Shown here one piece after another: positions 1 through 49,204 of a DNA stretch of 49,204 nucleotides. Every line of letters begins with the position of its first letter. The first letter of the stretch is position 1. The position numbers and the translations under genes were made by a program. Under the pieces are notes generated by a model, which made no database searches, had not been told where the DNA came from, and was given only the letters and a program-made list of their open reading frames with translations. The DNA comes from Parasitella parasitica (lineage: Eukaryota > Mucoromycota > Mucoromycetes > Mucorales > Mucoraceae): assembly GCA_025201805.1 (NCBI GenBank), contig MU619255.1, positions 263,083-312,286 of the forward strand, read 5' to 3'.

Positions 1-225
1 AAAAAAAAAGCCTAAAAATGTGGGGTGGGGTAAAAGATTTCGTCCAGGCACCAATTGTACTCAAATGGTATAAAGTATAAAAAGCTACTGATAGAACCGG
101 GCCTTTCTTTATCCCTCTCTTTTCTTTTGTTAATCCCTTTTGTTTGCTTTCTTTGTATAATCCTCTCCTTTTTATTAGATACGAATTATACTCATAAATC
201 ACCATTGCCGTACAACCAATTCAAA

Positions 226-883
226 ATGAGGCACGCTGTATTATGTGATGAACTAGATAATATAACTCAGTCATACGATTACGGTATTGTGCCTGGCTCG
301 GCAACTGTATTTGTCAGAGACGAATTGAACAACATTGGAAGACTGGATTTGACATTGCTGGAGGGTGTCATGATTGTAGTGGAGGTCTCTGAAGAAGGAT
401 ATAAGGTAGAACTTAGTAAGATTAAGGTTGTGTGGGAGAATATACGGAGTTGAAACTAACACCTATTACCCAAAGGTGGGATCATGTTCACCACTCTCAA
501 GCACAAGTACTGCACTTGCTACTGCTCAGATTGTGCAAAAAAACCTTGAAGTTCCATTTGAAACCATGGATAACTTATTAATGGCTATTTCACCCATGTT
601 TCGCGAAAGGTTTCAACAAGCACTTTATGATAAATTAGAGAGTGTTCATCGACACCAACAACAGCCATCGACAATGTCGACATCTATGCCAACAACAACA
701 GCCGAAACGTCAATACCACCATTAGCATCAGGTTCTTCATTTCAGCAGAATTCTACTCCACATATATTATTACAGCAACCTTCATCATTACAAAATACGC
801 AACCTCCAATACAAGATCACTCTGCATTAGATATAACTACTCAAGATTTGTTTGATGATATTCATAATTGGCTGCATCAATAA
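226..883 (+). CDS. GSKIP-domain (DUF727-like) protein, 2 exons
   Basis: Exons 226-405 and 476-883, joined over a 70-nt phase-0 intron (GTAGAA...CAAAG, with a CTAAC branch-like sequence 17-21 nt before the acceptor), give 195 aa. The first ATG of the frame is at 226; the open frame upstream has none. Residues about 35-105 resemble human GSKIP: a beta-rich half followed by a helix like PFETMDNLLMAISPMFRERF and then ALYDKLES, which match the family's ETVYSLLDTLSPAYREAF...LLQRLEAL. In animals GSKIP binds GSK3-beta and PKA regulatory subunits; in fungi the standalone domain is little studied. The last 80 residues are Q/S/T/P-rich and probably disordered, a tail that human GSKIP (139 aa) lacks. Family membership is by eye; the kinase partner in this organism is unknown. 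Confidence 0.72.
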
Positions 884-1837
884 ATAAACGAGAGTGGGGA
901 AGAGACAAGGAAAAGTTTGATTTTCAATACACGAATATACATGTGATATTAATTTTAGGTCTAATATGCATTTTTTTTAGCAATAATTAAGTTCTTGATG
1001 TGTATTCCTTTTCACTTTCTTTGCATTTGGCATATAACAGCTCGAGTTTCGTGGATTTTCTCTCGAAGTTGATAATTCAAGGGAAAGAGCAAAATACGAT
1101 GTCAGGAAACATGAAGAATGATAGTAATGATCATTGCAAAACATTATTTATCCAGTAACAGGATCACGAAGTTCGTTTACTGCGCACATAAAACAACATT
1201 TGAGCAAATGCGTTTACGCAATTTCGAGTATCCTTAAATCGATATAGTTATGTTAAATGTACGTGTGCTAATTGCGCCCATATACATTATATACGTATTT
1301 AGTATTCGGATTTTACCGACTAAATTGATTTTAAGGCTTTCCAGATGATTTTTGGTAAGAAACCTATGTTCATTCTTTGTTTGCACATTTGCTCCTAAAT
1401 CAAACACATTATCACACTCAAGTCATAGTACTCTAATGCAGTATCAAGTACCATTTTCAAATCTAATGCCACTATACAACTAGGCGGTTGTATGAAAACA
1501 TTAGAGTCAATGTCTTTAGTGTTTTGCAAGCGTCATGAAAGATTCACATTCTACCGTTGACATTACAACCAAATTTAAAATGTGAGTGCCGCACACAGTT
1601 CGTATATTTGACACTGATGTCATTCTCATTTATTTCTTTCGATACAATCAAGATCTTTGATACAAAAAATGGTCAAATTAATAAACGTTATCTTTTAATA
1701 TGTATCTTGTTCTTAGAATCCCATATTAATTACGACATGCACATGCCAGCTTGTCCATGTCGAAGAATCTACCGTTTACCATTTTCTCTCATTTGCATCC
1801 GGCTCGGACATTTTGTCAAAATAATCGCAAAAAATAT
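884..1837. other. Gene-free stretch downstream of the GSKIP gene
   Basis: No frame on either strand gives a recognisable or well-supported protein. The sequence is AT-rich. I see no repeat or RNA gene in it. Confidence 0.5.
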
Positions 1838-1919
1838 TGCAGACAGCGAGATTCGAACTCGCGCCACTCTCGTGAATACGACCTGAACGTATCGCGTTAG
1901 ACCACTCCGCCATATCTGC
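1838..1919 (-). tRNA. tRNA-Leu-CAG: tRNA-Leu (anticodon CAG)
   Basis: The minus strand folds as an 82-nt type II tRNA. The acceptor 5' GCAGATA pairs with 3' TGTCTGC (one G-T pair), with discriminator A. The D-arm is GCG...CGC with a GTGGTCTAA loop. The anticodon stem ATACG/CGTAT closes loop TTCAGGT, so the anticodon is CAG, reading CUG leucine codons. A long variable arm (TCACGAGAGTG) fits leucine tRNA, and the T-arm is GCGAG-TTCGAAT-CTCGC. A run of six T follows on the minus strand (plus 1829-1834), a typical RNA polymerase III terminator. No intron is seen. CUG is therefore decoded as leucine. Confidence 0.96.
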
Positions 1920-3956
1920 CAGATATCATCTCAACAAAATAAGTTTTAATATATCCTAATTACAATAAACTTTATCACGTGATCATGATTTACATTACCC
2001 GATGTATCTCCCAGTAACCATGGTATTAAAGAGACTATTTGTTTTTGTAAACCACAAAAACTAAACTACCAGATTCACTCACTATTTTCATTAGTTTTTT
2101 ATATTCATAAAGACTGTTAAAAATTTTAACTATTCACAAATAGTCTATAATATCTATTTTGATAAGAAAATGCCATCGTTTTATACTAGATTATATCTCT
2201 ATTGTAACACTATTTGTCATTATGGTTAAATATTGAACTTGGCATGTAATACCAAGTTAGATACTTGTTATATTGTACATAAATAGCTTATTTCTTGTCA
2301 GTGTGTACAAAAAATTACCAATATAATAGCTGCTTAATCTCATGTCTTTCTGACACAACAAAAACTCACTTTCATTAGCATCGTATTTCGTATCTACATG
2401 TAAAATAACTAAACCCAAATTTTGATGGCAATCTTGGCTTTTTATGCCAGAACGTAATTCATGTAAAGGTGATGGGTCTTTATGTGGCAATTTTTGGTTT
2501 ACTTGCATCCAAACTCAACAATAAGCGTTTATTTGCAAAATAGCTATTATTTCCCAATGAATTAAGTAAAGAGACCACAATAAAATAGAATCACGGTGAA
2601 CGTAGGATCTTTATTATCAAATAAAAGGAAATCAAAAACTCTGGTCTTGAATTTCTTTCTTATTCATAGACCCCAATTTCATCTGTATGTCATTTAAATG
2701 GTATTAGAGAACCTGTATTAACTATTATCCTAATAAAGCGCAACCTTTTAAACAATTCTAGCATTATAATAAAAATAAATAAGCTTAAGATTAAAAGATT
2801 ACACAAGACTTTTACTTTCACAATAAGCCCAGGTAAGTCTGCAAAAATCTTGAAAGTAGAATTCCTCTTTGAGAAGCTCCGAATATCTGAATAAAAGACA
2901 TTGCGGTTCTCTTCATACTAAGATGATGCAAACCCCACATTACACCTTAATAAATTATGGGTGTGATGAGCTACACAAAATGTCCTTCTTCATCGAATAA
3001 AACGATATTCAGATGCTATTCCAAGGAATCTGATACTAGGTTTTTTCTCAGATCCCATTGTCCTGGTTTTTAAACGTCTTAATACACTTCCATTTGAACC
3101 TCCAGTTAATAGGCAAAAACTGACATCCACTGCATAAGACTTTTGATCTAGATTTAAATATAATACATTAGTTAGTTTGTTGATTTCTATTGTTTGGAGG
3201 ATTCTCTTGGGATGTTTTGTGCCGCAATTCTAAAAGGAAAATTCTATGGCATTCTATCGTATCGGCCATACCTTTGTTATCTTATCTTGTGACATACCAT
3301 CTATGCCATATATTTCACCCAATCAAATAAGCTCATTTCTGCCTATGGGTATATTTGCATAGTCCAAAATAATCATATATGCATCCAATCAATCTAATTC
3401 ATTTAAATGTTTGTCATTTTGGCGTACTTTAATGAACTATTATACGTAAGAAATTCTTTATTACAGAAATATATTATTATTTGCAAACTAGATCAATGCT
3501 GTCTAGACTTGGTCAACAACCCAATACAAGCTTCGATTGCTATATTTTATTTGAAGGTGTTATTAATTCCTCCGATGGCTATATTTGAAAATCCCAAAAG
3601 AAAGCTTTGCTGCGGAACAAATCATGATACAGTACAATAGATTTGCCTGTCAAGATAAATTTTGACATTTCAAATATGAACTTTAAATCCACTATAAGAT
3701 GTATTCGGTGACAATTATATCCTTCTAGTTTATTGTGAAATTATACCATAGTGTTTAAAGAGAAGCGAATCTCATATTGCTTCCTATGACTCATTCCTTT
3801 CCAGCTGACATACTCGTCCACGTAGGTAACCATGGTAACAAGGTAACACTAGGTTGTCCTTCCCCGTCACTGTGCCTGAGAATGTATAACGATCTGACAT
3901 ATTGTCATCTATTCGATTATTCATCAATATGGGACGGTTTCGCTCCTGATGCTGCA
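1920..3956. other. Gene-poor stretch, possible old coding relic
   Basis: No intact gene is seen. On the minus strand, about 3225 down to 2690, a frame is unusually open for such AT-rich DNA but carries stops; I do not recognise its product (see findings). The rest is AT-rich with scattered short frames. Confidence 0.45.
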
Positions 3957-3966
3957 TATATAAATA
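3957..3966 (+). promoter_or_regulatory. TATA box of the arrestin adaptor gene
   Basis: TATATAAATA lies 55-64 nt upstream of the ATG at 4021, and the leader just before the ATG is A-rich (GAATCAAAAA). Position and sequence fit a core promoter; no transcript data support it here. Confidence 0.5.
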
Positions 3967-4020
3967 TAAGAGCAATGTAGATCTTTTATTTTTTTCAAAC
4001 CTAATTTCTTGAATCAAAAA

Positions 4021-6039
4021 ATGCCTCTCCCAAATTATCACATAATCCCATCAGCAACAGCGAAAAAAGAGGTTTTGAAGGTCATTTTAGATGAGCCTCG
4101 TCTTTACGTCGAAGAATCATTGGGATCAGTCATGGTTCGAGGTGAAGTTATAGTCAATTTCCCTAGAGATACTCAAATACAAGGTCCCATTGAATTATTG
4201 TTTGAGGGTATTCAACGATTTCAGCCATGGTCATGTAAGTTTTTGTGTTGTGCATGATTCGTTTGATAAGAAACACTGATAGATCTCATAGTGATCATGC
4301 GTGGTGCACCGACTGGCTCTTCAATTGAAACCAAACTACAGGTTGTTGAGTTGTCACTATTGCCTCCAAATTCCAAAGGAATAATGCCTGCTGGCACACA
4401 GCGATTTCCATTTGAATTCCCAATTCCTGCTTCATTACCTACATCAGTGTATATCAAAGATCGACTCGAAATCTTTTATCAGATGAGCGCGACTCTTTCC
4501 CGCTCATCTCGAAATGACATTGATAATAATGACGCTCTAGTAAATCCTATCCATTGGGTAGATTGGGCTCGTCGAAATACTATATTTAAAAAGAAGTATA
4601 CTGCCTGCTCACCGTTAAGAATTGTTCGTGCTATGGAATCAATTGTTTCAAATGGTTTACCGGCGGTAACAACAACAGCAGCAACAGCAGCAGCAGCAAC
4701 CACAGGAACAATATCAGCAGTAACTTCCAATACAAACACACCTTTATCATCATCAAATGCAGAACCAACAGAAGAGTCTGAAGCGGAGACTGCCAGTATA
4801 CCAATTAGTCAACGTAGCGTGCAGCCATGGAATCGACGTGGCTTGGATGCCTATCAAGGGACGTACGACGAACAGCATGATCAGCTGGCCTCATCATTTG
4901 CAGGCCGAGCTTCGGGCAATCTAAATCAGCCAATTCACACTTTGAGTGGTGTCGAAGGAATTCGATACAAGATTAGCGTTGATCGTACTGCTATTGCTCT
5001 TGGTACAAGTATCGGTGTTGAATTAATGATTGAGCCTGTCTATACAGATGCTGTCATCAAATCTGTTCTCCTTAAGGTCGCTGAAACTCGTAGATATGCC
5101 ATGAAGGTGCCTGCTGGCCATACTTGGGACAGCAATACGCCTGAAACCAAGAAAATGAATGAAGCGGTTACTTTGGTGCTGAAATGGGCCGACGGCTATC
5201 AATTTGAAGACGAAGAAGACGAAAGTCGTGTCCACAAGCAAAGCAAGTCTTCTTCCTCCAACAAAAAAGGTGAACGGTATCTTCATCAACGTGTACAGAA
5301 TAGCCAATATTTAGCTTATTTTGATCCGCCATTGCCTGGCTGTCCTGAAGGCAAGCAATTTCTCAACAGTACGTTTGACAAGAAGAAGAAATTCGTTGGC
5401 GAAATGCAAGAACATGAAGCCTCTTCCTCTACGGCTGATCGAGATATGGTCAATCTCAAGGAATTAAATCAACCTATCAAAGTGGGCGAGTATTTCGGTG
5501 GTCGCTTTGTGGTACCTATGCCAGACTGCTCCCATATTTTACATCCTAGTATGGACTATGAGTCTATCAAAATTAGTCATTGGATGCAACTGGTTGTTAG
5601 CATCGAAAGCAACGGGAAAACATTTGATCTGCTCTTAGAATCGCCTGCTCGTATCTTGGATTGCCGTTTAGTAGCTGATGATGAGTGTCAGACGGTTTTG
5701 CCTCCTCCTCCATCCTACCAGCCAGGCGATGGTCATCTTTATCATGAAAATAATTGGTCACAAAGCACTTTTTGGGAGCAAAGAGAACCCATTACCTTTG
5801 TCTCAGGTTGGGGATCTTGTGTGCCTTGTCCCTGTGAATACAAGAAATTAAAAGCGGTGAATGCATCGAAGAAACCTCCTTCTAGACTCCAAGTAAGATA
5901 CGGTACCACCACAACCAGTCCAAGCAACGGCAAAGGCAGTGGCAACAACAACAACAACAATAATCAAAATAATGCTGACAGTTGTCCCTCATCTCATTTG
6001 CCTGAATGGGGACCACCTCCTTGCTACTCTGAAGATTGA
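4021..6039 (+). CDS. Arrestin-related trafficking adaptor with two PPxY motifs
   Basis: Exons 4021-4234 and 4292-6039 (57-nt intron, GTAAGT...CATAG, phase 1) encode 653 aa. The N-terminal half has an arrestin N fold (about residues 10-150: EVIVNFPRDTQIQGPIELLF, then PFEFPIPASLPTS, a hallmark of arrestin_N). An arrestin C-like domain (about 230-470) follows a low-complexity T/A/S-rich linker. PPSY at 544-547 and PPCY at 647-650 are PY motifs that recruit WW domains of Rsp5/Nedd4-type HECT ubiquitin ligases. By family knowledge such proteins (yeast ART/Rim8/Bul type, animal ARRDC) bring the ligase to plasma-membrane transporters and drive their endocytosis. The tail also has an N-rich homopolymer. 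Which yeast ART it corresponds to cannot be said by eye. Confidence 0.88.
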
Positions 6040-6325
6040 TCTGGACCCATCCCCCTTTATATTATTACTCTAAACTAATGCTATAACAACGATAACAGTA
6101 ACATTCATAAATGTACTTCTATCGGCTATATATCTCTGCGCAAATGTAAATACTGATTTTTGAATAAATAATGTGCCAATCTTTTATGCACCAAATCCAC
6201 TTTTCGCCTCTCCTGACTCATCCTGCTGTTAGTAACGTTGCCAAGGAGTTCCCCGAAAGCGATAAATAACATCATCTTCATTCATCGCTTCTCCCTTCGC
6301 AACCCCCTGATGCATATGCATACAC

Positions 6326-6332
6326 TATATAA
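6326..6332 (+). promoter_or_regulatory. TATA box of the defensin-like peptide gene
   Basis: TATATAA lies about 60 nt upstream of the ATG at 6391 and fits a TATA-driven, inducible-type promoter. The intergenic space back to the arrestin stop is only about 350 nt. Confidence 0.5.
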
Positions 6333-6390
6333 TCCGAGGTTTACGACAACTCTTTTTCATTCAACTCTTTACATATTAATTCACAAAAAG

Positions 6391-6642
6391 ATGCCATCAA
6401 CAAACAATATTATTATTCTTCTCTCTGTCCTTTCACTGTTATTTGTTGTCAATGCTTTTAAACAAAATAACGATATTGCTCCTCTTCAGAGACTCAGTAA
6501 GAGAGAATGTGGGTTCAATTGCCAAAATCAAGATTCTTGCAATTCAAAATGTGGAAAACATGACGAAAGCTTGCACTTGGGGCTCTATTTTGGTGTCTGC
6601 CATCGTGGTATTTGCTTCTGTGGATGGATTCCTGAAAATTAA
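6391..6642 (+). CDS. Secreted cysteine-rich defensin-like (CS-alpha-beta) prepropeptide
   Basis: A single-exon frame of 83 aa. Residues 1-22 are a signal peptide (short polar start, then an I/L/S/V core ending VVNA). Next comes a short acidic/polar propeptide ending in the dibasic site RLSKR, a Kex2-type cleavage point, and then a mature peptide of about 45 residues with seven Cys. Spacing inside the mature part shows the CS-alpha-beta signature: C-x3-C (CNSKC), then G-x-C (GVC), then C-x-C (CFC). Fungal, insect and plant defensins share this pattern, so an antimicrobial or signalling role outside the cell is likely but inferred. The odd number of cysteines (two near the mature N-terminus) is unusual. 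The frame at 6443-6652 is a shadow. The start is chosen because it opens the signal peptide and lies 60 nt after a TATA box. Confidence 0.72.
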   Translation: MPSTNNIIILLSVLSLLFVVNAFKQNNDIAPLQRLSKRECGFNCQNQDSCNSKCGKHDESLHLGLYFGVCHRGICFCGWIPEN

Positions 6643-7163
6643 TTCGCTGTGATGTGGGCCTTGCACACATGCTTTGCAAGCGACAAGTTCCATTTAAGCA
6701 AGCGACAATATTTCACCAAATCATACTGCCTTGTTGCTTTAATGGAGCTTTTTATGTAGCTTTAAAAATAACTAATAAATTCACTAGCAAAAAAAAAAAA
6801 AAAAAAGAGCACAAAGATGTAATATAGTTGTTGGGTAAAAAAAGTCATATGTGATGGTGTTGAAAGTTTGGCGTACCGATTCTTACTAAATCCTCAAACA
6901 ACACATCTTTGCTTTGGTTTTATTAGTCTTTCTCCCAAAATATAAACAAATACGTTAACAGTATAACAATGAGAATAGTCTAAACTCTGTAGCTACGACT
7001 TTCGTTGAAGATGTGCTAGGAACACTAATAAATCGATACCAATCCCAGTTATCCCACAAAAAGTCGACCAATAACAGTTTACTGCAAAAACATGCACACC
7101 AATTAAATAAATGTACTCCTCTCTTTCTCTCCTCGTCGTTTTTCTCAGTCAACTTATATATAA
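6643..7163. other. Intergenic region with an 18-A tract
   Basis: Contains a homopolymer of 18 A (6789-6806) and pyrimidine-rich sequence before the ureD start. No gene is seen. Confidence 0.5.
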
Positions 7164-8216
7164 ATGAAAAGATTCGAAACCACGGCAGAAAACAAACCGG
7201 GAAAGGGGATTGTGATATGTTCCTGCTACAATGAACGCTCCAAGTTCGAACGTATACATGCCCAGTATCCACTCAAATTTATTCCTACCACGGGGCATGC
7301 AGATCGTTTGGCAGTAGTGTACATGTTGAGCTACGGTGGTGGGGTCATCAGTGGTGACACTTTTTCAATCGAAATGACGGTCAACACAAATGCCATTTTG
7401 CTACTAATGACACAAGGCAATACCAAGATCTTTAAAGATCGTGTGCACCAGAGACTTTGGCTGGCATCTCTACAGCAACAGCAATCCAGTGTGCCTACCA
7501 TTTCGTTTTCCAGTCTGTTGCCCTCGTTAGATACCATTACAGGACTATTTAAGACACCAGAGCCGCCCAAAAAAGTAGCACCTTCAGTACAAATCATCAA
7601 TTCCATGGTAACAGCGCAGGCCACACTATTAGTGATCCCCGATCCAGTGACCTGCTTCCGCGATTCATCATTTCAGTCAAAACAGCTCTTCGAATTACAG
7701 GACGATTCATCGCAATTAGTACTGCTGGATTGGTTTACAAGTGGTCGTATTACTCGAGGCGAGAGCTGGTCTTTTCGCCATTACTCCAGTCGCATCGACA
7801 TCAAAATTGCTGGAAAATGGGTCATCAAGGACGCCATGGTGTTGGAAGACGAACAGTACATGAAACGTTTGGATCCCAGAGTAGAGGATGAAACAGCTTA
7901 TGCTGCCCGTTTGAAGCCGTACTTGTGTTTTGCAACTTTGGTCATCATTGCAAAATCAAATGGCTCGTTAATGAAGAGTGTGGACCGAATCCAGCGGAAA
8001 TCTGAGGAAATGAGATTGTTGCCACTGACGCTGAAATCAGACGAGGATAGAAAAGTGCTGTGGTCTGTGAGTCCTATTCTCAAGGGCAGAGGTGTGCTTG
8101 TGCGTGTGGCTGGCATGACAACAGAGCAAGTGAGGGATTTTGTCAAGCTAGAGTGTCTGAAGGAAGGGTTAGTTGGGATCATTGGCGACGGCATGTTTAG
8201 TAAAGTGCTTGTGTAA
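7164..8216 (+). CDS. ureD: Urease accessory protein UreD (UreH)
   Basis: An intronless 350-aa frame. The N-terminal third carries the UreD hallmark SYGGGVISGD (about residues 55-64), followed by LLLMTQGNTKIFK, matching the family's LTTQGxTKVYK stretch. The middle shows VIPDPVTCFRDSSF and the conserved LVLLDWFTSGRITRGESW. UreD is the scaffold that binds apo-urease with UreF and UreG and delivers nickel to the active site, so this organism should make a nickel urease. Length is slightly above bacterial UreD (about 270-300) because of an insertion with a Q run near residues 105-140, common in fungal members. Fungal urease genes are usually unlinked, and no other urease gene is nearby. A TATATATAA-like element sits directly before the ATG. 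Confidence 0.93.
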   Translation: MKRFETTAENKPGKGIVICSCYNERSKFERIHAQYPLKFIPTTGHADRLAVVYMLSYGGGVISGDTFSIEMTVNTNAILLLMTQGNTKIFKDRVHQRLWLASLQQQQSSVPTISFSSLLPSLDTITGLFKTPEPPKKVAPSVQIINSMVTAQATLLVIPDPVTCFRDSSFQSKQLFELQDDSSQLVLLDWFTSGRITRGESWSFRHYSSRIDIKIAGKWVIKDAMVLEDEQYMKRLDPRVEDETAYAARLKPYLCFATLVIIAKSNGSLMKSVDRIQRKSEEMRLLPLTLKSDEDRKVLWSVSPILKGRGVLVRVAGMTTEQVRDFVKLECLKEGLVGIIGDGMFSKVLV

Positions 8217-8329
8217 ATAGCCCTTCAATAAAAGGATGATAGACTTATTATGTAAAAATATAATGACGTCTGGTGACCTTGAAAACGCTGTGGTAAAACT
8301 TGTATCAAATATGTCCTGATCAAAAGGAC

Positions 8330-9135
8330 GCGACTGGTACAAGCAATCCAAGCGATTCGGTTAATTCCAAGCAAGCGTATGCTGTGATCTGCCCAATTTG
8401 AGATGAGCCAATTCAAAATAAGCCGTCTACAAACACTGCTATATTTATGGAGATGGAGGTATGGAGTCTTAGGGGTTGCTAATGAGACTCGGATAGGTCT
8501 GTTCTCAATTATGCAGCCTTTGCATTTCGTTCAACGCATGAAGCTGGTCAAGTCGATGGTTAAACTCGACATACTCGTAGCCACGAGGCTGTGTTTTTCT
8601 GGGGATTTTTCATGGTTTTTACTGATCTGCAGAAACCTACATTGGTTGAAAAATGCGCTATATTATTATAGTTTCAACAAAGGATTTCCTTTGCCGGTAT
8701 GCTGGTGGCCGCACTTGTTACCAGTAGTTGCTCAGAACCACCCATAGCTGATGTCATAAAGAAATAACGAGTGTCTGGGCTGTCTCTTCTCTATTATTAC
8801 CTGATGTTAGTAAGCAGCACATCATTATACATGTAGACACGTTTGTACCTTTTGTCAATCAAACTACCTCCTGAAGCCAATTTAATCTAAATGTGCATGA
8901 TGCCTTTCCGTTAAACTTAAAGTGTACCTTGTGCAGCTGATATCGAACTGATGGTTTTGAAAGTAATTATTTCTTTATACGTCTGCATAATCCAAAGACA
9001 CACCTACGATCTCGACTTGTTTCGAATCATTTCAACTACTACATCAAACATGCAAACGAAGCCAAAGTCGCTGGAAATAGGCCACGTCCGGATCTTCCAT
9101 CCTATTTTATAAACATACATTTACGGTTTTATTTA
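8330..9135 (-). pseudogene. Decayed three-RRM RNA-binding protein (Nam8/Csx1/Pub1/TIA-type)
   Basis: No long frame survives, but fragments on the minus strand line up in the correct order with tandem-RRM proteins. About 8935-8850 reads FRLNWASGG-IDKR after a one-base slip, like the end of RRM1 and linker (FKLNWASGG-DRR). About 8795-8760 reads HSLFLYDI (RNP2 of RRM2). About 8650-8570 reads RSVKTMKNPQKNTA and then, in another frame, RGYEYVEF (RNP1). About 8545-8445 reads HALNEMQ and, after a further slip and a TGA, NRPIRVSLATPK, the RRM2 end of Csx1/Nam8 proteins. About 8430-8400 reads AVFVDGLF (RNP2 of RRM3) followed by a stop. At least three frameshifts and several stops make it a pseudogene. 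Boundaries are approximate. It fills the gap between ureD and the succinyl-CoA ligase gene. Confidence 0.65.
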
Positions 9136-9299
9136 GTCTATTTGAATGCACCCAAGCAAGCCAATGCTAATGTGGTCTTGCCGTGCTGGAATGTTAAGAA
9201 ACAATAGGAAAAGAGGCGTCTAATGTCTGAAACACAACGTCTGTTTGTTACAGCCATTGGCACAAGAACCGATTGAGCATGTATAGTATGTTGAATTGG

Positions 9300-10569
9300 C
9301 TAGACGAGGCCTTGATCTTTCATGACCTGATAAGCTTACAAAGTGAGTATACAAAAAAGAATAGACTCAATTCATTTGCTTTTACCTGATACATGGTAGC
9401 ACCAATCTTGGCAGGAGAGGGAGTAACTACAACTCCTGCTCTCTCAAGTGCCTTGACTTTATCACTTGCTCCTTCTTTTCCACCAGATATGATTGCACCA
9501 GCATGGCCTATGTATCCATTGATATTGGCAAGTCAGCAAGGCAAAAATCAAATAAAAATACCCATTCGACGTCCTGGAGGCGCCATCATGCCAGCAATGA
9601 ACGAAACAACAGGCTTTGGCATGTATTTTTGTTTGAGGTTGTAGTCTTTTAAAAACGCAGCAGCGTCTTCTTCAGCTGAACCGCCAATTTCTCCTATTAG
9701 AACAATACCCTCAGTGTTTTTGTCGTGAAGCAGCACCTTTAAAACGTCAATAAAGGTAGCGCCATTCAGAGGGTCACCCCCAATTTCAATGCACAGCGTT
9801 TGTCCAAGCCCAGCATGGGTTATTTGTTGCACTGCTTCGTAGGTCAACGTACCTGATCTAGATACGACGCCTATTTTACCCTGTCGGATGATGCTGCCGG
9901 GCATGATGCCGATTTTACACTCGCCAGCGCGGATCAATCCAGGGCAATTGGGCCCTACCAGACGACTTTTGCTTTGCGTCAGCAACGCTTGCTTGACACG
10001 CATCATGTCACGTATGGGAATGCCTTCTGTAATAGCCACAATGAGTCCGATATCGGCCTCAACAGCTTCCATAATGGCCTCAGCGGCAAACGGTGGTGGT
10101 ACGTATACAACAGACGCATCTGGCTTGGTTTCATTAACAGCCTACATCTGCATTTAGTATTTTTGGTTGACATATGCGTGCATTTGCTTGCCTTCTGTAC
10201 TGAACCAAATACTGGTAGTCCTAAATGTGTTGTACCAGCCTTTTTGGGTGATACACCACCGACCATCTTGGTGCCGTATTCGATAGCTTCTTCCGAATGA
10301 AATGTGCCCTAAATGTTTACATGCATATAAGCTGTGAATGTCACACATGCATGATCCCACAATACAAGAAAGTCTACTTGTTTACCAGCAAAGCCTTGAC
10401 TAATAACTTTAGTATTTTTGTTCACTAGCAAGTTCTTCAATGTAGATTCGTAGCTGCTAGTGGTTAATTGCCTGACTAAACTCCAGTGTGGTTAGACGTA
10501 TGTATAACAGCATGTTTCATCCAAGTTTGTACTACTTTTATTAGCCTGCTTGATTGAATTCTTGAGCAT
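9300..10569 (-). CDS. LSC1: Succinate-CoA ligase alpha subunit, mitochondrial
   Basis: Six exons in transcription order: 10569-10536, 10475-10378, 10308-10192, 10141-9562, 9507-9386, 9326-9300, all frame-consistent, giving 325 aa. The start MLKNSIKQ is a plausible mitochondrial presequence. Motifs in order: [16 protein letters not shown] (CoA-binding Rossmann half), [60 protein letters not shown], and RMGHAGAI, whose His is the residue phosphorylated in catalysis. The enzyme interconverts succinyl-CoA and succinate with NDP/NTP in the TCA cycle, paired with a beta subunit encoded elsewhere. The intron 10191-10142 uses a GC donor (GCAAGC) with a normal AG; the other introns are GT-AG, 54-69 nt. 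Length matches yeast Lsc1 (329 aa). Confidence 0.95.
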
Positions 10570-10682
10570 TTCGAGTTGAATTAACAGCAAAAACAACGAA
10601 TGAAGAGACTAAAACATGCAAGGACTTATCTCTCTTTTTATTTTGAAACATGAATTGATATGGTAAAAGACAGGTTTCATAA

Positions 10683-11708
10683 TTACTTTCTAGCTAATAA
10701 AGTTGCCAACTGATCGCTGTCGTTGCTGTATCTTGATTGCAGATTTGCAGTGGCTGTCGTCGTTGCAGTGGATGACGACGATGATGCTGATGAGGATGAA
10801 GCTGAAGAGGATGAGCCACCGGTACTGCCATCATTGTTGCCTGCATTGCATGTGCCATTGTCATCTAAATATGGCTTCTTGATTTCGTCTGAAAACGACA
10901 CTCTTCGCTGATGCTGCCTTGTCGACTTTATTGTTGGCTGCTCTTTGGCTTCTTTCCGAGCTGCTTCTTGTAGCATGGCACATTTGAACTTGTAATTAAT
11001 GTTGGCTCGACTTCTTAAGAACATAAAAAACTCTGATAGCTTGGAGAAATCCCAGTCTTTTGTGAACTCTTGTATAAATCTCTCCCTCTTTTTGATGCAT
11101 GTTGTGTACGGCGCAGAAATCAGAATTGTGGTGATTAATGTAGCTGTGAAATGGGTCGCCCACTGTAGCGTTAATTTCCTGAGGAGCTTGGCCCTTTTTA
11201 CGTCACCTAATAGTTGTTTAATTGTTTAATGTTTGCAAACGCAACGAAACTATCAGTAAATACCTTCTTCATCAATCCAGTCTGCTGTCACATGTCTCAC
11301 CAATATGCTAGTAGATTCCCATCGCCAATCTGTGGATAACCATTCCAGTGCGTTTATGATCCTTTCCAATGGATAGTCGTTTGCAATACGATGCAAATAA
11401 ACAGATGTGACCAATACGTTTTCTTCTGATTTCAGCCATGCATGAAATGTTGCATCATAGTTTGAGTCCATTTTCTTGATGTTGGCTGATACGTCTTTCC
11501 AGCAATCTGATGATGATGGTGATAATGTGGACGTTGCAGTCGCAGCAGGTGCGGTATCTAATTGGTGCACAACATCAATAAACAATCTGTGCTCTGTTTT
11601 CTTCTCTTTTTCTCGAACTGTACCTGTCCTCTTTTTAGACCCTGCCCAGTCGCATATTTTCTCTCTTCGAGGCGTAGTATTCAGTTGCGTCGAGAAAATA
11701 AAAGACAT
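10683..11708 (-). CDS. Unidentified 322-aa protein, 2 exons
   Basis: Exons 11708-11264 and 11206-10683 join in frame over a 57-nt GTATTT...TTAG intron (phase 1). I do not recognise the family. The N-terminus is basic and polar; residues 80-230 look alpha-helical with many Trp (AWLKSEENVLVTSVYLHRI, then EWLSTDWRWESTSILVRHV); a moderately hydrophobic stretch (THFTATLITTILISAP) lies near residue 170. Near residue 250 there is RRVSFSDEIKKP, containing RVSF, the classic RVxF docking motif for protein phosphatase 1. The tail is an S/A/T homopolymer region. A PP1-linked regulatory role is only inference from a short motif. It lies 114 nt upstream of the LSC1 start on the same strand. Confidence 0.62.
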
Positions 11709-12770
11709 ATTGATATATTATGGCAAGGAAACAAAGAAAAAAATAGGAAAAAGGGGTAAAAGGGAAGGAAAGAGAGAGAGAGATATATATAAAGATATCC
11801 TAATACTGCTCCCTCCATACAACGGGTCTCGAAATCATTAATAAATATTGATGTAAATCATGAGTAACAATTGGATTCAGGGGCACTTCTAAATCCCAGG
11901 TTAACCAGTGGTTCCAGTGGTGCGGTTACCTTGTTTCCTTCCTTCACTATTGAATCAAAACAGATATGAACACAGATGTTCTGATTATATCTCCAAGAGC
12001 TAGAGTTCTTGATATACACACAGTTGATTCAGTATGCTGATGCGGAAATGGTTCAAATTTACTTTTAAATTCCACAAATAGCAACATGCAAATGTAGTGC
12101 TGCACCAAAAGCCAATATAACAAATGTAAAAAGGAGCAAGAAATATATATATAGTATATTTAGTTAAGTGTAGTCAAAATATCACAAGAGCGAAAGGAAG
12201 CCTTTTTATCCTTGACCATCTTTTTGACGAAAGCATTCTACCGGACTCTTCGATATCTTTGCAATTTTGGACTAATAATTTGCGAATGTATTCAGCCATT
12301 CCTTCTCTGTTAACTCTTTTTTGTTGTTGCGCCTAATATCCAAAGTAAGTTTGTTGCTCCAGCGATAAGGCACTGCATAATGAAAATGTTCTTCGGCAAA
12401 CACAATTATTGTGGTCGTACGCGGGGTATTTGCATATATTATATGCACTTGTAGGTGATAGAGTTCATCGGCCTCAGATCCTTTTTTTGTTTAATCAAGC
12501 AGACTCAATTATAGCATTGGACAAACCCCTCTCCCCTTTTTTTTGAATAGTTCTTATCTCCTTGATTAGATGAATATTGGCGTCGACGCTGTTAGGAGAT
12601 GGTTAACTACGTTTGACTATAGTATTGACGTCAGTAATCAAGCGTAAACATATTCTAAATAACAGCTATTCGTTTTTACATAGTTGTTAAAAAATCTATC
12701 CAAAATTGTATTTGGTTGTTAATCCAGCCATTTCCAGAGTATATACTCTTATAGAAATCTTGGCTAGGAC
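11709..12770. other. Gene-free stretch before the fold-back element
   Basis: Purine-rich tract (GA and TA repeats near 11770-11795) just upstream of the unidentified 322-aa gene, then AT-rich sequence with no supported gene or RNA. Confidence 0.5.
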
Positions 12771-12975
12771 CATTTTGATACTCTCAAGGCTGCCAGACAC
12801 TGTAAAATACAAAGCGCATATGTACCAAATAACATTAATCACTTGCATTGTATCCAAAAAAAAAAAAGCCGAAGCAGCTATTAGATCAAAAGTTATTGAT
12901 CACAATAACCAATGCTCCTCTTTAAAAACATCAAAATGTCCAAAAATCACAGATTTTAGCCGCCTATTATTATGA
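12771..12975 (+). repeat. Left inverted arm of the fold-back element
   Basis: Starts CATTTTGATA and runs through CAAGGCTGCCAGACACTG and a 12-A tract to GCCGCCTATTATTATGA. About 93-95% of positions match the reverse complement of 13800-14004; most differences are A/G transitions. Confidence 0.85.
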
Positions 12976-13799
12976 TATCTAGATCGATAGGTCATTATAA
13001 AGGTATACCTTTAGGTTCTAAAATTTACTTTTGGTATTCTGTTTCTTTTGAATTAACTTCTTGAGTTTCTTGTTATATTTGATTGACAATGGAGCTAACG
13101 TTGATGAAGTTGCTCAAACTAGAATTGTTGTCATCTCCAATATACAATGTACATGTTTTATCGTTGTTCTTTACATTATAAAAACTGAGAGTATATGATA
13201 TTGCATATTATTTACTTCATGTTGTTAACTTCATGTTATTTATTATTTTATTTTATCTTGACTTGCAGGCTGTATCAAAAGAAACTGAGTTTCAATTGAT
13301 TTGTGGCCAAGATTTCTTTTCTGGATCGATTTGATCGTTCCATTGACGATTCTGCTTCTATCAACACAAATTAATACATTAACCTTGAGTACATCTCTAA
13401 GCTTACTAGTGGGTAATTTTATGATTAATCCACTGGTATAATTTTTATTAAAAAATATTGCTTATATATTGAGATATCTCTAAAAAACCCCAAAACCGAT
13501 TTTTTAAAAAAAGGTGAGTATTTTACATATAGAACATCAAAACAAAAGCTTTGAGGCAATGTAGTAGTTTGATAAAGCTTATTTGAGCTTAGAAACACTA
13601 TAGTAAAAAATGCTGATTTTGGGGTCAAAAAGCATCAAACGTCCAAACCTCCGTTTTTGACGCATACTTGCAAGGCAAATTTTCAACTTTTTCATCGATT
13701 TTCAAAGTATCTCCAAATTGGCTAAAACTAACATATGTATAATATCCTAATCATAGATGATGATTGAGCATAATTTTGAGCTTACAAACGGTCTAGGAT

Positions 13800-14004
13800 T
13801 CATAATAACAGGCGGCTAAAATCTGTGATTTTTGGACATTTTGATGCTTTCAAAGAGGAGCATAGGTTATTGTGATTAATAATTTTTGATCTAATAGTTG
13901 TTTCGGCTTTTTTTTTTTTGGATACAATGCAAGTGATTAATGTTATTTGGTACATATGCGCTTTGTATTTTACAGTGTCTGGCAGCCTTGAGGATATCAA
14001 AATG
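13800..14004 (-). repeat. Right inverted arm of the fold-back element
   Basis: Inverted copy of 12771-12975 with the same length (205 bp) and a T tract in place of the A tract. High arm identity implies recent activity or gene conversion between the arms. Confidence 0.85.
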
Positions 14005-14505
14005 ATGTTAATCTCAATATTTTAGATGTATATTAATTTAAAAAACAAGATATCTGTAGCCAGATCAACAAGTAGATTTGTTTTCTCGATGGAATTCCAT
14101 TAGACTTTGAAACGACTACCTTTCTTCGAGTGGAAATGGCAATACCTGAAGACACTGCTTCATTTTGGATAAAATAAGTGGCCGGGCCATGACAAAGAAG
14201 CAAAAGTTTTTTTTATGGTCTCCGGCCGAACCAAGTTTTTTTTAGGCTACTAGTGAAGGCAGATTGATGTATCGTTAAGCCGTTCTCTTTTCACTTACTG
14301 GTCATTTGTATGTATAAGTTTTGATAATGAAGGATACATCCATCTGTTATTATATAATAGAGATGGATGCACAAGATAATGGTGATAAAGTACTAATCTC
14401 TTCTATTTTTTTTCTTCTAAAAAAAATCAACACCCACCTTTCAACCTCAACATTTTTTCTATAATTCAACAACCATACATCACTAAAACAACCAATTTAT
14501 AGATC
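14005..14505. other. RPL13 upstream region
   Basis: No gene. The final 100 nt before the RPL13 ATG are pyrimidine- and A-rich (CTTCTATTTTTTTTCTTC, then CAACACCCACC), typical of a ribosomal-protein gene leader. No clear TATA box. Confidence 0.4.
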
Positions 14506-15427
14506 ATGGTTTTGAAGCATAACAACCAGTTGCCTAACCAGCATTTCCGCAAGCAATGGGACCTTCGCGTTAAGACTTGGTTTGATCAAGCCGGTCGCAA
14601 GAAGTCTAGAAGAATCGCACGTGTCCAAAAGGCTGGTCGTATTGCTCCCAGACCCATTGATGGTCTTCTCCGTCCTGCTGTCCGTTGCCCTACTGTTCGT
14701 TACAACATGAAGTTGAGATCTGGCCGTGGTTTCACTCTCGAAGAACTCAAGGTTTGCGATTTTTTTTTTCTGGATCAAAGAAAAAAATATTAAAAAATTT
14801 ATAATAGGAAGCTGGTGTCCGCCGTAAGGAAGCTCGTTCCATTGGTATTGCTGTTGACTTCCGTCGCCGTAACAAGTCTAATGAGTCTCTCGAACTTAAC
14901 GTCCAACGTTTGAAGGCTTATAAGGCTAAGCTCATCGTTTTCCCCCGCAAGGCTGGCAATGCCAAGAAGGGTGATTCTGAGGTAATGTATAGCAAGAAGA
15001 TGTGGATAAAACATGTGAAATGTCAGATGAAATGATGCCAAATATGGATATGTATCGTAGTTGAGTTGCTACACAACCGTTGCATTGATATGATGGTTCA
15101 GATCTGAGGGTAGAAAGTGATTATGAGGAAATTTTCTTGACATTTCGTACATGAATCGGTTGAATTCTCTTTGCAATTTAAGAAATGTAAATTAATCAAT
15201 ATTGTTTGTAGGCTGCCGAAGTTGCTTCTGCTGTTCAATTCCGTGGTCCTCTTTTCCCCGTTGAACAAATTGCAGCTGCCCCTGAAGCTCGTGCTATCAC
15301 TGCTGAAGAGAAGGCTACCAACGCTTACATGAAGCTCCGTTATGCCCGCTCTGCTGCCCGTACTCTTGGTGCCCGTGAGAAGCGTGCTCGTGATAAGGCC
15401 GAGGAGGAGGCCAACAAGAAGAAATAA
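14506..15427 (+). CDS. RPL13: 60S ribosomal protein eL13
   Basis: Exons 14506-14751, 14808-14981 and 15212-15427, all joined in phase 0, give 211 aa, the same length as human RPL13. It begins [18 protein letters not shown] (family: HFRKxW) with basic [17 protein letters not shown] and [13 protein letters not shown], then the exon-2 motif [17 protein letters not shown] and a C-terminal Lys/Arg/Glu-rich helix. It is a structural protein of the large ribosomal subunit. Codon use is strongly biased to C-ending codons (CGT/CGC, AAG, CTC), unlike the neighbours, as expected for high expression. Intron 1 is 56 nt; intron 2 is 230 nt, by far the longest intron in the window. Confidence 0.97.
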
Positions 15428-16097
15428 ATTAATTCATTAAAATAATCTATTTCTCATTTTTTCATTAAAAAATTGCTCTTTCATACTTTCTTTTTGTACT
15501 GAAAAAATGAATTGTGCATATAACTGTAGTCGTTTGGGATCGAGAAATCAAAGGCTACTAAAGAAACTATAAATGCAGGTAGAAAACGTAAGTTATTCTA
15601 TCCCAGGGTAATAAACCATACCATTAAGGGCCTTGCAAATCTTTATGACAGCCATTATCTTACTGAGGATTATTATTTTAAAACTGTTATCTGCAACCTA
15701 GCATTGCTATTGAGCAAAATATGCCTTTTTTCTATCTTCCGCTATTTATAACCTTTTGGTCAATAAGCTATTTATGACCAATGTTTCTTAGCTTATTCTC
15801 TCCATTTTTACCCAAAACGTAGCATAAATTATGTCTAAAGTGCAGTTGCGGTATGTATGATATGCTCAACAACTTTTTATCATCTCATGTCCAGCATCTT
15901 TTTGCTAATTTTTGAGCTTTTCAAACAAAACAACGAAAAAGATCACCTAATTTCAAAGAGAGGTAGATTGAAAATTTTAACTCTTACCACATTCATTTTT
16001 AGAAATGAAACAGTTGAACATATGTTATGTAATTGAAGTGGAGCCATCATGACGGTAGGATTTTCGAAGTTGGCAATAAATTCCCCGCTTTTATGGG
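15428..16097. other. Gene-free region between RPL13 and the bZIP pseudogene
   Basis: AT-rich, no supported frame or RNA. Includes the RPL13 3' UTR and the promoter of the next gene. Confidence 0.45.
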
Positions 16098-16106
16098 TAT
16101 AAATAG
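16098..16106 (+). promoter_or_regulatory. Consensus TATA box upstream of the bZIP locus
   Basis: TATAAATAG, a near-perfect TATA box, lies 39-47 nt before the ATG at 16145. Its preservation suggests the locus was a normal promoter-driven gene until recently. Confidence 0.6.
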
Positions 16107-16144
16107 CTCTTCAATCCATCTTTACCCCCACAGCCTGTTCAACT

Positions 16145-16944
16145 ATGAAGATGTCACATCCAAATACCGGTATGATTTTGAAAGATAATCATTACTCCGA
16201 CTTGACAGATCAGGAAGTCAATCCACGTATACAATATGCTGAAAGGCCAATGATGGCATTTAGAGTCGTCGATGACTCCTTCTATTAGTGGGCAAAAATC
16301 ACCCTATTATAATTTAAATGCAAATGGCTCTTTTCTACTTACACCTCTTAGGTACAGCTCAACAAGAAAGTGAATATCAACAAAAGGCACTTTTACAAAC
16401 CATGAATTTATGACAAACGATACAATGGTACCTGTAAATTATAATCAGCAAGTATATTCCCCGTCCCCTTTACCATTGAGATATAGGCATGGTAATGAAT
16501 TAGAAGAACAGCCAACGCGATCAAACCGAAACCATGCAGGAGGCAGTAGTGCTGGTGGCACCAAAATGACTGTCAACAAACGAGACAAGGCATTGGAGAG
16601 AAACCGACAAGGTATATACATACATTTGTTTGCTAATGTCATATTAACTCTCTTTATATATAGCTGCACTGAGATTTTGACAGCGAAAGAAGGAATGGCT
16701 AAAGCAGTTGCAGTCCAATGTTGATGTATTAACAAAAGAAAAAAACCGAGTTCTTGCGCAACAATCATTGTCACTCCCAGAAGAGATATTGAACCTGAAA
16801 GCAGTGCTGCTAGCGCACAGAGATTGCTTGCATGCACATTTAACTGCAAACAGTATCAATTTTGATAATTTACTGTATAGGTTGAGCAATAGTCCTAACT
16901 CTGCTGCTGCTACAAATACATCACCTCATGCTACTCCACTTTAA
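16145..16944 (+). pseudogene. ATF/CREB-type bZIP transcription factor, apparently disrupted
   Basis: The 3' part encodes a clear bZIP: an exon to 16611 ending KRDKALERNRQ and, after a 52-nt intron (16612-16663), AALR..QRKKEWLKQLQ followed by leucine-zipper heptads and LKAVLLAHRDC, the ATF1/ATF2/CREB family signature. Three lesions are seen. In-frame TGA at 16678-16680 falls in the basic region where the family has Cys-Arg (RCRQ), and the preceding Cys codon is Phe. A frameshift between a Q-rich stretch (ESEYQQKALLQTMNL) and the frame that opens at 16410. A stop at 16286-16288 ends the 47-residue frame that starts at 16145, with no convincing donor. Sequencing error is the alternative, but two changed codons side by side at the DNA-contact site argue for true decay. 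It converges on the gene at 17016. Confidence 0.68.
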
Positions 16945-17015
16945 AATACTTTGAATGTCTCGTTTGTAGATAATAATGTATAATTAATAAAGCAGCATTT
17001 TATTACTATTGCTAT

Positions 17016-17750
17016 TTATTTTGCCTGGTGAAACGACAAAACTCTTTTTAACTTCTTTGAGAGTGTCTTGCCTTTATTTGTTAATTTGGATGATTGTCGT
17101 CTTAAACTAGGCGTAGCAGGCGAAGCAGATTGATAATTGAATTTGTCTAAAAACATGCTCGTTCTACGTCCAAGGTTGCGAACTGAATCATCATTGATGC
17201 TTGATTTGGCTCTATGCAGTATGCGTTTCGGGGAGAACTTAGATGAAGGCGTAGATGGCGGTGTATTAATTTCTTCTTCGTCTTCATCATCTAGGTCAAT
17301 ATCATCATCGTAAAACTCACGCTCAATTGCTTTGGGCGGTTGAAGGCTCACTGGAGTTTCGGATTGATCTGTTGCCACAGAAGGCGATGGAATATTTAAG
17401 CTACTGCAAATGGATGGCTCTTGAAAGCTAACAGTTCGGGAGGCTGCGATGGAGACATGCTCGTCACTCGTTTGATGCACTTGCTCTTGTTCTTGTACTA
17501 TTTCTTGGTCACTATGAGACGAAATTAACTCTATTTAACGGCAAACATGTCAGTAAAAGTCCACAAACAGAAAAGGGGGAAATAGGAGAGTAATCTAACC
17601 TTCTGGAAGTTCCTGTGCCTGCTCCTGCTCCTGCTCCACTTCCGAAATTTGGTTTATTGGAGCGGTGGATTCTACAGGGTCAGTCACTACAATCGAGGAA
17701 GGACGGGACCATACTTGTTGTAAATAAAGTATTGAAGATACTCGCAGCAT
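17016..17750 (-). CDS. Unidentified acidic/Ser-rich protein, 2 exons
   Basis: Exons 17750-17600 and 17530-17016 join in frame (69-nt GTTAGA...ATAG intron, phase 1) to give 221 aa. The N-terminus contains EQEQEQ repeats. The middle has an acidic block (DDDIDLDDEDEEE), then several proline-directed sites (TPPSTPSS, SPKR, ASPATPS) and basophilic kinase sites (RRTS, RRQS). The C-terminus is a basic helix ending KKLKRVLSF. I do not recognise the family. Composition suggests a disordered phosphoprotein, perhaps signalling or nuclear. Its stop is 71 nt from the end of the bZIP locus, tail to tail. Confidence 0.6.
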
Positions 17751-20385
17751 TTGTTTGTGTATATGTATGTATAAAGAAGAAGAGAAAGAGAAACAGAAAC
17801 GAAAGAAGAATGAGAGAGAGATTTAAGGAGAAGTTATAAAAAAAGTTAAACTCGCAGGTATCAGCATCAATAGTAGCACCAACATCACCACCACCAGCAA
17901 CAGCAGCAGCATAGAAGCAGAAGTATCATCATACAAGCACTTTCCCTCTTATTATAAGTTAGGGCTCCAGGGGTTTTTATACTATAATTTACCTTTTTTC
18001 AGGGCGTGTCACATGGAATTACATTGTTAGAAATTATACTAAACTATACATCATATAATTACTCACTAATAGGGGCGTAATTTGCAAGTCAAACAATCAA
18101 ATCTATACAAAAAAAGTGGTATTTTTAGCCTTAGTGATTGTTGATGCAAAACTGCGCATATGTAGAATCAATTGCCAACTGCATGCTGTCGATGTGGACG
18201 TGCAGAGTAGAATACCACAACATCTCATTACAGTCATGATTTCGCCTATAATATATTCTGTGTTTTGTTTAATTTACTCCTTACTGTTGCGGTTTTCCCA
18301 CTGCTAATTGACTAAACTACTGAGCGATGAATCCAAGCATCTCTAAAACTACTGATTGAAAGAATGTAGTATCACATTTCCCCTCTGATTTGGTGTCCTT
18401 GTAATATGAACCAAATCAATCGTTTCAGCCTCACACCAACCGACCTGTACTTAGACAACTATGGTTTTGTAAATATTGTAAAGGCAATTTATGATGATGA
18501 TGTTTTGTTTACGATTCTATTCAGCCACACATTTATACACAAGCACAAACAAAAATTTCAAAACATTTGACATTTCCTTGTGGTTTATCACTATGTGGTA
18601 CGTGGTATTGCTTTCTACTTTATCTTTTTTCTATGATAGTAATCTTACAAATTGACCCATCATATTCTTTAAATAAAATATTGACAATCAGGCAAACTGA
18701 ATAGTCATATCGTCTATGTTTTTACGCTGGAAAAAGAGTTACGCTACCATTCATCTTTATGATCATCATTACTACTTAATTTTAGAATAAATTAAGTTAC
18801 TACCCTGGAAACGATATAAAAAGACTCACTTCTCAGACTTTTTGTCCAATATTTGCCTTTCTTTAAGCTTCTCAACTATTTTCGCTTGACATCTATGTCT
18901 CATCCTATTTTAAATATTATACCAACAATGCTAAGAAATTTATGTCTGGGTTCCCTTTTTGATATATTTTTATACGATTTGGAGATATATGTTTCAATCT
19001 AACAAGCAAACACGTCAACCACTCCATTTATCCGTACTCCAACTTTTTTTAAGCGTGTATTCACATTGGCGTGCCTGCGCCTTTCTTTTTTCTTTAAAGC
19101 TGAACAAACTATTACGGCAAAATTAATTAACGCTTCTCTTTATTAGCACATTATAATATGTGGATGTTTGACCTTAGTTTGAATTGAATTCTTCATTCGC
19201 TTGGTAATATCTACTTGATCGGCTTTTGCTGTTTCTCAATCCCAATGCAGGGTATAAAGATTTAAAAAGAACAGACTATCGAAGTAGTTATGGCCCAATT
19301 GTGGGGAGTAGATCATCTTTATTTCATAATCATGAAACTGTTGACGTTAATCTAAAACTGCAATAATAAATATGACTGTGGAAACTTTAACCTATTATGC
19401 TGTTATTTTGATAATTGAAGATCTTTTCAAACTCTTGAGGTCTGCGCTACATCTATCCTAAAATCGTATAATAATTTATAAAAGCAACTACTTGAGACTA
19501 ATGAGGAATTCAAAGATGAAGCAGATTTTTCAATACAGCAACATGCATGACATGTTATGTACTCTCTGGCGTACGGTGAATTTAATCAATTTGCATTGCA
19601 GAGTAGAATTTGCTTGTGACCAAATGATCAAAGTGCATATTAATATTCAGATTATTTTGAAAAATTGAAAAGAAACAATAATAATCCATAATTCTCTCCT
19701 CCCGTTACATCTAATGAGGAAATCAAGACGCTCGAACCATGTAATGCATTGTGTCTGCTCTCAAAAGCAGCTCTGATTCAACAAGAGCTAGTTTTTTTTA
19801 GTAAAATGGCTTTGTATGATATTACAATCCATCTTGACCAAGAGTTTTGTATTTATATGAAAATAGAGCAATTATATACCCATCTATAGCGTGTTTCAGC
19901 AATTTTTGATAAAGATATGGGGTAGAAAAGCGGTTGCTTAACCATACTTTTTCATGAGTCACCCCTCATCTTTCAAATCTAATATCGGAAAGATGCTTTC
20001 AAAAATTGATTCCTCATTATATTTAAAGTAAAAGCCTTAAATAACTGTAGTCTCAAGTGTATACTATTATATAGAGATTGCCTGTTAGGTTATTTTTGCC
20101 TTTTTTTTTTGTTCACGATTGGTGAGGGCTTTTCTTTTAAAGAATCGTTATCATATCAAGCTACTACTATGTCACAGACTATCGACATCTCACACTTACA
20201 GTATGATCATTACGATTAGTAGCATTATATAAGAGTCATATTATTATAAGACATACGATGAAGTAGCATCTTAATTTGTGTTTAATACAACTTTACTGAT
20301 TGATTGTATATTGAAACTAATATGTTTATTTTATATATATAAATTCAATGATGTGATAGAGAATGTAAAGGTTAGCGGACATTGT
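17751..20385. other. Long gene-poor region
   Basis: A purine-rich leader and CA/CAG microsatellites (about 17870-17915) sit upstream of the 221-aa gene. Beyond that, about 2.4 kb of AT-rich sequence shows no frame I can support, no tRNA and no recognised repeat. Confidence 0.5.
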
Positions 20386-21856
20386 TTAAGCCGTGCTTTG
20401 GCTGCCCAGTTTTGTATGTCTGTATACGCAGTCTGCATTTTGACAGGTACCGTCGAAATTGCACTAACGTTATGTTTACAATGATGGAGTTAGGCATTCA
20501 AGCAACTAAAAATTATATTATTCTACAACTTACGACTTGACGAGCATAATACTTGGGGTCTTTGGGATGGAGAAAGCCACAATTTTGAATTTGACAGTTG
20601 GCACCTTTATGGCATGGCAATAAAACTTTTGGTGGGATATTGGCATACTGTATAAAACAAGTTTGCTGAGGTGCAACAGTTAAAATATGAAGAAAAGGGC
20701 ATACAGGATTGGCGCAATATGGATAAAATCTACAAGGAGATGGTATTCTAATTATAGGTTTTACAGAGATGGGTAATGTATCAACTTGAGGATGAACGAA
20801 ACAGCATTCTGATAATCTCTTTTGACAATGAGGAAAATCACTATATATACATATTCACATAATTATATGAATACAAGCATATAACATGGGATTAGTCGAG
20901 AAATGTGAATTCTGCTTACCGACAGACTTTCGTAGGATGAAAGAATTTGCACTGCGTATCGCTTTTGTTGCATTTTGGCCAATACTTACAACGTATTCTT
21001 TCAGTCTCATTTCGTAAAGGAATCTTCACAGGGCCCAAACGATCAAATACATTAAGTCTACTTTGCTTATGGTCACGACGGTGAGAATTACAGTTGCCAA
21101 TACACAATTCGCTTGAACGAGAATAGCGTTCATAGTATGTAGCAGAGTAACGACGTTTATAGCGACTAGAAGACCTGTGAGCCTGACGATAAGGAGAGCG
21201 AGAACGACGTTTATGGCTGTCTCGAGAACGAGAACGACGTCGATCAAAAGAAACATTTGGAGAACGAGAGCGACGACTAGATGAGTTACTTCGAGAGCGG
21301 AAGCGATTACCGCGAGCAATACTTTTTGAACGAGAACGTTCCGGAGTAGGGCTGCGCACAAGTGAAAATGATTTGGAGTCGATGGCTGGTTCCTTTGTGG
21401 ATTCAAGCTCTTTTCTGCGTTCGAGGAACCATTCTGTGAGACTTAGATCTTGAATGAAGTGTCAGAGGTTTAGCATAGTTAGATAGGTTGGTTACGATAG
21501 TTACCGTAGTCAGATCCTACAACTACAGACATAAAATCATTTGAATATTCCTTCAATTTAATATATACAACGCTACTTACGATTTAGAAGATCATTATTG
21601 ATTGATTCAGAAGGAGTTTCTGCTTGAATCATGGCCACAATGTTGTCCGAGAGTGTCTCATCTACGGTGTTTGCTGATTTAGTAAAGAGCCAAGTTTGTC
21701 AACTTGGTATTGTTACCTCCTGCATCACAGTAATCACTCTCTACAACCTTGTCATGAATTTCTTTCTAAAGCAATATCGATAGTATAAGGCAATTCGGCC
21801 AGCTCAATTGATTTACTTGATGATACCTTTAACTTTTCCCAGAAACTAGCATCCAT
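20386..21856 (-). CDS. RS-rich CCCH zinc-finger protein, Nab2/ZC3H14-like
   Basis: Seven exons in order: 21856-21827, 21765-21717, 21673-21581, 21522-21505 (18 nt), 21448-20920, 20840-20534, 20463-20386; all phases agree and give 367 aa. The N-terminus (MDASFWEKLK...) and LVGSDYDLSLTEWFLERR resemble the Nab2/ZC3H14 N-terminal region. A long RS/RSRS tract follows (about residues 80-170). Then come CCCH fingers of the compact Nab2 type, C-x5-C-x4-5-C-x3-H: CKYWPKCNKSDTQCKFFH, CRFYPYCANPVCPFLH, CHKGANCQIQNCGFLH and CNFDGTCQNADCVYRH, plus a weaker one (HCQKRLSECCFVH). Nab2/ZC3H14 proteins bind poly(A), control tail length and help nuclear mRNA export. The RS domain is not a standard part of Nab2 and suggests a link to splicing factors. 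The last exon rests on a GTAAGT...TTAG intron that restores a perfect finger. Confidence 0.82.
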
Positions 21857-23602
21857 TTTGAAAATCACACAATCAAAAAAAGAAGAAGATGGAAAGAGAA
21901 TGCAAGATTTTGAATAGCATGCCGTGTCAAAACTGGATTATGTGACGTGACCAGACGTGGCAACTCACGCCAAATGCAAGAAACAGTTGCATTAATTCTG
22001 TGCCAAGTAAACGACGACTATCTTCTAATTGAATAACACTCAAAGATTTGGCTCATCAACAAACAATGTACGGTATACTTAAAATAAATTGCATCTATCT
22101 AGACAATTATTACTCTCTTTTGCTGTAATTTTATAGTGATCTACATCACTTCATTTGAATTGACTTATCATCAATAGTTCAATCAGGCGTAAAGAATCAA
22201 ATGTAGGATCATTTCCAAGTGGTTATCTCGAAACTGAACATCGTATTACAGAAAAACGTTTCGAGCCTATAAATTTTATCATGACTTTGAAGTATTACAT
22301 GGTATAAATCTAACAGTAAATATTCAATCATCATCTTGTTGGATATTATGTGTTTAAAGAGAATTTGATAAAATTATCTGGCTTTCAACCTAAACATCAG
22401 ATCAAAATAGTGATACTATAAATTCAGGGGTAATTTTTGTTTCTTTGAAGAGACGGAAAGATTACACGAATCAAGCCCTTATGACAGCCACTTTTTCATG
22501 TAATTCGACAAACAGAACCAAGTATGCATTAAGGGAATTTTTTTCAAAAGTTAATTTATTGATATTCTTCGCTAAAATGAAGTAGAGACTCTTATCTCAT
22601 TCTTTGCGAGAATCGTCATCCACATGTTGAATACACTATAATATGGGATAAAAGAAGCTAAGAAGGAGAAGATATCCAGACGCCATGCATATGACTTTTG
22701 CCTGTGCATTATCCATAAACCCAGGGATACATGGTGATACAATTTCCGCCATGGGGAACTTTCCTATAGTACAAGACATAAAAATCGCCGTAAAACAAAT
22801 CGAATCGATNNNNNNNNNNNNNNNTTTTTTTAGTAATTACTGTTTTGGGCAGCGTGATACAAGCTTAAATATCTCAATAAATGAATCGAAAAAGAACAAG
22901 AATGTCATCAAAGCACGACCAATAGTTTAAAAATTGCTTTAATTTGGTTACAACCATTTCCATAACTAAATTACAAAGAGCACTGACATTCGAAGGAAGT
23001 GAATAGCTGTAAACCCACAAAAGATCCTTTTACGAAAGATAGCCAACATCGAACCCATCCCGATGCTTTCCATTTGTTTTTCTATTTTGTTAGTTGTGAT
23101 TTGCTCTGCATTTAGTGCTCCATTTTAAATGTTGATTGATATGTAACATGGACCTACCCCTTTTTTTTTCAAAAACATGGACGTGGAACAGCACAAACAA
23201 GACATCAAATATCTTTTAAACATGATTTGGAAGTGATCATTTGGTAAGCTTTTAAGTGCAATGTATTTCTGTATCAAAGGCCAAGGTCACTCGCTGGATT
23301 TATTCTTTTAGCGAGCTAGAAACTTTGAGCTTATTTTTGAGTAACCGCGATAATCGAGGCAAGGACCCCGCATCTTATTCGAAATAGTGTAGACTCAAGA
23401 AATAATGAAAATAGAGATTTGATTTTGAATAAACTTACTTTATTTTCAAGTACAAAGGCTCTAAAAGGCCTTTAAAGATTTTAATTGAGAAAAAAACAAT
23501 GGATGCTTTTTTAAAAATTACGTTTTTAAATATATAATATTACAAAAAATCGAGAAAATGGTGACAGAAAAAAAGTACAAAGAGTTGATCAGATCACGAA
23601 AC
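21857..23602. other. Gene-free region with assembly gap
   Basis: AT-rich, no supported gene. A frame crossing the N gap (22685-22930) is not credible because it depends on the unknown bases. Confidence 0.5.
22810..22824. other. Assembly gap (15 N)
   Basis: Fifteen consecutive N. Flanks are low complexity (T run on the right), so the gap is probably a short unresolved scaffold join. Confidence 0.99.
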
Positions 23603-24727
23603 TTAGTACTTCTTACCGAACATCCAGACTTGGAGATAATCGTAACCAGAGAGGACACCAGCACCGGCAATAGCACGGAGAATGTTGGCACCAGCACCCT
23701 TGAAGAGAGACTTAGTACCTTCCTTGGCAACAATTTCACGGAAAGCGTGGAGGGAGGAGTCATACTTGACAGCGGAACCAGAGGTCATCATCATACGACG
23801 ACGGATGGTATCAATAGGGTAAGAGGCTATAGTGAAGAATTAGGATCCAATGTAACTTAACTTTTACTCTTGAAATGATATAAAAATACAACATACCAAG
23901 ACCGGAACCGGTAGTGACAGCCCAACCAAGAGCGAAAGTAGCGAGGAAAGAGCTTTGGAGATTCTCGGGGAGCAAAGGCTTGAGAGAATCGTAGAGACCA
24001 AAGTAGAGACCACGGTAGACAATGATACCAACACAAGAGATGTTGAAACCACGGTACAAACCAGCGATACCGTCAGACTTGAGGGTCTGCTTGTAGACAT
24101 CGACAAGACCCTTGAATTGACGCTCACCGCCCTTCTTGGCAGACTTGGCATCGTTAGCAAGACGAGTACGAGCATAATCCAAAGAGTAGACGCTATTATA
24201 ATCATATTAGTCCATGCAGAAGAGTCTCAGGACAGGTGTAGCACTTACAAGAAAAGAGAAGCAGCACCAGCAGCACCACCGGAAGCCAAGTTACCGGCGA
24301 ACCAGGCCCAATAACCATCTCTGTTCTTATCCTTGTTGAACATACGCTTGAACTTGTCCTTGAAGGCAAAGTTCAAAGCTTGGGTAGGGAAGTAACGGAT
24401 AACGTTAGCAGTGTTACCTCTCCAGAAAGAGACAGCACCCTCATCCTTCATGGTACGAGCGAAACAATCGCTGATACCCTTGTAAGGAGAAGCGAGACGA
24501 CCTTGCTTGATCATTTCATCTTGATTTTGGATCAAGAGCTTGATACGCTCGATAGGAGCAGCAGCGGTCTTGGAGACAGCAGCAGAAACACCACCCATAA
24601 GGAAATCCTAGACAACGGGCAATGTTAATATCGTGGAACAGGCACGCAGACACGACTCTCGCTCTCCCAGCTACTGGATACTTACGATGATGAACTTGTT
24701 ATTGTTCTTAGCGTCAGCACTGGCCAT
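23603..24727 (-). CDS. AAC: Mitochondrial ADP/ATP carrier
   Basis: Four exons (24727-24686, 24607-24249, 24192-23897, 23826-23603) give 306 aa, the normal length for the family. It shows three mitochondrial-carrier repeats: [16 protein letters not shown] in repeat 1, [12 protein letters not shown] in repeat 2 and [14 protein letters not shown] in repeat 3. RRRMMM is the signature unique to ADP/ATP carriers. The PxD/ExxK/R motif of repeat 2 reads S-L-D rather than P-L-D, a variation also seen in other carriers. It exchanges cytosolic ADP for matrix ATP across the inner membrane. Codon bias is strong (C-ending codons), indicating high expression. Introns are 78, 56 and 70 nt. Confidence 0.97.
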
Positions 24728-24950
24728 TTTTGATTATTTGAATACTTTTTAGATAAAGAAAAAGGAGAGGGGAGTAATCTAAGGAAAGAAAAGTTTTCAA
24801 ATCCAAGAAATTTTAAATCCTTTTTATACTGTTGAACAACAACCAGGGGGGCGTGCAATGGTCTCTCAAACAGTCCCAAACGTTTTTGATGATGGAGAAA
24901 TATATACGGGGATCTTTTTATTTTTGGAGGGGTTCTGTGGAGATAAATTT

Positions 24951-26225
24951 TTAATGTTTTTGCCGTTTTCTTACCGCATCTTCATCAGAAGAAAACGAGT
25001 TTTTTTCTTCCTCTGGGTCATCATTCAATAAGCTTTGAAGCATGAGTCTTCGTCGACGTTTGGCAGCTTGATTTGCATCCACCATGTTTCTTAGCAAGTT
25101 GCCCTGTAACCCAAGGTTATGAGGTCCAATGATTGATTGGTGTACATGCTCAATCGATTTGAAATAGCGTACAGTCTAAATGGATACGAAACATCAATAC
25201 CCAATGATTGTCTACTGCAAATGAACCTTACTTTAACATGGAGTTCCAATGTTGCATCTTCATCACATATAATCAATCCTTTTGGATGCATTTGTATCGC
25301 CGAAACTGTCCACATATGATTAACGCCTTCCTCCAGACATTTTGATAATGCCAAACTCTTGTGAGCACCCGTAATGACCACGCACACCTCTCTTGCATCC
25401 ATGACCGTGCTATTGTTTTGTGCAAATTTAATTAGCACATTCCGAGAAAGAAAAAACTTATGAAACTCACGCAACGCCAACAGTCAATGCCAGTTTAGGA
25501 ACCTTGGACACATCACCATCAAAAAATCTAGCATTTGCAATAATTGTCTCATAGGCCAGTGTCTTCACTCTTGTTCTAGATGTCAATGACGATCCAGGTT
25601 CGTTAAATGCGATATGTCCATCAGGCCCAATACCTACATAAACAGACATGTTTGGTTTTTGTGATTCATGCAAAGAAAGATACACACCTACCACCCAGAA
25701 ACAGCTCAATGCCGCCCAGTTTTACGATATCTGCCTCGAATTTCGAACACTCATTGTCCAGGTCCTCAGAATTTCCATCTAAAATATGCACATTCTCTTG
25801 CTTTATGTCGACATGTTTAAATAAATGATTCCACATAAACGTATGATATGACTGAGGGTGGTCCCTATATTAATATCAACAATTTAGCAATATAAATATT
25901 TATGAACATTCATTCCGAGCGTGCCTATTACCTTGGTAATCCCACATATTCGTCCATATTGAATGTAACTACGTGTTCAAAACTTAACTCTCCTGATTTA
26001 TAGAAATCAACCAATTTATGATATACTCCAATAGGTGAAGATCCTGTCGGTAAACCTAAAACAAAAGGCCTTTCTGCAGACGGTTTAAATTGATTGATAC
26101 GCTCCTTTACGTAATAGGCTATTTATACAGCCATGGTTACCACATATTGGATTTTTGTTGATTTAAATTGTTTTACCTGAATAAGCAGAGACTTCCTCGT
26201 AGTCTTGTCGCACAATAAGACGCAT
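24951..26225 (-). CDS. NAG1: Glucosamine-6-phosphate deaminase
   Basis: Six exons (26225-26177, 26118-25932, 25864-25692, 25633-25471, 25409-25232, 25175-24951) join in frame to 324 aa. Motifs: [20 protein letters not shown] at the start, [17 protein letters not shown] (phosphate binding), [19 protein letters not shown] (catalytic Asp region), [20 protein letters not shown] (catalytic His and Glu) and [17 protein letters not shown]. It converts glucosamine-6-P to fructose-6-P and ammonium, feeding chitin or GlcNAc breakdown into glycolysis. Bacterial NagB is about 266 aa; here a basic and acidic tail ([20 protein letters not shown]...) adds about 50 residues. No NagA/NagK gene is adjacent. 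Confidence 0.95.
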
Positions 26226-26454
26226 AGTGAATTTTCCTTTAATATGCCTTTATTGTGATGGTGTGTATCGATTGACTTCTGCTGTGCTTTTCTTGATAAT
26301 GAAGTTTAACAGAAAGAAAGAAAAGAAATGCTGGCTTGCTTTTCATTTGTTTCGTGAAAGGGAAAAATGAACTGGTGGACCCTGTAGCGCACATAGTCAC
26401 GAGAGGTTCATCAATTTTTGCTGGTTTCGTTACATGTAAATTGAAGTTTCATGT

Positions 26455-27830
26455 TTATTTAGAGCGTCGTTTAATGTCATTATAATTAACTACTCTGCGA
26501 GATCGGCGACGACGGATACGTTCATATCTGTAAAATAGATTTGCAATGTCCTATGTGATAATATTGATCAGCTGATTCAATTCGGCAGGTGTGCTATTTC
26601 GTAGTATTTACCTTTGCAATTACAAATAAACATCCACCTAGTACATTTCTTTGTAACGTTTCTGGAAAATGGCGTCTTATGAATTTAGAATGGCTCAGAT
26701 AGCTATTTATAAAATTTAGTTGACGGTTCTACCAGGCAGCTACATCAACAAATATCTAACCTTCCTACAATGCTGCTAATGGTAGGCCAGAGCAATGCGC
26801 CTATCACAGTGACACTCATATCACGACCTTCTCTACCGAATAAAACTTCTGTGTCTTGATCTGCGCTTCTATCTGTATTATCCTCAATGTCAATCTCATC
26901 CACTGCTGTTCTTCTTCTGGGCTGAGAAGGCCGATGATTTTCATTTGTATTTACATTGTTTATGCTGTTGTTGTTGTTATTGTTGCGAATCAACGATCGT
27001 GAGACTCTCTTTTGCAAGAGCGAATAAATGTTATTGTAAAATAATCTGACCCAAGGCAATAGACCAAACATAACAGCCGGAGATGGCGGCCATGTGATTC
27101 TCAATGGGTACGAGATGCCAGTAATACGTAACAATAATAACGTCGCAGCTGGCAACACATTGTCAGCCCATTTTGAACGAGACGCTATCAATGCAACAGG
27201 AATTGATGGTAATCCGAGCCACGTTCGCCAAGTCCAGTACGCTGGATTGCCAATTAGTTTTTCTCCTTCCTTTGTGCCAAACAAAGTCAACACTGCATAT
27301 GCGCCAAATGTAGTAGACGTAATCAACATGGAACACCCTAGACCCAATACGGTGATGTAAGGAGCAGCTGTATGTACAAGGCTGTCAACAATACTCATCA
27401 AAACAAGTGGTATACTGTGAGTCTCGGATAACATGTATGTTGAGTTACATTGAGGACAAGACACTTTCTTCAATGGGGTATTCTTTTGGGTTTCTGCAAT
27501 CCAATCCAGTAGACATTGCTCGTGAGATACTAGTGAGCATTGACAGGGATTGACCCATCTTCCTTCAGAGTCTGTATCTTCTCCAAAACAAATCCAACAG
27601 CGCTTGTCATTGTTGGCATTATAGACGTTACTAGCGGCAGAAGCTGCAGTATTGTTGTAGTTATGAATAGTTGTAACGTTGGCACTACTCGAACTTCGAC
27701 TGGTATTGGTGCTGGAATATTCTTCATCTTCTACAGATAGTTGGCTTTCATCTAAGCCTGAGATTGGCTGATACCCGTACAGGCCAGCTTCTTCAACGAG
27801 AGTTGAGCTTGGGCAGCGAAAATGTGACAT
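26455..27830 (-). CDS. Membrane RING-CH E3 ubiquitin ligase (MARCH-type)
   Basis: Exons 27830-26761, 26675-26612 and 26550-26455 give 409 aa. The start is the ATG at 27830; the frame upstream is AT-rich leader. After a Ser/Asn-rich N-terminus, residues 78-130 form a C4HC3 RING-CH finger: CWIC, then CQC, H-x2-C (HEQC) and CPQC. Hydrophobic segments follow (about 140-165, 170-195, 225-245, 280-300 and after 375), so the protein sits in a membrane with several spans. This architecture resembles MARCH5/MITOL of the mitochondrial outer membrane, which ubiquitinates fission and quality-control proteins, but ER-type MARCH6/Doa10 relatives are much longer. The tail is very basic (RIRRRRSRR). An N run and an acidic stretch (DEIDIEDNTD) lie in a loop. 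Organelle assignment is inferred. Confidence 0.88.
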
Positions 27831-28739
27831 ATGATTTATTGTTGGAAACGAGAGCAAAAAAAAAAAAAAGCTTAGATATTCGTGTGAAAAATACAAAACG
27901 GAATGCAAAGAAAAAAATATTGGAGATTTTCAGTGTTTTGCCAAAAAAATTGGGGTCTAATCCATTTTTTTAATTCTTCATGTTTGTTCTCCCATCAGAC
28001 TCTCGTATTTAAAGTTATGGCGATCGAAGCCTTTTTTGGTGAAATCAGTAACAGCCATAGCTATCTAATGTTTCTAGCAAGAATATCTCTGCTTCGAAAC
28101 TTAATTATACCATCATATTGAGGAACGATACTTTTAAGATGCGATGATATGCTACGCAGTGGTTCTTCACAAGGATATACCGAATATCCGTATCATTTGA
28201 TGCCATCATCATTACCTTGAGCGTAAGGATAGATTAGTGTTGTGTTTTACATAGCTTCGGAATGAGTTTGGTGCGTGAATCGTACACATCACGAAAATAA
28301 TATTTATTTTACCAGATTCGTATTAACAAAACATAATTTCGAAACACTCGTTCAATACTGATAGTAAAAGGCAATGTTCTTGAAGTAATTGCCATTTTAT
28401 TTAACAAAATATAAAGATCAAGTAAACAAAACGCCTTTTAATTTTCTATATTTCCTTACGAAATCCTGTACATTATCTATATATTATTTCTAGTAAAGGA
28501 TGGAAGCTTTCTGTACGTTTTTAATTTTGTTAACTCATCGCTTGCAATGTTAGGGAGATGCGTTCTCAAACATAGTAACTTTTATAGACAGGTTTGACAT
28601 CAAGCTGCTCAGAGCGTCAAATCGCTTGATTGAAATGATGCCCTCCTAAGCGTATTTTGTTGCTATTAAGAAAGAGTTCAGCGCATATAAAATTCAATCA
28701 AGCAAGATCGTCTATAATTGTTGGTGTGCAGACGCATAA
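27831..28739. other. Gene-free stretch upstream of the MARCH gene
   Basis: A 13-A tract lies at about 27857-27869 in the leader. The rest is AT-rich with no supported gene. Confidence 0.5.
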
Positions 28740-29490
28740 ATGGCAGATGTATGGGGTGTAGATGAAAGCGACATCGGACGAAATGACCAGTGGGACTCCA
28801 CTTCTATGAACAGATCTTACTTGACAGGCCTCCTAAGAAGGCTCATGCGATAACTTGGCTAGCTTCTCAAGAGAGGAGACGCTTTTACCTGCATAGAGAC
28901 TCGTTATAACCTACAGAATAACTGAAACGCAAGGTCTTCCCCGGTGTGAGGATATGGCAAGACAGAATCGCTGCTGGAATTGCTCAGAAGTCTACGACCG
29001 CTGAAGCTTCTAGTTTCTTTCAGCACAATCTTGCTGCAAGACTCTGTGATCATGCAAAGAGACCACCCTAATCATTACCTGTGGGAGCACAACCTATTCC
29101 AGGATTCTTTGTATGTAAAGTTTAGAGGGTAAGTTAGATTGTATCAATTATTAAGTACGCATAGCTCTAAACTAAATATTTTGGTTCATATGTTTAGTTA
29201 ACTTATTGCTCATGAAAACAATGATCCTTCAGCATGTAATTACGTTCTGTGGTACCCCATATTGTACAAAGGCTATTAACATTGGAATCAGCATGAACGC
29301 CACTCAACCAAACAACAAGATGGATGAGATCTTGAATCACATTAGTGGTATCTCAACTGGGCGCGCCCTGTTGAATATCAACATCACCATTCCAGCCGAT
29401 GGAGATTACCAAGTTTCTAAGATATCAACAACTGTCCCTCCCTCCAACGGCGTCACTGCTGTGGATATTGCTGAAACGCATTGACTTCAA
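28740..29490 (+). pseudogene. Relic of an Ndc10/Crypton-like DNA-binding protein
   Basis: About 28758-28850 reads VDESDIGRNDQWDSTSMN then SYLTGLLRRLMR before a stop. This resembles the tyrosine-recombinase-like fold of Ndc10 domain 2 proteins, common in Mucoromycota (R-x-x-RW-x-x-x-x-M-x-x-YL-x-x-LP). About 28870-29060 continues in other frames as FYLHRDSL, KRKVFPGVRIWQDRIAAG and, after a slip, ILLQDSVIMQRDHPNH. A GTAAGT...TTTAG intron-like interval (about 29131-29198) is followed by HENNDPSACNYVLWYPILYKG and, in another frame, the open stretch 29206-29484 with NITIPADGDYQVS. Several stops and frameshifts show it is dead. Family assignment is from memory of conserved residues and is moderate; a domesticated or Crypton-derived source is possible. 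Confidence 0.5.
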
Positions 29491-30318
29491 CTTGATAGGT
29501 CAGTTGACTACTTGAGCAGGCATCAGGATTCCAACTTTGCAGACGAGTAGTTCGTTTTCGTATTTCATTAGTTTCTTTGTCAAACCTTCTTCCTTCTTTC
29601 GTTATTGTTAAGAAAGCTTGCTGTTATTTAATTAATTATTACTTGATCAACTTTTAAATGAAATTATCAACTTGATCCGTTTACTCACTTCATCAGTTTT
29701 GTTTATCGAAATAGTTTACTTTCATATATCGAATATTATCATTTTCGTAATATTCAATAAAACCTGTATTTGATAACTATCATCGAGAGATAAATCAATT
29801 CCGTAATATTTAATAAATCTTGCTCTTATATGTTATTATTTATATTCTATTCAAGAATAAATTCGTTTAAAAATTAGGATACCAATCGCATCCCCTGACC
29901 ATGTATTGATATACTTTCGCATTTGATTAGTTGCTATCAGTATTATGCTGGTGTCCCGCTGTTATGTCTTTTTAGTTGCGAAACTCACTCCAATTCAACA
30001 TAAATGTATTACGCCTCTCATAGCTCAAGCTATGGTATAAGTAAATCTATCAACCAGCTCAAGCAGATTGTCTTTCAGATGAATCGTGTGCAGACATGTT
30101 GGTTTTAATGTTAGTTGATAAATGTATAAAGAATCTTAACGTAAAGATAAATAATAATTTTTTTTACCTCGTATTTCAATCAATTGAAAACTACACACAA
30201 ACTGACTCGAAATTAGTGAGTATCCTATGTCTACTGTACTCTATAAATTGTATGTGCTTATGAGTCAGATGGATTAATCCCTACGAACCACCCATGTTTA
30301 CAAACTTTATAAAAAATT
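29491..30318. other. Gene-free AT-rich region
   Basis: Very AT-rich with short recurring TTATTAT/AATATT stretches. No gene or structured repeat recognised. Confidence 0.5.
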
Positions 30319-30390
30319 TTCCCCAACGGGGAATTGAACCCCGGCCGCGTCGGTGAGAGCGACGAATCCTAGCCACTAGACCATTGAGGA
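30319..30390 (-). tRNA. tRNA-Glu-CTC: tRNA-Glu (anticodon CTC)
   Basis: The minus strand gives a 72-nt cloverleaf. Acceptor TCCTCAA pairs with TTGGGGA (one G-T pair), discriminator A. The D-loop has TCTAGTGGCTAGGA; the anticodon stem CGTCG/CGACG closes loop CTCTCAC (anticodon CTC, reading GAG); the T-arm is CCGGGG-TTCAATT-CCCCG as in other eukaryotic Glu tRNAs. Six T follow on the minus strand (plus 30311-30316), a polymerase III terminator. No intron. It lies between two transposon relics, a common site type for insertions near tRNA genes. Confidence 0.96.
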
Positions 30391-30926
30391 TATTACATAT
30401 TGATACGTGCCGTAAATTAATTATGATCAGATTACCAAAAAAGAAAGCACGTGATATGAGAAGATATACCAGATGTAGTCTGTCCAAGAACTCGGTACCT
30501 GAGACATTAAAAGTAGAAGTTGATCTTCAAATAAACATTGAGCTTTTCTTTCGTAATTTGCTTTTAATAATTGTTGCCTATTCCAATTGAAGAACAGATC
30601 ACAGAAACACAGTAAATCCTTAGGAACAACTACTTAAATCAAATACGAATATCCTTTGTACAAACATTTCGTCTCGGCAATTCGAACTTAGAAGAACAAA
30701 TTGCTTCATAAAAAAAACCAACTCATTTCACAACTTACCAGCACAAACGTATCAATTTTGTAAGGTGTAAAATTTAATTCTAATTAACTAGTAGGCATAA
30801 TATAGAGGAAAAGTATGTGACATACACAATCAATGCTCGGGCAAATGCTGGATAAGAGAGAATATAGCAGACTTTGATTAACAGAATAAAGATGATGTTT
30901 ATTTAATAAATTTCATGTTATGTTTA
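30391..30926. other. Gene-free stretch upstream of the tRNA-Glu gene
   Basis: AT-rich sequence without a supported frame; it leads into the first of two direct repeats. Confidence 0.45.
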
Positions 30927-31003
30927 CACTAATTGTAGCTGTTTCCAAAAGTTTCCATGGTTTTGTATTTGTCTATCTTAATTTCTAGGAACTACTATTT
31001 ATT
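30927..31003 (+). repeat. Direct repeat copy 1 next to the Tc1-type relic
   Basis: Resembles 32034-32105 in the same orientation over about 75 nt, sharing CCATGGTTTTGTATTTGT and TTTCTAG. The copy 2 position, just after the transposase stop, suggests this is the 3' end of a second, otherwise lost, element. Confidence 0.55.
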
Positions 31004-31329
31004 TATAGTATAAATAAAGCTTATTATTTTCTGCCTTTCACTTACCTGATTCTTCTGTATTGTTGGTTTTAAGGAATTTGTTGCATTTGAGGATAGTTCA
31101 CATTTATAAAAGTAATGAATGTTTACTGTAATAAAAGAAACAAGAAAGCCTTGTATAGTGAATTTTCCAGTTGTTGCACAATGTATACTATTCAATTAGT
31201 TATCTAACTACTAGTAGTAATTACATGTATGAGAGTAGCTAGCTTGTATGGAAACTAAACAGGTTATTATTAGTAGAGATGTTACTTATGACATTTATAT
31301 ATAAAAGATTATTAAGAGTGGTTCATGAA

Positions 31330-32004
31330 TTGGAAAGACTCAGACCTAGTGTTATCCATGTTGTTATGAAAAAACCACCACCTAAATAGCAAAGAGGCCC
31401 AAAAATTCAAAGAAAAGAGGAAGCTGGCAGTAGGCAAAGAGCAAAGAGCCTAGCATAGAGTATGTTGATGTTGAGGAGAGGACCACTATCGAAAACAACA
31501 AGCTAGGAGCAAAGGATGCAACTAATGCTCATTTTGTGAAATTCATGAATGGGCTTCTGAATATCATGGATATAAATGAGAATCATATGGGCAGTTATCT
31601 TGTAATGAATAATAACTGTACTATTCATAAATCTCATTCAATGATAAGAAAAATTGAGAGTAAAGGTTATAGAGTAGTGTACATATTTCCTTACTTGCTA
31701 GAGCTAAACCCAATTGAGCAGTTTTGCGCTCTTTTCAAAGGAAAAATGAAGAGCCACAGGTTGATGATTGAGGAGAATCTATCATAAAGAATTGCTGACG
31801 CATGTAACAATTCACGCTTCAGCGATCTCCAGGGATTCTGTGGAAAGTACAAGCGCCAAATTATTAGCTGCTATAAGAAGACAAACTTCTAATAAAGCTG
31901 CTTACTTTAATACAGTGCGCCCGCCGTCAGTTGGACAAATTTTCGAAAAGGCTGGTCAGATTTTTGCTTCAATGCAGAGATGTTTTAAAGAGACTGATTA
32001 TTAA
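31330..32004 (+). pseudogene. Tc1/mariner-type transposase relic
   Basis: About 31355-31470 keeps KKPPPK...KIQRKEEA in broken frames. The best piece, 31536-31787, reads MNGLLNIMDIN, GSYLVMNNNCTIHKS, ESKGYRVVYIFPYLLELNPIEQF, matching the second and third catalytic blocks of Tc1-type DDE transposases (YLVMDNAxIH...YLPPYSPxLNPIE). The second catalytic Asp position is Asn (VMNN) while the final Glu (NPIE) remains. A stop after ENLS and a frame change to 31768-32004 (ADACNN, SDLQGF in the broken frame) complete the C-terminus. No intact N-terminal helix-turn-helix or terminal inverted repeats are seen. It cannot encode an active enzyme. Confidence 0.78.
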
Positions 32005-32033
32005 GATAATTTTGAATATTTTATTTTATATTT

Positions 32034-32105
32034 ATACTAACTGTAAACTGATTCTAAAAGGGGCCATGGTTTTGTATTTGTTCATCTTGCTTTCTAGAAA
32101 TCGCT
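32034..32105 (+). repeat. Direct repeat copy 2, 3' flank of the Tc1-type relic
   Basis: Same-orientation partner of 30927-31003, separated by about 1.1 kb. It starts about 30 nt after the transposase stop codon, so it probably represents the element's 3' untranslated end. Confidence 0.55.
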
Positions 32106-33629
32106 ATTGATTTATATGAGGACGTTAAATAAGCTACATAATATAATCATACTACTTGAACCATATCTAATGGTGTCGAACCATTTTCAAATAAATGCAA
32201 ACTGTATGTCTTTTAATTTGCATTCTTTCTGTTTATATTACTTTCTTCCCTTTCTCTTAATCTCTCTATTGTGCATATTTTATAGCACTTTAACTTTTTG
32301 TGAATCAAGAAGTTTGTTTTTCAATGCTGTTCAAGATGCATCAAAAACGACCAAAAATTCAGAATAGATATGCTTCTTATAATGATAGGCTTTTCATTTT
32401 CAAGAGATCATTCCTTAGGCTCAAAACCATGAGCATCAGCAGCAAGGTTTCTTCCTCTACACAGAACGAAGATTGTTTCCTTGGCTCTTTGCGTAACAAG
32501 GCTGCCAGCATTGTCGTTGCAAAGCTTCAGCGTTCTCTGTTTTCATTGCTTGAGGATGTTTCCTACAATCCAATGCTATAGTGTAAGGTACATTTTCTAC
32601 TTTTTTTTAAAAAAAAATTGAAGGCTATTGACACTTAAATCAGGGTGATGTAGCAGGTTCCTAACTGGAGGTCAAATTCAAATAAATTCAATACTGAGCA
32701 CAATCCAGGAATATATATCATCAATAGATCATGGCCATATTTAAAAACATGTTCATCGACGATAAATACAACTTTTCCCATTCTATAAATTACACCATGT
32801 CTAACGCTTACAACTTATCCCCTCATCAGTCCACTTAGATTCACTAGTGTATAGGCCATCATTTTTCCATGTAATAAACGAGATCTTTACCTGATTAATT
32901 CAAACCGTTTTACTTAAATAATTTCTCATTCTGATAAATCACAGGCTTAAATCAATCTCTATTGTTGGTTATGTGATAAAGTGGTGGCGTTTATATGTAA
33001 TTTTTATATAAAAATTTGTGTTTTCAGTTGACAGCCTTGTAGATGTTAATATTTTCATCGATATAATATTTTTATTATTAGATAGCACTGAGCCAAGCGT
33101 ATATGTACAATGTTTAGCCTCGATGACAAATATATTTCATTAGAAATAGTTTAATATATAAAAAGGATGACATTTCCTTGTCATCAATAAAACCATTAGT
33201 AATTTGTGTTAGATTTATAAAGGCTTTTTTTTTTATATTTGAAGAATTATACTGAGCATAACAACTTAGATAAATGATAAGACTTTACTAAAGATGTTAT
33301 TTCATTATTGCAGATGACGGGCATCCTCTACAAAGGCAGTTGAATCAAGTCATAATACCCAATCGGGTAAGAAACAGGCAAACTAGAGTTTGAACTCTGA
33401 TACTTTGGAGAATTTTTATTATGAACCATCAAACCAAGCACCCTCTACAGCAGCAATGAATAATTCCATTTTTTTCTACGGAAAAAAGTATCATATTGGA
33501 GGTAGGAAGTGAAGTCAACAGGAATTAGGTTAGGTACGACAAGCTATTAAGAACCAGAATTTGGTGACTCTGGAACATTGTAACCGTGATTTTTTTTTTG
33601 TATTTCTTTAAAAGCTTTTACTTATTAAT
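32106..33629. other. Gene-free AT-rich region
   Basis: A frame at about 32430-32581 (MSISSKVSSSTQNED...) is open for 50 residues but has no recognisable family and no splice partner. The remainder is AT-rich and without supported genes. Confidence 0.45.
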
Positions 33630-35384
33630 ATGAGCCATTTATCTGATGAAGACGACGAGTTCTTATACGGCACATCTGATGCAGTGGAAACCAAAACAAA
33701 TAATCCTTCAGATACCAAGAATGGTATATAACAATACCAAACAACGCGATTAAGATGCTTACATGATTATATGATTATATAGGTGACGATGTTGACGACC
33801 TTTACGATTTATACGACGACGAAAATGATCTGAAAGAGTATGTTGATTATTAGACAGTGATATTTCCTATTTGACTAATCTACATTGTTAAATAATAGAG
33901 CTGACCAGTATGTTCAAATGGTCACTTATAGAACGTAATCTAAATTTGCATATCTTGATTTTATAGAAAGGAGCCAGAGAAAGAAGCTAGTAAAGATGAT
34001 ACAGAAATCCAAACTACAGACAAGATAGCAGATGATATAGCAACGACAGAAGATAAAACCTCTGCAGACGTATCAGTAGAAGTTGATCAAGATAACAACG
34101 ATAATAATGATCAAGAAGAGGATGAAGACAGTGATGATGTAAGATTACTCTTCTTAATTCTAGACAGAAGCAAGTACATTCAGCTCATCTATTTTGTATC
34201 CCTAGGACTTAGAAATTATTTTGGAACCTGAGGAAGAGCCTCAACAAGAAGCGGAGGTAGAGCAAGCACAAGCGTGAGTTCATAAAAGACGTATCTTTGA
34301 TACATAAATTAACCACACTCAATTGCATATCAGGGGAAAAGCTACAATAGCCAACGAAACGAAAGAAACACCTGTAAATATCAAACCTGGTCAACAGGGC
34401 AAACCTTCTTCAGTACCTACAACATCAACATCAAATTCAAACGCTACAGGAGCCAAAGTAGCACAAGGCGGAATTAATCTCGAAGCTATAGGAGAATATA
34501 ACGGTCAGCCCATTACTGACGTCGATCTAGACAACGTAGAAGATAAACCATGGCGAAAACCAGGTGCTGATATCACAGATTATTTCAACTATGGGTTTAA
34601 CGAAATAACATGGAGATCATACTGCGCAAAACAAAAGATGCTGAGAGAGAATAAAAAGGTTTGTTGCTACATCAAGTGCTTTTGGGTTCATCTAACTGTC
34701 ATAACATGTAGATGATGGGAGATATGGATATGGGAGATTTTATGTCAATGGGTATGATGATGCCCCCCGGCATGATGGATGGCAATATGCCAGGGATGCC
34801 AGGGATGCCACCTGGAATGCCTAACCCTATGATGGGAGATATGGACATGAATGACTTTATGTCAATGGGCATGATGATGCCTCCTGGTATGATGGACGGT
34901 AGCATGCCTGGGATGCCAGGTATGCCACCTGGAAAGCCTAATCCTATGATGGGTTTGCCAATGGGTATGCCACCACCTCCCCAAGGTGGAAATCCTGGTA
35001 TGAGGAATAATCGAGGTGGAGGAAATTTCAATGCCAGAGGTACCGGTCGAAACATGCCAATGAACAATAGACCAAAGAATACAGATGCAGGCAAAGATCG
35101 TGGCGGAAGAGATAGTGGCCGTGATAGTGGTCGTGATAGCGGTCGTGATAGTGGCCGTGATAGTGGCCGTGATAGTGGCCGTGATAGTGGCCGTGATAGA
35201 GGAAGAGGCAGAGATCGTGATGATTCTGGAGATCACCATCGTTCAAACTCGTAAGTAACATCATTTTAAAAATATGATATCAATATATTTAAGCATTATT
35301 TTTGATAGACGGAAAAGACATCAAAGCGATAGAGATTCATCCTCACATGGCGATGATCGTTACGAAAAGAGATCTCGTCGTTAG
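33630..35384 (+). CDS. FIP1: Pre-mRNA polyadenylation factor Fip1
   Basis: Seven exons (33630-33723, 33783-33837, 33967-34138, 34206-34273, 34334-34658, 34712-35250, 35309-35384), all in phase, give 442 aa. The N-terminal part is acidic and disordered ([33 protein letters not shown]). The conserved Fip1 motif is at about 205-245: [20 protein letters not shown] then [20 protein letters not shown]. The C-terminal half holds Met/Gly/Pro-rich repeats and an RD/RDSG domain like the RD-rich tail of human FIP1L1, ending KRSRR. Fip1 is the flexible scaffold of the cleavage and polyadenylation factor that tethers poly(A) polymerase. The second intron is 129 nt, the others 53-67. It ends 84 nt from the CRM1 stop, tail to tail. 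Confidence 0.93.
34712..34945 (+). repeat. Two 117-nt tandem repeats in FIP1 exon 6
   Basis: Units 34712-34828 and 34829-34945 encode two 39-residue copies of a Met/Gly/Pro-rich block ([18 protein letters not shown], then [10 protein letters not shown]). They differ at few residues, so duplication is recent. Confidence 0.9.
35111..35194 (+). repeat. 12-nt minisatellite in FIP1 encoding RDSG
   Basis: Seven 12-nt units of the type GATAGTGGCCGT encode seven RDSG repeats in the RD-rich tail. The near-identity of units suggests copy-number variability between strains. Confidence 0.9.
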
Positions 35385-35468
35385 CTCACAATAAATTTGT
35401 ATTTATGATGGATTTCTTTTCATTCTTTTAACATACAGAGCTCTTTTATTCGCATACTAAGCAAAACG

Positions 35469-38400
35469 TTATAATCCTCTTAACAATTCCAACTCTGCAT
35501 TCAGTTCATCTTGAGCCTTTTGTTTTGTCTCTGCTTTGTCATTTACTTCTCTTATATCAATCAGAAAATCACGGATATCGTTTTGAAATCGCTGCAAGTC
35601 GCCACTGTATTCAAACATACCGGTAACGAGTACCTCAATCTGATCTTTGTGAAGCAGCGGGAAAACATTACAGAGTAAATCAAGCACATATGTCTGTAAA
35701 AACTCTATGTTGGACATGAGTGGATTGGATACTTGATCTGGATTGAATAGTCTTGTATAGATCTCTCCTTCTTGCACTATCTCAAACATACGAGCAAGGA
35801 TTTGGCTTTGGTAATTGAATCCTATTGCTCATTCAGCACTAGAAATAAGAGGAACTCTTTGGAAGCTTACCGTTTCTACAGTCAGGGTCCACTAGTACTT
35901 CCAATATGTCTGTAAGTATACGTACATAGTAAGTCTCAAAGAATTGACTCGACACATCGTCTTCCATTTGAGATACCTCTCCAACCATGTGGAGACAAGT
36001 CTGAAGTGCAATCTGTGATATTTCTCGCATAGTGTGCTTCGTACCCCACAGAATGCTATCCATGTCAATTTGAAATAATTGTGGCGTTTGGAATAAGTCT
36101 ATAAAGCATCTCTTGTTCAAAACTTTTAAAAGTCGATAGAATTCATGTCGACATTCAGGATAATCTACAAAATTGGATGTAATCATTGGCAATGTAACCA
36201 CATATACAATGTCTATAGTTTCCTCGAGTAAATCCGGCCATATTGGGTCCTAGGAAAGCATTTTAGCAAAAAGAAATACACCAATATTTGAGAGCACTTG
36301 TACCTGCATTTTTTCAAACAAACATGTTAATAACCCAAGCACATTTGGCTCTCGTTGTTCAGGCTTTGTCGAGTTTTTGTAGTCAACTAAAATCACCGTA
36401 ATCAAACTGGTTAGCATGGACTGATCTTGAACATCTAGCTTGTCATTTGAGAGGATAAAAGTCTCGAGTAGTTCTAGGATTAATTGTCTCACACGCAAAC
36501 ACAATTGCACTTGTGGCCAATTATTTTGTATTTTCTGACTAATGCTTGTATAGCACTGTACTAAAACTGGCGTCAAATCCTGTAGTTGTGTTCGAAAGAC
36601 GGGTCCAACAGGTTTAGAAGTCAAAATATTGACTTTTATCATACTAATCATTGCTTTTAACGAGCCAGGAGTATTCGCTACCAGCGATTGTTTGATCTGT
36701 AGTAGTGAACATGGTTAGAATAGCCTATTTTTTTTCCTTCCAAAAGCTCTAGTCGGCTATATACCGTCTCATTAGGTGTCTCCATCAAAGTGCGTACGCA
36801 CTGCTCTTGTAATTGCACATTTGACAATGCTGATATCATGGTTCCTGCTGCTTCGTAAAACATGCATATCTAGATAATCAATGAGTGAGTAAAACGCTCA
36901 ATAAATTTATGACTTTTTATACCTGCTGTGAGTTTAATTGACTAGTTAGTTTCTTCAAATCTGCAAGCACCGTTTCCAGAACAGAGATAGAATGTTCTCC
37001 ATTTGAAAGCTGATGAGATACCACCATTTCACCTTTGCAGCTTTGACATATCTTCAAAAATGAATCACATGCCATTTCTTTGAGACCTTCTTGTGGACAT
37101 TGCATGTACCAAAAAATTCTTTGCAGTAACCAAGATGTAAACGTCCAATTCGACTTTAAAAAATGTGGATACTGGCTAGCAATATATAACATGTTTGACG
37201 CCACAACCCACTGCTGATCACTATTGCCGGCACTTTCTTCTCTCTGCAAAAGATGATACATATCACCAGTCAATAGGGTCTGAAGAAATTGACTTTCTTG
37301 CGGCTCTGAAGTCGCACCCGACATCATGCCAACGGCCCAGCAAACACGAAACAGATGGTCCCACGACCAGGCAGTGTTCTCTCTATCTAATTGCAACTGC
37401 TCAAACTGCTCTCGAATCAAAGACTGGATAAAAATAGGATCGAGGCTTGTAAGCAAACCAAAGATATGTCGCATTGATTTGGATAGTGCAGTTGTATCAC
37501 TCTGTTTGATGAATTCTCGACTAATCTCGCCGTCATCATTCTCAATGACAAATACGTCGTCTGGTTTCACCATGTTTTGAATCATGGTTGAGCAAAGCTG
37601 CTTCAAAATATCATGGTAGGGTGTGGTCTGTCCATGGTTTGCATCTTGGAGTATATCGTACGTCTAAATAAACGAATTAAAAGCTAAAATTTGACCCCTT
37701 CTAGTAATGGCTTTTACCAATTTTCCCCAGTATTCTAAACATATCTTCCATATCTCTCGCTCCGGGACCTGAGAAACCTGTAGCAAATAAACCAGCATGT
37801 CGTGTACGCTAGCCTTTCCTCCGTCTAAGCTCTCTAGAAGCGATCTGTATTTGCAAAGCATGGTTGTTAAGAAAGTAGCCAGCACTTGAATGAAATGTTG
37901 ATCGTAGCTGTCTGATTCAGCATACAGCTTTGCAATGTCCGACTCTTTTGGTATAGTGCTGATTATTTCTGTATAAACAACAGTGCAGACATTGAGAATA
38001 ATATCGCTATATTGCTGACTGTCAATATGGTCTAAGCTTATGATTTCTGCAAAGCACTGAAGGACTAGGTTTCTGTGAGTGCCTTTGATCTATAAACAAT
38101 CGGATCAATCAGAAGCTTCATATCTTTAATAGTTGTGCTTACGTTTGCTTGCAATAGTTGGATCAGATCTTGCTGGTACACAAATTGAACTGGGATCCAG
38201 CATATGAACTTCTGCAAAGTTTCCAAAGTCGCCTTGATTAAATGTGTGTTGGCAGTTTGCTGGGCTAATATTGATTTGCACAGATCGAAAATCGAACCAA
38301 ACTCATTCACCATTTGATCTTTTAATCTATGCATCTTGGCAACTGTCATATGATCCACTGAAAAATCGAACACTTCTTCACTATTTACTCAATGGTTAGC

Positions 38401-39120
38401 AAAGCGTCTGCTGCAGTTGACCCAGTTCTACCTAAGATATCTCAAAATTTTCATGTTATTCTCGCATAAATTCATGTTGGTTACACTAGAATCCACGATT
38501 TCTTGTATAAACGACGGCCAATACTGTGGCCAATCTTTCTTAACAATCTGGACAAGAACAAGGTCAAGCTTATTTAAAACGGCTGATCGAAGTGTAGATT
38601 CGTTGTGAGAAAGTTGAATGATTGTCTTTACTATGTAGTTTCGCATCGCTAAAAGAACACGTGAGTTCTTTGATAAATTGATCAAATATGCTCTATACCA
38701 ATTCTTTGATCCATAGATATTGTATTCCATCTCACTTTAATGAAATCTTCTAGCACGCCAAGTGCAATAAACTAAAATAGTTATTCACAACTACGCGTGG
38801 TAATAAAATCATCTAAAACGTACCTTAGCTTGCAAGCTGCTAGATTTTTCAAGAATTTGATCTGCTAAATGCCACGATGTTGCGTTATTCTGAAATTCTG
38901 TCAATATAGATTGTGCCTTTTGTCTCTGTTTTTGTGCCGAGTTAGCCAAACATTAGAATTGAGGGTTTCATGTTTACCTCTGCATTGTTCTTTCCCTCGT
39001 AAAATGATTGCACTATCGAATCGAATTGTTCCACATTGAAAGGCATCTAATGCAACGAAATCTTTATCAGTTTGGCTATTACGATAATATCATAGCGTAG
39101 CGCAATCAGCTTACATTCAT
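35469..39120 (-). CDS. CRM1: Exportin-1 (CRM1/XPO1), divergent
   Basis: Twelve exons: 39120-39115, 39046-38978, 38925-38824, 38771-38699, 38648-38432, 38380-38143, 38089-37718, 37663-36923, 36869-36765, 36696-36304, 36249-35871, 35821-35469; phases agree throughout; 1015 aa. The first exon holds only six coding bases (Met-Asn); starting at the Met of exon 2 (39046) is an alternative. Key matches to CRM1: LDLVLVQIVKKDWPQYWPSF, LCENNMKILRYLSEEVFDFS, ATLETLQKFICWIP, KICLEYWGKL, VIENDDGEISREF (HEAT-9 loop region), MLYIASQYPHFL, KEMACDSFLKIC and the C-terminal VFPLLHKDQIEVLVTGMF. CRM1 is the HEAT-repeat RanGTP-dependent receptor for leucine-rich nuclear export signals. Human XPO1 has DLLGLC around its drug-sensitive Cys528; here it is DMYHLL (codon 37249-37247), so that Cys is Leu. 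Overall similarity looks lower than is usual for CRM1, so a second copy may exist. Confidence 0.92.
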
Positions 39121-39260
39121 TATTGGCTATTTTCGACTTTGAATCAAAAGTAACGAAGTAGAAGAAAGGAGTTTGGAATCAAATGTTCTGGCAACTTTGC
39201 TCATAAAGCAGGCCGGGGTGTTCAAATACACTTTTTCTCACTTCTTCCATTCCATCAACA

Positions 39261-39566
39261 ATGACAAAGGACAGTCAAGACCATACATTTGTGTTCAATA
39301 AGCATAGTAATTCACCTGATACTCAACCTCATCAACACCGTTGTAATGGCCATCTTGAAGATGTGCTAGAAGGCTTCTCTCAATGGCCTTTGGATGTGTC
39401 AAAACCGTTTGGCTTATTTTTGTCTTGTTTACGATCGCAACCAGGTAATTCATATGCTGTGAAATCCATATATTTAAGGGAAAAAAAACCAACTTATCAC
39501 ACAATAGGTCAAGAGCCTGTTAGATATAAGTTGACAAAGGATGCTAACGAGAAAAATTTAGACTAA
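39261..39566 (+). CDS. Small unidentified protein, optional in-frame intron
   Basis: The ATG at 39261 opens a 101-aa frame. A GTAATT...CAATAG interval (39445-39507, 63 nt) is a multiple of three without stops, so unspliced mRNA gives 101 aa and spliced gives 80 aa; the removed part is basic and intron-like, so 80 aa is favoured. The spliced product contains HLEDVLEGFSQWPLDVSKPF and RSQPGQEPVRYKLTKDANEK. I do not recognise it. It is divergent from CRM1 with 140 nt between start codons, suggesting a shared promoter. Confidence 0.5.
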   Translation: MTKDSQDHTFVFNKHSNSPDTQPHQHRCNGHLEDVLEGFSQWPLDVSKPFGLFLSCLRSQPGNSYAVKSIYLREKKPTYHTIGQEPVRYKLTKDANEKNLD

Positions 39567-42500
39567 CTACCGTACATTCAGTTTAAAAATTGTAAATAAC
39601 ATTAGAGATCCTTATTTATGTGATGCCAAAAGCACTTGTACTTATACCTACATCATCTAAAAGTCAATAAACCGAACAATTTAGACTTGCGTATTATACA
39701 ATAATATTACGTTCCATAGATTTTGTTTTTGATCGCTTCAAACAGACAGTCTGAAAGTCAAGGAAAAAAGTTCATTACCTTTATGGCTAAAAATTAAATG
39801 TTACTAGTAGTAACTGTACCATTTGATAGAGTGCCCAAGTTTTGCATACGAGGAAAACTTTTTAATTATTATCCAAGTCAATTATAGATCTTAAAAGGCG
39901 TGCAAAAGTTATCAGTAACATTTCAATAACACATTTTGGTGACTACACCACAAAAAAATAACCATTAAAACAGGTTTCTTCTTGAATGTAAGAGTTTTCT
40001 TATTTTAAATAGTGTCTAAGATAATAAGTTATATGTATACCTAAAAGCTTTAAATTTTCCAAAGATTATGAAAATTTTTGGCTTTTTGACCCCTTTGTAT
40101 CCTAGTGCTAATAAATGATCATTCCTATTTTTACAATATATCTTTGGCGTTCTGCCTTTGTTTCAAATGCTATGAAAAAGGATAAACGAGTAAAGAGAAC
40201 CTAAATTCCTTTATAGGTGGAAGGAATGAGAGTAGATCTAAAAGCCTAAAGTGATATAAATTTACTGTTACTTATTTCAAGCTTTCGTTATATAGCATGA
40301 ATTTTATAGTATTGACGGGTCGCTAACTTGTGTTACTCTTTTATGCCCATTCAATCACCATATAAATACACAAATGTTAATCTTGTCTGCATAACACACT
40401 ATACCTTTTGTATTACATATTTTTCTTTCATTCAGATTTTTGGGATAAGATCTAGTATTGATACATTAACATTGAAATGTCGTCTTTCCAAAATAAACGT
40501 TAACATGTTGTCATAAAAACGATAAATTGTATTTCATCATTTATAAGAATAGGTCATCATTGAACAAATATTCTGTAGAAAAAGGTTCCAGGAAAGCACA
40601 CAGCCATATTTCGATAATAGTTGTTGGTGCTTGGTTAGGAAAAGTGAAAACATGATATTAAATTAGAATAATGAGAATTAAGTATACTATTGTTAATGAG
40701 TTCAAGGCAAGGTCATTGATCATGAGCGAATTGCTTATACTCGTAAAATGTCTGTTTCTCTGTAGATAGTTTTCATATGTATTCAAGATGTACGTAAGTT
40801 GGGTAAATTGATAAGTATATAGTACTGCGTTCTATTAATTTTAAATCGAAGCCCTGCAAAAAGAAGATTCATTTATGATTAAACTTTTTAATAGTTTTAA
40901 ACCACACAAACACACACACACTCGGATGAAAACTATTAGCCAAATAATAAACTCAGTTCTAATCACGTAGTGAGCTGTTTGATGTTGGTACACTTCTAGT
41001 TGGCGTATTAATCCTATAATTTTTTAATGTGTTATCTTACATCTCTCGTACTTCATTCGAACGAACTATCTAACAAAATACCAAGCCTGTTTAAACTTCC
41101 GTTTCTTTTGGAAGCCTAAGTTTGAATATTATATATATGGTAGGCATGCGCGCCTTATATGTATAGGGTCGTGATTTATTGCAATAAAAAGAAATTCTCT
41201 TTTCTCCAAGGAGCCATATATATTCTATTGATGACTTACATGGAAAAGCAGGATTAAAGGAAATACAATTACAATAAACATAAACATGTAACAGTGAGCA
41301 CATGGTTCAGTATTTTTAGCATTCGTCAAGGCAGCGTATGCAGCGTAAATGATGACTAAGGCATATTATCGTCGTCAATATCAGAGTCTGCCAATTTGAT
41401 CTGATCCCTTGTTAATTAAATGATGTGATTCATAATATTTGTTGCTACACCAAAATGCACAGACAATTCTAATCTTTTCTGTTGAACAAAACGTATGATT
41501 TAGTTTTCGATAGGACCAAGCTTTTCAAGTAAAATGCTTATTTAATTGGTGCCCTAGTCTCTATGAAAAGGGGCGATCTCTTTATTTTTGACATCTTCTT
41601 TAAATGGCAATGCTAAAATATTGCCCCGGATATGTTTCTTTGGTCGTGATAGGCTAGATTTCGGAAATGGGACTACAATGGAAAATGCTTTATAGAAATA
41701 TTTAAATCTAAAACTTATTTTTGAAAAAGTATTCGAACGAGACCATTTTACAGAACAATAACAACATAATACCACTCCACATATCCATTTTGCAAAAAGA
41801 AAAACTTAAAATAGACATCCAACATAAATGGAAGCGAGGCCTCGAACCCTTTTTACATTTGCACATCTCAGTTCGGAGATCCTTGTATTCTTGGATATTA
41901 CACAAAATGATGGATGCGGAAATCATGTCCGGCCGTTTTTGGTCGAGTGTAACTATATATGCTATTATCGCATTAATACCGAAAAGGGGCTGACAATAAT
42001 TAAATGCATGACAAACAAGAGAAACTTTCCATATGTTTGAGAAGTTAGCTATTGTATCACTTTTTTTTCCAAAATGACAAAGATTCTTTTCTACATGTAT
42101 GTATCCCTGAAAAAAGGGTTCTTTTTTGGCATATTGCCAAGTTTTATGTTTCGCAATTATAAGGAAACTTTTTTTTTCGATTACTGTTTCTTCTATTACG
42201 TCAGGAGCGGGTTAAATCAGACACCCCTCTTTCTTGTATTATATATCTTTTGTTTGTGCCTTATATTAAGCACAGTGGTATCAATTTAGCATACCCGCCA
42301 AACAATTGAATGAAGGCCTGCCAAGATTTTGTTGTATCCGTAGTCGTTGGTCAAGTTAGAGCGGAAGCGATAGCCATTTTTGGAAGCGGACTTACATAAT
42401 TACCTAATGATCTAACCCAAAAAAGAAAAATACAACCGGAAGTTAAAATAAAATCATTATGCGTAGTTTTAATTCATACAATGACAGCTCCGGTAATTCG

Positions 42501-42581
42501 AATATTCAGAAAAAAAAAATAGTTTAAATAGGCCAATTTTCTTTTTTTTTTCTACATTTTTTTACTTTAACAACTTTTCAG
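39567..42581. other. Three kilobases without a supported gene
   Basis: AT-rich. Two traces are noted but not called. Minus 41420-41365 reads an acidic tail (KLADSDIDDDNMP followed by a stop), which looks like a protein C-terminus without a body. Plus 41828-42040 reads DGCGNHVRPFLVECNY..., of unknown kinship. A run of (CA) lies at about 40909-40920. The last 60 nt are T-rich leader of the SAP gene. Confidence 0.45.
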
Positions 42582-44148
42582 ATGTTTTATAATAATCCTT
42601 CTATTTCACCACCTACAAACAATATGAATCAATTCTCATCTCTAATGGAAGAAGATAGTAATATGAATCTTTTACTTAGTCCATTCGAACCTGATCATAT
42701 CCAGTTGGGATATGCTCATGGTTCCAGCCCTACTCAACCAGAACATATTCAGTTAGGATATGCTCATGATTCCAGCCCTACTCAACCAGATCATATTCAG
42801 TTGGGGTATGCTCATGATTCCAGCCCAACTCAACCTATGATTATTTCAAACCAGAATGGCAATACTGATTTATATGCCAACTCTGAATCGTCTCCCATTG
42901 CTATGCCCAACACAATGTCCAAGTTTAATGCTGCGACATCCTCATCATCGCCTCAGTTTGATATGGTAATTATTAATCCGTTATCAAGAAAAAAAAAAAA
43001 GGATGAAATGTTAATACAATATTGTATCCAGTTGAATAATTTTGCAAATGAGTGTATTTCTCGTTCTCCAGAATCTTCTTCTTCTGCCGACTCCAATTTG
43101 GTTTCACCTCCGCATCAATATTACCCCACTTCAGCAAGCTACCAAGATTTCGTTTGGCCAGAAACAAATGTTAACAATGCCCCTTATAATCCCACAATTC
43201 AAGGGCCATTTCAACACAATTACCATCACAACCATCACCATTCTGGGTTGAAGAGATCGGCTTCTGTGCCACCTCATTTCCAAAAATTCAAACCCCAAAT
43301 TCAAGATGGTATGTACAACCAATTTCAGGTAACACAGATGCAAAAACAATTGCAACATAATCATCAGCATATTCCAATGGCTTCCAAACCATTGCCTATC
43401 CAGATCCAGAGAGTCAATACACTGAGCACAATTACAGTAAAGCCAGCAGATCCCGAGTCTCATCGTCGCCAGTTGGATGAAAAGTTGGAAAAAGTGAATT
43501 TTGATGACATTACCGTAGCTGAGCTCAAGGAAATGTTGAGAGATCGTGGCCTCTCTGCTACTGGCCGTAAAGCTGAACTGATGAATCGCCTGAAAGAGGA
43601 GTACGAATTACTCATGAGAAGAGGTGGTGCTGCTGCCGTTGCTGCTTCTGGTATTCCAGCAACTTGTTCTCGTGCACTCTCGGCATCTCCACTTATTCAA
43701 CGCCGAATGGCTAATATAAACCTTGGTGATTCTCCCAAAAGACAACAGCAAAATCGTTTGTATGCTCCTTACTCTCCTCCTGTGCGCCATTCTTCAAATT
43801 CAATTGCTCAATTGGGTAATCATCGTCTTGCTTCCTCTGTACCAGAGTCGCTGACACAATCATATTTGAATGATCAATTCATGATGAGAAAACCCTCGGC
43901 ATTACGCAAAAGTATTGACGAAGAGAACCAAGAAAGACGTAAAGTATTTGTAATTGATTTTTAAAGATTATCATATTCATTATTTTTTTTTTTTTTTTAA
44001 AAAAAAAATAGAATGGATTCAATCTCTAAGCTCTTCCTCTCCTTCCCAAGGTTTTTATCCTTCTGTGCCCAAGATCGATGAATCTGCTAATATGTTGTCT
44101 GAAGTTTGGGATGATCAAACACTTCAAACTTTCCTTAGCCAGATCTAA
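42582..44148 (+). CDS. SAP-domain protein
   Basis: Exons 42582-43938 and 44012-44148 give 497 aa. The donor is GTAAAG in phase 1, and the acceptor follows a T16/A10 run; only this pairing keeps the frame into WIQSLSSSSPSQGFYPSV. Residues 306-345 form a SAP domain (DDITVAELKEMLRDRGLSAT, then GRKAELMNRLKEEYE), a helix-extended-helix DNA- or chromatin-binding fold. The rest is disordered: N/S/P-rich, with a triple 16-residue repeat near the N-terminus, His/Asn runs and Q runs. A further in-frame interval with good splice ends (42966-43031, GTAATT...TCCAG, 66 nt) would remove a Lys-rich stretch if spliced. A transcription or chromatin factor is likely; the target is unknown. Confidence 0.85.
42693..42836 (+). 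repeat. Three 48-nt tandem repeats in the SAP gene
   Basis: Units start at 42693, 42741 and 42789 and encode (D/E)HIQLGYAH(G/D)SSPTQP three times. Nucleotide identity between units is high, with only a few substitutions. Confidence 0.92.
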
Positions 44149-44996
44149 ATCCGTATTTTAATACTTGTAACTATAGAAAACAACACACTCCATCAACAAC
44201 AACAACGCATATGTAAATAACTAGCAATCCGCCTTTGTTCTATTTAACTTATAACCTATCACATACTTTTCTACTTTTTTTTTTTAAAACTATAAAATGT
44301 CTTTTCATAAACCATGTAGTCATTTTAATCCATTTGGAATCTTCTGTCCATTTCATAAAAAGAAATCGTGATATAAAAACGTCATCTTGACCCTATATTG
44401 GAATTATAGTACAGTATCTTGATAAAGAGTTTGTAACAAAATGACGAAATATAGAAACTTTAATATTAACACATTTTTGACAACAACTGAGACATGGTGT
44501 AAAGAATTAAGACCGTGCCTCCGTACGTAATAGGAGCGCCACTCAACGTATGCCATGTTCAAATACGTTATCGGCACACTGATAACCACTATATTCTTTT
44601 TGCCTGCTCATAAAACCAATACGATAAAGTTTCCTAATGTTCGAAAGATTGTTTATTTTTATTGTAAATTCAAAGATATTTTATGTACAAAAAAGTGGTA
44701 TGTTGTTTACGCCACAGGATACGTCTTGTATTCATTAACAACGAATATTGTTACAACCGTAGACATTACTATCATACAAACATGCAATTAGTATCGGTGT
44801 GGTACATGGTCTTTGTAATGTTATCTAAATTTACCCAACCATAAATCCCATTTATCTCTCATGAAGCTTCTAAAGTTAACAACTTTCTGTTCCTCCGTTT
44901 CATCAATTAAATAAGTGTTTACAATACTACTCCTCATTCCAATAGCTATGCATACATAAAGTATTGTGCGTGAGTTTGGGAGAATTAAAAGTTGTT
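44149..44996. other. Intergenic region between convergent genes
   Basis: 3' regions of the SAP gene (plus) and the type II membrane protein gene (minus). No supported gene; AT-rich. Confidence 0.5.
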
Positions 44997-46895
44997 TCAT
45001 GATCGATACATACATAAATAATTGGAGTTTTGATTACTCCAAAACATAGCTGCTCCAATAGGCTATAATAGGCGTATTTAATAGTTGAGTACAGCACGTC
45101 TAATTGAAACGAACATAAAAGAAACTTACTGCAATAGTGCCAATTTGGCCTTCAACTGGCGTGATCACCATCCTCAAAATCCACTCTAAAGGCTTTTCCA
45201 AGTGATGGGGGCTTCCATTCAGAGGCTTTGAGTCGAAAACACTTCCCACATCAGCCCAGGATTTTTGGAGCTGATCCCCTGAACCACGCTTATAAAGATA
45301 AACGGAATTGGCTTTTGTCCATACAGCTAATAACGTCCCATTTGCATTCAATTGCACACCGCGAATATCAGTGGCGTCAAAAGCTGTGTCACTAGGCTCA
45401 ACTGAATCAGGTACCTGCATGGCGTGATAAAACTCATGCAAATAGGCCCCATCACTTGTTTTGTACAGATATTTTTGCTCGTTTTCGTTATTCATCAATG
45501 CGCTGATATTATCTGTAAAGTCTAATGTTTGAAAATCATTTCGAATGAGAGAAACAACCATAGTTTTGGAGTCTTTCGATCGAGAAATGGAGGGAATCGG
45601 CATGTTGACCAGAGTGCGTTCATGATGAAAATGGGCTCCATCAACAAATGCCATGTATTCCAAATTTTCGTCTATAAATGTGGAATCCTGTCGAATAAAT
45701 AAGGTTAATATTATCGTGGGCCATTTCCAGCTATTTCTACTTGCTTTTGTGTTGAGATGATCCCTGAAAATCCATTTGCCCTTCTTTGTGCTTTTATCAG
45801 TTGATCTGAGGACTGTACCATCTGATATTGTAACATTTGTGTGAAATAGATTCTTTGTTTTATGGATGTCCAGTGTGAATACACGATATGTTTCAATGCT
45901 TAAACACAAGAATGTCAATTTTTGAAATTTTTGTACTCTGATCGCTCTACTTACTTTGGAGAGTACAATTTGCATAGTAAATTAACATGGGATTCAGTCC
46001 CTCCTGGCTGATGATAGGCTCTGATAAGGTCTCCTGTTTGTCCTGCTGTTACAGTAATGGTCTTTGAATTCTTTGAGTGAGGAGACGACAAGAAGTTGTC
46101 AGGTAATGCAATGATTCTAAATCTATACAAATCGGGATCGCTGTATTATAACATCTCAATGTCAACAACAAAATAAACGTAAAGATGAATGCTAAACACC
46201 TACCGAGCAAATAATATAGAGTCTTTCTCTAATGAAATTGCGTTGATCATTGTATTTCCAGGCATTAGTATATCCTTGTACTCGAAAGGCGTTGTTGCGT
46301 TATCGTCTGCTAAATAATAAACTCGCACAAAATGCTGGATATTGTCGCTCTCTAGTAGATGATATAATACGGCAAACTGAACAGCTCCACTGTCTTCAGG
46401 ACTCTTTGATACTTTTGTGATTGGGCCGAGAAGCAGATGATTAAAGCATGTTTCCCAATCTACGATGAATTGAAATGCGTTTGATAATGCATGAATAATG
46501 TATTAAATGCTATTCTCACCTTCAGGACCCTCTTTCAAAATGTCGCTTTTCCTCTTCCTTGCTTGAATAACAAGTCCTACATCATCTAGTAAATCCACTA
46601 CTCACTGTTCAATCATTCTGCTAGACTTTTTACCATTGACATTGGTTTTGACGGAATTTACACCATGAACAAAGCCTCTGTTGCCATCCAAGACTGCTTC
46701 ATAGTGGATATGTGTTCTATAGATATATTCATCGTGTTCTGAAAGAATAACTTGCGATGGCTCGTTCAATCTTGAGTGTGTAGGAACGAATGCTTGTACA
46801 ATCACAGGATGAGGGTATGGAGTGTCTTGCAGCAGACTCACCAGATAAATCATGGCAAGTCCAGCTATCAACAATACCAAGACACGCCACTTCAT
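44997..46895 (-). CDS. Type II membrane protein of unknown function
   Basis: Exons 46895-46634, 46576-46520, 46459-46204, 46140-45955, 45898-45130 and 45062-44997 join in frame to 531 aa. Residues 4-22 are a signal-anchor (MKWR then VLVLLIAGLAMIYLVSLL), so the bulk faces the lumen or outside. The rest has many beta-type stretches and aromatic residues (WIFRDHL, VWTKANSVYLYKRGSG), suggesting a beta-propeller-like ectodomain, but I cannot name a family. The last exon depends on a GTAAGT donor; without that splice the frame ends at 45100. One more in-frame interval (GTAGAA...TTATAG near 45740-45670, 69 nt) may be an intron that I left in. Predicted role: secretory-pathway or surface protein. Confidence 0.68.
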
Positions 46896-47104
46896 TTTTA
46901 TATAAAAGAAAGGGCTTATGGCGGATACAGCGCCCGAATTGACGAAGGCACATTTGTTAATTTTGCTAATAAAATCATCCCCGCCCTTTTTTGTGTGCTC
47001 TCCTCTTCTTTCCCTCCCTCTTCCCCTTCCCCTTCCCCTTCCCTTTTCCTTTTTATTTTCATATATAAGTACATACCACTAAACTTGTTGGTCTTTCAAA
47101 TTAA
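46896..47104. promoter_or_regulatory. Bidirectional promoter with CCCCTT repeats
   Basis: Only 209 nt separate the start codons of two divergent genes. A TATATAAAA-like element (46900-46908) serves the minus gene, and CATATATAAG (about 47060-47069) can serve the plus gene. Between them is a pyrimidine-only tract with consecutive CCCCTT units (about 47022-47050). Confidence 0.5.
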
Positions 47105-48911
47105 ATGTCTTGTAACTTTCCGCATGATCTCGAACCTTGTCTAGCTCGTCTTGGAACAACGCCAGAAGGTAAAGGTTTATAGTGTATTGAGTAGAAAACC
47201 TTGATGGTAACCAAGCAGAGATGAATAGACAAGCCCGCTTTTATCAAAGAGGTGTATGCAGTAGACGATCTGGAAACACTAAGGCAAATCCTCATAAGAA
47301 AAGAAAGAGAAAGACAAAGCATTGCCAATGATTTAGAAGTAGCAGCCAGAATTGGCCTTGTCATATCAGAGACAAACGAAGCCATTCAAATCAAGGTACA
47401 ATCAAATATAGCTAGTTAGTATAGTAACAATTGCTGATACCATTGTTAGCTCGAACATCTAGAAAGAGAAAACAAAATATTTCAAGATGAATTACGATTA
47501 CGAGCAAACAACACAAAAAAAGACATGAATTCTGCAAGTGTGCCTAATGAAGGCCTACTTTTATCAGAGGAAGAAGAAAAAATTTACCTTACGCAAGAAC
47601 TAGATCAGGCGCGAAGGGAATTGACAAAATTTAGAAAAGAAATGGACGGCTTATCTGCCCAGTTGAATGATATGGCTTCAGAAATGGTTGATTCTCGTTC
47701 AAAAGTCAGTGTTTATGCGAAAAGACTAGCAGAAGTTGAGCAGAAATTAGCGGCAACCAGAGATGTGAATACAAACCTGCAAGCTCTGCTAGATAAAGCA
47801 TTGACTTCGCAAAAACAATCAAGTTCAAATACCTCGCATCTTGTCAAGAACATTCAAATGGATTTATCAAGAGTAGGTTACATCAACTTGTATCGCTTTT
47901 CACCAACATCTAATACCATCAATATCAGGTTGTCTCTGAAAACGAGCAGTTGAGAGCACGTATTGCCGAACTGGAAAACCAGCAGGTTGAATGCGAGGAA
48001 AAATTGGCTGCCATGGTTATTCAGGCACAAGAATATGCAGCCAGATTGGAGCAAGCTCAAGACACAATCCACAGTCTGAGTGAGCCCAAACTACCCGACG
48101 ATGATGATTACCCTAGTATAAATCAACACAGTGGATTCAATTCATTTTCTGTCTCATCGCAAGACGGCACAAAGGAAACAGAGATCACCAAGGCATGTTT
48201 GCTTTTATAAAACGACTATTTCGATTTCATGTAACAAAGTATTGTGTGTGTATATAGGGCCCTGTATTCTCTGCTGAATTCAGGCAAGAAATGCAAAAAG
48301 AAATCGAGCGCAATCTGAACCTAAGGAACGAAATCCGTCATCGCATCATTACAGCCGACTCCAACAATACAGATAAAAAGAAGTCTCAAGAAGGATTGAG
48401 GTACCTCGTATCAGAAAGAGAGAATGCTGGATTAGCTAGTCTTTCTACCAGCACTAGTTCGTCCACTAATTCGTCCATTTTGTCTACTGTCATGAAGAAG
48501 GAAATGATACATACAACAGCAATAGCAGTAACAAACACAACATCTAATTTAAATCAGCATGCGTCCAACGCCATTCATACCAATCTTACATATACTACAT
48601 CTAATAACAATAACCATAGCCACCACCAAACATCACAGCCACAATCACTGGCACCACCATCATCATCGACAGCCGCTGAAGAAGAAACAAAAGCACCTTT
48701 GCTGAGACCAGCAAGCTTTTTAACTGGATTTACTGGGTTTGGCGCAGAAACAGGATTAGGTATTGGCGGTAATTTCATCACAAGAGGTATACCGCCAAGA
48801 GCACTGTCTGCTTCTCGCGGAGATGGACCAAGCATATCAACACGGTTCTTCCAAAGACTAGCCTCGAGACTAGATGATTATGACAAAAAGGTTTCTTCGA
48901 TAAGCAAATAA
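47105..48911 (+). CDS. Coiled-coil protein with CC1 box, candidate dynein adaptor
   Basis: Exons 47105-47168, 47250-47395, 47450-47872, 47929-48192 and 48258-48911 give 516 aa. Residues 28-100 form a coiled coil beginning DDLETLRQIL, with NDLEVAARIGLVISETNEAI at about 48-67. AARIG (53-57) is the AAxxG CC1 box that in HAP1, TRAK/Milton, BICD and Spindly binds the dynein light intermediate chain, and the flanks (KERERQ, DLE.AARIG) look like HAP1/TRAK. Further coiled coils cover about 120-215 and 220-260. Then come an acidic linker, RQEMQKEIERNLNLRNEIRH, a long S/T/N-rich disordered region and a C-terminal block (TGFGAETGLGIGGNF, STRFFQRLASRLDDYDKK) that may bind cargo. The fourth intron (48193-48257) uses a GC donor. 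Function is inferred from the motif and coiled-coil layout; no Hook domain is present. Confidence 0.75.
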
Positions 48912-49204
48912 ATTGTCATGTTTTTCAGCACATTGTTGCACAGCGTCATTTTTTTCTTTTCGCATTGAGATCAGCCCCGACCTCATTTACTTTGCTTGAC
49001 GAGAGAACACTGCATAAATTGGTAGCCATATATGCAAGTGAAAAACAAGCTTATATGAATTCAGTCAAGTAGCAACCTTTGCCATATTATTTGTAGGGTA
49101 TCTGAGCACTTTTATAGCTGTTTTAGTGAGTTAATGTATAACCAGCTTCTCAGGACAATCAGTGGAATCGAATCCTGCATATTTTTTTTTTTTTTTTTTT
49201 TTTT
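48912..49204. other. 3' flank and contig end with poly-T
   Basis: Downstream of the coiled-coil gene; ends in 23 or so T. No gene seen. The homopolymer probably reflects an assembly break. Confidence 0.5.

What the first reader, a model, noticed from the sequence alone, without database searches (positions are those of the whole stretch)
47105..48911. A fungal coiled-coil protein with an AAxxG CC1 box: possible HAP1/TRAK/BICD-like dynein adaptor
Seen: an N-terminal coiled coil containing NDLEVAARIG followed by further coiled coils and a disordered tail with a short conserved-looking C-terminal block. Known: the CC1 box (AAxxG) of HAP1, TRAK, BICD and Spindly binds the dynein light intermediate chain helix, and such proteins turn on dynein-dynactin transport; the best characterised fungal adaptor is of Hook type. 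Inference: this lineage has a second, animal-like class of dynein adaptor. I cannot identify a clear dynactin-binding Spindly motif; LLLSEEEE and VFSAEFRQE are only weak candidates.
Basis: partly seen in the sequence, partly recalled or inferred. Interest (0 to 1): 0.75.

Follow-up and report, generated by a model that had tools for sequence, protein, structure and literature searches.

The report
Fungal CC1-box protein, probable dynein adaptor
A gene shared by moulds of the Mucor group and by root-symbiotic (mycorrhizal) fungi encodes a long coiled-coil protein that looks like a distant relative of the animal proteins HAP1 and TRAK, which hook the motor dynein to its cargo; if confirmed, these fungi have a second kind of dynein adaptor besides Hook.

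Summary
The gene is real: five exons (47105-48911) join into an open frame of 523 aa, 93% identical to a Parasitella protein, with relatives through Mucorales, Umbelopsis, Endogonales, Glomeromycotina, Calcarisporiella and Mortierella. AAxxG is in 57 of 75 family proteins; the other 18 are 17 models starting downstream and one lacking the segment. Its A and G fall on coiled-coil positions d and a, as in BICD2. A fungal profile matches vertebrate TRAK1 (hhalign 90-93%; 0 of 200 shuffled decoys as good) but not BICD2 (6.5%) or Spindly (0.5%). AlphaFold2 gives the adaptor layout: long helix (246 residues unbroken in Geosiphon), break, then a conserved FSxEF block that aligns to TRAK1's Spindly motif. 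The genome encodes the LIC helix (VLANFFQSLL), p25, p27, Hook and Miro. Against: HAP1_N stays below Pfam's cut-off, similarity beyond residue ~95 is not significant by profile, the block breaks the strict Spindly consensus, and LIC contact could not be modelled. Probable CC1-box dynein adaptor; cargo unknown.

The parts
47105..47168 (+). exon 1 (residues 1-21 and the first base of codon 22)
   Evidence: open frame after joining; start ATG; GT-AG intron; LEPCLARLG conserved in Mucorales
47229..47395 (+). exon 2: first helix and CC1 box (pre-CC1 segment DDLETLRQILIRKER, residues 34-48; CC1 box NDLEVAARIGLVISE, about residues 55-69)
   Evidence: AAxxG in 27 of 27 aligned members; hhalign to TRAK1; d/a register
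47450..47872 (+). exon 3: end of the first coil (LExEN segment, to residue 91), variable insertion about 95-118 that holds LLLSEEEE, first part of the long coil (from 117)
47929..48192 (+). exon 4: rest of the long coil to about residue 269 (EYAARLEQAQDTIHSLSEP), then a disordered linker
   Evidence: AF2 helix 117-269, low-confidence break 272-307; residues 254-265 are the most conserved 12-residue window
48258..48911 (+). exon 5: Spindly-like block (FSAEFRQEMQKEIE, from residue 310), GLRYLVSERE block (352-361), disordered tail and C-terminal helix (499-520); stop codon included
   Evidence: residues 309-322 align best with TRAK1 SLAAEIEGTMRKEL, rank 1 of 912; AF2 helices 312-344, 352-361, 499-520

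Best explanation
The protein is a homodimeric coiled-coil cargo adaptor for cytoplasmic dynein-dynactin, a far-diverged fungal relative of the animal HAP1/TRAK group. [quoted passage not shown] the long coil lies along the dynactin filament; after a break, the FSxEF block docks on p25 at the pointed end; and the disordered tail with the invariant GLxxL block binds the cargo. Shown here: gene, conservation, register, TRAK1-specific similarity of about residues 33-97, layout, presence of partners. Inferred: dimerisation, LIC and p25 binding, motor activation, cargo.
For: AAxxG is conserved (57 of 75; the 18 without it are 17 downstream-starting models and one lacking the segment), and of seven heptad registers for residues 50-95 the best (A and G counted as core residues) puts A60 on d and G64 on a, as A43 and G47 in BICD2 (PMC7655957, passages). 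hhalign of 27 fungal sequences against 12 vertebrate TRAK1: 93.4%, E 2.5e-7; on match columns the score is 57.8 against at most 33.0 in 200 shuffles and 21.6 reversed; against single sequences TRAK1 90.2%, BICD2 6.5%, Spindly 0.5%; with residues 56-66 masked 75.5%, score 48.7 against at most 33.2 in 100 decoys. Block 309-322 has its best place in TRAK1 at the Spindly motif, 13.2 against 5.3 for the runner-up, per-position p 2.2e-5; none of 8530 positions in window ORFs reaches it (best 12.3). Distance from AA to the block: median 250 (n=56), TRAK1 245. AF2: unbroken helix 20-265 in the Geosiphon orthologue, break, motif, short helix. LIC helix with the counterparts of L444, F447, F448 and L451 kept; p25 59% identical over 81-179, p27.
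Against: Only about the first 95 residues give significant profile similarity: with residues 1-95 masked hhalign falls to 6.8%, and HMMER profiles of the coil (119-275), the Spindly region and the GLxxL region do not find their counterparts in TRAK1. With only the AAxxG core (60-64) masked the probability is 50.1%, and in the masked runs the two CC1 boxes are no longer opposite each other. In an unbiased scan of all 15-residue windows no TRAK1 match exceeds the highest of 60 shuffles (23.9 against 24.0). HAP1_N is below its cut-off, and generic coil models in NCBIfam reach better E-values (SMC, 31 of 33 members, best 7.1e-7). The Spindly-like block does not fit the strict consensus (S at position 2 in all 69 matches, L at position 1 in 4 of 69), scores poorly on the Spindly motifs of BICD2 (rank 219 of 811) and Spindly (rank 56 of 592), and was noticed by eye before it was tested. 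A search of the own genome with a TRAK1 segment found nothing, though without a positive control; a TRAK1 profile puts the window exon first among held fragments only at E 0.059. No binding or function data were found.
Confidence: 0.72

Rival explanations
1. A Mucoromycota-specific coiled-coil scaffold without dynein function, whose AAxxG segment resembles a CC1 box by convergence.
For: Most of the coil shows no significant similarity to TRAK1; Pfam, NCBIfam and PDB sequence searches give only weak or generic coil matches; no named homologue outside Mucoromycota in the wide sense was listed at E<=10 apart from one record under a plant name (limited to 7985 candidates).
Against: The similarity includes a non-CC1 segment (DDLETLRQILIRKER against NDIDAVTRLLEEKER) and survives masking of residues 56-66; A and G sit on the core positions needed for the LIC cavity; the layout and the distance to the Spindly-like block match TRAK1.
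Confidence: 0.17
2. A protein that binds LIC through the CC1 box but does not activate motility through the pointed end (no true Spindly motif), for instance a tether or a kinesin-side scaffold. This overlaps in part with the best explanation.
For: Strict Spindly consensus not met in any of the 69 block matches; Podila P0060 has no such block right after the coil, its only match (LSSEL) lies further down a longer tail.
Against: The block is among the two most conserved post-coil segments and aligns best with TRAK1's Spindly motif at nearly the same distance; p25 and p27 are present. Of the 6 of 75 proteins without a regex match, five are fragments that begin at or after the block and P0030 lacks its first residues.
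Confidence: 0.2
3. A She3-like adaptor of class V myosin and mRNA, as the database name of one hit (P0045, 'SWI5-dependent HO expression protein 3') suggests.
For: The name given by one source.
Against: No She3 family appears in the Pfam listings of ten members at E<=1 or of the window protein at E<=10; the record bears a plant name although its protein is 80% identical to the Geosiphon one.
Confidence: 0.02

Closest known systems
TRAK1/TRAK2/Milton (animal mitochondrial motor adaptors; Pfam HAP1_N + Milton)
   Same: pre-CC1 segment and CC1 box; long coil; break followed by a Spindly-type block at almost the same distance (median 250 against 245 residues); possibly a short GLxxLLxER block further on (GLVWLLKERG in TRAK1, GLRYLVSERE here; suggestive only, because in the 9-residue test BICD2 and one window-ORF position score higher). 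Compared with vertebrate TRAK1 only.
   Different: HAP1_N below cut-off; no Milton domain in the Pfam listings; no similarity detected in most of the coil; no counterpart recognised for the Miro-binding segment of TRAK1 (residues 394-431, PMC10746525, passages), not tested by computation; F or L then S at Spindly positions 1 and 2
HAP1 (huntingtin-associated protein 1)
   Same: shares the HAP1_N region with TRAK; two fungal members bear UniRef names beginning 'HAP1 N-te...'
   Different: not compared directly: no HAP1 sequence was obtained; same Pfam shortfall
BICD2 and Spindly
   Same: AAxxG CC1 box with A at d and G at a (BICD2); general adaptor layout
   Different: profile similarity absent (6.5% and 0.5%); the Spindly-type block does not match theirs
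Fungal Hook (HookA/Hok1)
   Same: a dynein-dynactin adaptor in fungi; HOOK-family matches over the cut-off are present in this genome
   Different: Hook binds LIC with a globular HOOK domain (PMC7655957, passages); this protein shows no such domain in the Pfam listings and would use a coiled-coil CC1 box

Membership tests
CC1-box dynein adaptors | AAxxG motif in an N-terminal coiled coil, conserved in orthologues | tested here: met
   27 of 27 aligned; 57 of 75 overall, the other 18 being 17 downstream-starting models and P0057 lacking the segment
CC1-box dynein adaptors | A and G of the motif on core positions d and a of the heptad repeat (BICD2 A43, G47) | tested here: met
   register with A60=d, G64=a is the best of seven for residues 50-95 (0.71; next 0.54; A and G counted as core residues); definition from PMC7655957, passages
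CC1-box dynein adaptors | binding of the LIC C-terminal helix | not testable with these tools
   only indirect: the LIC helix is conserved in the own genome
Activating adaptors | long coil of about 35-39 nm ending in a break before the Spindly motif | tested here: met
   Geosiphon orthologue: one helix 20-265 (246 residues, about 36.5 nm at 0.1485 nm per residue, rise recalled), break, motif at 300; length range from PMC9481740, passages. In the window protein the helix is interrupted at 103-116. Monomer models only
Activating adaptors | strict Spindly motif (L, aliphatic/aromatic, X, E, aliphatic/aromatic) | tested here: not met
   69 of 75 match [FL]SxE[FVIL]: S at position 2 in all 69, L at position 1 in 4
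Activating adaptors | conserved block aligned with TRAK1's Spindly motif at the same place | tested here: met
   rank 1 of 912 positions; distance 250 against 245; but the HMMER profile of the region did not find it
HAP1_N (PF04849) | score above Pfam's gathering cut-off (33.9 bits) | tested here: not met
   window protein 9.1 bits; 9 of 33 members reach E<=0.1, best E 3.2e-4; best score among those listed individually 18.7
HAP1_N (PF04849) | specific profile similarity to a member family against decoys | tested here: met
   hhalign to TRAK1 93.4%; on match columns 0 of 200 decoys as good; BICD2 and Spindly not matched
TRAK/Milton | Milton (kinesin-associated) domain after HAP1_N | tested here: not met
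   absent from the Pfam listings of the window protein (E<=10) and of ten members (E<=1)
TRAK/Milton | binding to Miro and kinesin-1 | not testable with these tools
   Miro/Gem1 gene present in the genome; no contact could be modelled

The most novel reading that the evidence does not exclude
A HAP1/TRAK-type CC1-box adaptor was already present in the common ancestor of animals and fungi, was lost in the yeasts and moulds on which fungal dynein work rests, and survives in Mucoromycota, arbuscular mycorrhizal fungi included, where it drives long-range organelle transport (perhaps mitochondria through Gem1, with the invariant GLxxL block as cargo motif) in undivided hyphae; CC1-box-less paralogues in the same genome would act as regulators or dominant partners.
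Probability: 0.25. Interest if true: 0.8.

Novelty: new variant of a known kind. Interest (0 to 1): 0.6.

Why it matters
Dynein adaptors with a CC1 box are known from animals (recalled); a review of dynein activation that uses filamentous fungi as its main example discusses the Hook complex as fungal adaptor in the passages seen and has no occurrence of TRAK or HAP1 (PMC7649786). A conserved CC1-box protein in Mucoromycota would place the origin of this adaptor class before the animal-fungus split or show striking convergence, would give a genetically simple system for it, and would open the question of how cargo is hauled in the undivided hyphae of mycorrhizal fungi. It makes a plain binding experiment possible at once.

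Tried and rejected
Pfam alone: HAP1_N is the family that most members match (9 of 33) but weakly, and it competes with generic coil families; not used as proof. NCBIfam: only generic coil matches such as SMC and Rad50. PDB by sequence, single and profile: no adaptor among the matches. Foldseek against PDB: one meaningless match. Regional HMMER profiles against TRAK1: only residues 25-95 significant (0 of 1000 decoys); the coil 119-275 is reached by 32 of 1000 decoys, and the Spindly region, GLxxL and C-terminus do not find their counterparts. Unbiased all-against-all 15-residue windows: the three TRAK1 hits listed (q77-91 at 23.9, q34-48 at 21.2, q57-71 at 17.7) are in order, but none exceeds the highest of 60 shuffles (24.0). 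GLxxL block and coil end as further homology evidence: rank 1 in TRAK1, but BICD2 scores higher at unrelated places in the 9-residue GLxxL test and the coil-end test, and one window-ORF position reaches TRAK1's score in each; the 13-residue GLxxL version was reached by 0 of 8589 window-ORF positions and was not run on BICD2. Both the GLxxL and the Spindly-block matches were noticed by eye before they were tested. 'BICD-like': rejected. p62 (PF05502): no match, but the control was silent too, so no conclusion. HBS1 (heavy-chain contact): looked at by eye only, no clear QxxY/H; left open. Paper searches bearing on a fungal TRAK/HAP1/CC1-box adaptor: the listings show none (one found no paper; 67 lists 20 of 81, 84 lists 10 of 22); most subscription journals are not held. 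Papers were seen as found passages only, the rest as search listings.

Full report
What is there. The finding's coordinates hold a five-exon gene on the + strand. Exons 47105-47168, 47229-47395, 47450-47872, 47929-48192 and 48258-48911 join into 1572 bases with one terminal stop, 523 aa. Introns are 54-65 bases; three are GT-AG and the last is GC-AG. The nearest database protein is from Parasitella parasitica (93% identity over the whole length), followed by Mucor species, so the model is sound and the genome is Mucor-like.

Family. The first protein search gave 60 proteins at E<=1e-3; a profile of 11 diverse members gave 74 at E<=10. The named ones are Mucoromycota in the wide sense (Mucorales, Umbelopsis, Jimgerdemannia, Glomeromycotina, Calcarisporiella, Podila), apart from one record under the plant name Anthurium amnicola whose protein is 80% identical to the Geosiphon one; the rest are unnamed metagenome proteins. 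Each search scored only the 7985 candidates sharing most words, so absence elsewhere is not shown. Two members carry automatic UniRef names beginning 'HAP1 N-te...' (P0020, P0028), so the databases already hold a hint.

The CC1 box. A60, A61 and G64 are identical in 27 of 27 members of the curated alignment. In all 75 family proteins (window protein plus 74 hits) the pattern AA[RHQ][LIV]G is found in 57; the other 18 are 17 models that start downstream of it and P0057, whose model lacks the segment. It is among the most conserved parts but not the most conserved: these three residues rank 32-43 of 523 columns, and residues 61-72 are the third-best 12-residue window, after 254-265 and 141-152. 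In BICD2 the box creates the LIC cavity because A43 and G47 sit on heptad positions d and a (PMC7655957, passages); here the best of seven registers for residues 50-95 puts A60 on d and G64 on a (fraction of core residues, A and G included, 0.71; next 0.54).

Which adaptor family. Profile-profile comparison of 27 fungal sequences with 12 vertebrate TRAK1 gives 93.4%, E 2.5e-7, over residues 33-97. On match columns the score is 57.8; 100 shuffles of heptad blocks reach at most 31.9, 50 shuffles of 14-column blocks 33.0, 50 column shuffles 22.8, and the reversed profile 21.6. Against single sequences the fungal profile gives TRAK1 90.2%, BICD2 6.5% and Spindly 0.5%. The similarity is not the AAxxG motif alone: with residues 56-66 masked it is 75.5% (score 48.7 against at most 33.2 in 100 decoys), with 60-64 masked 50.1%, with the pre-CC1 segment 34-48 masked 70.8%, with 34-66 masked 62.1% (now on the LExEN segment), and with 1-95 masked 6.8%. 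The masked alignments start at the same place but lose the seven-residue gap, so the CC1 boxes are then out of register. The TRAK-like signal is thus real but confined to about the first 95 residues. Pfam's HAP1_N agrees in direction (the family matched by most members, 9 of 33 at E<=0.1, spanning nearly the whole coil in P0036 and P0054) but stays below its cut-off in every individual listing, and generic coil models in NCBIfam reach better E-values.

Layout. AF2 on the window protein (33 sequences, mean pLDDT 66.3) gives helices 36-102 and 117-269, a break, and helices 312-344, 352-361 and 499-520, with most of the rest disordered. On the Geosiphon orthologue P0043 (18 sequences, mean pLDDT 76.7) it gives one unbroken helix 20-265, a disordered stretch, and a short helix from 302. 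At 0.1485 nm per residue (recalled) the 246 residues are about 36.5 nm; d'Amico et al. report 35-39 nm for the CC1 coil of several activating adaptors, ended by a break just before the Spindly motif (PMC9481740, passages). These are monomer models; dimerisation was not modelled. Foldseek found nothing useful, and PDB sequence searches gave no adaptor.

The Spindly-like block. Right after the break nearly all members that cover it have FSxEF-type sequence: 69 of 75 match [FL]SxE[FVIL]. Of the six without a match, five begin at or after the block and P0030 lacks its first residues; in Podila P0060 the match (LSSEL) lies elsewhere, further down a longer tail. A position-specific score of residues 309-322 has its best place in human TRAK1 at SLAAEIEGTMRKEL, which contains the known Spindly motif (TRAK1 373-379 in PMC10746525, passages): rank 1 of 912, 13.2 against 5.3 for the next place, per-position p 2.2e-5 on shuffled TRAK1, and 0 of 8530 positions in window ORFs (best 12.3). 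I had noticed the likeness by eye before testing it. The distance from AAxxG is a median of 250 residues (n=56, range 217-332) against 245 in TRAK1. Against it: the published consensus wants L and a hydrophobic residue at positions 1 and 2, and the fungal block has F or L and then always S; the block does not score on the motifs of BICD2 (rank 219 of 811) or Spindly (rank 56 of 592); and the HMMER profile of the region did not find it in TRAK1.

Further blocks. The GLxxL block (G352, L353 and L356 invariant in the 33-sequence alignment) has its best place in TRAK1 at GLVWLLKERG, and the coil end at LEDKYAECMEMLHEAQEELKNL, in the right order. In the 9-residue GLxxL test and the coil-end test BICD2 scores higher at unrelated places and one window-ORF position reaches TRAK1's score in each, so I count them as suggestive only. 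An unbiased scan of all 15-residue windows gave three TRAK1 hits in order, none above the highest of 60 shuffles.

Partners in the genome. A DLIC gene on C70 (family matches down to E 2.0e-10) is followed on the same strand by a frame, assigned to it by position, that holds SHEVLANFFQSLLKNSSG, against human LIC1 SEGVLANFFNSLLSKKTG (best PDB matches are LIC chains, E 0.11 for this short query). The counterparts of the residues that enter the adaptor cleft, L444, F447, F448 and L451 (PMC7655957, passages), are all kept. p25 (59% identity over human 81-179), p27 (47% over 32-95), Miro/Gem1 and HOOK-family matches over the cut-off are present. p62 was not found, but the control was silent as well.

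Paralogues. The genome holds two further loci related to the coil (C68 and C80). In the 5-kb stretches the family profile finds the coil from about profile position 97 onwards and the coil end, but no CC1 box; by eye the ORF translations show no FSxEF block, while GLRILL or GLRMLF is kept. If real genes, they have lost both supposed motor contacts together while keeping the coil and the GLxxL block, as one would expect if the two contacts act as a pair. No full gene models were built for them.

Mechanism and confidence. The best reading is a dimeric CC1-box adaptor that binds the LIC helix with its first coil, lies along dynactin, docks on p25 with the FSxEF block, and carries cargo on the tail. 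Conservation, register, TRAK1-specific similarity, layout and presence of partners are shown; dimerisation, binding, activation and cargo are inferred. I give 0.72 to a dynein-adaptor function with HAP1/TRAK kinship, 0.2 to a LIC-binding protein that is not a full activator, and 0.17 to a coil without dynein function; the first two overlap. Because a formal family cut-off and the strict Spindly consensus are not met, I do not file it as a HAP1_N or TRAK member; it probably works like a CC1-box adaptor and is probably a distant relative.

Novelty. Eight paper searches listed no report of a fungal CC1-box or TRAK/HAP1-type adaptor; two of the listings were cut (67: 20 of 81; 84: 10 of 22). A review of dynein activation that uses filamentous fungi as its main example discusses Hook in the passages seen and has no occurrence of TRAK or HAP1 (PMC7649786). 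The library leaves out most subscription journals.

Noticed in passing
L023 1875-2775 and L024 1867-2773 (own genome, C68 and C80): Two paralogous loci with the coil and a GLRxL[LF] block but without a detectable CC1 box or FSxEF block in the stretches read.
   Followed up: partly
L008 (own genome, C10, about 291960-292640): A second DLIC-like gene besides the one on C70; the stretch beyond reads N, so its C-terminal helix could not be seen.
   Followed up: no
window 48193-48257: Fourth intron of the gene has a GC-AG border (GCATGT...TAG).
   Followed up: no
P0061-P0064: Four Mucorales gene models of 1206-1309 aa hold this protein together with a 3'-5' exonuclease domain (PF01612), perhaps fused models of neighbouring genes.
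   Followed up: no
P0045: A family member filed under the plant Anthurium amnicola and named after She3 is 80% identical to the Geosiphon protein; probably fungal material in a plant sample and a misleading name.
   Followed up: no
window 46602-46895: A minus-strand frame with an N-terminal membrane helix (MKWRVLVLLIAGLAMIYLVSLL) starts about 210 bases upstream, head to head with the gene.
   Followed up: no
window 7164-8213, 26745-27929, 36917-37663, 9548-10141, 4270-6036, 42528-43961: Other frames match UreD, a RING-variant domain, CRM1 exportin repeats, succinyl-CoA ligase, arrestin and SAP domains; tRNA matches at 1838-1919 and 30319-30390.
   Followed up: partly
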